Shown one piece after another: positions 1 to 46,529 of a DNA stretch of 46,529 nt (position 1 is the first letter of the stretch; each line of letters opens with the position of its first letter). Origin of the DNA: Gammaproteobacteria bacterium (GTDB lineage: Bacteria; Pseudomonadota; Gammaproteobacteria; QNFE01). The stretch spans positions 1-46,529 of the forward strand of contig QNFE01000010.1 in the NCBI GenBank assembly GCA_003645455.1. Direction: 5' to 3'. A program made the position numbers and the translations under genes. The notes under the pieces are model-generated. The model saw only the letters and a program-made list of their open reading frames with translations, was not told where the DNA came from and searched no databases.

Positions 1-124
1 ACAGAAAATAGTGCATTTTTATAGCAAAAATGAGGAAAATGGCAAGTCCTTTGACGAATTTTTGCTATGAAAAGGTGCATTTTGTGTGTTTTATAAATTG
101 TGCTTGAATTATGCAAAGGTCTCA
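1..124. repeat. MITE-like element, right part (cut by window edge)
   Basis: Ends in an inverted repeat at 104-124 that is the exact reverse complement of the sequence starting at 46380. The interior (GAAAATAGTGCAT, then AATGAGGAA, then GACGAATTTTT, then GGTGCATTTT) also matches the right-edge copy in the same order. No coding potential is seen. The element joins the transposase fragment at about 124, so it appears to have inserted into that gene. The end motif GAGACCTTTGCA recalls ends of some IS5-like elements, but I cannot assign a family. Confidence 0.75.
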
Positions 125-524
125 TTATATATGCCAGATGGACTTGGTGTCCATTTTTTTAGTTTAGGTTTTAATAAATGATGAATTTCATATCTGTTCA
201 TTCCCATCTTTCTTTTTGTTACAACCTGTTGTTCGATAAAACCTATAGGGGTTCTGCTGTGATACTTAGGTCCTCGTTTTTGTGGTAGTAGAGATGAATC
301 CAAAGCACTTTGTTTATAACGGTGGTAGTATTTAAAAAAGTTCTGTTTTTTGATGTTATTGGATTCATAAAAAGCACCAACAAAGTTAAATCTTGGATGC
401 TGTTTGTTTTTAATTAAATCATATTTAGCTTAAGATGTTGCCACCTTTTTAAATGGCTCTTAATAAGCGTTTTATCATTGTTATGATTTTTATTAAGCTC
501 TTTGTTCTGTCTGTGCACTCGCAT
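109..524 (-). pseudogene. IS481-like transposase, N-terminal fragment, frameshifted and truncated
   Basis: An ATG at 524 follows an AGAGGA ribosome site and opens a frame reading MRVHRQNKELNK. It runs about 35 codons, then needs a one-base shift near 425-432, in a run of A, to continue into YDLIKNKQHPRF and on through SLLPQKRGPKY, GMNRYEIHHLL and TPSPSGIYN. The YYHRYKQSG-like, LLPQKRGPKY and PSPS-IY motifs are typical of the N-terminal helix-turn-helix part of IS481-type integrase-fold transposases. After IYN the reading runs into the MITE-like end repeat, adding ETFA and a stop at 109. The DDE catalytic core is missing, so the gene is dead twice over. The family call rests on motif memory. 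Confidence 0.7.
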
Positions 525-608
525 AGTTGTAATCCTCTTAAAGTGTTAAAAAAAATAAATTATTAGTTTAAAAACTCTCTTAAATAATTTCATAAATTAT
601 CAAAGATT

Positions 609-654
609 AAAAACAAGATTTAAAAGCTTTAAATGGCTTTTAAATCTTGTTTTT
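609..654. other. Perfect 19-bp inverted repeat (hairpin)
   Basis: Arms 609-627 (AAAAACAAGATTTAAAAGC) and 636-654 are exact reverse complements around an 8-base loop. With A and T runs at the outer ends it could act as a bidirectional Rho-independent terminator, or it may be the remnant of a transposon end. It lies upstream of the dead transposase and faces the nfeD promoter. Confidence 0.7.
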
Positions 655-705
655 ATAGTGTTTTATATTAACTTATTTCTGTCAACGAATTACCTAACTT
701 ATACA

Positions 706-898
706 ATTGCGAGGAATTCGCAGCAAGGCGAAGACAGAAGCAATCTCTCTCCTGTTCCACCTCTCCTGCAAACCAACAAGAAAACGGCTCTGCCACGAGA
801 TTGCCGCGGCGGTTAATTACCTGTGATGTTGCACCGTTTTTTCCGTCTACCTCGCAATGACTGGTTTTTTTTGGTGTCCGTCAGCTACGATGAGATTT
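706..898. repeat. Interspersed palindromic repeat, degenerate copy
   Basis: Contains ATTGCGAGGAATTCGCAG, then GCAATCTCT, GAGATTGCCGCGGCGG and CTCGCAATGAC. This is the same word set as the better copies at 19046, 23394, 32265, 34655 and 39034, but with more substitutions. The gap 525-988 otherwise holds only the hairpin at 609-654 and the nfeD promoter. Confidence 0.65.
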
Positions 899-927
899 CA
901 TTGACAAGTTTTTAAAAAAAATAAATA

Positions 928-956
928 TTGCATAGTATTTATTTTAATTGTATAAT
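928..956 (+). promoter_or_regulatory. Putative sigma-70 promoter for nfeD-qmcA
   Basis: TTGCAT at 928-933 and TATAAT at 951-956 are separated by 17 bases. This places a start site near 963 and gives a leader of about 26 bases. No clear Shine-Dalgarno precedes the ATG at 989. Confidence 0.5.
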
Positions 957-988
957 AATTCCTTTTACTTTTATTTTTATTTTTTGTT

Positions 989-1447
989 ATGGATATTTTA
1001 GGGTTATATGTATCTAAATCTTTATTGTGGTTTTTTGTTGGTGTTATATTTGTTGTCGCCGAAATTGGAATGCCAGGGTTTATTGTAGTTTTCTTTGCGC
1101 TGGGTGCTTGGATTGTTGCCACTGTTTTATTGTTTGTTGATATAGAGCTTGATTATCAAATTATTATTTGGGTAGTCTCATCCTTAGTCCTATTATTTTC
1201 TTTGCGAAAATATGGCTTGCAGATTTTCAAAGGCGATGCTGTTGATGTTGATAAAACTAATGCCGAGTCTAAAATTGGCAAAACTGCCGTTGTAAGCCAA
1301 ACGATTCAACCAAATGTCGCAGGTGAAATAAAAGTTATGGGAAGTTTTTGGCGAGCTGTATCTGAGGTAAAAATAAAAATCGGTGCAAATGTTTTAATCA
1401 CCTCGCAGGAGAATGATGGTTTAACTATGATTGTTAAGCCAGTTTGA
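989..1447 (+). CDS. nfeD: NfeD-like membrane protein
   Basis: This 152-residue protein has two or three hydrophobic segments in its first ~80 residues (about 10-27, 30-48, 55-72). A C-terminal soluble part of ~70 residues fits the short NfeD family, whose C-terminal domain is an OB-fold. NfeD proteins pair with SPFH/stomatin proteins in the membrane, and the next gene, 30 bases downstream, is exactly such a partner, which strongly supports the call. The family's role is poorly defined and linked to membrane microdomains and quality control. The ATG lacks a convincing ribosome site but follows the putative promoter closely. The gene ends with TGA, showing that TGA is a stop codon in this genome. 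Confidence 0.85.
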   Translation: MDILGLYVSKSLLWFFVGVIFVVAEIGMPGFIVVFFALGAWIVATVLLFVDIELDYQIIIWVVSSLVLLFSLRKYGLQIFKGDAVDVDKTNAESKIGKTAVVSQTIQPNVAGEIKVMGSFWRAVSEVKIKIGANVLITSQENDGLTMIVKPV

Positions 1448-1477
1448 TTTAATTTTAATTTTTTAGGAGAATTTATT

Positions 1478-2401
1478 ATGCAAGAATCTTTAATTGTGAG
1501 TGCTGTTTTTGCCGCTATTGTTATCATTTTATTGATAAAAACTGCAGTAATTGTGCCACAAAAGAGCGAATATATCATTGAAAGATTAGGAAAATATACC
1601 AAATCACTGGGGGCGGGTTTTCATATTCTATTTCCATTTTTAGATAAGGTAGCTTATAAAAGATCTTTAAAAGAGATGGTTATTGAAACTGATATACAGG
1701 TTTGTGTTACCTCTGATAATGTTTCTGTTGAGGTTGATGGTATTTTATATATTCAAGTTATGAACTCTCAATTATCTTGTTATGGTATAGATAATTATAT
1801 GCAAGCGGCAGGACAACTTGCCCAGACATCTCTGCGTTCTGTAATCGGTAAAATTGATCTTGATAAAACATTTTCCGAGAGAGAATCTCTTAACCAACAG
1901 GTAGTAGCCGCCATTGATGAGGCAGCCCAAAACTGGGGGGTTAAGGTTTTACGTTATGAAATAAAAGACATAAGTATGCCAGAGTCCGTGCAACAAACAA
2001 TGGAAAAACAAATGACAGCCGAGCGAGAAAAACGAGCAGCTATTTTTATCTCCGAGGGAGACAGACAATCAAGAATTAACCGTGCTGAAGGCAAAAGAAA
2101 AGAAGCTATTTTTATCTCAGAGGGTGAAAAACAAAAAGTCATTAACGAAGCCGAAGGTCAGGCGACAGAGATTGAATTAGTAGCAAATGCAACTGCTAAT
2201 GGTATTAAAAAAGTATCAGAAGCATTAAGCCAAAAAGGTGGTGAGGTGGCGGTAAACCTACGAGTTGCTGAAAAATATATCGAACAATTCGGCAAGTTAG
2301 CCAAAGAAAATAACTCAATGATTATCCCTGCGAATACAGCAGATATTGCCTCTACTGTGGCAACTTTAATGTCGGTCGTGGAACACAGCAAAAAGAGTTA
2401 G
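1478..2401 (+). CDS. qmcA: SPFH/stomatin family protein (QmcA-like)
   Basis: A 307-residue protein with one N-terminal membrane segment (residues ~4-26) followed directly by VPQKSEYIIERLGKY, the usual start of an SPFH/band-7 domain. A long charged helical region after residue ~180 (RAEGKRKEAIFISEGEKQKVINEAEGQA) is typical of the stomatin coiled coil. An AGGAG site lies 8 bases before the ATG. Paraslipin-type SPFH proteins form large membrane-bound oligomers and are usually co-transcribed with nfeD, as here. In E. coli the homologue QmcA associates with FtsH-HflKC. Length and composition look normal. Confidence 0.9.
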   Translation: MQESLIVSAVFAAIVIILLIKTAVIVPQKSEYIIERLGKYTKSLGAGFHILFPFLDKVAYKRSLKEMVIETDIQVCVTSDNVSVEVDGILYIQVMNSQLSCYGIDNYMQAAGQLAQTSLRSVIGKIDLDKTFSERESLNQQVVAAIDEAAQNWGVKVLRYEIKDISMPESVQQTMEKQMTAEREKRAAIFISEGDRQSRINRAEGKRKEAIFISEGEKQKVINEAEGQATEIELVANATANGIKKVSEALSQKGGEVAVNLRVAEKYIEQFGKLAKENNSMIIPANTADIASTVATLMSVVEHSKKS

Positions 2402-2418
2402 TAAACTATTTTATTTTT

Positions 2419-2644
2419 CCTGTCATTGCTACAAGGAAAGGTTAAGACAAGAACTGCATTATTCCGAGCAAAAAGAACCTCGTCATAACGAACGAAGTGA
2501 AGCAATCATCTCATAGGGGTATACGGAACACCAAAAGAGATTGCCACACTCGCAAGCTCGTTCGCAATGACGGGGATTCTCTTTTTTTGTTCGGCAATTG
2601 TGCAAAATTTAGTTATTTCACAGTCTCTACTTTAAGTAGCGGGG
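2419..2644. repeat. Interspersed palindromic repeat, right end abutting the lpxC stop
   Basis: Contains CCTGTCATTGCTAC, then CGTCATAACGAACGAAG, GAGATTGCCACACTCGC and GTTCGCAATGACGG. Its right end, 2608-2644, reads TTTAGTTATTTCACAGTC and finishes in GTAGCGGGG, matching the outer end of the full copy at 32265-32509. The element stops one base from the lpxC stop codon. This copy fills the gap between the convergent qmcA and lpxC. Confidence 0.75.
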
Positions 2645-2645
2645 T

Positions 2646-3557
2646 TTAGAATTCTTGCAAAGCTGGGATAAAAGAAATAGGTAAGGTTTCTTTTTCTTTG
2701 AATGAAATTTCTTCAAAAGATGTTTGGTCGGCAAGCATCTTTCTCAATAGTTTGTTGTTTAAAGAGTGTCCTGATTTAAATCCTGAAAAACTACCGATTA
2801 GACTGTGTCCTAAAAGATATAAATCGCCGATAGCATCTAACATTTTATGTTTAACTAACTCATTTTCATAACGAAGTCCGTCTTCATTTAGAATCCTAAA
2901 ATCATCAATTACCACCGCATTTTCAGTGCTACCACCTAAGGCTAGGTTTTGTGAGCGAAGTTGTTCTATATCTTTCATAAAACCAAATGTTCTGGCACGA
3001 GATAATTCCTTGATAAAACTTGTAGTTGAAAACTTAACATCTGATTTTTGGTTTTCATCATTAAAAATAGGATGTTTGAAATCAATTGAAAAATCAACTT
3101 TAAAACCATGATACATATCAAACCTTGCCCATTTATCACCCTCTTTGACTACGATGGGTTTTTTAACTCTGATAAATTTCTTGGAGGCTTGCTGATTAAC
3201 AATTCCAGCAGATTGTAATAAAAAAACAAATGGACCTGCACTACCGTCCATAATTGGAACCTCTTCTGCTGATAATTCAACTACAAGGTTATCAATGCCC
3301 AAACCTGCAAGGGCTGACATAAGATGTTCAATCGTAGAAATCTTGATGTCCCCTATTCCTATGGTGGTTGATAGAGTTGTATCTACCACATTCTCTGATA
3401 TAGCAGGAATAGATACTGGATTAGGGAGATCTACTCTTTTAAAAACAATGCCAAAATCAACCTTGGCAGGCTTTAAAGACATAAATATCTTTTTACCAGT
3501 ATGTAATCCTATACCAGTAGCCTTAATGGGGTTTTTAATGGTTCGTTGATTTATCAT
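2646..3557 (-). CDS. lpxC: UDP-3-O-acyl-N-acetylglucosamine deacetylase
   Basis: Zn-dependent deacetylase of the committed step of lipid A synthesis, cytoplasmic. Family signatures are clear: [19 protein letters not shown] at the start, [17 protein letters not shown] with a zinc-ligand His, [18 protein letters not shown], and [19 protein letters not shown] near the C-terminus with the HKxxDxxGD metal/catalytic motif. I start it at 3557 (303 aa), because the protein then aligns from residue 1 with the family and a promoter-like pair sits just upstream; an in-frame ATG at 3620 exists but would precede that promoter. In enterobacteria lpxC lies at the end of the cell-division cluster, whereas here it sits behind lpxA. 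Confidence 0.95.
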
Positions 3558-3590
3558 ATATAAAGTTTTTAAAAATTGAATTTGCCTCAT

Positions 3591-3620
3591 ATAATAAACA
3601 ATTAGCCCCAATAATTGCAA
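3591..3620 (-). promoter_or_regulatory. Putative sigma-70 promoter for lpxC
   Basis: On the minus strand TTGCAA (3615-3620) is followed 18 bases later by TATTAT (3591-3596), predicting a start near 3584, about 27 bases before the ATG at 3557. It lies in the 132-base gap after lpxA and implies that lpxC can be expressed independently of the upstream operon. Confidence 0.45.
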
Positions 3621-3689
3621 GTAAAACTTTAAATTTTTATATTTTGTTGTATTTTTGCAACACTACCATAATCTTAATTGAATTATATA

Positions 3690-4457
3690 TTACCTCACTA
3701 TGGGGCGATTTGATGTTTTAATAAATTCATATAAATCAGCAGCATCAGGGCATTTTTGTATTATTTGACTTATCGCTTGATACCTTTCTGCCACAGGAGC
3801 TCGGCTTTTTATATATTTCAAATAAAACTTATGGAGATTTTTTATTGTTTCATTGGAAAATCCATGTCTTTGTAGCCCTACTTTGTTGATCCCTAATGCT
3901 TTGGCATGGTTGCCCGCTACTTTTATGAATGGTGGAATATTACGGTTCACAGCAGAGCTAAAACCTATAAAGGCATATTTGCCGATGGCACTAAATTGAT
4001 GGATTGCTGAAAAGCCACCAATAGTAGCAAAATTATCCACCGTAACATGCCCTGCTATCGCACTACTATTTGATAATACTACATTATTCTTAACAACACA
4101 ATCATGGGCTACATGAGTATATTCCATAAACAGATTGTTGTTGCCAACTATTGTTTTGCTGTTGCCATCAATTGTGCCACGATTCATTGTGCTATATTCG
4201 CGCATTATGTTATTGTTGCCTATCTCAAGATAGGTTGGTTCTCCTTGGTATTTTAAGTCTTGAGGTTCACCACCTATACAAGCAAATTCATAAATTTTAT
4301 TATTTTTGCCGATTATTGTGTTGTCTCCTATCACAGCATGAGGAGCAATTGTAGTGTTGTCTCCTATCGTGGCTTTATTGATTATACTATATGCACCAAT
4401 CTTAACATCTGTGCCTATTTTAGCATCTGGATCAATTATGGCTGTGGAATGAATCAT
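3690..4457 (-). CDS. lpxA: UDP-N-acetylglucosamine O-acyltransferase
   Basis: First acyltransferase of lipid A synthesis, adding a hydroxyacyl chain from ACP to UDP-GlcNAc. The first ~190 residues are hexapeptide repeats forming a left-handed beta helix (IGTDVKIGAYSIIN, IGDNTTIAPHAVIG), with the family block YTHVAHDCVVKNNVVLSN and IGGFSAIHQF. The last ~60 residues form the usual helical C-terminal domain. I start it at the ATG of 4457 (255 aa, MIHSTAIIDPDAKIG), with GGGA six bases upstream; an ATG at 4469 overlapping the fabZ stop would add four residues. lpxB, which often follows, is not in this window. Confidence 0.93.
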   Translation of the reverse strand: MIHSTAIIDPDAKIGTDVKIGAYSIINKATIGDNTTIAPHAVIGDNTIIGKNNKIYEFACIGGEPQDLKYQGEPTYLEIGNNNIMREYSTMNRGTIDGNSKTIVGNNNLFMEYTHVAHDCVVKNNVVLSNSSAIAGHVTVDNFATIGGFSAIHQFSAIGKYAFIGFSSAVNRNIPPFIKVAGNHAKALGINKVGLQRHGFSNETIKNLHKFYLKYIKSRAPVAERYQAISQIIQKCPDAADLYEFIKTSNRPIVR

Positions 4458-4468
4458 TTTTAATCCCA

Positions 4469-4918
4469 TTAGTTTCTATTAGATACTGTGCCCATAAGAT
4501 CTGCTTTGCATGCAACCTTACCATCAACACTTGCAGTGGCAGCAAACTTCCACACTCCACGAGTTGTTTTTAAAACTTCGGCATCAATTATGAGTTGATC
4601 TCCTGGGATAACTTGTTTTTTAAATCTTGCTTTGTCTACCCCTACGAACAAATATACCTCATCATCATCTGGTAATTTATCTGTTGTTTTAAAAGATAGA
4701 ATCCCAGTGGCTTGTGCCATAGCCTCCAAGATTAAAACTCCTGGAAATACTGGATATTCTGGGAAATGCCCCATAAAACAAGGCTCGTTAAAAGTTATGT
4801 TCTTAATCGCTGTTATGCTTTTTCCAAGTTCTATTTTAGTAATTTTATCAATCATTAAGAATGGGTATCTATGGGGTAATAATTTTAGTATATCATATAT
4901 GTTTGATTTTATTTCCAT
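4469..4918 (-). CDS. fabZ: (3R)-hydroxyacyl-ACP dehydratase
   Basis: Hot-dog-fold dehydratase of type II fatty acid synthesis, 149 residues. The catalytic block is intact: [14 protein letters not shown] with the active-site His, then [20 protein letters not shown] with the catalytic Glu. It shares one base with the lpxD stop and lies one step before lpxA. This lpxD-fabZ-lpxA order sets the competition for hydroxyacyl-ACP between phospholipid and lipid A synthesis, as in other gammaproteobacteria. Confidence 0.96.
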
Positions 4919-5910
4919 TATTTATGGCTCCAAAAAGTTTTAAATTTAATTGCATTACGAGCCCATATATTATGGGGCTGATGCAGTGTTCCTGAGTTAT
5001 ATATGCCTGCTTTTTTAATTGAGCCGGTAACCCTACAACCTGCATATAAAATTACATTATCTGTTATGTTTATGTGTCCTACTATCTCAACCGCACCACC
5101 TATAGCACAGTTTTTGCCGATTATTGTGCTACCTGCTATCCCTGTGCAGCCTGCTATCGCAGTTTGCTCTCCTATTACTACATTGTGTCCTATCTGAATT
5201 TGATTATCTAATATGACTCCTGCCCCTATAATGGTATCGTCCAAAGCACCTCGGTCAATCGTGGTATTAGAGCCAATTTCAACATTGTTATTTATAACTA
5301 CTCTACCTACCTGGGGAATTTTTACCCATTGATTGTTTTTTTTATCTCGGGCATAACCGAAACCATCAGCACCGATTACTGTCCCTGCATGAATTATGAC
5401 ATTATCTCCTATGACACAATTATGATATATTGCTACATTATCATAAAAAAGACAATTTTTGCCTATACTTACTCTTTCTCCTATGCTGGTGTTTGATCCT
5501 ATGATTGAATTTTTGCCTATTTTAATATCTTTGGCGATTACAGTGCCTGCACCTATTTGAGTTTTTTTATCAATTTTACAATTTTCACCAATAGTGCAAC
5601 TTGGATGAATTATACCATTTGCCTCTGGTTGAGGATTAAATAATTGTTGTACACGAGCAAAAGTTAAATACGGATCATCACTATATATAAAATTTTTATC
5701 AATTTTTTTAATCAACCATTTGGGGTTTATTATTATAACACCTGCTTTGGTATTAAATATTTTTTTTATGTGTTTTTTTTCACTAACAAAGGTTATGCTT
5801 TTTTCGTAAGCTCTATCAATTGGCAATAAACATTTTAATTTTATATTGCCGTCTCCTACAAAATCTAAGCTTAATATTTTACAAATATCATGCAAACTAT
5901 ACCCACACAT
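4918..5910 (-). CDS. lpxD: UDP-3-O-(3-hydroxyacyl)glucosamine N-acyltransferase
   Basis: Third enzyme of lipid A synthesis. An N-terminal ~100-residue uridine-binding domain is followed by a long run of hexapeptide repeats ([33 protein letters not shown]). The family core [30 protein letters not shown] and the GCTGIAGST block are present, and the catalytic His is in the GHNV segment. At 330 residues the length is normal. The gene starts four bases after the skp stop and overlaps fabZ by one base, so translation is probably coupled. Confidence 0.95.
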
Positions 5911-5913
5911 TAT

Positions 5914-6420
5914 TTACTTTTCTTTTTTTAGAGCTTCAAGGATTTTAGAGCTTATATTAGTTGCTGCATCGGAATATAAAACTCCTGCTTCTGTAAAAAT
6001 CATATTATATTTATATTTTTCTGCATAGGCTTTTATGACCTTAAAAATAGCATCGCGAATTTTTTTTAACTCTTCGTTTCTTTGGAAATTTAGATCGTCT
6101 GCAAATGATTTCTCGTCCCTTTTTAGTTTTAATTCAATTTTTTTAAGTCTCGTTACCTCAGATGATGTTTTTTCTTTACTCATTGTGAGTTTATTTTTTT
6201 CAAGAGCTTTTAATTGTTTGGTGAATTTTTTTACCTCTTTTTCAAGTTTCTTACTTCTTTTTAAAAATTTCTGCTCTAATCTTTTTTCAGCTTTTGCTCG
6301 TTGTGGCGACTCAAGCACAACAGACGACACATTAACAAAACCTATTTTTAGATTTGCAGCATAGGACCCAAAACTAATGGTTAAAAAAATTAAAATTGTA
6401 AATAGTTTTAGTTGTTTCAT
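5914..6420 (-). CDS. skp: Periplasmic chaperone Skp/OmpH
   Basis: Trimeric periplasmic chaperone that carries unfolded outer-membrane proteins to the Bam complex. With the start at 6420 the protein has 168 residues, a signal peptide (MKQLKLFTILIFLTISFGSYA) cleaved before NLKIGFVN, and a long Lys/Glu-rich coiled coil forming the tentacles. The GFVNVSSVVLESPQ segment matches the family start. A GGAG ten bases upstream favours this ATG over one eight codons earlier. Its place directly after bamA is conserved in many Proteobacteria. Confidence 0.92.
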   Translation of the reverse strand: MKQLKLFTILIFLTISFGSYAANLKIGFVNVSSVVLESPQRAKAEKRLEQKFLKRSKKLEKEVKKFTKQLKALEKNKLTMSKEKTSSEVTRLKKIELKLKRDEKSFADDLNFQRNEELKKIRDAIFKVIKAYAEKYKYNMIFTEAGVLYSDAATNISSKILEALKKEK

Positions 6421-6473
6421 AAATATAATTCTCCAAAAAATCAAAAAGTAAAAAGCGGATATTATAACAAATT

Positions 6474-8750
6474 TTAAAACACGCCACCTACATAAAATTG
6501 AAATACTTCTGTTTTGTCGCCGTCATCAGGATTTAAAGCTTCGGCAAAACTAAAAACTAATGGACCCATAGCAGAAAACCATTTGAATGCAATGCCCGCT
6601 GAATACCTCAATTCATTGCTGTCAAAATCTCCTATTTCCTTATACACACTACCAAAATCAGTAAATAGACTAAATCTTGTCGGGCCCGTAATATCAACTC
6701 CTGCTGGTGGAAAAACCAACTCAAAAGATCCTGTGGTTTTTAAATTACCGCCGGTTGCTTTGCCATCTTCATCTTTTGGACCCACACCAGATGAACTATA
6801 TCCACGCAGGGAATAGACCCCACCTACATAATATTTTTTAAAAAATGGCAAGCCGTAATCATCTACATAGGAATCACCATACGACACATTGTTATGAAAA
6901 TTAAAAGTATATCTCTCCGATAGAGGATAATAATATTCAAATTCATAACTTGATTTGTAATACTCTAAACCGCTGCCAGGAACAGTAACATTAAAAGATA
7001 ATCTATTTTTTGCACCCTCGGTCGCAAAAATTGTCCTATTACGCCAGTCATTAACATAGGCCATGCTTAAAAATATATTACTATATTCGTCTCCTTTGAG
7101 ATCAATATAAGAATTTATTTCATCCGGAGTAGAGATTGTTGTACCTAATTTTGTATTGTCATAACCTGCTCCGAGAAATATAGTTTCTGTCTCTGCCATA
7201 GGGATACCAAAATTTACCGAAACTCCATAAGAATTCATAAAATATGATGCTGTGGTAGATATTTCTGAGGCATCAGTATCGTTATAGTAGTATGAAAAAC
7301 TACGACTTATGCCATCATCAGTCCAGTATGGGTTGGTAGTAGCCATACTAAAATTTTGACTAACTGAGTTTTTTGATAAGCCCATTTTAAAGCTCTCTCC
7401 TGTGCCAAACATATTGTTTTGGGCAAAGTTTGTTGTGAATGTAAAACCTTCAGCACTTGAATAGGCTCCACCTACGGTAAAAGATCCAGATGGCATCTCT
7501 TTTACACGAACTTCCAAATCTACCTGATCATTTTTATTAGGAATTCTTATGGTTTTAATGTCTACAGTTTCAACATATGATAATCTTTGAATTCTAATTT
7601 TTGATCTTTTCATTTTTTTGGGGCTATACACACTTGATTCCATTTGGCGTAATTCTCGACGAAAAACTTCATTATAGGTTTTTTCATTACCTGTGATATT
7701 TATTCTACGGACAAAAACTTTTTGTTTTGGTTTGATGTAAAAATCCAAGGATACTGATTTATTTTTTTCATCAACAGTAGGCACAACCTCTACAATAGCA
7801 AAAGCATAACCGTCTTCCCCAAACCTATCTTTGATAGCCTGCACTGTTTTTTGAATTTTTGTGCGAGAATATACATCTGTTGTTTTTATTTTGAATTGTT
7901 TTCTAATCTCTTTGTCTGTCAAATGATAAGTGCCGTGTAATTTTATTGTTGATATATTGTAAATATCACCTTCGATTTGATTGATGTTAATATAAATATT
8001 TTTCTTGTTGGGGCTTATCGTGACTTCTGTTGACTTGATGTTAAAATTAAAATGACCTCTATCCATGTAATAGGAGCGAATTGTTTCTAAGTCTGCTTCC
8101 AATTGGTTTTTTGAATACTCATCATCACTTAATGCACCTGATGTTGCCTCTAATTCCATCTTGCTTAATAAAAATTTTTCGTCAAAACGGACATTGCCGA
8201 CAATATTTATATCACGGATAAGAGCCACTTCTCCTTCGTGTATATTGATTTCTATCTCTATCCTATTTCTTTTTAATTTTTTAATTTTTGATGTTACTTT
8301 TGAGCTATAATATCCTCTGCTAAAATAAAATTCTTGCAATTGAAATTTTAAAGCCTCAAGTTTAGATGGGTTAAATATTTTACCTTTTTTAAGTTGGATG
8401 TCATTTAGAATTTGATCAAGGCTTTCATCTGGCAAGGCAAGATTACCCTTGTATTCTATTTTTGCTATAATTGGTTGCTCTTTTACTTCTATTATCAGTG
8501 TGTTGCCATTTTGGTATAACCTTACATCTTTAAAAAAACCTGTTTCATATATTCTATTGATAACTATATGGCTATCTGAGAATGAAAAAGTTTGCCCTAT
8601 TTTTAAAGGAAGATAATTTAAAACTGTACTCTTTGCTACATATTGAGAGCCTTCAACTTTTATATCTTTGATGATCATGTCTGCTTTTGCAATTGAAAAG
8701 TTAGCAAAAAACAGAGTAAAAATCATAAACAAACATTTAAAATGTCTCAT
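6474..8750 (-). CDS. bamA: Outer-membrane protein assembly factor BamA
   Basis: Central barrel of the Bam machine that inserts beta-barrel proteins into the outer membrane. The 758-residue product has a signal peptide (cleavage probably after FSIAKA, about residue 23), five POTRA domains to about residue 420 (IKDIKVEGSQYV, ALIRDINIVGNVRF and KVFVRRINITGN mark domain starts), and a C-terminal barrel. The lid-loop motif SLRGYSSSGVGP and the terminal Phe of FQFYVGGVF are intact. It begins immediately after the rseP stop with no gap and is followed by skp. Confidence 0.96.
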   Translation of the reverse strand: MRHFKCLFMIFTLFFANFSIAKADMIIKDIKVEGSQYVAKSTVLNYLPLKIGQTFSFSDSHIVINRIYETGFFKDVRLYQNGNTLIIEVKEQPIIAKIEYKGNLALPDESLDQILNDIQLKKGKIFNPSKLEALKFQLQEFYFSRGYYSSKVTSKIKKLKRNRIEIEINIHEGEVALIRDINIVGNVRFDEKFLLSKMELEATSGALSDDEYSKNQLEADLETIRSYYMDRGHFNFNIKSTEVTISPNKKNIYININQIEGDIYNISTIKLHGTYHLTDKEIRKQFKIKTTDVYSRTKIQKTVQAIKDRFGEDGYAFAIVEVVPTVDEKNKSVSLDFYIKPKQKVFVRRINITGNEKTYNEVFRRELRQMESSVYSPKKMKRSKIRIQRLSYVETVDIKTIRIPNKNDQVDLEVRVKEMPSGSFTVGGAYSSAEGFTFTTNFAQNNMFGTGESFKMGLSKNSVSQNFSMATTNPYWTDDGISRSFSYYYNDTDASEISTTASYFMNSYGVSVNFGIPMAETETIFLGAGYDNTKLGTTISTPDEINSYIDLKGDEYSNIFLSMAYVNDWRNRTIFATEGAKNRLSFNVTVPGSGLEYYKSSYEFEYYYPLSERYTFNFHNNVSYGDSYVDDYGLPFFKKYYVGGVYSLRGYSSSGVGPKDEDGKATGGNLKTTGSFELVFPPAGVDITGPTRFSLFTDFGSVYKEIGDFDSNELRYSAGIAFKWFSAMGPLVFSFAEALNPDDGDKTEVFQFYVGGVF

Positions 8751-10109
8751 TTACAGCCTTACAATGTCATTATAAAAAGCTAGAATCATCAGTGACCCTA
8801 ACAATAATATTCCTATTTTTTGACCAATTATCTGCATTTTATCGCTCACAGGAGAGCCTTTAATGGCTTCAATAATATAAAACATCAAGTGCCCTCCATC
8901 CAAAATAGGCACGGGCAAAAGATTTAAAATTCCCAGACTTAAACTAATTAGTGCCACAAAAAACAAGTAATGATCAAAACCCATCATAGCAGATTGTTTG
9001 GCATAAACTGCTATGGTTATAGGTCCTGATACATTTTTTAAATCTGCATTTCCTGTGATTAGTTTACCTAACATTTTGAATGTAAGAGTGGTTAATTGGT
9101 ATGTTTTATCCAATGCCATAGTCAGGCTATCTACCATCGAATAACTCTCTTTTACTCGTAAATTATCAAATTTATTGGCACCTGTTGCAATTGACACTCC
9201 CATTCTACCTATTATTTTGTCTTTTGTTGTATGTATTTTTGGCGTTATTTTTAATGTTTTTATATTTTTGTTTCTTTGCACCATGATAGATAATTCTTGT
9301 CCTGGATTATTTTGGATTATTTTTGTCATATCTTGCCATAAATCAATCTTCACCTCATTGATTTTTATGACAGTATCACCTGACAACATTCCGCCTATGG
9401 CAGCTGGACTATTCTCTGATACCTCTCCTATAATGGCTTTTATTTTTGGCATCCAGACACTTATTCCTAATTGTTGTAAGATATTTTGTGACTCTTTGAG
9501 AATGTCTTTGTTTTTGATCTCTAATATAAACTCTTGGCTTTGTTCATTTTTTCTATCAACTGTTATTTTTATCTTATCACTCTTTAATGCTTGCTCTAAA
9601 ATCAACAATTGAGTGGATGACCAACTGTGAGTTTTTTTGTTGTTGATGTGAGTTATAGTGTCTTCCGATTGTAGTTTTGCAGAGTATGCAGGAGTATTTA
9701 TTGCTATATCACCAATGATAGGTTTTATGCCGCTAATTCCGATAAAATACATTAACCACAACACAAATATTGCCAAGATAAAGTTAGCAATGGGGCCAGC
9801 TGATACTATGGCAATTCTTGCCCATACTGATTTGTGAGAAAATGATTCTTTTTGATCTTTTTTGCTTAATTTTTCACCAGAATCTTCTCCTAACATCTTG
9901 ACATAACCACCCAATGGAATAGGACAAAGAGCATATTCTGTTTTATCTTTTTTACCGATAAATTTAAAAATTGGTGAGCCCATACCTATGGCAAAACGCA
10001 AAACCCTAACCCCCATTTTACGAGCCACCCAAAAATGACCGCATTCGTGCACAGCTACCAAAATTATTAGAGTAAATAAAAAAATTAAAATTGTAAGTAA
10101 AATATTCAT
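8751..10109 (-). CDS. rseP: Site-2 intramembrane metalloprotease RseP
   Basis: Inner-membrane zinc protease that cleaves anti-sigma factors and leftover signal peptides. The HExxH motif is in the first membrane helix (VHECGHFWVARKMGVRV, about residue 20), and the third ligand lies in NLLPVPILDGGHL near the C-terminus. Two PDZ-like domains lie between (residues ~125-200 and ~220-290, GEVSENSPAAIGGMLSGD). At 452 residues it is family-typical. It overlaps dxr by four bases and bamA follows at once. An RseA/RpoE target is not present in the window. Confidence 0.95.
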   Translation of the reverse strand: MNILLTILIFLFTLIILVAVHECGHFWVARKMGVRVLRFAIGMGSPIFKFIGKKDKTEYALCPIPLGGYVKMLGEDSGEKLSKKDQKESFSHKSVWARIAIVSAGPIANFILAIFVLWLMYFIGISGIKPIIGDIAINTPAYSAKLQSEDTITHINNKKTHSWSSTQLLILEQALKSDKIKITVDRKNEQSQEFILEIKNKDILKESQNILQQLGISVWMPKIKAIIGEVSENSPAAIGGMLSGDTVIKINEVKIDLWQDMTKIIQNNPGQELSIMVQRNKNIKTLKITPKIHTTKDKIIGRMGVSIATGANKFDNLRVKESYSMVDSLTMALDKTYQLTTLTFKMLGKLITGNADLKNVSGPITIAVYAKQSAMMGFDHYLFFVALISLSLGILNLLPVPILDGGHLMFYIIEAIKGSPVSDKMQIIGQKIGILLLGSLMILAFYNDIVRL

Positions 10110-11272
10110 AGTTTTTGGATGTATTTTTTGCTGATAATTCTTGCCTGTTTATCTGCATCAATTATAGTTTCAATGTCATCTGCAATATTAAAATGACAAT
10201 TATCAAGTGTGTATTTTACACAATTATATATCTGGGTCAGATTTATTCTACCCTCGATAAAAGAATCTACTGCTATCTCATTGGCAGCATTCATAATACA
10301 AGCAGATGTGCCACCCTCTTGCAGAACTTCATAGGCTAAATTTATGCTCGGATATTTGACGCAATCAACTGCAAAAAATTCAAATTTTTTATCTGTCAAG
10401 TCTAAAAACATTTCTGAGCTTTTTAGTCTTTGTGGATATGATAAACCATATGCAATTGGAATTTTCATATCTGGGTTTGCCATTTGTGCTAATACTGAAC
10501 CATCTCTATAATAAACCATTGAATGCACAATGCTCTGGGGGTGTATTATAACTTTAATTTTATCCGCAGGTATAGAAAATAACCAATGAGCTTCAATTAT
10601 CTCTAATGCTTTATTCATCATGGTCGCAGAGTCAATTGATATTTTTTGCCCCATATTCCATGTTGGGTGATTTGTCGCCTCCGATAGATTAGCTCTTTTC
10701 ATATCATCAATTGTTTTATTAAAAAAAGGTCCACCTGATGCTGTAAGAATTATTTTGTCAATGAATGTATTTTTTTTATCCGCAGGAAGGCATTGAAAAA
10801 TAGCATTATGTTCGCTATCAATGGGCAAAATTGTAGCATTATTTATTTGTGCCTCGCACATCATTAAAGATCCTGCCATAACAAGAGCCTCTTTGTTTGC
10901 CAGTAAAACTTTTTTAGAAGCCTTGATGGCAGCTAAGGTTGGCAATAAAGCAGCTGATCCTACTATTGCTGACATTACTATATCTACATCATTATCAATG
11001 CTGATAAATTCTAAATCTTTTTTATCCGATAGTATTGTAGTATCGCTATTGTGAAATTTATTTTTTAAATATTTTGCTTTTTTTAAATCTAAAATTAGGG
11101 CATATTTTGGTAAGTGTTTAATTATTTGCCTCTCTAATAATTCAACATTTTGATTAGCACTAATAGCAAATACTTGATACTTATCTCTATGCTTTGCAAT
11201 AATTGCTAGGGTGTTTTGTCCTATTGTGCCCGTTGATCCTAAGATAGTTATGTTCTCTTTCATAGTATCCAT
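10106..11272 (-). CDS. dxr: 1-deoxy-D-xylulose 5-phosphate reductoisomerase
   Basis: Second enzyme of the MEP isoprenoid pathway, converting DXP to MEP with NADPH and a divalent metal. The nucleotide-binding site ILGSTGTIGQNTL is at the N-terminus. The catalytic and metal region contains TASGGPFFN, NHPTWNMGQKISIDSATMMN (Asp/Glu metal ligands) and HPQSIVHSMVYYRDGSV. Length 388. The start at 11272 overlaps cdsA by 13 bases; a second ATG three codons on is equally plausible, as neither has a strong ribosome site. Confidence 0.95.
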   Translation of the reverse strand: MDTMKENITILGSTGTIGQNTLAIIAKHRDKYQVFAISANQNVELLERQIIKHLPKYALILDLKKAKYLKNKFHNSDTTILSDKKDLEFISIDNDVDIVMSAIVGSAALLPTLAAIKASKKVLLANKEALVMAGSLMMCEAQINNATILPIDSEHNAIFQCLPADKKNTFIDKIILTASGGPFFNKTIDDMKRANLSEATNHPTWNMGQKISIDSATMMNKALEIIEAHWLFSIPADKIKVIIHPQSIVHSMVYYRDGSVLAQMANPDMKIPIAYGLSYPQRLKSSEMFLDLTDKKFEFFAVDCVKYPSINLAYEVLQEGGTSACIMNAANEIAVDSFIEGRINLTQIYNCVKYTLDNCHFNIADDIETIIDADKQARIISKKYIQKL

Positions 11273-12066
11273 TGATATAAAAACATAAAAATAACCACCG
11301 ATGCGATGGTGCTATCTAACCTATCAAGCATTCCTCCATGTCCTGGAAAAATAGATCCAGTATCATCGGCTCTGGATTTTCTTTTTATAAGGCTTGCCAA
11401 TAAATCACCATAAATACTTACAAAAGCACTTATCATTGAGACTATAATAAAATTTATCTGGTTATCGGATTTTATAAAAAAACTTGCGACTGTGGCATAC
11501 AATAAAACAAAAAGCATGGCACTTATTGCCCCTTCAATAGTTTTGTTAGGGCTTATAACGGGAGACATTTTATGTGATCCCAATAATTTGCCACCTATAT
11601 ATGCACCAGAATCTGCAAACCAGACAATAGCCATAACATAAATAAAAAAAACTCGATCTTCTTCTGTCATATTTAATAATTCTAAGGTAGCAAAATAAAA
11701 AAAACTCATTATTATCACCCCCATCAACATAAAAAAATAATTTTTTTGATGAAAAACTTCTATTTTTTTAATAAGGGTTAAAAATACTGATAGACACAGC
11801 CACAAAAAAGATATAAAAAATAATAGGTAAAACTTATCGTGAGCATCCGACAATATGGACATTGAAAATGCTGAGATTAAAATTATAGTTATGAAAAATA
11901 AATTTGATAATAGGGAGTTAAATTTACACAATCTAAACCATTCAATGGAGGCAATAATTACGACTGCTCCATAGAATATTATAATATATTTTGCAGGTAC
12001 AAATAACATCAAGGGGACATAAATGGATACTAATATCAGGGCGGTTATAATTCTTTTTATTGGCAT
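11260..12066 (-). CDS. cdsA: Phosphatidate cytidylyltransferase
   Basis: Polytopic membrane enzyme making CDP-diacylglycerol from phosphatidate and CTP. The 268 residues are mostly hydrophobic, with seven or eight likely membrane helices. The family signature is near the C-terminus: WFADSGAYIGGKLLGSHKMS, SPNKTIEGA, and FPGHGGMLDRLDS with its Asp residues. It lies between uppS (18 bases upstream) and dxr (overlapping), the standard gammaproteobacterial order. Confidence 0.95.
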   Translation of the reverse strand: MPIKRIITALILVSIYVPLMLFVPAKYIIIFYGAVVIIASIEWFRLCKFNSLLSNLFFITIILISAFSMSILSDAHDKFYLLFFISFLWLCLSVFLTLIKKIEVFHQKNYFFMLMGVIIMSFFYFATLELLNMTEEDRVFFIYVMAIVWFADSGAYIGGKLLGSHKMSPVISPNKTIEGAISAMLFVLLYATVASFFIKSDNQINFIIVSMISAFVSIYGDLLASLIKRKSRADDTGSIFPGHGGMLDRLDSTIASVVIFMFLYQWIL

Positions 12067-12084
12067 ATATGTTATTGATATTTA

Positions 12085-12816
12085 TTAATTATTAGCAGTT
12101 ATTTGTTGTGCTATTTTGCCATATCTTCTTTGTCGTGTTTTATAAAAATCACAGGCATCGTATAAAACTTTATCATCAACATCTGGCCACAAAATATCTG
12201 AAAAATATATCTCCGTGTATGCCAAATGATATAATAAAAAATTTGATAATCGTCTCTCGCCGCCACTTCTTATCAGTAAATCAGGTTTTGCTATCTGATC
12301 TAAATCAAGATATTTATCAAACTGCTCGATTGTTATTTTTTTATGTTTATTTTCTTGTAATATTTTATTAACTGCGATTATTATCTCTTGTTGTCCGCCA
12401 TAATTCATGGCAATATTTAAAATTAATTTATCATTATTTTTGGTAAGTTTTGTTAATTTTTTTATTTTTTCCTTAAGAGGATCTTGAAAAACACTAATAT
12501 CACCGATAAAAATAATTTTAACATTATTTATATGTAATTGTTTAGCATGCTTATCAATGGCATCCAAAAATAATCCCATCAATAACCTAACCTCATTTTT
12601 GGGTCTCTGCCAGTTTTCAGAACTAAACGCATAGATACTAAGAACCGCAATATTTTCTTTAAGACAAAATTCAATCGCATTTGAGGTGGCATCTATGCCA
12701 TTTTTATGACCCATAACTCTCGGAATCTTTTTTTGTTTAGCCCAGCGACCATTGCCGTCCATAATAATTGAGAGGTGATGAGGGAGATGGTTATCTGATC
12801 CTTTATCTGCATTCAT
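12085..12816 (-). CDS. uppS: Undecaprenyl diphosphate synthase
   Basis: Cis-prenyltransferase that makes the C55 lipid carrier for peptidoglycan and O-antigen from FPP and IPP. The catalytic motif SIIMDGNGRWAKQ holds the metal-binding Asp; FSSENWQRP and the C-terminal RSGGERRLSNFLLYHLAYTE block are intact. Length 243. The dxr-cdsA-uppS set links isoprenoid supply and lipid synthesis within one operon. Confidence 0.95.
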   Translation of the reverse strand: MNADKGSDNHLPHHLSIIMDGNGRWAKQKKIPRVMGHKNGIDATSNAIEFCLKENIAVLSIYAFSSENWQRPKNEVRLLMGLFLDAIDKHAKQLHINNVKIIFIGDISVFQDPLKEKIKKLTKLTKNNDKLILNIAMNYGGQQEIIIAVNKILQENKHKKITIEQFDKYLDLDQIAKPDLLIRSGGERRLSNFLLYHLAYTEIYFSDILWPDVDDKVLYDACDFYKTRQRRYGKIAQQITANN

Positions 12817-12844
12817 ATATTAGAATAAAATTTTGAATATAGGT

Positions 12845-13402
12845 TTAAATTTGGATTAATTCTTGTTGTTTTATCTGTAAAATTGCATCTATTTGCTGGA
12901 TATTATCATTTGTTATTTTTTGAATCTCGACCTCTGCATCTCGCTCTTCATCTTCACTTACATCCTTATCTTTTAACATCTCTTTGAGGTGGCTATTAGC
13001 ATCACGGCGAATGTTTCTTATGGCAACTTTGCTCTGCTCTGCTTCGGCTTTGACAACTTTGACTAATTCTTCTCTTCTCTGTGCTGTCAGAGGTGGCATA
13101 GGGATTCTTAAAACTGTTCCAGCTGTGGCAGGATTTAATCCTAAATCAGAGTTCATTATAGCTTTTTCAACAACCGATACCATGTCTTTTTCCCATATAT
13201 TTATACTGAGAGTTCTGGAATCTTCGGCATTAACATTGCCTACTTGGCTCAAAGGAACTAACGATCCATAATAATCAACAGTTATATGGTCTAATAGGCT
13301 TGTATGAGCACGACCTGTGCGGATTTTTAAAAAATCACTCTTTAAAGATTTGATTGTTTTTTGCATCCGCATAGTTGAATCTTTTTTAATTTCATTTATC
13401 AT
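12845..13402 (-). CDS. frr: Ribosome recycling factor
   Basis: Splits post-termination ribosomes together with EF-G. The 185-residue product shows the family blocks: [23 protein letters not shown], then [17 protein letters not shown], and a charged C-terminal helix. It lies 14 bases after pyrH. Confidence 0.96.
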
Positions 13403-13416
13403 TGTTTAATCCTAAT

Positions 13417-14127
13417 TTATGGAGTGACTATTGTGCCATAATTATTATCGTTAATTATGGCATTAAGAGAATTATCAGTTATCATTGAGACGACTCTAAG
13501 TGGCATCTTAAAATCTCGACACAACAAAACTGCATTAAGATCCATGACTTTTAAATTTTTGTCCATAACCTCATCATAACTGATTTTATCATACTTTTTG
13601 GCATCATTATGACAAGATGGATCCTTATCATAAACTCCATCCACCTTAGTAGCTTTTATCAAAACATCGGCATCAATTTCAATCGCTCGAATCGCCGCTG
13701 CACTATCAGTGCTAAAAAAAGGATTCCCAGTGCCACCTGCAAAAATAACTATTTTATTAAGAGATAAGTGCTCTTTTGCTTGCTGGGCATTAAATGCTTC
13801 AAAAAGATTAGGCATAAAAAAAGAGCTCATAATTTTGGTATCAATATTATTGCTCAATAAAGTGTCTTTTATCGCCAAGGAATTTATCATGGTTGCCAGC
13901 ATACCCATATTATCGCCTGTTACTCTTTGTAATCCCGTTTGTTGCAAATCTATGCCACGAAAAATATTGCCAGCCCCTATCACTATCGCAATCTGCACTT
14001 CATTAGCATGTATTTGTTTTATTTGTTGGCAAATTTTATCTAAGGTTTTGGTGTTGATGCCATAATCATCAGGCCCTAACAAAGCCTCGCCACTTAGTTT
14101 TAATAAAATACGCGAATATTGACTCAT
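13417..14127 (-). CDS. pyrH: UMP kinase
   Basis: Amino-acid-kinase-fold enzyme phosphorylating UMP to UDP. It shows RILLKLSGEAL at the start, the IVIGAGNIFRG glycine loop, GDNMGMLATMINSLA, the GTGNPFFSTDSAAAIRA catalytic region, and TKVDGVYDKDP. Length 236. Fifteen bases separate it from tsf; the tsf-pyrH-frr order is conserved. Confidence 0.96.
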   Translation of the reverse strand: MSQYSRILLKLSGEALLGPDDYGINTKTLDKICQQIKQIHANEVQIAIVIGAGNIFRGIDLQQTGLQRVTGDNMGMLATMINSLAIKDTLLSNNIDTKIMSSFFMPNLFEAFNAQQAKEHLSLNKIVIFAGGTGNPFFSTDSAAAIRAIEIDADVLIKATKVDGVYDKDPSCHNDAKKYDKISYDEVMDKNLKVMDLNAVLLCRDFKMPLRVVSMITDNSLNAIINDNNYGTIVTP

Positions 14128-14142
14128 AATTAGTGTATTTTT

Positions 14143-15021
14143 TTAAACAATTGTAGCAGCTGCTACCTCATCAGCAAAATTTTCTTTTTTCTTTTCGATA
14201 CCTTCTCCTACCTCAAGACGATTAAAAGATAAAACATTTGTTTTTTTATCTTTTAGAAGTTTTTGGACTTTAATTTCAGTATCTATTAAATAATTCTGTC
14301 CTAATAGAGTTATTTCAGATAGATATTTACCAAGACGTCCTTGCACCATTTTTTCAATGATATCCGCAGGTTTGCCGCTATCTTGTGCCTGGGAGATTAG
14401 AATATTTTTTTCTTGCTCTAATAGTTTTGGATCCACATCGTTTTTATTAACACATAATGGTTTGTTGGCGGCAATATGCATACTTAATGATTTTCCTAAA
14501 TCAGCATCATTTTGGTCTATCTCTATAATTACCCCAATTTTTATGCCGTGTAAGTATGAAAAAATAAATCCATTGGGTGATTTTATATTTTTTATGCGAC
14601 GAATTTGAATATTTTCGCCTACTTTCGCTATTAATTCTTGTCGTTTATGTTCAATTGATGTTCCGTCAATTTTATGACCTGATAAATCATCTACATTATC
14701 TATATCACTATCAAGAGCAACTTTGGCACAATTTTTAACAAAATTTTGAAAATCATCACCTTTGGAGACAAAATCAGTTTCGCTATTTACTTCAATAATT
14801 AAAGAGTGCTTGTTGTTATTTGAGGTTACAATATAAACCATGCCCTCAGATGCGGTTCTCGATGATTTTTTGTCTGCTTGTGCCAAACCTGATTCACGCA
14901 TTATTTGCACTGCTTTTTCGATATCGCCACCTGTTTTTGTTAGTGCTTTTTTACACTCCATCATCCCAGAGCCAGTTCTTCGTCTTAGCTCCTGAACTTC
15001 TTTTGCGGTTATTGTTACCAT
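14143..15021 (-). CDS. tsf: Elongation factor Ts
   Basis: Guanine nucleotide exchange factor for EF-Tu. The 292-residue product has the N-terminal UBA-like domain (VQELRRRTGSGMMECKKAL), the central contact motif (EVNSETDFVSKGDDF, with the TDFV residues that enter the EF-Tu nucleotide site) and two core subdomains. The rpsB stop and the tsf start overlap as TAATG, so translation is likely coupled. Confidence 0.96.
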   Translation of the reverse strand: MVTITAKEVQELRRRTGSGMMECKKALTKTGGDIEKAVQIMRESGLAQADKKSSRTASEGMVYIVTSNNNKHSLIIEVNSETDFVSKGDDFQNFVKNCAKVALDSDIDNVDDLSGHKIDGTSIEHKRQELIAKVGENIQIRRIKNIKSPNGFIFSYLHGIKIGVIIEIDQNDADLGKSLSMHIAANKPLCVNKNDVDPKLLEQEKNILISQAQDSGKPADIIEKMVQGRLGKYLSEITLLGQNYLIDTEIKVQKLLKDKKTNVLSFNRLEVGEGIEKKKENFADEVAAATIV

Positions 15022-15977
15022 TATTTCTTATCCTCTTTTGCAGTTGCTTCCTTCTTTGTAGTTGTTTCTTTGTCAGAGTTTTTATCACTTACAGAAGTTT
15101 TTGTCTGTGTTTCTTTTTTTATAGGTTTTTTTGCATCTTTTTCAACTATCGTATTGTCTTTTTTATTTGAAGATTCTTTTTTGGTTTCTATAGTTGATGT
15201 TTTAGGTTTTTTGTCATCAGTTTCTTTTTTTACATTCTTTTTTGGTGTAGCAGGTTTTTTATCATCCATTTTCTTTTTTGCATTAGTTGCAGCAACTATA
15301 ACTTTGGCATCTGCGATTGCTTCTACTATGTTTTTAGTATAAAATTCTATGGCACGAGTGGCATCATCATTGCCAGGAATTATATAATCAATGTTATCCG
15401 GAGCATGGTTGCTATCCACAACAGCAATAACTGGTATTTTAAGCTTGACAGCCTCCGCTACGGCATTTTTTTCATGACCTATATCAATTACAAACAAGGC
15501 ATCGGGGAGTCTTTCCATGTTTTTTATGCCACCGAGATCTTTTTCTAATCTCTTTTGCTCTCTTTGTAACATCAAAGCTTCTTTTTTGTTAAATTTTTTA
15601 TCACCACCTATGGAAAACATAGTCTCTAAATCTTTGAGTCTTTTTATTGATTGCTTGATGGTTTTAAAATTAGTCATCATCCCGCCTAACCAACGGTTTG
15701 ATACATACGGCATTTTACAGTCAATTGCCGCTTTTGAGATAGTCTCGCAGGCTGCACGTTTTGTTCCGACAAGCATAACAGATCCGTTGCTTGACACTAT
15801 ATTACCAATAAAGTTTAGGGCATCTTCAAAAAGAATCTTAGTATGATCTAGGTTGAATATATGGATTTTATTGTGTTTTCCATACAAAAATGGTGCCATT
15901 TTTGGCGACCAATAACGTGTTTGGTGACCATAATGGACACCTGCTTGCAACATTTGTTGCATTGATACATTTGGCAT
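15021..15977 (-). CDS. rpsB: Small ribosomal subunit protein S2 with a long charged C-terminal tail
   Basis: Standard S2 domain over residues 1 to about 230 (MQQMLQAGVHYGHQTRYW, VSNRWLGGMMTNFKTI, VIDIGHEKNAVAEA, IPVIAVVDSNHAPDNIDYIIPGND). At 318 residues it is some 75 longer than the usual ~240. The extra tail, from about residue 235, is almost entirely Lys, Asp, Glu, Thr and Ser (DDKKPATPKKNVKKE, DKETTTKKEATAKEDKK) and likely disordered. Two ribosome-site-like stretches, GGAGG and AGAGGAG, precede the ATG. First gene of the operon, with its own promoter and structured leader. Confidence 0.96.
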   Translation of the reverse strand: MPNVSMQQMLQAGVHYGHQTRYWSPKMAPFLYGKHNKIHIFNLDHTKILFEDALNFIGNIVSSNGSVMLVGTKRAACETISKAAIDCKMPYVSNRWLGGMMTNFKTIKQSIKRLKDLETMFSIGGDKKFNKKEALMLQREQKRLEKDLGGIKNMERLPDALFVIDIGHEKNAVAEAVKLKIPVIAVVDSNHAPDNIDYIIPGNDDATRAIEFYTKNIVEAIADAKVIVAATNAKKKMDDKKPATPKKNVKKETDDKKPKTSTIETKKESSNKKDNTIVEKDAKKPIKKETQTKTSVSDKNSDKETTTKKEATAKEDKK

Positions 15978-16177
15978 AATTATTACTCCTCTGGGTTAAG
16001 CCTCCGTTTATCTATATCATCAACTAAAAGAAGTTACTATTAACATTCTAAAAGCACCCGATAATATATGTAAAGGTCTCTGATGAATTTTGTGATCGGC
16101 AGAATATTGATTTACAATAACTATTACACCAATCACAGAGGTTTATCAGATATTCCTTAAATAAACGTGTGAAAAAA
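15978..16177 (-). promoter_or_regulatory. Structured 5' leader of rpsB, candidate S2 autoregulatory element
   Basis: About 200 bases lie between the predicted start of transcription and the rpsB ATG. In the transcript, TCTGAT and TGTGATTGG (plus-strand 16130-16158) can pair with CCGATCACA and ATCAGA (16076-16100), giving a two-helix hairpin. A GGAGG and then an AGAGGAG stretch precede the start codon. In E. coli and other gammaproteobacteria S2 represses its own operon through the rpsB leader. Whether this leader is equivalent is inference. Confidence 0.5.
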
Positions 16178-16183
16178 TCGTCA

Positions 16184-16213
16184 ATTATAACACATAGAAA
16201 AGCATATTGTCAA
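16184..16213 (-). promoter_or_regulatory. Strong sigma-70 promoter for the rpsB operon
   Basis: On the minus strand a consensus TTGACA (16208-16213) and a consensus TATAAT (16184-16189) are separated by 18 bases. Both hexamers match perfectly, fitting a highly expressed ribosomal operon. The start site should be near 16177. Confidence 0.8.
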
Positions 16214-16221
16214 TTTTTTTA

Positions 16222-16325
16222 TAATATTAACTTAGCAGTTAAATACATGCATTCAACCTTATGCGAGAACCAACAAGGGGGCATGCCCCCTTGTCAAAAA
16301 AGAAAAGTTTATTGTTGCCAGTTTA
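16222..16325 (-). repeat. 104-bp repeat with a 20-bp perfect palindrome, copy 1
   Basis: The minus strand runs from TAAACTGGCA to GTTAATATTA with the palindrome CAAGGGGGCATGCCCCCTTG in the first half. A second copy of exactly the same length lies on the plus strand at 42858-42961. Copy 1 ends eight bases upstream of the -35 hexamer of rpsB. No U-run follows the palindrome on either strand, so it is not a typical terminator. Confidence 0.8.
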
Positions 16326-16346
16326 ATATAGATGGTGGTGTTGTCC

Positions 16347-17672
16347 TCAAAAACCAAAAATTTTGGGAAACAATAAAAGGGTGATAAGAATCGTAATCTG
16401 GATTAAGATAAATGGCATCACACCTTTATATATCATGGTAGTTTTAATCCCAGACGGAGCTACACCTTTTAAATAAAACAGGCTAAAACCAAAAGGTGGG
16501 GTTAAAAATGATGTTTGTAAATTCATCGCAATTAAAATCGCAAACCAGATCGGATCGATGCCGATGCTAACCGAGATAGGAATTAAGATCGGCACAACAA
16601 TATAGGATATTTCAAAAAAATCTATAAAAAATCCTAATAATAAAATTACCAACATCGAAAGAATTAAGAAACCCCATTTTTCTCCTGGCAAGGATGTCAT
16701 AAAATTTTCAACGATAGTGTCAGCTCCGGTATAAACAAAAACCATTGAAAAGGCAGTTGCACCGATTAAGATAGCAAAAACCATCGCTGTAATTTTTACG
16801 GTATCACGGGCTGCACTCTCTAACATTTTAAAGCTAAACTTTTTATAAACCGCAGCCATAATAACGGCTCCAACACAACCGACAGAGGCGGATTCTGTCG
16901 GGGTGGCAATACCTGCAAAAATCGAACCCAACACCATAACTATCAATAATAATGGCGGAAAAATTGCAATTAGAGCGTCTGTGATACTGGCTTTGCCGGC
17001 TATATTTTCAATTATAGGTGCTAAGTCTTTTTTAATATTAGTGATGACTAAGATATAAATCACATATGAGACAACTAAAGCCAAAGATGGGTAAATGGCA
17101 GCCTTGAAAAGATCTCCGACAGGCAAGCCAAATACATCGCCCAAAATAATTAAAATAATTGATGGTGGAATAATCTGCCCCAGAGTGCCTGCGGCACAAA
17201 TTGTGCCAGTAGAGAGCTCTTTATTGTAACCATATTTTAACATTACAGGTAGCGAGATAACACCCATAGCCACAACAGATGCACCGACTACACCCGTGGA
17301 GGCCGCCAAAAGTGAGCCCACCAAAACTGTACTAATAGCCAAACCGCCACGGATTTTGCCAAATAATGTTCCCATTGATTCTAATAATCGCAAAGCAAGC
17401 CCTGATTTCTCTAACACAATTCCCATAAAAATAAACAACGGCACTGCCATTAAAACTTTATTCGTCATAATGGAATAAATCCGATAGGGCATCATTGAAA
17501 ACATTGAAAAAAACTCGTCCAATACTTCAACAAAAACTCCACCATTCGCCATTATTTCAATAAAAACGGCAATAAACCCAAAAATCATCGCAATAACACC
17601 AAAACTAAATGCCACAGGATAACCTAATAAGAGCAAAACCAAAGCGGCGATAAACATATAGATTCCAATCAT
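16347..17672 (-). CDS. dctM: TRAP transporter large membrane subunit
   Basis: A 441-residue polytopic protein (about 12 segments) of the DctM family, the Na+-coupled channel part of tripartite ATP-independent periplasmic transporters. Typical stretches are AVPLFIFMGIVLEKSGLA, VGSLLAASTGVVGASVVAMGVI, GTLGQIIPPSIILIILGD, and AILIAMNLQTSFLTPPFGFSLFYLKGVAP. The sequence resembles the subgroup for alpha-keto or other carboxylic acids, but the substrate cannot be read from the membrane part. It overlaps dctQ by four bases. The periplasmic binding protein DctP is not encoded nearby. Confidence 0.93.
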   Translation of the reverse strand: MIGIYMFIAALVLLLLGYPVAFSFGVIAMIFGFIAVFIEIMANGGVFVEVLDEFFSMFSMMPYRIYSIMTNKVLMAVPLFIFMGIVLEKSGLALRLLESMGTLFGKIRGGLAISTVLVGSLLAASTGVVGASVVAMGVISLPVMLKYGYNKELSTGTICAAGTLGQIIPPSIILIILGDVFGLPVGDLFKAAIYPSLALVVSYVIYILVITNIKKDLAPIIENIAGKASITDALIAIFPPLLLIVMVLGSIFAGIATPTESASVGCVGAVIMAAVYKKFSFKMLESAARDTVKITAMVFAILIGATAFSMVFVYTGADTIVENFMTSLPGEKWGFLILSMLVILLLGFFIDFFEISYIVVPILIPISVSIGIDPIWFAILIAMNLQTSFLTPPFGFSLFYLKGVAPSGIKTTMIYKGVMPFILIQITILITLLLFPKIFGF

Positions 17673-18175
17673 TTTTTAACCTCTCTCAATTCTATAATGT
17701 TTTTTAAAATATAGGATATAGCGCTGAAAATTAAAAATATAAATCCCGCTGGAATCATAGCTTTTATAATCCACCGATGAGTAAGTCCGCCTGGGTCTTC
17801 GCTAATTTCAGAGGTTATATAAGCATCTTTGATAAACTCCGTAGAGCCTGTAATAATCAACACTGCCACAGGGATTAAAAAAAATATAGTGCCAAAAATA
17901 TTGATGTAGTTTTTTGTGGAGGGAGCAAAATTATCATATAAAAAATCAACTCGCACATGGGAATCTGTTTTTAGTGCAAAACCCACTCCATATAAAATAA
18001 TAACGGCAAATAAATGCCACTCCATCTCTTGCATACCAACTGATGAGTTGTGAAAAAAATATCTCATAACAACATCAAACAAGACATTAAGAACTAACAA
18101 CAGCAGTAACCACGAGATAACTCGTCCCATAAAGTCAATAGTTTTATCAAAAAAATTTTGGATAGTTTTAATCAT
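17669..18175 (-). CDS. dctQ: TRAP transporter small membrane subunit
   Basis: A 168-residue protein with four membrane helices (about residues 15-35, 50-65, 88-108, 130-155). It carries the DctQ features MQEMEWHLFAVIILYGVGFALKTDSHVRVDFLYD. DctQ forms a complex with DctM and stabilises it. It overlaps the cytochrome gene by eight bases and dctM by four, so the three form one transcription unit. Confidence 0.92.
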   Translation of the reverse strand: MIKTIQNFFDKTIDFMGRVISWLLLLLVLNVLFDVVMRYFFHNSSVGMQEMEWHLFAVIILYGVGFALKTDSHVRVDFLYDNFAPSTKNYINIFGTIFFLIPVAVLIITGSTEFIKDAYITSEISEDPGGLTHRWIIKAMIPAGFIFLIFSAISYILKNIIELREVKK

Positions 18176-18812
18176 CTAAAATACTCAAATATGCCAAAAT
18201 ATTATGAATTTGTTTGGCGTTAAAATCTAAAAATAAAATTTCATCTGGTTTTTCTTCGTCGTGAATTCTTTGTCTATTGTTATAATATTTAATCTGTTTG
18301 GTTAAGTATTGGGTGTATTGTCCTGCCAAAGCTGGAATATCTTTTTTGCCCTCACCTTTTTTGCCGTGGCAAATGGCACATTCTTTTTTATAAAGCATGG
18401 CACCATCTTTATAATCACCGTCAACCTTGGCAATATTTAAAACTTGTTTGGCTAATAACATTCTCTCATAAGCATTAAAATTATTCTCATCAATAGGTGG
18501 CATTTTATTTTTTATTTTTATCTGAGTGAGGTATGCTGCTACATTCTGCATATCCGCTTGGGATAATTCTCGCTCATCAGTATATGGATTCATAGGAATA
18601 TTAGAACGAGTTCTTGCCTGAAATCGGTTTAATTGTTGGATTATATATGCCTCACTCAACCCTGCAATTCTGGGATATTCGCCGTCTTTACCGCCCTCGC
18701 CAAATTCACCGTGACAGCCCGCACAGGTTTCATTTATATCAAAACCATCTTCAATATCAATATCGTAGGAAAATGCACCACAAGAAATAAAAAGCAATAA
18801 AAATAGCGGCAT
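18168..18812 (-). CDS. Di-heme cytochrome c, c4-like
   Basis: A secreted or membrane-tethered cytochrome of 214 residues with a short hydrophobic leader (MPLFLLLFISCGAFS) and two CxxCH sites, CAGCH at 30-34 and CAICH at 145-149, about 115 apart as in c4-type cytochromes. The first domain has a plausible Met ligand in NIPMNPYTDE (M74). The second domain contains no Met at all after its heme site, so its axial ligand must differ or be absent. The ATG has no strong ribosome site. Being first in an operon with TRAP genes is unusual. Confidence 0.85.
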   Translation of the reverse strand: MPLFLLLFISCGAFSYDIDIEDGFDINETCAGCHGEFGEGGKDGEYPRIAGLSEAYIIQQLNRFQARTRSNIPMNPYTDERELSQADMQNVAAYLTQIKIKNKMPPIDENNFNAYERMLLAKQVLNIAKVDGDYKDGAMLYKKECAICHGKKGEGKKDIPALAGQYTQYLTKQIKYYNNRQRIHDEEKPDEILFLDFNAKQIHNILAYLSILDD

Positions 18813-18928
18813 TCTATTTATGAATTCTTATAAAAAATCTCCATTATAGTTAATAATTTATAAAATTTCATATTTTCTTTATTATGAGACTTTTTCACAA
18901 TCTTAATCTCATTGGCGACAAGATTAAA

Positions 18929-19007
18929 AAGGGACTGGTATTGAATGCAAAATAAAACAGATGATGGCTTTATGTCAAAATCATCTTATAAAAAATGCCT
19001 GTCCCTT
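18929..19007. other. Two-part hairpin in the cytochrome upstream gap
   Basis: The arms AAGGGACTGGTATT and AATGCCTGTCCCTT pair with two mismatches. Inside them AGATGAT (18959-18965) pairs exactly with ATCATCT (18980-18986). The two nested stems are separated by A-rich stretches. It could be a small structured RNA, a terminator or a transposon remnant; nothing else in 18813-19045 looks functional. Confidence 0.4.
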
Positions 19008-19045
19008 AGTTTTGTTGTGGATTAGGGGCAGTTTCTTTAAAAAGT

Positions 19046-19251
19046 CCGTCACTGCGAGTGAGCTTGCGAGTGTGGCAGTCTCTCTTTTTACCCCAAGAGA
19101 TTGCTTCGTTCCTCGCAATGACGGTAATTCTCTGGCAGTCTCTTTAAAAAGTCCGTCACTGCGAGTGAGCTTGCGAACATGGCAGTCTCTCGTTATTATC
19201 CGTCCGCTTTGATGAGATTGCTTTGTCGCTACCGCTCCTCGCAATGACGGG
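19046..19251. repeat. Interspersed palindromic repeat, two tandem units
   Basis: Units 19046-19124 and 19153-19251 each run from CCGTCACTGCGAG to CTCGCAATGACGG, so their ends are inverted repeats and each can fold into a long hairpin. The shared middle holds GAGCTTGCGA and GGCAGTCTCT on one side and GAGATTGC on the other. ORFs through this stretch are by-products of the repeat. Confidence 0.85.
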
Positions 19252-19260
19252 TTTTTTTAT

Positions 19261-19350
19261 TTACCCTCAATAATTCTAATTTCATCAGGGGTGAGGTTGT
19301 ATAAATCATAAACCATCTCATCTATTTTGCTCTCTGAATTTAGGTAAAAA
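19261..19350 (-). pseudogene. C-terminal remnant of a restriction/DNA methyltransferase gene
   Basis: The minus strand, in a frame different from the glycosyltransferase, reads SESKIDEMVYDLYNLTPDE then IRIIEGK and a TAA at 19261-19263. The pattern KID-(M/L)-VY-LY-LT-EE-I-IVEG is the characteristic C-terminal end of Eco57I-type and related N6-adenine methylase/restriction proteins. Only about 30 codons survive, wedged between a repeat and the 3' end of the glycosyltransferase gene. The family call rests on this short pattern. Confidence 0.5.
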
Positions 19351-20362
19351 TCTGGTGTAATTTTAACACTACATCTTCAATTGTTATTCTGTTCATTGTG
19401 CCAGGATCTTTTACTCTCAAACCCCATTTTAAGTCTTTTGCGGATTTATTGTGTTTGGCCATAACTGCCTCTTGATATCTATCTATCGTGGTGTTCTGGC
19501 TGTAATATGGGCGAGCTCTGTCAGGATTGGTGCAGGCATATAAACCGATTACAGGGGTTGCTACTAAAGTTGCCATATGGGCGGGGGCTGAATCAACACA
19601 AAGCACCGCCGATGATTTTTTGATGATATACAATAGTTGTTTGAGTTCTGTTTTACCGACCAGATTGATAACTTTATGTTGTTTTTGTTGAATATAATCA
19701 CCATATTCTTTTTCAATTTTGGTGTTACCCCCTGCGATTATCACTTGTAAATCTAAGATTTTAAGGGCATATTTTGCTATCTCTGCATAGGATGAAACAC
19801 TCCAGTTGCGATAACTGTGGACAGAACAGGGACAAATTAGTAAAATTTGTTTTTTGGTAGGGTTCGGTGGTAGTGGATAAAATTTATCAGGAGGCAAGGA
19901 GAATTTGGGTAGAGTTTTTGGCAGATTAAGGTAGTCACAAAAACTTAACATTGTTTCTAAAATATGAGATTGGGTTATGTATTTTATCTTGTTATTTGTC
20001 CATAAATACTGCATATCTTTGCTGTTTTTTTTGGCAAAACCTAATTTAACCGGAGCCTTGATAAACATTGAAATCAGGCTTGCGCGCATTGCCATTTGCA
20101 TATGAAACAATATATCAAATTTTTTATTTTTTATTTTTTGGTATAATTGCCAAAATTCCTTGATACCTTTTTTTTTATCAAAAACGATAAAATCAACACC
20201 CGATAAGCCTTCTAAAAAAGTCATCTCGTTTTTACCGACTATCCAGGTTATTTTTGGTGGGTCAGGGAGTGATTGGAGTTTATTGATAACCGCCAAAGTA
20301 TGGCAAACATCACCTATGGCTGATAATCTTAGGATGCAAATATTTTTATAATTATTTTTCAT
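19340..20362 (-). CDS. Glycosyltransferase family 9, heptosyltransferase-like
   Basis: A 340-residue GT-B enzyme of the ADP-heptose:LPS heptosyltransferase family. It starts ICILRLSAIGDVCHTLAVI, the usual N-terminal glycine-rich strand-loop. The C-terminal donor-binding half contains LLICPCSVHSYRNWSV, ADILK-like VINLVGKTELKQL and CVDSAPAHMATLVATPVIGLY, where the D-PHA motif of the family is replaced by DSAPAH as in many WaaC/WaaF proteins. It probably adds heptose to the inner core. It is divergent from kdkA with only 16 bases between start codons. WaaC versus WaaF cannot be decided. Confidence 0.88.
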   Translation of the reverse strand: MKNNYKNICILRLSAIGDVCHTLAVINKLQSLPDPPKITWIVGKNEMTFLEGLSGVDFIVFDKKKGIKEFWQLYQKIKNKKFDILFHMQMAMRASLISMFIKAPVKLGFAKKNSKDMQYLWTNNKIKYITQSHILETMLSFCDYLNLPKTLPKFSLPPDKFYPLPPNPTKKQILLICPCSVHSYRNWSVSSYAEIAKYALKILDLQVIIAGGNTKIEKEYGDYIQQKQHKVINLVGKTELKQLLYIIKKSSAVLCVDSAPAHMATLVATPVIGLYACTNPDRARPYYSQNTTIDRYQEAVMAKHNKSAKDLKWGLRVKDPGTMNRITIEDVVLKLHQIFT

Positions 20363-20378
20363 TAAAAAATACGACTAT

Positions 20379-21074
20379 ATGGCTATTGAAATAATACACA
20401 AAAAAGATAAAGTATACATTATTGATAAAAAATTAAAACCATTAAATGAGAAAATTTTTAGTGATGATTTTTTACAAGAGCAAGCTTTGGTGTATAAAAC
20501 CCAAAGTGGTCGCAGTGACACTTTGTTTTTTGAATGGAATAAGTTAAAAATTGTCAAAAAACACTATTATCGTGGTGGTTTGATGAGTAAAATTAGCCAA
20601 GATAAGTATTTTTATTTAGGAAATAAATTTATCCGTGCTTATGCTGAATTTTATTTATTAATATTTTTAAACAAAAAAAATATGCGCTCTCCTGTGCCAT
20701 TGGGTTTGAGAGTCGTGAAAAATGGGTTATTTTATACCTGTGATCTATTGACCCAAGAGATAGAAAACTCCATAAGTTTGGCGGATTTGGTGCAAAATAA
20801 AAATATAAAAAAATCTCACTGGCAAAATATCGGCCAAGAGATTGCAAGATTTCATAACATTGGTTTACATCATGCAGATCTAAATTCCAACAATATTTTA
20901 TTGGTTAAAGCTGTGCCCTATTTGATTGATTTTGATAAATGCAAAATCAAAAAATGTGCTACGAGATGGCAACAAAAAAACCTAAGAAGGCTATTGAGAT
21001 CTTTAAAAAAACTTACGAATTTTAACGAACAGGATTTTCAAATTTTAAAAAATTCTTACAAAAATATTAATTAA
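20379..21074 (+). CDS. kdkA: 3-deoxy-D-manno-octulosonic acid kinase
   Basis: Membrane-associated protein-kinase-fold enzyme phosphorylating Kdo on lipid A in organisms with a single Kdo. The 231 residues include YRGGLMSKISQDKYFYLG near 64-81, the catalytic loop HHADLNSNNIL (164-174) and the metal-binding DFDKCKI (184-190), all typical of KdkA/WaaP kinases. The adjacent heptosyltransferase supports an LPS core role. No ribosome site is evident, and the promoter must overlap the divergent gene. Only three bases separate it from the next gene. Confidence 0.87.
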   Translation: MAIEIIHKKDKVYIIDKKLKPLNEKIFSDDFLQEQALVYKTQSGRSDTLFFEWNKLKIVKKHYYRGGLMSKISQDKYFYLGNKFIRAYAEFYLLIFLNKKNMRSPVPLGLRVVKNGLFYTCDLLTQEIENSISLADLVQNKNIKKSHWQNIGQEIARFHNIGLHHADLNSNNILLVKAVPYLIDFDKCKIKKCATRWQQKNLRRLLRSLKKLTNFNEQDFQILKNSYKNIN

Positions 21075-21077
21075 CCT

Positions 21078-21779
21078 ATGCAGCAACCTATTATAAAAAT
21101 ATCTAAACGCGCTTTAAGAATAACGATAAAAATCGATAAGAGAAAAAACATCTATCTTACTATTCCAAAAAAAACTGCCAAAAAAACTGCTTTGGATTTT
21201 TTTCACTCCAAAAAAAAATGGATCGAAAAACATTTGAAAAAAATGCCAGATATTATGGAGGATATAGGAGGGCTACCAGAGGAATTGAATTTAATTAGCA
21301 TCAGTGAAAAATATAAAATTAACTATATTCAGTCCCCCGTCTTAGAGCGGATGAATATTGAGATTTTGATACCCTTAAAGACTATCAATTTGCATGGCAA
21401 TATAAAAAATAAAAATCTTGTTATTTTATCAATAAAAAAAGCATTGAAAGTTATTGCCCATGAAAAACTTACTATTTTGCTCCAAAATTCTGCCAAAAAA
21501 TATAATTTACCATATAATAAGCTTACCATCAAAGATAACAAAACAAACTGGGGAAGTTGCTCGGCACAAAAAAATATTAACCTTACAATTAAATTATTAT
21601 TTTTGCCATTTGAATTGTTAGAGTTTATTATGATTCACGAACTATGTCATACTGTGCACCTTAATCATAGTGTTGATTTTTGGAATTTATGTCGCCAAAA
21701 ACTACCAGACAACGAGAAATTAAAAAAAACATTTAACCAGCAAACTCATCAATACATTCCTTGCTGGATGGACTTATAA
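21078..21779 (+). CDS. YgjP-like metal-dependent hydrolase (SprT/M48-like)
   Basis: A 233-residue member of the YgjP/DUF45 family. The zinc site HELCH is at 187-191, with HLNHSVDFW following at 194-202. The conserved WGSCS motif lies at about 158-162, and a Lys-rich N-terminal beta region is usual in the family. It is probably a cytoplasmic metalloprotease; substrates are unknown. It appears co-transcribed with kdkA and converges on pepA with 21 bases between their stops. Confidence 0.85.
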   Translation: MQQPIIKISKRALRITIKIDKRKNIYLTIPKKTAKKTALDFFHSKKKWIEKHLKKMPDIMEDIGGLPEELNLISISEKYKINYIQSPVLERMNIEILIPLKTINLHGNIKNKNLVILSIKKALKVIAHEKLTILLQNSAKKYNLPYNKLTIKDNKTNWGSCSAQKNINLTIKLLFLPFELLEFIMIHELCHTVHLNHSVDFWNLCRQKLPDNEKLKKTFNQQTHQYIPCWMDL

Positions 21780-21800
21780 CGATAATTAAACTTGTATCAT

Positions 21801-23288
21801 TCAATTGTGGATACAAGAGCATATGTATTCTAATAACAGGCTGACAGGTCGTCCAGTTGCACCCTTTTCTTTACCATCCATCCAAGCTGTGCCTGCGATA
21901 TCAAGATGAGCCCATGGATATTTTGTAGCGAATCTTGACAAAAAACAAGCGGCGGTTATTGTGCCTGCTTTTGGTCCGCCGATATTTGCCATATCAGCAA
22001 AGTTACTATCTAATTGCTCTTGATATTCATCAAATAATGGTAACTGCCAACACTTATCATTACACCAATTGCCAGCATTTATTAAATCTTTGGCTAATTT
22101 TTTATTGTTTGATAATAAACCTGTGGCAACCGAGCCTAATGCTACGACACAGGCTCCTGTAAGGGTGGCAACATCTATAACAGCTTTTGGTTCAAATTGT
22201 TTGGCATAGGTTAGGGCATCACACAATAATAATCTCCCTTCGGCATCTGTATTTAAAACCTCTATTGTCTGTCCGGACATACTTTTAATCACATCGCCAG
22301 GACGTGTAGAATTGCCCCCTGGCATATTTTCTGTGGTAGGAATTAAAACGATTAAATTGGTGGATAGTTGCAACTCACAACAGGCTTTCATGACTCCCAT
22401 AACAGCCGCAGCTCCTGCCATATCATATTTCATCTCATCCATTCTTGCCCCTGGCTTTAAACTTATTCCGCCTGAATCAAAAGTGACTCCCTTGCCGATT
22501 AACACTGTTGGTTTTTGATTAGAATTTTTGTAGTGCATTTTTATAAAATAACTAGGTTTTTTAGAGCCTGCTGAAACGGATAACATTGCATGCATATTTA
22601 ACTCTAACATGTGTTTTTGATCCAATATTTTAACATTTAGATTTTTATATAATTTTTGCATTGAGGTGGCTTGTTTCGTTAAATAATAAGGAGTGCAAAT
22701 ATTAGCAGGCATATTGGAGAGATTTTTTGCCATATGGATGCCATCTGTAATCGCTTGCCCTTGTTTGACAGCTATGGAACAATCGTCTAAATTATCGTTG
22801 TCATTGATGACAAATGTAAGTTTTTTTAAAGGTTTTATGGTTTTGCTGGCAGTTGTTTTTAATTTGTCAAAAACATACAAGGACTCAGAGCTTATTCTGG
22901 CACCAAAACGGATTCTCCAGTTTACATCTTTATTTTGGACTTTAAGCTGGGTAAGATAACTTACCGCCTCAGCTGATCCTTTGCGTTGCAACAAATCGGC
23001 AGCGGCTTTATTTATTTTTGCATATTCTTGCATACCTATATCTTTTTCTTTGCCGCACCCTACCAATAACACTCTATCTGCTTTTATGTTTGGCACATTT
23101 TGCAACAATAAAAGTGATGCTAAATCTCCGTCCATATCGCCACGACGTACTATTTTTGAGATAAAACCATCTGATGCTTCATCTAATATTTTGGCAGATT
23201 TGGTTAATTTGCGATTTGACAGAACTCCCACAATAACACAACTTGTTCGCTGTTTGCAGGGGTCACCTTTTTTGATTTTTATATCCAT
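21801..23288 (-). CDS. pepA: Leucyl aminopeptidase (M17)
   Basis: Hexameric two-metal aminopeptidase, also a DNA-binding regulator in E. coli. With the ATG at 23288, preceded by AGGAG six bases away, the product is 495 residues; a longer in-frame extension upstream reads into repeat-like sequence and is rejected. Catalytic motifs are complete: IGKGVTFDSGGISLKPG (Lys and Asp ligands), MKYDMAGAAAVMG and the M17 signature NTDAEGRLLLCDAL. The N-terminal macro-like domain occupies about the first 170 residues. Confidence 0.95.
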   Translation of the reverse strand: MDIKIKKGDPCKQRTSCVIVGVLSNRKLTKSAKILDEASDGFISKIVRRGDMDGDLASLLLLQNVPNIKADRVLLVGCGKEKDIGMQEYAKINKAAADLLQRKGSAEAVSYLTQLKVQNKDVNWRIRFGARISSESLYVFDKLKTTASKTIKPLKKLTFVINDNDNLDDCSIAVKQGQAITDGIHMAKNLSNMPANICTPYYLTKQATSMQKLYKNLNVKILDQKHMLELNMHAMLSVSAGSKKPSYFIKMHYKNSNQKPTVLIGKGVTFDSGGISLKPGARMDEMKYDMAGAAAVMGVMKACCELQLSTNLIVLIPTTENMPGGNSTRPGDVIKSMSGQTIEVLNTDAEGRLLLCDALTYAKQFEPKAVIDVATLTGACVVALGSVATGLLSNNKKLAKDLINAGNWCNDKCWQLPLFDEYQEQLDSNFADMANIGGPKAGTITAACFLSRFATKYPWAHLDIAGTAWMDGKEKGATGRPVSLLLEYICSCIHN

Positions 23289-23393
23289 TTTTATCTCCTT
23301 AAAAAAAATTATTATTGTTATGTTTCTATATGCCTGCTTACAAAAAAATTTACCATAACAAACGAATCTATAGTAATCTCTTAAAAGAATCCC

Positions 23394-23634
23394 ATCATTG
23401 CAACGACTGCGAGCGTGGCAATCTTGTATCTTATAGAGGCAAACGGACACCAAAAAAAGAACCCGTCATTGCGAGCATAGCACGGCAATCTCTTGTTAGT
23501 ATACGGATAACAACAAGAGATAACCACGGCGTTTTATTATCTTGCATTACATATTTATTCCGTCCGCCTCGTTATGACGGATTATTTTTAAGAGGTCGCC
23601 ACATTCTGCTTCGCTGTATTCATAATGACGGGGC
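23394..23634. repeat. Interspersed palindromic repeat copy abutting the activase stop
   Basis: Contains CCGTCATTGCGAGCATAG, GCAATCTCTTGTTAG, AACAAGAGATAACCACGG, CCGCCTCGTTATGACGG and a final CATAATGACGGGG. Several partial units are mixed in both orientations. The right edge lies two bases from the stop codon of the giant activase gene. The rest of the 23289-23635 gap is pepA upstream sequence. Confidence 0.8.
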
Positions 23635-23635
23635 T

Positions 23636-26600
23636 CTATGTTTTTGCATAAAACCTTACTGGGTTTAATTGTTTTAAGATCGCAGTTGTAATCTGGTGCT
23701 CGTCGATGTCACCTAATTGTGAAAAAATATGTTCAATGCTTGTTTTTATCTCTTTTTTATCTAAGATAGCAGGGGTTATAACCTCTGCCATTGAGGACAC
23801 CATACAACCTTGCGGTGCTACATTAAAAATAATATCATAATCTTGTTTTATCTTTAACATAACTTCGCCGATATAAGGCAATAATTCGCCATCTGGCAAT
23901 TGAGTTGGTATTATTTTTTTTGATTCTGTCATGACAGATTGAATATCTTCTGGCATTTTAAGGTTACAAACATTATACAAAGGTTTTGCTAAGAATCCTC
24001 GCAAAGACGACAACACTCCCTGATATGATTTTATTTTTAATTCCAGTTTTTTTATTTTTTTATTATTTATTTTTGCCATATTGTTATGTTTTATTATGGA
24101 CTTATTGATTTCAGCAATATAGCCATATAACAGATATTCAAAGTAACTCCAAATGGGGGTATGAGTTAGATTAAAACTATTAAAACCTAAGGTTTTTAAG
24201 ATTACTTGATGAATTTCTTCAATTTGTGCAATTCGCATATATGCCTCACCATCAATATGAATTTTTATATTGTTTTTACTGGTTTCTTGCTGACACCAGG
24301 TTTTGCTAAATATTTTTAATTTGCGTTCTAATTTTTTGGAATATAGTTTATAAATAAAATATTTTAAAATAGGGGTTATTATCGGAGTATTGTCGATAAC
24401 ATCTGTTATTTTTAATAATTTTTTATTCGGTTTTAATTCGTGCTCTAAGATGTGATAAATATCAGTTTTTAATTTTAAAAATTCTTTAATAAATTCTTCA
24501 TATTCGGTATGATTTATGCATTGACTACTGCCGTTAAATTTCAACTGGTGCAAGATTCCTTGAATTATAACACCTTGAATTGCTCGGATATGTGACCACT
24601 GGGGCAGACCTATATCAAACCCTGAATCCTCCGAGGCTACCAAAAATTGCATAGTTAAGTCATCAGTTGTTTTATTATTTTTATTTTTGTCTGCCTGTTG
24701 TTTTTCAAATATTTTATGGGTTTCAACATATTGCCCCTGCCGACATGGTCCTGCCCCTTTGTTGTTAAAAATAAGACATCGTGTTTTGTTGATAAAATCT
24801 GGATGATTTTGTTGTTTTTTGGCTATAAAATCCTCTTTGGCATTTAGTATGTCACCGTATACAGCAGCCAGAGGTGCGCAGACCGCCGAGCCTGAATATT
24901 GACGCCCTTTTACTATCGCGGATTGCAAACTATAATTTTCATCATAGTTATCAATGCAAACAAAACCTGCACTGCGGATGACGGAAGTTAAAACTCGGTT
25001 ATCACTGAGAGTGGGAAAATAAATAACATCAGTTTCTGGATTTAATTTCTCTTTGTTGCTAAATTTATCTAAGATCCTAATATCAAAATTATTGTCGTTA
25101 TCGTTTAATAGATCTTGATGAATGTTATTTTTTAATTGTTTGGTATAGGTATTTACTCTATTTTCTAAATGAGCAAGTTCCTTGATGGCGGCGTCTGATT
25201 GAATAAATAAAAATGGGCGATTTTTGGTTATCTCTTGAATAAGTGGTAAGGTAGTGCTATCAGGACCACACATAAAAGACGATACCTGCACGACCGGAAT
25301 TGTTGTGTCTGTTTTTTCAATTTGTTTAAAAAGGCTTGCTAATTTTTTATGCTTTAAAACTGTATGCAGTTTTTTATCGGTAATGGCAGATATGAGCGAG
25401 CTAATAAAGTGCGGATTTCTCCAATATAAGTGTTTAAAGTTTTTATTTAACTCAATATCAAAAACATAACTCGGAATCGTTATCATATTCTTGTCTCGCA
25501 ATAACCTACCCACATGGCTGTCATAAATACCAGGGTTTAGGATATATTCACGAGCAGCTATAATTGCAACTTCTAAATTATTATCAACTGCATATTGAAT
25601 ATAATCCGCTGCTATATCGGCTAATTCATTTTTAAAATCAGCCTGTTTTTTGATGGCTTTATCAAGAATTAAAATAAAATCAGTTGTATTTATGTCTATT
25701 TTATAGTGAGAGAAAATAGCTTTTAGTTTAGGGTATAAAACAGGGGCAATAACATCAGCTTTTAAATCACTAAGGTCAATATCAAAAACACAAAAACGGG
25801 CGTTCTTATTTTCTAATTTACCGAGTTTTTCGCCAAGTGCCATCCCCCCTTGGTTAATCGTGCAGGTTTTGGCTAATGATGGGTTTTTATCATTTTTATC
25901 TCTTGGTAAAAATTCAATTTGAGGGGCTATTATTATACCGTGTTCTTCGGTGGCAAGCCTTTTAAATTGTCCGACCGCACCAATTTGAGGGGCACAGGTA
26001 TCAATATTAAAATCAGCCTGGGCGTTTATTATATCTTGCTCTGTAATATTATCAACATATATCGGAATATCAAGTTGCCCGAAGATGTTTACAAAAAAAG
26101 TCGCCCACTCAGATACCACAAAAGTTCTGGGAATAATAAGGCGATTTTTATCCTCGCTTTTTGGCATTTGTTTGTCAATATGTTTATAAATTGATAAATA
26201 GGTATTTTCTACTTTTATTTTTGGCTTGTGGATTTTTATGACAAATTCGTTGATGGCACTACAACCGCCGAGCTTGAAGTTAAAACTTTTTTTATTTTCA
26301 TCAAAACTTGTCAAGGATGAGCGATTACAGCGAGCAGATTTGTCGCCACATACTGCCCCCTTACATTGAATTATCTTTTTTCTGTATTCTTTATCAATAA
26401 AACTTTGTAGTTTAATAGTTACATTACTATTATCTGTGGTAGGCATAGATTTTTGTAGCCCAATACAGGCTCTGTGTCCGGGGTTAGGTGGCACTAAACA
26501 ATATATATTGTCTTTGGTAAAAGTTTGTAATTTGCTCGCCACCGCCAAGGGCAATGGTTTTGATAACATTGTTTGACCATGTAATAATGCGACTGTGTGT

Positions 26601-28312
26601 TTGGGGATTTGAATCTGGTTCCATAAACTTGATGACATATTTTCAACAATAGCCCAGTTAGACGAGGCTAAGATTTCGTCAATTTTTACTCCATGAGCTT
26701 GTAATCTGCGGGCATTTTCCATCAAAAAAACAGCACAGGTGGCATTGATTTGAAAGCTTTTATCGGCTTTATATGCCATATTTGTGGCTGTTTCTATATC
26801 TTTGATTTTAAATAAAGCTCCTAAGGTATCCATAAGTGAGCCTGTGCCTGCGGAACATTTTACATTCATCGCATTATCAAAAAGTTGGGTTTTCTCCAAA
26901 GCGATTGATGATATTTTGGTGTCTTCGCCACCTATATCAATTAAAATACAAAAATCTTCATTGATATTTTTAACTCCTTGTTTTTTTAAATGCTCGATAT
27001 GTTTGCGAGCATAGTCAATCGAGCCTAATGCATGAGCATAATTTTCGACCAAAATATGCACCTTGTCCTTTATATCAGGATAAACTTTAATCAAAGATTG
27101 TTGCACTTGGTATCTTGCAGAGCCTGTAATGCCGATATTGTTGATTAAAATCTCATCAGATCCAAAGTTTTGAATATCTTTAAAAATAGCTTTGATTGTA
27201 TCAATCGTATCGCCTGAATTGCCATAGGATTGAATAAATAATATTTCATTGTTAGCAGCATCAAGCACAACAAGTTTCGCCATAGTCGAGCCTACATCTA
27301 AACCCATAAAAAGCGGTTTATTGTCAAGAGAGTTTTTTGCTATTTTTGCTAATTTATAATTATCTAATTTATAAAATAGATGGTTTGATGATAGCTCTTT
27401 TTCAATATTAGAGAATGATTCATATTCTTTGAGTTGAGTTATGTTGTCAGAAAAACTATTAGTTTTAAAGTTGTTATCACCTACTGCTTTGTCAAGATAA
27501 GCCATTCCTTTAATGATAAAATTTTGATATTTATCATAAATAATTTTTGTTTGGTGCAGTTGTTGCAGATAATCTGTGGCACAATCACGAGCAAATTGCC
27601 AGTTAAAGATTCCACCTGTTAAAGCAATAACATCAAAAACACCATTTAATTTTTTGCAAGTTTTTAAAACCTCGCTTTTAATCGTAACTGCCAAAGCAAA
27701 GTCCAAAGGAATGCCTTGGTTTTTATCAGATATAGTCGCAGATGATGAAAAAACGCCACACCTATCGGCACGAATATTGACATCTTCACGAGTTTTTTTG
27801 TTATCGTCACCGATATATTTTTTAAGAACTTTATCTACATCTTCTCTTTTTATATTAAGTTTTTGCAAAATACGGTCAAGATTTATCCCAGAACCTGCAC
27901 CGCAAGTAGGGTTTTGCACCAAGGCATTTTTTTTAAGTTTACCGTGTTCGTCAAGACCTATAATTTTATAACCAGAGGCGGATAATTCAATAATAGCCAC
28001 TGGATGGTTTTTGTGTTGGGAGGCGATATGAGTGGCTACCATCCACAGACAAGCCGTTGATAGGACGGACAAACTATGGGGTATGTTTTTTTTAATAACC
28101 TCTTTTAAGCCACCAGTTGTCAAAACTTGAATGTCATTATCCAGATTTAATAAATTATATTTTTTGAGAATGTTTTGAAGGTTATCATTGCTATTTTCGA
28201 CAAGCTCTATTATTTTTTTGCCACTTGAATCATAACCTGCTATTTTTGTTAAAACGACACCAGCATCAATATGTAGTTTTTTTAATTCAGTAGTTTTATT
28301 GGCACTATTCAT
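23636..28312 (-). CDS. Giant fused acyl-CoA dehydratase activase-like protein
   Basis: A 1558-residue fusion. Residues ~10-280 are a degenerate BadF/HgdC-type ATPase domain (NPTCGAGSGINLDRIL with C137; C185). Residues ~335-620 are a better-conserved second copy: GLDVGSTMAKLVVLD, DIGGEDTKI, VKCSAGTGSLMD (C486) and NATCAVFLMENAR (C526), the latter pair matching the [4Fe-4S] ligands at the activase dimer interface. A Cys cluster follows (650, 655, 662, 684), then DUF2229/HgdB-like parts with IPRTFVVSEWATFF, FMCGPDS (C1015), GPCRQGQY (C1190) and VAPQGCMVSSMAE. Such 1400-1500 residue proteins occur mainly in anaerobes and are thought to be ATP-driven low-potential electron carriers; the reaction is unknown. 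No clear ribosome site. Confidence 0.88.
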   Translation of the reverse strand: MNSANKTTELKKLHIDAGVVLTKIAGYDSSGKKIIELVENSNDNLQNILKKYNLLNLDNDIQVLTTGGLKEVIKKNIPHSLSVLSTACLWMVATHIASQHKNHPVAIIELSASGYKIIGLDEHGKLKKNALVQNPTCGAGSGINLDRILQKLNIKREDVDKVLKKYIGDDNKKTREDVNIRADRCGVFSSSATISDKNQGIPLDFALAVTIKSEVLKTCKKLNGVFDVIALTGGIFNWQFARDCATDYLQQLHQTKIIYDKYQNFIIKGMAYLDKAVGDNNFKTNSFSDNITQLKEYESFSNIEKELSSNHLFYKLDNYKLAKIAKNSLDNKPLFMGLDVGSTMAKLVVLDAANNEILFIQSYGNSGDTIDTIKAIFKDIQNFGSDEILINNIGITGSARYQVQQSLIKVYPDIKDKVHILVENYAHALGSIDYARKHIEHLKKQGVKNINEDFCILIDIGGEDTKISSIALEKTQLFDNAMNVKCSAGTGSLMDTLGALFKIKDIETATNMAYKADKSFQINATCAVFLMENARRLQAHGVKIDEILASSNWAIVENMSSSLWNQIQIPKHTVALLHGQTMLSKPLPLAVASKLQTFTKDNIYCLVPPNPGHRACIGLQKSMPTTDNSNVTIKLQSFIDKEYRKKIIQCKGAVCGDKSARCNRSSLTSFDENKKSFNFKLGGCSAINEFVIKIHKPKIKVENTYLSIYKHIDKQMPKSEDKNRLIIPRTFVVSEWATFFVNIFGQLDIPIYVDNITEQDIINAQADFNIDTCAPQIGAVGQFKRLATEEHGIIIAPQIEFLPRDKNDKNPSLAKTCTINQGGMALGEKLGKLENKNARFCVFDIDLSDLKADVIAPVLYPKLKAIFSHYKIDINTTDFILILDKAIKKQADFKNELADIAADYIQYAVDNNLEVAIIAAREYILNPGIYDSHVGRLLRDKNMITIPSYVFDIELNKNFKHLYWRNPHFISSLISAITDKKLHTVLKHKKLASLFKQIEKTDTTIPVVQVSSFMCGPDSTTLPLIQEITKNRPFLFIQSDAAIKELAHLENRVNTYTKQLKNNIHQDLLNDNDNNFDIRILDKFSNKEKLNPETDVIYFPTLSDNRVLTSVIRSAGFVCIDNYDENYSLQSAIVKGRQYSGSAVCAPLAAVYGDILNAKEDFIAKKQQNHPDFINKTRCLIFNNKGAGPCRQGQYVETHKIFEKQQADKNKNNKTTDDLTMQFLVASEDSGFDIGLPQWSHIRAIQGVIIQGILHQLKFNGSSQCINHTEYEEFIKEFLKLKTDIYHILEHELKPNKKLLKITDVIDNTPIITPILKYFIYKLYSKKLERKLKIFSKTWCQQETSKNNIKIHIDGEAYMRIAQIEEIHQVILKTLGFNSFNLTHTPIWSYFEYLLYGYIAEINKSIIKHNNMAKINNKKIKKLELKIKSYQGVLSSLRGFLAKPLYNVCNLKMPEDIQSVMTESKKIIPTQLPDGELLPYIGEVMLKIKQDYDIIFNVAPQGCMVSSMAEVITPAILDKKEIKTSIEHIFSQLGDIDEHQITTAILKQLNPVRFYAKT

Positions 28313-28391
28313 AAGCTGTTGGTTGTTATGTAAATATTTAAAAAAAGCATTATACAGTTTTATGGGTCAGGGACTGCAAAAACTCTTATCT

Positions 28392-29138
28392 TTATCTTAA
28401 AATTTTATTAGTTATGGAGTGAGTATGGTTGTGTTTATGGGTATAGATTGCAGTATCTGGTATTTTTACTCCGGTAAATAATTTTTTATACTCTGGGTGT
28501 TGCAGAACATTTTTGGGAGTGCCACTACAACATATATGACGATTAAGACATATTACTCGCTGAGATTTTGCCATCACCATATGTAAATCGTGTGATACCA
28601 TAATAACAGCAATATTAAATCTATGGCTTATCTGCGATATAAGATTGTAAATTTTATTTTGTCCACTAATATCCATCGAGCTTGTAGGCTCATCAAGAAT
28701 TAAAATCCGTGGGATGTTCATAATGGCACGCACCAATAAAACTCTTTGAATTTCACCGCCTGATAGACTCGTGATTTGTTGTTTTAAAATATTTTCTATT
28801 TTTAACTCTTTTAAAAGGTAATTATGAAGATGAATATTTTGTTGTTTATTTTTATATAAATTTAAAAAATAAGATACCTTAATAGGCAACAATGATGGCA
28901 CATTAATTTTTTGAGGAAGATAGCCAATTTTTAAATTCTTAGGGCTAAAAATCTTACCGTTATTGGGTTTTTCTAACTTCATCAAAATTTTTAAGAGAGT
29001 AGTTTTTCCAGATCCATTGGGCCCTATAATCGTGACAATTTCACCACTATTTATTTGCAAATTAATATCTGACAAAATAACTTTTGATTTTTTGTGAACA
29101 TGAATGTTGCGGGCTACTATAAGGGGGCGACTTTTCAT
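28392..29138 (-). CDS. znuC: Zinc ABC transporter ATP-binding protein
   Basis: A 248-residue ABC ATPase with Walker A GPNGSGKTTLLKI, signature LSGGEIQRVLLVRAIM, Walker B ILILDEPTSSMD and switch His VSHDLHMVMA. The C-terminal IYTHKHNHTHS is His-rich, and ICCSGTPKNVLQHPEYKKLF resembles ZnuC, so a zinc (or Mn/Fe) importer is likely. The start overlaps the gpsA stop by four bases. No znuB or znuA is encoded in the window, so the permease must be elsewhere. Confidence is high for the ATPase, moderate for zinc. Confidence 0.8.
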   Translation of the reverse strand: MKSRPLIVARNIHVHKKSKVILSDINLQINSGEIVTIIGPNGSGKTTLLKILMKLEKPNNGKIFSPKNLKIGYLPQKINVPSLLPIKVSYFLNLYKNKQQNIHLHNYLLKELKIENILKQQITSLSGGEIQRVLLVRAIMNIPRILILDEPTSSMDISGQNKIYNLISQISHRFNIAVIMVSHDLHMVMAKSQRVICLNRHICCSGTPKNVLQHPEYKKLFTGVKIPDTAIYTHKHNHTHSITNKILR

Positions 29139-30133
29139 AATTCTGGTTTAGTTTCTCTGTTCATAAGCTCTATAACAGCGGTTTTAGGATCTAGATTGTT
29201 ATGCAAAACATTGTATACACTTTGGGTAATAGGCATCTGAATTTTATGCTTTTTGGCAAGATTGTAAATAGCATCTGTTGTGTTTATGCCCTCAATTGTT
29301 GTTTTATTTTCCCGATTGAATTTTAATATATCCAAACCTCCGGCTATTTTTTTGCCGAATGTCCGATTGCGTGACATATCAGCAGAACAGGTTAAAATTA
29401 GATCGCCCATACCAGACAAACCCATAATAGTTTCAGGCTGGCAATCATATATTTTGGCAAATTTTAACATCTCAATATTAGCACGATTGATTAAAGCTGC
29501 CATAGCATTATTACCCAAATGCAAACCATCACAAATTCCGGCGGCTATGGCAAAAACATTTTTCAAAGCGCCACCGATTTGCACTCCCATAATGTCACAA
29601 CTACTATATGGACGAAAATAATCACTCTTAAAAACAGATACTAACTTTTCACTTAATTTTTTATTTGTCGCCGCGATTGTGGTAGCGGTGGGGAGTTTGT
29701 GAGCAACCTCAATGGCAAAAGTCGGACCAGATAAAATCGCAAAATCAAAATCATCCCCCATTTCTTCGCCGACAACTTGATGAGAGAATTTATTAGTTTG
29801 TGGCTCTAATCCCTTAGCGGTTAAAACCAAAGGTGGTGGTTTATTGACAATTTTTTTGATTCGTTTTAAAAAATAACGCAAAGATTTGCTTGGGGTCGCT
29901 ATAACCAAAGCATCACATTGACAAATACTATCAAAATCACAACTGTAATTTAAGTTTTTATCAAGCTGAATATTTGGTAAATAATTATCATTTTTACCTG
30001 TTTTTTTAATCTCTGTAATTTGATCACTATCTCTGCCCCATAGGATTGTTTCGTTGTTGTTTTGAGCCAATAAAGATGCTAAGGCACTTCCCCAACTGCC
30101 AGCACCTATCACATTAATTCTATAGGAGAGCAT
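29135..30133 (-). CDS. gpsA: NAD(P)H-dependent glycerol-3-phosphate dehydrogenase
   Basis: Makes sn-glycerol 3-phosphate for phospholipids. Rossmann motif INVIGAGSWGSALASLLAQN at the start, KGLEPQTNKFSHQVVGEE, LSGPTFAIEVA, and catalytic GGALKNVFAIAAGICDGLHLGNNA with the Lys. GLSGMGDLILTCSADMSRNRTFG is also present. Length 332. It starts six bases after secB, the usual secB-gpsA pairing. Confidence 0.95.
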   Translation of the reverse strand: MLSYRINVIGAGSWGSALASLLAQNNNETILWGRDSDQITEIKKTGKNDNYLPNIQLDKNLNYSCDFDSICQCDALVIATPSKSLRYFLKRIKKIVNKPPPLVLTAKGLEPQTNKFSHQVVGEEMGDDFDFAILSGPTFAIEVAHKLPTATTIAATNKKLSEKLVSVFKSDYFRPYSSCDIMGVQIGGALKNVFAIAAGICDGLHLGNNAMAALINRANIEMLKFAKIYDCQPETIMGLSGMGDLILTCSADMSRNRTFGKKIAGGLDILKFNRENKTTIEGINTTDAIYNLAKKHKIQMPITQSVYNVLHNNLDPKTAVIELMNRETKPEL

Positions 30134-30139
30134 TTTTAT

Positions 30140-30646
30140 TTATTGTTTCGTTTTGGTTGTTGGGGCATTTTGTTTGGAGTTTTTTGTATTTGCAGATTGT
30201 CTCTTTTGTTGTTCGTAATAAATTGCATCAAAATTTACCGGATCTAACATGATAGCAGGAAAACCACCCTTAGTTATCATATCTGTTGTGACCGCACGCA
30301 CATATGGAAACAAAATAGTTGGGCAGTGGCCATTTAGGGCGGCATTTAGGGCATCTGTGGCAAAGTTTTTTAACACAAAAACTCCAGCTTGTTTTACCTC
30401 TACTAACATAACAGCTTTATCATCTTGTTTTATATCAAGAGTTACAGTTAGGGTAACATCAAATACATTGTCTTCTAATTTATCTATTTTGGTATTAAGA
30501 TTGACATTTATGACAGGTTGCCAGGCTTTTTTTTGTTGAAAAAATCCAGGAGTCCGCACAGATTCAAATGATACATCCTTTAAATATATATTTTGAATTT
30601 GAAAAGTTGGTTGATTTGGTGGTGGAACTTGTTTGTCTTTTGGCAT
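30140..30646 (-). CDS. secB: Protein-export chaperone SecB
   Basis: Tetrameric chaperone delivering preproteins to SecA. The 168 residues include FQIQNIYLKDVSFESVRTP, VNLNTKIDKLEDNVFDVTLT, and FPYVRAVTTDMITKGGFPAIMLDPVNFDAIY, all typical. A short Gln/Asn/Thr-Lys-rich tail follows residue ~148. SecB is found mainly in Proteobacteria, which supports the taxonomic reading. Confidence 0.95.
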   Translation of the reverse strand: MPKDKQVPPPNQPTFQIQNIYLKDVSFESVRTPGFFQQKKAWQPVINVNLNTKIDKLEDNVFDVTLTVTLDIKQDDKAVMLVEVKQAGVFVLKNFATDALNAALNGHCPTILFPYVRAVTTDMITKGGFPAIMLDPVNFDAIYYEQQKRQSANTKNSKQNAPTTKTKQ

Positions 30647-30721
30647 TATAAAAATTCTCTGTAAAAAACATCTTATTATACAAAATTAACAACAAAATAA
30701 CTTTTTATTTTGTGATAAAAA

Positions 30722-30798
30722 TATAAAAAATACTCTGATTACCTCATCACAAAGAACATATTCTCGTTTTGTTGGTTATTTTTGTGAGTTAATCGGAG
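30722..30798 (-). terminator. Rho-independent terminator after the phosphodiesterase gene
   Basis: In the minus-strand transcript CTCCGATTAACTCACAAA (30781-30798) pairs with the 30733-30753 segment, with a small bulge. A TATTTTTTATATTTTT run follows. It separates the phosphodiesterase/CxxC-protein unit from secB-gpsA-znuC. Confidence 0.65.
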
Positions 30799-30818
30799 CT
30801 CCACTTATCTATAAAAGA

Positions 30819-31316
30819 TTAAAACCTAAAACTGGAAATTTTTAATTGTTTGCTTTTTTTTATCTTTAATGTCAGGCAACTCGGACCACTTTGAATGCGA
30901 GTTTTGCCTGCTGCCCCTGGGTTTAACACAATTGGATTTTTTGAATCATCAATTATTTTTTTATGGGTATGACCATAAATTATGATTTTTGATTTCGGAT
31001 ATGCATCTCGCAAATCTTGATGATCTGGGGCAAAAAAATCAAACGAATCACCGTGAACTGTCGTAATTGTGCCATAGTTTTTAAGATTGATATCTATTTT
31101 TTGCGGATATTGATTGCAGTCATTATTGCCTGAAACCCCATAAACTTTTTTCGTAATTTTTGTAAGTTTTTGGATAATATGCGAGCCCATAATGTCACCT
31201 GCATGGAGAATTATATCACACCCTTGCAAAGCATCAAAAACATCTCCATTTAAAAATCCGTGAGTATCGGACAAAACCCCAATTAAAATATCATCATTTT
31301 GAATATCAATCTTCAC
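30819..31316 (-). CDS. YfcE/MJ0936-type metallophosphodiesterase
   Basis: A 165-residue calcineurin-like phosphoesterase. The metal motifs appear in order: GVLSDTHGFL (D-H), LHAGDI (GD), GVSGNNDCNQ (GNND), TTVHGDSF and YGHTHKK (GHTH). Family members cleave phosphodiesters in vitro, and their physiological substrate is usually unknown. The start overlaps the preceding gene by 11 bases, so the two are probably co-expressed. Confidence 0.9.
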   Translation of the reverse strand: MKIDIQNDDILIGVLSDTHGFLNGDVFDALQGCDIILHAGDIMGSHIIQKLTKITKKVYGVSGNNDCNQYPQKIDINLKNYGTITTVHGDSFDFFAPDHQDLRDAYPKSKIIIYGHTHKKIIDDSKNPIVLNPGAAGKTRIQSGPSCLTLKIKKSKQLKISSFRF

Positions 31317-32220
31317 GTTTTAAATTCTCCTCTTTTTGACGATGATAATAAATCTCTGCCTCTTGTTTAGCTTTAATTATATCTGCTCTGTTTTTTAATC
31401 TCTGCTCTTGCGCTCCTTTTATTAAATCAATTGTCATCTCTCCAAACAAAACCTGTTTTAAAAAACGAAAACTAAAATTTAATAAGGCGGTTTTGTCTTT
31501 GAAAATCAAATCTTGATAATCTGGTTTTAAATCATAGGTAGCGACAAATGCGGGGCTTTTGATGAAGGATTTAAAACGATCTAAATCATAACATGCCATA
31601 AAAAATAATTGCAAACTCATCTCTGGCAAGCGTCCGATTGAGGCACCTGCTGATCTTTTTTTGAGGATTAGTTGATAAAATTGACGGTTATATTCATCAT
31701 AGGTATTTGTCTTTTGTTCTTTGCGATATTCGGCGACACTTAATTTTCTGTTTTCTTTATGCCCCATACAATGGGGTTCTTTGATGATGCTATAATTTGT
31801 CTCATCTTTATTATAATCTGCTTTTTTAATTGCCATCACTCCGAGCGGATAATAACGACAAGCAGTTGGACGATTTTCATAAACACTACAGCCTTTTTTA
31901 TCGTCCACAAACAAACAAACCGGGTTTTTATCTTGGGTTTTAAGTTTTACCCCGGGCATCTTTGATTGATCCAACTCAAACGGCACAGTATGTTTTTTTA
32001 AAAAATCTCCCGATGAGAGCTTTAAATGATTTGATAAATTTAGGATATCATAGGGGGTCAGGGTGATATCAGCATGTTTGCAACATTCATTAAAACATTC
32101 TATCTCAGGGTGGCACTTGAAGTTAAATATAGAGCCTAATTCCATTTGAGCCGGAACAACAGGGCTTGGGGTAGGTTTTGACATAATTTTACAATTTAAA
32201 AAAATGCTACATAATAACAA
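31306..32220 (-). CDS. YkgJ-type Cys-cluster (Zn/Fe-binding) protein
   Basis: A 304-residue protein with the CxxxCxxCC-style cluster of the YkgJ family: FKCHPEIECFNECCKHADI near the start, then CLFVDDKKGCSVYENRPTACRYYPLG. These Cys residues probably bind zinc or an iron-sulfur cluster. The remaining ~150 residues are charged and helical, without recognised motifs. The start may be the ATG 12 codons in, as the first residues are hydrophobic. Function unknown. Confidence 0.82.
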   Translation of the reverse strand: MLLCSIFLNCKIMSKPTPSPVVPAQMELGSIFNFKCHPEIECFNECCKHADITLTPYDILNLSNHLKLSSGDFLKKHTVPFELDQSKMPGVKLKTQDKNPVCLFVDDKKGCSVYENRPTACRYYPLGVMAIKKADYNKDETNYSIIKEPHCMGHKENRKLSVAEYRKEQKTNTYDEYNRQFYQLILKKRSAGASIGRLPEMSLQLFFMACYDLDRFKSFIKSPAFVATYDLKPDYQDLIFKDKTALLNFSFRFLKQVLFGEMTIDLIKGAQEQRLKNRADIIKAKQEAEIYYHRQKEENLKRED

Positions 32221-32264
32221 ATAATAAAAGATTATATTATATTTTTCAAAAAAAATCCGTCACT

Positions 32265-32509
32265 CCGCTACTTTAAGCAGAGACTGTGAAATAACTAAAA
32301 CCTAAACAATTACCAAACAAAAAAGAATTCGTCATAACGAGGCGGACGGATAAAAAAAAGGAACACGGAATAATAAACCGCCGTGGTTATCTCTTGTAAA
32401 TTATCCGTTTTTTTTAAAAAATTGCTACGCTCGCTCGCAATGACAGGGTTCTTTTTTGGGCTTGTTTTCGCTCTACAAGATTAGTTGTTTCACAATCTCG
32501 TAGCGGGGG
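32265..32509. repeat. Full-length interspersed palindromic element with outer inverted ends
   Basis: The left end CCGCTACTTTAAGCAGAG continuing ACTGTGAAATAACTAA (32265-32298) is inverted and slightly shorter at the right end (32481-32509, TTAGTTGTTTCACAATCTCG then TAGCGGGG). Inside sit CGTCATAACGAGGCGGACGG and GCTCGCTCGCAATGACAGGG. This copy defines an element of about 245 bp; other copies in the window are parts of it. It fills most of the 32221-32572 gap. Confidence 0.75.
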
Positions 32510-32572
32510 AGTGTGGCAAATCCATCGGATTGGACGGACATAAAAGAACTTTCAAAAAATTAGACAAGTTAT

Positions 32573-33370
32573 TCAAAATCTTTGTATGTTTATATCATCA
32601 GCATAAATTGTTTTTATGCCAGTGGGGGTTTTTACAAGCAAAGCTCCGCTATCATCAACCCCATCTGTTATGCCTGTGATATTTGTGCTGGTTTTAATTT
32701 CTTTGTTATATAAAAAATCTAATTTTTGCCATTTATCTTGCATTGAGATAAAACCTTGTAGATGATAATTATCAAGCATAGGGATAAGCCGATTTAATAT
32801 CTGGCTTATAATTAGATTACGATTTATCTCTTTAATTTCATCACTTTTTTTGCACTGCGACAAGTTTATCCAGTTTTGTTTAATATTATTGTTGGTATTT
32901 TCATCTGATACCATATTACAATTTATGCCAACTCCTATAACAACTTGACTATTTTTTTGAATCAATTTTCTCTCAATCAAAATCCCACCGAGTTTTTTGT
33001 TGTTATAAAACAAATCATTCGGCCATTTTATCTGGATGCCTGAAAATCCAAGACTTTGCAAAGCCTCAATAATTTTTATGGCAACCGATAAAGATAAAGC
33101 CGATATGCAAGATGGCTCCTCGCTAAAATACCAACGCACAGATAAATAAATATTACTCTTATCAGGCGACACCCAATTATTACCGCGTCTGCCATATCCT
33201 GCTGTTTGTTGGTCGGTTATACATACCAAATTTTTGCTATGATGAGTTTTATCATTCAATAAATAATCATTAGTAGAATTTATTTGAGAAAAAACCTGCA
33301 ACTCATCAATCAGGTTTTTAACCTCATAATCAAGTTTGGTTATTATTTTATCTTTGGCAAGCTTTAACAT
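32573..33370 (-). CDS. birA: Biotin-[acetyl-CoA-carboxylase] ligase, no DNA-binding domain
   Basis: Biotin protein ligase of 265 residues without the N-terminal winged helix of E. coli BirA, so probably not a repressor. Motifs: FSQINSTNDYLL, TDQQTAGYGRRGNNWVSP (biotinyl-AMP loop), IKWPNDLFYNNKKLGGILIE, and IGVGINCNM. It should modify the biotinyl domain of the pyruvate carboxylase in this window and any acetyl-CoA carboxylase elsewhere. The start overlaps the upstream gene by 23 bases. Confidence 0.93.
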   Translation of the reverse strand: MLKLAKDKIITKLDYEVKNLIDELQVFSQINSTNDYLLNDKTHHSKNLVCITDQQTAGYGRRGNNWVSPDKSNIYLSVRWYFSEEPSCISALSLSVAIKIIEALQSLGFSGIQIKWPNDLFYNNKKLGGILIERKLIQKNSQVVIGVGINCNMVSDENTNNNIKQNWINLSQCKKSDEIKEINRNLIISQILNRLIPMLDNYHLQGFISMQDKWQKLDFLYNKEIKTSTNITGITDGVDDSGALLVKTPTGIKTIYADDINIQRF

Positions 33371-33689
33371 AAGCCCACCCTTGATTGCCAGATTTAAACT
33401 TTACCATTTTACGCATATAATCTTTAACTTCGTATTTATCAGCTTGATGAAGTTCTGTGGTGCTAATCTCAAACACGATGCCCGCAACCTCATCTGAATT
33501 ATTGCCAGTATATCTCAAAATAGGATGAATATCAGTGCCACTTGTTTTTATAACTTCTTTATCTTTTATCCTTATATCTGAAATTACAAACCCCATTAAA
33601 ATATCTTCAACCCCATCTAACTTTCTGCCAAATAGTTCTTGTTGCACCTTATCCATCTGCAAAGTCCCATATGAGAATAATCTCTCCAT
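33348..33689 (-). CDS. Gamma-glutamylcyclotransferase-like (AIG2/GGCT) protein
   Basis: A 113-residue protein beginning LFSYGTLQMDKVQQELFGR, the substrate-loop signature of the GGCT-like fold (YGTL). EVAGIVFEIS and LHQADKYEV hold the acidic residue expected in the active site. AGAGGA precedes the ATG. The family removes gamma-glutamyl groups or has unknown roles. It overlaps birA and is probably its operon partner. Confidence 0.82.
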   Translation of the reverse strand: MERLFSYGTLQMDKVQQELFGRKLDGVEDILMGFVISDIRIKDKEVIKTSGTDIHPILRYTGNNSDEVAGIVFEISTTELHQADKYEVKDYMRKMVKFKSGNQGWAYVKACQR

Positions 33690-33789
33690 AATTGTTTGTC
33701 CTCTTCTTATTTTTAACTCGTTCCCATTGGGGACGATGGGGACGGGTCCAATAGTGTTTTTTGTAAAAAAATGTTATTTTACATTATTT

Positions 33790-33945
33790 TGTTATTTTTT
33801 GTTCGTTTTAATGAGATGTGTAGGGGCGGATTCCATATCCGCCCACAATGAATACGGATTTTAAAAGATTGACAAATACGGAACACTATAAAAGTTTGTC
33901 CGTTTTGCCATAGACCACCGCAGTTATCTCTTTGTGTGTCCGTCC
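33790..33945. repeat. Second repeat type with GGGCGGAT hairpin plus a partial interspersed repeat
   Basis: TTTTTTGTTCGTTTTAATGA, then TGTAGGGGCGGATTCCATAT and CCGCCC, where GGGCGGAT and ATCCGCCC form a stem. A related stretch at 34748-34790 carries the same Ts and GTTCGTTTTAATGAGAT joined to the complement of TAGGGGCTTGATTCCATAT. A partial unit (GACCACCGCAGTTATCTC) follows. The 33690-33950 gap holds nothing else recognisable. Confidence 0.55.
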
Positions 33946-33950
33946 TGTCT

Positions 33951-34370
33951 TTAATGAAAAGGATTGATTATTTTTATTTGTAAATTTTTAAAATCTTTTG
34001 TGTTTCTGGTAACCAATGTAAAATTTTTTACTATACAGGTAGCACCTATTAATGAATCCATAACAGGAATTTGTTTGCCTTTTGATTTTAATTTCTGATT
34101 TATTTCGCCCCATTTTATCATTACATCAACATCAATAGAAATAATTTTATCATTAAATTTTTCAATCAAATCTGTGGCAAGCCAGTGTCATAGTTTTTCT
34201 TTTTTATCTGTTTGTTTTAGTTTTTCTATGCCGGATTTTATCTCACCTATCGTTATAACAGACAAGAACATTTTTCGCTCATCGGTATTTTTGATAAAAT
34301 TAACAACATTCAAATTTGGTTTTTTTGAAATTAACTCTGATATTATGTTAGTGTCAAGCAAATAATTCAA
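33951..34370 (-). pseudogene. PIN-domain toxin (VapC/FitB-like) with in-frame TGA
   Basis: The reading frame starts MNYLLDTNIISELISKKPN, with PIN acidic residues D6 and E12, and has GEI (E43). It meets a TGA at codon 61 (34188-34190), then continues in the same frame with HWLATDLIEKF and PVMDSLIGATC, containing the downstream PIN acidic residue, and LVTRNTKDF. The whole frame is 140 codons including both stops, normal PIN length. A single nonsense change has inactivated it. It overlaps the antitoxin by four bases. Confidence 0.82.
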
Positions 34371-34591
34371 AATTCAAACCTATCTTTGTGTTGGTTTTTT
34401 TCTCTTTTTGTTGTTATATCAACACCAACCAAAGGACTATTTTGAAAAAAGTCTACAACAGAGTTTTGTTTTTTTCTTTTAATAGGCTTTAAAGATACCT
34501 CTATATTTTTGTTAATATAATCAGCTGGAATTTTTAAATTATATGTTTTTGCAGATGGACGGATAATTGTTGTTAACATTTTTAATCTCAT
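34367..34591 (-). CDS. Antitoxin of the PIN-toxin module (VapB-like)
   Basis: A 74-residue protein directly before the PIN toxin with an ATGA overlap, the normal toxin-antitoxin arrangement. The start RLKMLTTIIRPSAKTYNLKI looks like a small beta-strand DNA-binding antitoxin; KIPADYINKNIEVSLKPIKR resembles antitoxins with a SpoVT/AbrB-like or similar fold. An AGGAG six bases upstream supports the ATG at 34591. With the toxin broken, it is no longer under obvious selection. Confidence 0.65.
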   Translation of the reverse strand: MRLKMLTTIIRPSAKTYNLKIPADYINKNIEVSLKPIKRKKQNSVVDFFQNSPLVGVDITTKREKNQHKDRFEF

Positions 34592-34654
34592 AAAAAACTC
34601 CTACTTTAACACAGATAGTTTTTTAAAATAAGATTTTTGTAAAATTATTCATTT

Positions 34655-34951
34655 CGTCACTGCGAACGAGCTTGCGAGTGTGGCAGTCTCTTTTGTTGTC
34701 CGTTTTCTTGATGAGATCGCTTCGTTCCTCGCGATGACGGGATTTTTTTGTTCGTTTTAATGAGATATGGAATCAAGCCCCTACGGTTGTATGCAAATTT
34801 TATCTTTTCAATTGTCAATTAATAAACGGACGATAGGAACAGTTCAAAATTATTTGTTTCGTCACTGAGAACGAGCTTGCGAGTGCGGCAGTCTCTTTTT
34901 ATTATCCGTATATTAACAAGAGATTGCTTCGCTACCGCTCGCAATGACGGA
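34655..34951. repeat. Two interspersed palindromic repeat units
   Basis: Unit 34655-34741 runs CGTCACTGCGAACGAGC to CTCGCGATGACGG, and unit 34860-34951 runs CGTCACTGAGAACGAGC to CTCGCAATGACGG. Both carry GGCAGTCTCTTTT and GAGATTGC or its close variant. Just beyond, AATAGTTATTTTACAGTCT near 34993-35012 resembles the outer end seen at 32481 and 2608. Together with the second repeat type between them they occupy most of the 34592-35037 gap. Confidence 0.8.
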
Positions 34952-35037
34952 GATTTTTTTTGAGCCTGTTCTATCTATGTCAGACTGCGACAAATAGTTA
35001 TTTTACAGTCTTTTTGAGTTGGAACGAGCGGAAAATA

Positions 35038-35094
35038 TTATTTTTTATAAAATTTGCCTCGCTCCCCTTTTGAAAAATTATAATTGTCTTGCAT
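35038..35094 (-). pseudogene. N-terminal stub of a small antitoxin-like gene
   Basis: Reads MQDNYNFSKGERGKFYKK and stops. The pattern (D/N)Y-FSKG-RGKFY is the conserved start of many small CopG/ribbon-helix-helix type proteins paired with toxins, which normally continue for ~50-60 residues. Here the rest has been replaced by repeat-like sequence. It begins 12 bases after the 58-residue gene. Confidence 0.5.
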
Positions 35095-35106
35095 AATTTA
35101 CCCTCA

Positions 35107-35283
35107 TCATATTTTATATTTTTTTTCAATCTCTTGTTGTTTTGTTGCCCTTTGCGATTCTGCTCGTTTTATACCGCAAGAAATTTTTTCTTTAACAAAT
35201 AGTTGATATTGAATATCCTCCAAAGAGCAATCGTCTGGCATTTTTTCAAGATGAGAGATAACATTCTGTCTAATTGTAATCAT
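35107..35283 (-). CDS. Small antitoxin-like protein, 58 residues
   Basis: Reads MITIRQNVISHLEKMPDDCS, then LEDIQYQLFVKEKISCGIKR and a charged end. The pattern of a short helix, LP-D-(T/C)S-EDI-Y-LYV-EKI--GI is common to small antitoxins that precede ParE/RelE-type toxins. No such toxin follows; the next ORF is an 18-residue stub. No strong ribosome site is seen. I call it an orphan antitoxin with moderate confidence. Confidence 0.6.
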   Translation of the reverse strand: MITIRQNVISHLEKMPDDCSLEDIQYQLFVKEKISCGIKRAESQRATKQQEIEKKYKI

Positions 35284-35310
35284 AGTTTTTTATAAGGGAT
35301 TAAAAAACAA

Positions 35311-35360
35311 ACATCATAACACAAAACAAAATTCAGGCTTGTTTTTTGAACTATTTTTAA
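35311..35360 (+). repeat. Left short direct repeat flanking brnTA
   Basis: ACACAAAACAAAATTCAGGC, then TTGTTTTTTGAACTATTTTT. A close match in the same orientation lies at 36021-36069 on the other side of the BrnTA module. AACAAA and TTGTTTTTT also form a weak stem with a U-run, so both copies could be terminators. Confidence 0.5.
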
Positions 35361-35450
35361 TCACCGTATTTATTTGAGCTAGCAGAGTGGGAACGAGTTC
35401 ACAACAAAATTATTTGAATTTGATTTTTATAATAGAGTAAAATAGGCAGA

Positions 35451-35729
35451 ATGCAACAGATTAAATTTGAATGGGATGAAAACAAAAATCAAAACAACAT
35501 AAAAATAAGAGATATTGATTTTAATATTGTTAAAAATTTTGATTTTCAATCTGCTTTAATTATTGAAGATATTCGTTATGACTATGGCGAAAAAAGATAT
35601 TCTGCAATAGGTTATATTACATCTTTTTTGTATGTTTTGATTTTTTCATATCGCAACAATGCAATAAGAGTGATTAGTTTGAGGCGAGCTAATAAAAAAG
35701 AGAGGATAAAATATTATGAAAAAAAATGA
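35451..35729 (+). CDS. brnT: BrnT family ribonuclease toxin
   Basis: A 92-residue RelE-fold toxin. IKFEWDENKNQNNIKIRDIDF is the BrnT start (EWD-NK--N--KH), then a hydrophobic strand, and VISLRRANKKERIKYYE at the C-terminus, where the Arg residues form the active site. BrnT cleaves mRNA and is neutralised by BrnA. The usual His of the NxxKH motif is Ile here (NNIKIRD), so activity may differ. The stop overlaps the brnA start by 14 bases. It lies between short direct repeats. Confidence 0.9.
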   Translation: MQQIKFEWDENKNQNNIKIRDIDFNIVKNFDFQSALIIEDIRYDYGEKRYSAIGYITSFLYVLIFSYRNNAIRVISLRRANKKERIKYYEKK

Positions 35730-35958
35730 ATTAGTGGATGATGAAAACCCGCAATGGAGTGATGAAATGTTTGAAAAGGCAACAAATGTTGAAAATAGCA
35801 CACTGCCATCTGACATTAAACAGGCACTTTTGAATAATAGTGACAACAAAACATCTGTTAAAATTTCTCTATCAAATGTTGTATTGGATTTTTATAAAAA
35901 AATGGGTGACAGTTGGCAGGACAAAATAAATAACGATTTGTTGGTAAATGTTCGGTAG
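35716..35958 (+). CDS. brnA: BrnA family antitoxin
   Basis: An 80-residue antitoxin with DDENPQWSDEMFEKATN, the usual NPEWTDEMF-type start, and a C-terminal ribbon-helix-helix (TSVKISLSNVVLDFYKKMGDSWQDKINNDL) that binds DNA and the operon's own promoter. The start overlaps brnT, with AGAGGA 11 bases upstream. Together the pair looks intact, unlike the VapBC-like module nearby. Confidence 0.9.
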   Translation: MKKNELVDDENPQWSDEMFEKATNVENSTLPSDIKQALLNNSDNKTSVKISLSNVVLDFYKKMGDSWQDKINNDLLVNVR

Positions 35959-36020
35959 ATTTGGACTCTTTCTTGCTGATACAAAAATATAAAATTAAAT
36001 ATTGCAAACATTAACACAAC

Positions 36021-36069
36021 AACATAAAACAAAAATACAGGTTTGTTTTTTTAACTATTAATTTTTAAC
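36021..36069 (+). repeat. Right short direct repeat flanking brnTA
   Basis: AACATAAAACAAAAATACAG, then GTTTGTTTTTTTAACTATTA. It matches 35311-35360 with a few differences. It is followed by an AT-rich run of ACTATTAA/ACTATCAA words up to the end of the LRR operon. Confidence 0.5.
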
Positions 36070-36107
36070 TATCAACTATTAACTATCAAATGCCATAGGT
36101 TGTTTTT

Positions 36108-37106
36108 TTAAAAAGGAATATTATCGTTATCGGTTATGTGGTTTTGTTGTCGTAGTTTTTCTTTTTCAATTTTTACATCACAATCGTTATCTTTTAATTC
36201 TTCAATCCAGTTTTTTTGTTCGTTCGTTAATGTTAAAATTTTGTTACTAAATAGCGACAAATAATTCAAGCTCGTAAGTTTTATGATTTCTGCTGGTAGT
36301 TTTGCGAGCTTGTTTTCGTCAATATGAAAATTTATCAATTGAGTTAAATTGCCAATTTCAGGTGGCAACTCTACAAGATTGTTTGTACAAACATTAAGAT
36401 GTCTCATTTGAGTTAAATTACCAATTTCTGGTGGTAGTTCTGTTAGTTGGTTGCCAACAATATTTAGAAAAGTGTTGCTACCAACATCAAGTTTTGTCAA
36501 TTTGATTAAATTACCAATTTCTGGTGGCAGTTCAGTGAGTTTGTTTTGATAAACCCAAAGCCCTGTCAATTGAGTAAGTTTAAAAAGTTCTAATGGCAAT
36601 TTTGTTAGTTTGTTACTACCAACATCAAGTTCTGTCAATTGAGTAAGTTTAAAAAGTTCTAATGGCAATTCTGTGAGCTTATTCATATTAACACTAAGCT
36701 CTGTCAATTGAGTTAAATTACCAATTTCAGGGGGCAATTCTGTGAGATTGTTGTGAGAAACGTCAAGTTTTGTCAATTTGATTAAATTACCAATTTCTGG
36801 TGGCAATTCCATGAGTTTGTTGCCATAAAATAATAAACCGTTATTAATGCGAAGTATTGTCAATTTGGTTAAATTACCAATTTCAGGGGGCAATTCTGTG
36901 AGATTGTTTTCACTAACATCAAGTTCTGTCAATTGAGTGAGTTTGCCAATTTCTGCTGGTAGTTTTGTGAGTTTGTTGCTCTCAACATTAAGATCTGTCA
37001 ATTGTAACAATTCATCTTTATTTCTCGGTAGTTTATCCTCTTTTATATCGTTCTCATCCGCCCACTCCCATAACCGCTCCATCCAACCATTATTTTTCTC
37101 TATCAT
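36108..37106 (-). CDS. Leucine-rich repeat protein with near-identical 69-bp repeats
   Basis: From the ATG at 37106 the product is 332 residues. An N-terminal cap (WMERLWEWADENDIKEDKLP, then RNKDELLQLTDL) is followed by about ten 23-residue repeats of the type LPPEIGNLTQLTELDVSENN, and a C-terminal cap LTNEQKNWIEELKDNDCDV. There is no signal peptide or membrane segment, so it is probably cytoplasmic. Neighbouring repeats are nearly identical at DNA level, e.g. units starting 36563 and 36632. The longer frame back to 37205 overlaps the upstream gene and is rejected. Last gene of a three-gene operon. Such LRR proteins bind other proteins; the partner is unknown. Confidence 0.85.
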   Translation of the reverse strand: MIEKNNGWMERLWEWADENDIKEDKLPRNKDELLQLTDLNVESNKLTKLPAEIGKLTQLTELDVSENNLTELPPEIGNLTKLTILRINNGLLFYGNKLMELPPEIGNLIKLTKLDVSHNNLTELPPEIGNLTQLTELSVNMNKLTELPLELFKLTQLTELDVGSNKLTKLPLELFKLTQLTGLWVYQNKLTELPPEIGNLIKLTKLDVGSNTFLNIVGNQLTELPPEIGNLTQMRHLNVCTNNLVELPPEIGNLTQLINFHIDENKLAKLPAEIIKLTSLNYLSLFSNKILTLTNEQKNWIEELKDNDCDVKIEKEKLRQQNHITDNDNIPF

Positions 37107-37147
37107 AATTTTATCCAAAAAAAAGCAATTATAACAAAAACTTATTT

Positions 37148-37807
37148 TTAAATTCGTTGATTTTTTTTTATATGCTCTTTTGTTTTTTTGACATATTTCA
37201 AACATTTTATTTTTGATTTTTTAAATAACAGCATTGAATCAAGTTCATTGATTTGTTGCCATATTTGATGGGCTTGTTTTTTATCACAGAATTTAACATT
37301 CTCATGAGTTGAAATTGGAAATATTAATTTAATATCCATTTTCACAAAATTCGATAAAGCAAAATTGATTACATAATATTCTTCTATTTTTGGAATCGTT
37401 GGTGGTTGCTTATATGGTATTTTAACACCTATTTTTGCAGTTTCTTTCTTTAATTGCTTCAGACAAGAATAAAGTTTATTAATGTTTTTTTGCAACTGCT
37501 TTAAATCACTTTTGCATTCAGTCTTCAAAATTACAAATACATCTTTGTTTTCGTATTCTGTGATTGTTGTTGCTATCTTTCCTATATAACTTTCAATGTC
37601 TCCAATGGTATTATTTTCTAATGATTTTATAAGTTCCGTTATTGGGCTTGATAATTTTTCCATCAATGGTTTTATTGCTTCTGCTTTCTTTGTTTTTTTA
37701 TCATAATATTTTTTTGCATAAAAACCTATTACAGGCACCACAAAAGATACAATTATAGCAATTATCTCAATTATGTGCTGTTTAATGCAAGTGATTATTT
37801 CAGTCAT
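37148..37807 (-). CDS. Membrane-anchored protein between two LRR genes, unknown function
   Basis: A 219-residue protein with one N-terminal membrane helix (about residues 12-31, IIEIIAIIVSFVVPVIGFYA) followed by a Lys-rich stretch that should keep the rest in the cytoplasm. The remainder is helical and charged, with a possible coiled coil at ~85-125 (LKTECKSDLKQLQKNINKLY). I recognise no domain. AGGAG lies six bases before the ATG. Ten bases separate it from the upstream LRR gene and 41 from the downstream one, so the three are likely one operon. Confidence 0.75.
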   Translation of the reverse strand: MTEIITCIKQHIIEIIAIIVSFVVPVIGFYAKKYYDKKTKKAEAIKPLMEKLSSPITELIKSLENNTIGDIESYIGKIATTITEYENKDVFVILKTECKSDLKQLQKNINKLYSCLKQLKKETAKIGVKIPYKQPPTIPKIEEYYVINFALSNFVKMDIKLIFPISTHENVKFCDKKQAHQIWQQINELDSMLLFKKSKIKCLKYVKKTKEHIKKNQRI

Positions 37808-37817
37808 GGCTCGCTCC

Positions 37818-38840
37818 TTAAAGAATTATTTTAAAATTATTAGGCAAATTAACAATACATGAATTTTTAGTTTTTAAGTATTCCATCCAATTGTTTTGCT
37901 CTTGTGTTATTTTTAAAATATAATTACATTCATTTATGTTCGTTAAATCTATACATTGCAATTGTTTTAATTTTATAATATTTTTTGGTAATTTTTTAAT
38001 TTTATTGTTGTTAAAGTGCAGTTGAAATAAACTCTCTGGAAAGCAAAATTTATCATCTAATTGCTCGATGTCATTATAGTTGATGTATAAAAATCTTAGG
38101 TTTTTTAGGTTTTTTATGCTATCTGGCAATGATGTCAAACGATTATTGTTTATCTCTAAATAATTTAATTTTGTTAAATTTCCGATTTCTTTAGGGATTG
38201 TTTCCAATCCAATTTTGTTAATTCTTAATATTTCTAAATTTGTTAGATTATCAATTTTGTTAGAAATTGTTTTGAGTTTGTTTGTTGATATGTTTAGCTC
38301 ATAAAGTTTTGGTAAATTAAATAATTTATCTGGCAACTCCGTCAAATTATTATCATTTAAAATTAGTTGCTCTAAATTCGTAAGTTGCCCTATTTTTGAT
38401 GAAATTTTACTTATCTTATTATCGGAAAAATCAAAAATTCGCAAATACTTCAAATCATATAAACTATCAGGTAGTGTTTTTATTTCATAATTGCGAAATA
38501 TAGATAAAATGGTTAGTTTTGAAAGATTGCCAATATTTTCAGGTATGCTCTCTAAATCATTGTCATGCAAAAATAATACATCTAAATTTATTAGATTACA
38601 TAGTTCGTCTGGAATTGCTTTGAGGTTATTGTTGCAAAAATGTAGCTCAGTAAGGTTTGTTAGTTTGCCAATTGCTGGTGAAATATAGTCTATATTTGTG
38701 CCGTATATTTTTAATTCAGTTTTTTTCAATAAATCTTCTTTGTTTCTTGGCAGCATATCTTCTGATATCTTATATTCATTAGCCCAATTGAAAATTTCAT
38801 TAAGCCAGTTGTCGTTAGTTTTTGTGGTGTTGTTTTTCAT
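37818..38840 (-). CDS. Leucine-rich repeat protein, divergent paralogue
   Basis: A 340-residue LRR protein with the same plan as the one at 36108: an N-cap WLNEIFNWANEYKISEDMLP then RNKEDLLKKTEL, about 11 LRRs of 22-23 residues (LPDSLYDLKYLRIFDFSDNK type), and a C-cap ITQEQNNWMEYLKTKNSCIV. The repeats are diverged from one another, unlike its neighbour. AGGAGA precedes the ATG. First gene of the operon, with a plausible promoter upstream. Likely cytoplasmic; function unknown. Confidence 0.87.
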   Translation of the reverse strand: MKNNTTKTNDNWLNEIFNWANEYKISEDMLPRNKEDLLKKTELKIYGTNIDYISPAIGKLTNLTELHFCNNNLKAIPDELCNLINLDVLFLHDNDLESIPENIGNLSKLTILSIFRNYEIKTLPDSLYDLKYLRIFDFSDNKISKISSKIGQLTNLEQLILNDNNLTELPDKLFNLPKLYELNISTNKLKTISNKIDNLTNLEILRINKIGLETIPKEIGNLTKLNYLEINNNRLTSLPDSIKNLKNLRFLYINYNDIEQLDDKFCFPESLFQLHFNNNKIKKLPKNIIKLKQLQCIDLTNINECNYILKITQEQNNWMEYLKTKNSCIVNLPNNFKIIL

Positions 38841-38916
38841 TCTATGTCTCCTTTTTAAATCGTATTAAGTTAAATCTAATTTTTAAAATATATTAGTTTT
38901 TATTTATGTATAACTT

Positions 38917-38944
38917 ATAATAGGTATGGTTTTTTATATTTCAA
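38917..38944 (-). promoter_or_regulatory. Putative promoter of the LRR operon
   Basis: On the minus strand TTGAAA (38939-38944) and TATTAT (38917-38922) are 16 bases apart. This predicts a start near 38910 and a leader of about 70 bases before the AGGAGA site. The -35 deviates from consensus by one base and the -10 by one. Confidence 0.4.
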
Positions 38945-39033
38945 GTGTTGTGTTCTTGTGATTTTAAGGTTTGATTTGTGATGTTGCAACAAGTTGCAAA
39001 AGTGAGCCTTGCGTCCCACCTCCGATTGGTATT

Positions 39034-39160
39034 CGTCATAACGAGGCGGACTGATAAAAAAGAGGAACACGGAATAATAAACCGCCGTGGTTATCTCTTA
39101 ATTATTATCCGTATACCAACAAGAGATTGCCACACTCGCAAGCTCGTTCGCAATGACGAT
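39034..39160. repeat. Interspersed palindromic repeat copy
   Basis: CGTCATAACGAGGCGGAC is followed by GGAACACGGAATAATAAACC and GCCGTGGTTATCTCTT, a stretch nearly identical to part of the 32265-32509 copy. It ends with CACACTCGCAAGCTCGTTCG and CAATGACG. It lies between the LRR operon promoter and the pyruvate carboxylase stop. Confidence 0.85.
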
Positions 39161-39195
39161 GGTTCTTTTTTGCTCGTTATGGCTGGATTTTGTTT

Positions 39196-42100
39196 TTAAA
39201 AAAGCTCTATTACCATGTCATCTTGATTTACCATAACGCCTTCGTTGATGTGGATTTTTTTGACTTTGCCGTCTTCGTTCGTGCTGACGTTTGTCTCCAT
39301 TTTCATCGCCTCTATGACAAACAATGTCTCGCCTTTTTTGATGCTGTCGCCTTCTTTGACTAAGACTGTTGATAGTTTGCCTTGTAGTGGTGAGCCGATC
39401 TGATTGTCTTCTGTGGCTTTTTTGTTGGTTTTTTTGGTGTTTTGGATTGATAAATCTTGAATTTCTAAACTTCTATTTAAACCATTTAAATCAAAATTAA
39501 CTATTCGTATGCCAAATTCATCTGGTTGGCTATAATATTTTAATTTGACGATTAAAACCTTGCCTGTGCCGATTTTGACTCTAATTTCTTCGTTGATTTT
39601 CATCCCATAGAAAAATGCTTTGGTTGGAATATGGGTGACAGGACCATAATCTTTGACATGTTGATAATATTCCTTAAAAACCGCTGGATACATTTTGTAT
39701 GATAAAAAATCTAAAAATGTTAAACCTTCGTCAAAATCTTGATGAAATTGTTTTAATTCTTTATCAAAATCAACAGGTTCTAAGTGATCGTTTGGTCGCT
39801 CTGTATAGGGTGTTTCATCTTTTAAAATAGCTTTGCTTATTTTAGATGGAAATCCGCCGACAGGTTGCCCGAGATCCCCTCGGAATAATTCAAGGACAGA
39901 TTCAGGGTAGGATAGTGATCTTTTTTTGTCAAACATATCATCGGTTTTGAGGTTATTGGCAGTCATAAACATTGCCATATCTCCTACCACTTTTGATGAT
40001 GGGGTGACCTTTACTATATCGCCAAATAATTTATTAACCTCGGCATAGTTTTGTTTAATTTTTTCAAATTTATGCTCTAATCCCAAAGAGATTGCTTGTG
40101 GGCGTAGGTTTGAATACTGTCCGCCTGGAATTTCATGATCATATACTTGGGCTGTGCCAGCTTTCAAGCCTGATTCAAATGGATAATAATACTCGCGCAC
40201 ATCTTCAAAATAATTGGAATATTGATTTAAAGATTCAATATCAAAATCTGGCCCACGAGGGTGATCTTGCAACATTGCAAGGGTTGAGTTTAAATTAGGT
40301 TGGGAGGTAAGCCCTGACATAGACGCCAGACTTGCATCAATTATATCAACATTTTGTTCCACGGCTTGCATCAAGGTTGCCGCCTGAATTGAGCTGGTAT
40401 CATGAGTATGCAAATGAATAGGCAGTTTTGTGGTGTCTTTGATTGTGGCAATTAACTCGCCTGCTGCATAGGGTTTTAATAGTCCTGCCATATCTTTGAT
40501 AGCGATGGTATGAGCGCCTGCATTTTCTAATTGTTTGGCGAGTGTCGTATAATATTTCATATTATATTTGTTGTCGGAACTTGTATTTAAAACATCGCCG
40601 GTATAACAAATTGTGCCCTCGGCTATACCGCCTGTATGTTTGCGAACATATTTTATTGATTTTTCCATACCTTTAATCCAGTTTAAAGAATCAAAAATTC
40701 TGAAAATATCAATGCCACTCTCATAAGATTTTTCAATAAAACTTGCAATTAAGTTATCAGGGTATGCTTTATATCCGACGGCATTTGAGCCACGGAACAA
40801 CATTTGGAATAAAATATTAGGGATAAATTTTCGTAAAACTTTGAGTCTCGCCCATGGGCATTCGTGTAAAAAACGCATCGCCACATCAAAGGTTGCACCG
40901 CCCCACATCTCTAATGAAAAAATTTGGGAATGGTTTTTGGCATAACCTTCTGCAATAGGTAACATATCCTCGGTTCTAAGACGAGTGGCAAGCAGTGATT
41001 GATGAGCATCTCGCAAGGTAGTGTCGGTTATAAGAACTTTATCTTGTTGTTTGATCCAATCCACTAATCCATCAGCTCCTTTGTTGATTAAAATATCACG
41101 GCTACCTTTCGGGTATTTTGCTACCTTGTCATATTTTGGTGTGGTTGGAGCTCTGAATTTGCGTTTTTTGTCTGTGTTTTTGACATCTGGGTTACCGTTG
41201 ATGGTAACATTCGCCAAATATCGCAGGGTTTTGGTGGCTCTGTCAAAACTTTTTTTGATAATAAATAATTCTGGATGGTTATCAATAAAATCAACGGTAA
41301 CAAGCCCTGTTTGGAATTTGTCATGTTCTATGACATTTTGCAAAAAGCCGATATTGGTTTTTACTCCACGAATCCGAAACTCTCGTAATGCTCGGTCTAA
41401 TCTTTGGGTTGCACCCTCCAAAGTTCTGCCCCAGCTTGATACTTTAACTAATAATGAATCAAAAACCGGCGAGACGATAGCACCATTATAAGCGGCGCCG
41501 ACATCCAAGCGAATCCCAAAACCGCCGGTGCTACGATAGGCGATTATAGTGCCGTAGTCAGGCTGAAAGCCTTTTTTAGGGTCTTCTGTCGTAACGCGAC
41601 ATTGAATAGCATAACCGTTACAATGAATATCATCTTGTTTTTGGATGCCGATTTGCGGATCAGATAATTTATATCCGCTTGCGATATGAATCTGCGAGCG
41701 AACAATATCGATGCCGGTTACCTCTTCGGTGATGGTGTGTTCTACTTGAACTCGTGGATTGACCTCAATAAAGTATATGTTTTCATTTTGGTCTAATAAA
41801 AATTCTACGGTTCCTGCATTATTATAATTGACATGGTCGGCAATTTTTAGAGCATATTGATATAACTTGTCTTTGGTTTGTTGTTTTAAGTTGGAGGCAG
41901 GGGCGACCTCAACGACTTTTTGAAAACGTCTTTGCACCGAGCAATCTCTTTCATACAAATGCACCCGATTACCATGATTGTCTGCTAAGATTTGAATCTC
42001 AATATGACGAGGCGAGGTTATGAATTTTTCTAAAAATACGGTGTCATCACCAAAAGCCTTGCCCGCCTCACTTTTTGCCTCATTAAATGCACTTTTCAAT

Positions 42101-42639
42101 TCGTCTTTTTTGTGAATAACTCGCATACCGCGACCACCGCCACCTGAGGCTGCTTTTATCATCAGAGGATAGCCAATTCTGGTAGCCTCATCAAGTGCAA
42201 TTTTATAATCTGTTAAATCTTGTTTGCTGTTTTCTATGACAGGGACTCCTGCTGCCACGGCATTTTTTTTGGCAATAACTTTATCACCCAAAGCTGCCAT
42301 AACTTGCGGGTCAGGACCGATAAAAATAATCCCCTCATCACGACAAGCAGTAGCAAAAGCTACATTTTCTGATAAAAATCCATATCCCGGATGCACCGCA
42401 TCAATTTTATGCCGTTTGCAGACAGCTATTAACTCTTTAACATCGAGATAAGGTTTTAATGGGTCATCTTTTGAGCCGATTTGATAAGCCTCATCCGCTT
42501 TGAAACGGTGGGGCGAAAAACGATCTTCATAGGTATAGACCGAGACGGTTTTAATTATAAGTTCGGAGGCGGCACGCAAGATTCTAATAGCAATTTCACC
42601 GCGATTCGCAACTAACAATCTATTTATTTTTTTATTCAT
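39196..42639 (-). CDS. pyc: Pyruvate carboxylase, single-chain
   Basis: A 1147-residue biotin enzyme turning pyruvate into oxaloacetate. Biotin carboxylase ATP-grasp domain in residues ~1-460 (INRLLVANRGEIAIRILRA, ASGGGGRGMRV, EVNPRVQVEHTITEEVTGID). Carboxyltransferase domain from ~545 (ITDTTLRDAHQSLLATRLRT, GGATFDVAMRFLHECPW, HLHTHDTSSIQAA). C-terminal biotinyl domain with IEAMKMETNV carrying the biotinylated Lys. It is anaplerotic. A one-polypeptide enzyme is less common in gammaproteobacteria than PEP carboxylase. No ribosome site stronger than AGAG is seen. Confidence 0.97.
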   Translation of the reverse strand: MNKKINRLLVANRGEIAIRILRAASELIIKTVSVYTYEDRFSPHRFKADEAYQIGSKDDPLKPYLDVKELIAVCKRHKIDAVHPGYGFLSENVAFATACRDEGIIFIGPDPQVMAALGDKVIAKKNAVAAGVPVIENSKQDLTDYKIALDEATRIGYPLMIKAASGGGGRGMRVIHKKDELKSAFNEAKSEAGKAFGDDTVFLEKFITSPRHIEIQILADNHGNRVHLYERDCSVQRRFQKVVEVAPASNLKQQTKDKLYQYALKIADHVNYNNAGTVEFLLDQNENIYFIEVNPRVQVEHTITEEVTGIDIVRSQIHIASGYKLSDPQIGIQKQDDIHCNGYAIQCRVTTEDPKKGFQPDYGTIIAYRSTGGFGIRLDVGAAYNGAIVSPVFDSLLVKVSSWGRTLEGATQRLDRALREFRIRGVKTNIGFLQNVIEHDKFQTGLVTVDFIDNHPELFIIKKSFDRATKTLRYLANVTINGNPDVKNTDKKRKFRAPTTPKYDKVAKYPKGSRDILINKGADGLVDWIKQQDKVLITDTTLRDAHQSLLATRLRTEDMLPIAEGYAKNHSQIFSLEMWGGATFDVAMRFLHECPWARLKVLRKFIPNILFQMLFRGSNAVGYKAYPDNLIASFIEKSYESGIDIFRIFDSLNWIKGMEKSIKYVRKHTGGIAEGTICYTGDVLNTSSDNKYNMKYYTTLAKQLENAGAHTIAIKDMAGLLKPYAAGELIATIKDTTKLPIHLHTHDTSSIQAATLMQAVEQNVDIIDASLASMSGLTSQPNLNSTLAMLQDHPRGPDFDIESLNQYSNYFEDVREYYYPFESGLKAGTAQVYDHEIPGGQYSNLRPQAISLGLEHKFEKIKQNYAEVNKLFGDIVKVTPSSKVVGDMAMFMTANNLKTDDMFDKKRSLSYPESVLELFRGDLGQPVGGFPSKISKAILKDETPYTERPNDHLEPVDFDKELKQFHQDFDEGLTFLDFLSYKMYPAVFKEYYQHVKDYGPVTHIPTKAFFYGMKINEEIRVKIGTGKVLIVKLKYYSQPDEFGIRIVNFDLNGLNRSLEIQDLSIQNTKKTNKKATEDNQIGSPLQGKLSTVLVKEGDSIKKGETLFVIEAMKMETNVSTNEDGKVKKIHINEGVMVNQDDMVIELF

Positions 42640-42857
42640 TTTTTATATACTCTTGAAATTTAATTTAAAATGAGTCATGTTTATCTAATAGGTTAGCAAA
42701 TATGATTCGTCAATTTCTGTCGCTCCTTTTAAAAGAATAACAGATAAAAATTGTTTATTGTATCATAATTCTAATTTAATTGCTGTGAAATTTTATTTAT
42801 TTTTTCAAAGAAACCATGATTAGTTCTAAAATTTTTGTAATTCAAATGAGTTGGTAT

Positions 42858-42961
42858 TAAACTGGCAAAAATAAACATCTCTTTTTTGACAAGGGGGCAT
42901 GCCCCCTTGTTGGTTCTTGTGGAAAATTGAAGCCACGGATCTAACTGCCGAGTTAATATTA
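42858..42961 (+). repeat. 104-bp repeat with a 20-bp perfect palindrome, copy 2
   Basis: TAAACTGGCAAAAATAAAC, then TTTTTTGACAAGG leading into the palindrome CAAGGGGGCATGCCCCCTTG, then TTGGTTCT and ending GTTAATATTA. It has the same length and order as copy 1 (16222-16325), with divergence concentrated in the second half. It lies in the 42640-43128 gap upstream of pyc, which otherwise holds no supported gene. Confidence 0.8.
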
Positions 42962-43128
42962 AAGCCCAAATAAAAAGAATATAGTTTTTATCTGTAATTA
43001 ACTTCAATTAGGAACAAGCACTAACCTACAAGAGAGAGCTATAAAACTCACTATAAAAAAGCTTGGAATATTTGGGGTATAGTTTTTTGGTTTTTTATAG
43101 AACCGGCATTATTGTGAAGTTTTACTTG

Positions 43129-43593
43129 TTACTTATAACGAGCCTTGGCGGATATATTATCCATGCTAATTTTAAATACACGGGTGACATCAGTTAGGCT
43201 TTGGATATATTTCAAACCCTTGTTAATATAATTTTTCGAATACTTAACCAACAAACCTTCTAATGATTGTTGTTTTTCATCGTCAAAAACTTCGCTTGCT
43301 TTACCAAAAATAATCACACTTTCATATTTAGTGCCAAACTTATCAGGCAATATTTGGGTTTTACCCACAACACAAAACGAGACTTGATTATTGTTTTTGA
43401 TACAGTTGATTTTGAAACCATCAAGTGCACAATGAAAATAAATAAAATTATTCATAATGCAAAAACTCAAAGGAATACCATAGGCTTGATTATTCTTACA
43501 AACCAAAGATAAGACACCATATTCTGCCGACTCTAAAATAACCTCTGCCTCTTCAATAGATATTGCTCTTTTTTTGTTACGAATTGCTTGCAT
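43129..43593 (-). CDS. Pyridoxamine 5'-phosphate oxidase-like flavin protein (NimA-like)
   Basis: A 154-residue split-barrel protein. It begins RNKKRAISIEEAEVILESAEYGVLS, and YGIPLSFCIMNNFIYFHCALDGFK is the flavin-binding core typical of the NimA/YhbP branch; VSFCVVGKTQILPDKFGTKYESVIIFGKA completes it. It probably binds FMN or F420-like cofactors and reduces small molecules; the substrate is unknown. It overlaps the preceding gene by 17 bases. Confidence 0.85.
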   Translation of the reverse strand: MQAIRNKKRAISIEEAEVILESAEYGVLSLVCKNNQAYGIPLSFCIMNNFIYFHCALDGFKINCIKNNNQVSFCVVGKTQILPDKFGTKYESVIIFGKASEVFDDEKQQSLEGLLVKYSKNYINKGLKYIQSLTDVTRVFKISMDNISAKARYK

Positions 43594-43900
43594 AATCTCT
43601 TATAACTTCGGTTATTCTAATGTGATAATTTTGATACCATTTTTTTATTCCTTGTTCTTGGGCGATTTTATGTTCGCTATTTTGTCGCCAATTTTCTATT
43701 GATTCTAAATCTTGCCAATATGAAACTGTAATTCCTATTTTTTCTCTAACAGATTCTATCCCTAAAAATCCTGGCATTTTTCTGGCAAGCTCTACCATTC
43801 TGTCTGCAGTTTTTTGATACCCATCATTATCTTTTTTGGTGCGAATTGATGTAAAAATAACAGCAAAATATGGTGGTTTTGGGGTTGTGGCAAATGACAT
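43577..43900 (-). CDS. Antibiotic biosynthesis monooxygenase (ABM) domain protein
   Basis: A 107-residue ferredoxin-like alpha/beta protein. YFAVIFTSIRTKKDNDGYQ, MPGFLGIESVREKIGITVSYW and a final YHIRITEV strand match the ABM superfamily (PGFLG-ES, SYW motifs). Such domains cover quinol monooxygenases and many uncharacterised enzymes. It begins one base after the ftsK stop with AGGA upstream, so it is likely co-transcribed with ftsK and the PNPOx-like gene. Confidence 0.82.
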   Translation of the reverse strand: MSFATTPKPPYFAVIFTSIRTKKDNDGYQKTADRMVELARKMPGFLGIESVREKIGITVSYWQDLESIENWRQNSEHKIAQEQGIKKWYQNYHIRITEVIRDYASNS

Positions 43901-43901
43901 A

Positions 43902-46310
43902 TTAATCCTGCGGTGGTGCAGGGGCTAAGACCTCACGAGTGCCATTGTTTTGCGGAGCACTTACAACTCCTGCTCGCTCCAAAGCTTCAATAATATTAGC
44001 CGCCCTATTATAGCCTATATTAAGTCTTCTTTGTAAGTATGAAATTGAGCCTTTTTTCTCGGATGTTACGATTTTGACCGCCTCATCATATAGTTCGTCA
44101 TCAGCCTCGGCATCCGCTGATCCTTGTTGGGCAGATTTAATCTCATCACTCATATCAATGTGTTGATAATCTTTGTTGTGCTGTTTTAAGTCTTCCACTA
44201 CACTATTTACCTCGTGGTCGTCTACGAATGCTCCGTGAACTCGCTCAGGTAAAGATGTGCCAGGTGGTAGATATAACATATCACCGTGCCCTAATAATTG
44301 CTCGGCTCCTTGTTGATCCAAGATTGTGCGAGAATCTATTTTGGAGCTTACTTGAAAAGCGATTCTGGTGGGAATATTGGCTTTTATTAAACCTGTTACA
44401 ACATCAACAGAAGGTCGCTGAGTGGCAAGAATCAGATGAATGCCAGCAGCTCGTGCTTTTTGGGCAATTCTTGCGATAAGCTCTTCTACTTTTTTACCTA
44501 CCACCATCATAAGGTCGGCAAATTCATCAACGACAACGACAATATAAGGCAGAGGATCTAATTGAGGAGCTATATCTTCTGGATTTATTTTTTTGAAAAG
44601 ATGGTCTCTTATGGGGTTGCCATCTTTGATAGAATCTTTGATAACTTTATTATAACCTGCAATATTTCGCACCTTTTGTTTTGCCATATATTTATATCTA
44701 CGTTCCATCTCGGCAACACACCAGCGAAGAGCGTTAGCCGCCTCCTTCATATCAGTTACCACAGGAGTTAATAGATGTCCTATACCGTTATAAACACTTA
44801 ATTCTAACATTTTAGGGTCAATCAATATCAGGCGAACTTCGGCAGGGGTGGATTTGTATAACAAACTTAATATCATTGCATTAACTGCCACAGATTTACC
44901 GGATCCTGTGGTGCCTGCCACCAAAAGATGGGGCATTTTACCAAGGTCCGCCGTCACAGGATTACCTGCTATATCCTTACCAAGGGCAATGGTAAGAGGT
45001 GACTTTGCCACATCAAAAGTTTGTGATTTTATAATTTCACTGAGATACACCAACTCTCGTGATTCGTTCGGAATCTCCAAACCTATGGTTGATTTTCCTG
45101 CTATAACCTCAACAACACGAACGCTCATCACCGCCATGGAACGTGCGATATCGCGGGCAAGATTGGAGACGGTGGTAACCTTTAAGCCGGGGGCTAATTT
45201 TAATTCAAAACGAGTAATAATTGGACCAGGATGCACAGCGACTACTGTGGCTGTAATGTTAAATTCTTTGAGTTTTATCTCCAAAAGATTTGACATAGCC
45301 TCTAAAGCTTCGGAGCTATAACTTTGTTTTTGTGGCTTGGGAACATCTAACAATGATAAGGCTGGTAAATATTTTTGCTCCTGCTCATCACTTACCAAAG
45401 ATTCAATTTCAATTTGTTTTTGCTCATATACTTTTTTGGATTGCTTGACATCTATTAAATTAGGTTCAATTTTAACTTTTTCTTTTGGTGAGTATTTTTT
45501 ATCATCATCATATGTATTTATATTCAATTGTGGTAGTGGTGGTTCTTCTTCTTTTTTAGAGATAACTTTGTCTACAATACTTCTGAAAGATGGTCTATCT
45601 CTTGGTGTTCGTATTGGTTGTTGATGAGAATCGTTATTTTTAAAAGAAAATTCTGGCAATTTAATTTTATTAAATGGATTATTTAATTCTGAATTATCTG
45701 GCATGATTCCCATCACCATTGCCCCGACATAATCAAAAATAGATAACCATTTTATATGACTTATAACAGTAATTAAAATCACTGTTGCAACTAATTGTAA
45801 CAAGGTCAAGGCATAGATACCAAAGTATGCTAAGAGATAAAAATTTATAACTGATCCTATGAGTCCACCTGATCTGGTATCAGATGGCAACTGGTGCAAA
45901 GATGGAGCGAAATGAAGACCTAAAATAGAGCAAAAAATAATAGTTAATAATAAAATTGCAAAAAAATTAACACTATTTTCAACTGAAAAAACCTCGACAC
46001 TGTTAAATTTATTTTTAATAATATTCCATAACAATAACCATAACAAAATAATTAAGATATAAGAGACGAATCCAAAAAAATATAAAAACCCATCGGAGAT
46101 ATAAGCCCCCATACTGCCAGTAAAATTAATAATTTCATTATTTTGTCCAAATCCTGTAAAGCCCATATCTTGCCTATCAAAACCTAAGATAGCAAACAAC
46201 AGAAAAAAAGAAAAAAGCATCAAAAAAACACTTATAGTTTTCATAAAATACTTATCAGTTTTATTTGTAGGTGGTGAATTACGGGCATGATTATCTAAAT
46301 TGTAGTTCAT
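43902..46310 (-). CDS. ftsK: DNA translocase FtsK
   Basis: Septal DNA pump coordinating chromosome segregation with division. With the ATG at 46310 it has 802 residues; a TTG nine codons upstream has no ribosome site. The N-terminal ~200 residues hold four membrane helices, a variable linker rich in Lys, Pro and Glu follows to ~340, then the RecA-like motor with Walker [17 protein letters not shown], Walker [16 protein letters not shown] and [12 protein letters not shown]. The C-terminal gamma winged helix ([20 protein letters not shown]) reads KOPS sites. The linker is short compared with E. coli FtsK (1329 aa) and resembles SpoIIIE-sized homologues. Confidence 0.96.
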
Positions 46311-46379
46311 ATTTAAATTTATTACAAAAATTTTCAATTATATGTTATTTTCAATAAAATATCTAAAAAACTGCTGTTA

Positions 46380-46529
46380 TGAGACCTTTGCATAATTCAA
46401 GTGCTGTTTAGAATAATAAGAAAATAGTGCATATTTTATTAAAAAATGAGGAAGCTTGCAATCTATTGGACGAATTTTTTGGTAAAATAGGTGCATTTTA
46501 TTGTTGTTATAAATTGTGGTTGAATTATG
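46380..46529. repeat. MITE-like element, nearly complete (cut by window edge)
   Basis: Begins with TGAGACCTTTGCATAATTCA and reaches TTGAATTATG at the window end, ten or eleven bases short of the expected right end. If it closes like the copy at 1-124 it is about 160 bp with 21-bp terminal inverted repeats and no gene. It lies about 70 bases upstream of the ftsK start. Confidence 0.75.

Follow-up and report, generated by a model that had tools for sequence, protein, structure and literature searches.

The locus and its surroundings

The stretch of DNA analysed here (the window, 46,529 nucleotides) makes up the full length of contig C10 in a 2.06-Mb draft genome that is 98.4% complete. Its minus strand carries a gene of 1558 uninterrupted codons, running from an ATG at 28312 to a stop at 23636. 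A Pfam search of the product gave matches above the curated cut-offs to BcrAD_BadFG (1.2e-16, in two stretches) and DUF2229 (7e-16); the NCBIfam activase model TIGR00241 matched below its cut-off. The intact 1558-residue activase fusion reported in a preliminary description of the locus was thus confirmed. The following features were defined:

23636..28312, minus strand: predicted single-chain activase/reductase gene, 1558 aa (open reading frame; Pfam BcrAD_BadFG and DUF2229; full-length homologues at 43-54%)
27338..28291, minus strand: ASKHA domain 1, residues 8-325, with C137 and C185 (hhalign to ASKHA 2 and to E. coli YjiL; motifs)
26393..27325, minus strand: ASKHA domain 2, residues 330-640, with C486 and C526 (phmmer to 4eht/1hux; motifs; matches of the N-half model)
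26171..26395, minus strand: linker, residues 640-714, with C650, C655, C662 and C684 (C650, C662 and C684 invariant in 43/43 aligned sequences)
25058..26170, minus strand: HgdB-like half 1 / DUF2229, residues 715-1085, with Cys 773/817/1015 (Pfam DUF2229; weak DCCP profile matches; YjiM signature)
23639..25060, minus strand: HgdB-like half 2, residues 1085-1558, with Cys 1145/1190/1503 (hhalign to half 1)
28392..29138, minus strand: ZnuC-like ABC ATPase, 79 nt upstream of the fusion gene and in the same orientation
23464..23490, plus strand: repeat copy CGTCATTGCGAGC..., a dispersed intergenic repeat and no boundary mark
850, 2560, 19111, 19237, 23465, 32433, 34937 and 39146: repeat core GTCATTGCGAGC

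Cotranscription of the ZnuC-like gene with the fusion gene is possible, judging from their arrangement. Lipid A genes, bamA, rseP, secB and gpsA lie around the fusion gene and accord with a Gram-negative proteobacterium. Across distinct lineages of the subfamily described below, no conserved neighbours were found, the flanking genes being unrelated. A cluster of ABC-ATPases shared between loci in the all-against-all comparison was considered as a functional clue and rejected as a superfamily match: to judge by their operon context beside sufB, the proteins encoded in L039 and L055 are SufC-like; the one in the window is ZnuC-like. Since neighbours are unrelated between lineages, the fusion gene would act alone or with partners encoded elsewhere.

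The content of the host genome was determined family by family with profile searches. PF06050 (HGD-D) had no match in the entire genome, and PF01869 matched the fusion gene alone, leaving no second activase. Next to the fusion gene, neither a CoA ligase or CoA transferase nor a gene of an acyl-CoA pathway could be identified. Both observations agree with the preliminary description, which had noted neither a dehydratase partner nor a CoA-related gene nearby. Two haem-copper oxidases, dsrA and rnfC are also encoded, and this gene content suggests a sulfur metaboliser that respires oxygen and possesses a ferredoxin-linked Rnf complex.

Domain organisation and cysteines

In anaerobes, this kind of ATP-powered iron-sulfur enzyme is usually assembled from several separate proteins. 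The window protein has the order ASKHA-ASKHA-linker-DUF2229-second HgdB-like half in one chain, and looks like an entire activase and dehydratase machine (HadI2 plus HadBC type) fused into a single polypeptide.

Comparison of ASKHA 1 with ASKHA 2 by hhalign (prob 99.2, E 1e-19) aligned C137 with C486 and C185 with C526 and showed, at the level of sequence profiles, that the two domains are an internal duplication. E. coli YjiL matched ASKHA 1 with a probability of 99.6. Each domain has two Fe-S-type cysteines, as in the activases of the BCR I/HAD superfamily (class I benzoyl-CoA reductase / 2-hydroxyacyl-CoA dehydratase). The preliminary description was right about the two ASKHA domains and about Cys 486 and 526 of the second; its attribution of the cysteine pair to the second domain alone has to be corrected, as C137 and C185 of the first are invariant Fe-S-type cysteines too. 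That earlier reading had missed this pair and also the internal duplication of the reductase half.

Inspection of the motifs revealed intact phosphate loops in ASKHA 2 (GLDVGSTMAK, DIGGEDTK) and degenerate phosphate-1 and -2 loops in ASKHA 1 (IDAGVVLTK, ELSASGY). The ASKHA 1 loops are degenerate across the subfamily; they are degenerate in distant fusions too, but differently. ASKHA 1 is thus probably a weak or dead ATPase, its inactivity being deduced from the motifs, and the protein probably has one canonical nucleotide site (ASKHA 2) and one non-canonical site (ASKHA 1). The predicted model of the N-half (pLDDT 87.6, pTM 0.87) had as its top nine PDB matches, including 4eht, 9gai, 1hux and 7yyl, exclusively activases or the DCCP reductase component, namely activators of 2-hydroxyisocaproyl- and 2-hydroxyglutaryl-CoA dehydratase, ATPase subunits of 3-methylbenzoyl-CoA reductase, and DCCP-R.

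The C-terminal half is likewise an internal duplication according to profile comparison, with three cysteines per copy. Half 1 matched half 2 with a probability of 93 (E 3.5e-7, hhalign), while six permuted or reversed controls as well as unrelated ones gave at most 0.5%. C773 aligned with C1145 and C1015 with C1503; C817 and C1190 were two columns apart. Around C1015, half 1 gave weak profile matches to DCCP (7yyl_C/6eno_A), and the C-terminal signature of YjiM aligned with half 1. No kinship of half 2 was detected with the single YjiM sequence; it emerged solely when the two halves were compared with each other and in the search for similar folds.

The cysteines were followed in an alignment of 43 sequences (17 subfamily members and 26 distant homologues). 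Ten of them (650, 655, 662, 684, 773, 817, 1015, 1145, 1190 and 1503) are invariant in 17/17 aligned members; all but C655, which occurs in 14/26, are also kept in the 26 distant homologues. C244, C616 and C1265 are invariant in the subfamily and peculiar to it. The claim of a fusion to DUF2229/HgdB-like parts with further conserved cysteines was thereby substantiated. The four-Cys linker is a possible additional Fe-S or metal site.

For the predicted model of the C-half (pLDDT 87.4, pTM 0.87), the five best Foldseek matches among 350,542 PDB chains were all HadBC or BzdNO (prob 0.69-0.99). This fold link is remote, with weak E-values of 0.008-0.1 and low TM-scores that do not exceed 0.43 by target. 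Sequence and model together point, remotely, to a catalytic module of the HgdB kind in which three cysteines would bind the cluster, as in the BCR I/HAD superfamily. HadB and BzdO hold one [4Fe-4S] cluster via three cysteines and water; the double cubane of BzdN is bound by six cysteines (PMC11971306). Because three cysteines per half are invariant family-wide, the predicted sites would be of the HadB/BzdO rather than the DCCP type, unless the linker contributes.

The protein can be set against two known systems. It resembles HadBC and its activator HadI (PDB 3o3m, 4eht) in activase fold, Cys pairs and a three-Cys site per HgdB-like half, HadBC being the top, though remote, fold match of the predicted C-half; HadI, however, is a homodimer apart from the HadBC heterodimer, whereas the window protein is one chain without a CoA pathway nearby. 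With DCCP/DCCP-R (6ENO, 7YYL) and E. coli YjiM/YjiL, the activase domain is clearly homologous and the match around C1015 weak. A double cubane requires six cysteines within one subunit, as in BzdN (PMC11971306); the window protein has three family-wide invariant cysteines per half, to which the four of the linker may add.

The protein could be a true one-chain 2-hydroxyacyl-CoA dehydratase or aryl-CoA reductase acting on an acyl-CoA. The nearest solved relatives of its C-half, HadBC and BzdNO, are CoA enzymes, and the three cysteines per half are as in HadB/BzdO. No acyl-CoA genes were identified beside it, however, and the varying neighbours among distinct lineages imply no pathway; this assignment is quite unlikely. 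The separate HGD-D subunits of a 2-hydroxyacyl-CoA dehydratase are absent from the genome.

A reductive activase or repair factor was also considered, the C-half of which would dock on and reduce a metalloenzyme or corrinoid protein, or serve in Fe-S cluster handling. Such a general housekeeping role would fit a gene that is solitary everywhere and that adjoins sufB-type genes in Lamellibrachia symbionts. ATP-dependent corrinoid reducers are known to exist (PMC6739815). The C-half, however, resembles the catalytic HadBC/BzdNO subunits and not a docking domain, and the suf linkage is found in one lineage only; we regard this role as unlikely.

Relatives, distribution and history

A scan of the genomes of 84,980 species yielded at least 20 relative loci at 43-54% identity, mostly full length where the contig permits, followed by a drop to about 23%. 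Subfamily members scored at least 1026 bits (BLASTP, longest piece), and the best distant fusion reached 229 bits with the subfamily profile. By these sequence comparisons, the relatives form a discrete subfamily with a wide gap to the ordinary fusions of ~1450 aa (about 21-23% identity), which we take to be the COG1924 + COG3580 + COG3581 type annotated as 'acyl-CoA dehydratase activase'. Domain order and core cysteines are common to both groups, but subfamily proteins exceed the ordinary ones by about 100 aa and have invariant C244, C616 and C1265 of their own and other ASKHA 1 loops.

The hosts are scattered over tubeworm symbionts, Betaproteobacteria, Nitrospirota, Desulfobacterota and Campylobacterota MAGs. 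Most host labels derive from metagenome bins, and some of them may be wrong (Parcubacteria, Falkowbacteria, Cloacimonadota); firmer are those of a Lamellibrachia symbiont, placed on a Hi-C scaffold, and of chromosomes from Nitrospirota and Burkholderiales. The window genome is the sole subfamily carrier among 399 sampled genomes of its phylum. In the family of the tubeworm symbionts the gene occurs in 4/96 genomes, and any DUF2229 protein was found in 13/369 genomes of the class. Among 21 subfamily hosts, dsrA and rnfC were detected above cut-off in 8 and 12, respectively, and COX1 was detected in 12; as none is universal, a link to a single lifestyle was rejected.

Two copies were irregular. 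One (L124, G834:C49:27939-32544), from a genome related to those of the tubeworm symbionts, is broken by three in-frame TGA, through decay or sequence errors. In the Lamellibrachia barhami symbiont (L055, 8935-14970), two pieces both encode residues about 751-1045, representing a partial duplication or an assembly fault.

Carriage by plasmids or phages was rejected: no subfamily match was found among 72,556 plasmids or 50,697 phage records, nor among viral contigs searched with the bare protein sequence. One IMG/VR contig (L127, 1-7815) has a full-length copy at 44%. As it lies at the contig end and adjoins phage-like genes, it is probably bacterial DNA flanking a prophage. A literature search described no function or reaction for the fusion family within the searched library and terms, in agreement with the earlier statement that its reaction is unsettled. 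The branch is rare and scattered, and apparently undescribed.

In the phylogenetic tree, relatives cross phyla, and the window protein groups with a cross-phylum set with support of 82/95, which is not strong; its end branch is 0.76 changes per column and its best identity 54%. Within the limits of the model, and with skewed composition in many alignment rows, the AU test rejected a clade of the window protein with the Lamellibrachia symbionts and the other gammaproteobacterium, L052 (p 1e-49), as well as one with the Lamellibrachia symbionts alone (p 2e-4). The vertical gammaproteobacterial clade that would have spoken against recent transfer was thus looked for and rejected, and a horizontal history is supported. 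Codon use (excess 0.001) and GC (0.331) are like those of the neighbouring genes. The repeat noted on the 3' side is present, but it does not mark an acquisition boundary, since its core occurs in eight copies in the window against 0.09 expected, with further copies elsewhere in the genome. This dispersed repeat is similar to REP-like elements. Because of the cross-phylum tree, native codon use, long branch and dispersed repeat, an old horizontal spread is likely from the sequence data and a recent arrival is not. The recent acquisition formerly proposed, and with it a recent transfer from anaerobes, was abandoned on the grounds of codon use, composition and branch length.

The rarity and patchiness of the gene (1/399 in the phylum; 4/96 in the symbionts' family, one of them interrupted) could betray a gene that serves no function in the window host, whether recently acquired, carried as a passenger or decaying. 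The frame is intact, though, all cysteines are retained despite the long branch, codon use is native and relatives are under strong purifying selection (dN 0.011, dS 0.141 in tubeworm symbionts), so that this explanation is highly improbable.

Proposed mechanism

The protein is probably a ferredoxin-fed member of the BCR I/HAD superfamily that uses ATP to drive low-potential reduction within a single chain. Domain order, both duplications with their controls, Cys invariance, remote fold kinship and the absence of a separate partner (HGD-D or second activase) emerged from the analysis itself and argue for this reading, together with the model matches, rnfC, the purifying selection and the relatives reported in PMC11971306. 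Clusters, electron path, ATP use and electron donor are taken over from what is known of the family. ASKHA 1 and ASKHA 2 would form an intramolecular pseudo-dimer sharing one [4Fe-4S] cluster (C137, C185, C486, C526), which reduced ferredoxin would load; Rnf is encoded in the genome. Hydrolysis of ATP, probably at ASKHA 2 alone, would cause a shape change that pushes single, very low-potential electrons into the two HgdB-like halves. Each of these would hold a [4Fe-4S] cluster at its three-Cys site with the fourth iron position open, where the substrate would be reduced. The four-Cys linker may serve as an electron wire. A small molecule seems slightly more likely as substrate than an acyl-CoA. 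The remote fold link of the C-half and the lack of a conserved neighbour speak against the reductase; the oxidases in about half of the hosts, including that of the window, are awkward for an oxygen-sensitive cluster, unless oxygen is low.

A bolder version, possible yet rather unlikely, takes the subfamily for a self-contained, nitrogenase-like ATP-powered reductase whose target would be a small molecule, inorganic or organic. Of its two ATPase sites one would be active and the other a pseudo-site, and the gene would have changed hosts repeatedly among microbes of the sulfur cycle and the subsurface.

Reactions of the BCR I/HAD superfamily, such as Birch-type and small-molecule reductions, are among those of lowest potential in biology. 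In the apparently undescribed subfamily, donor site, ATPase and catalytic clusters are predicted to be united in a single polypeptide that has only one canonical ATP site. If true, it would be a compact system to measure how ATP hydrolysis gates an electron, and one active plus one pseudo-ATPase site would imply an ATP-to-electron ratio unlike that of the activases studied so far. Carriers with oxidases, including tubeworm symbionts, suggest that the machinery is not restricted to strict anaerobes.

Elsewhere in the window, about 2.7 kb (33370-36108) contain no open reading frame reaching 150 aa and gave no match to Rfam. Positions 36108-38840 hold neighbouring genes for leucine-rich-repeat proteins; their GC is low (0.25-0.31), and they may function in host interaction.
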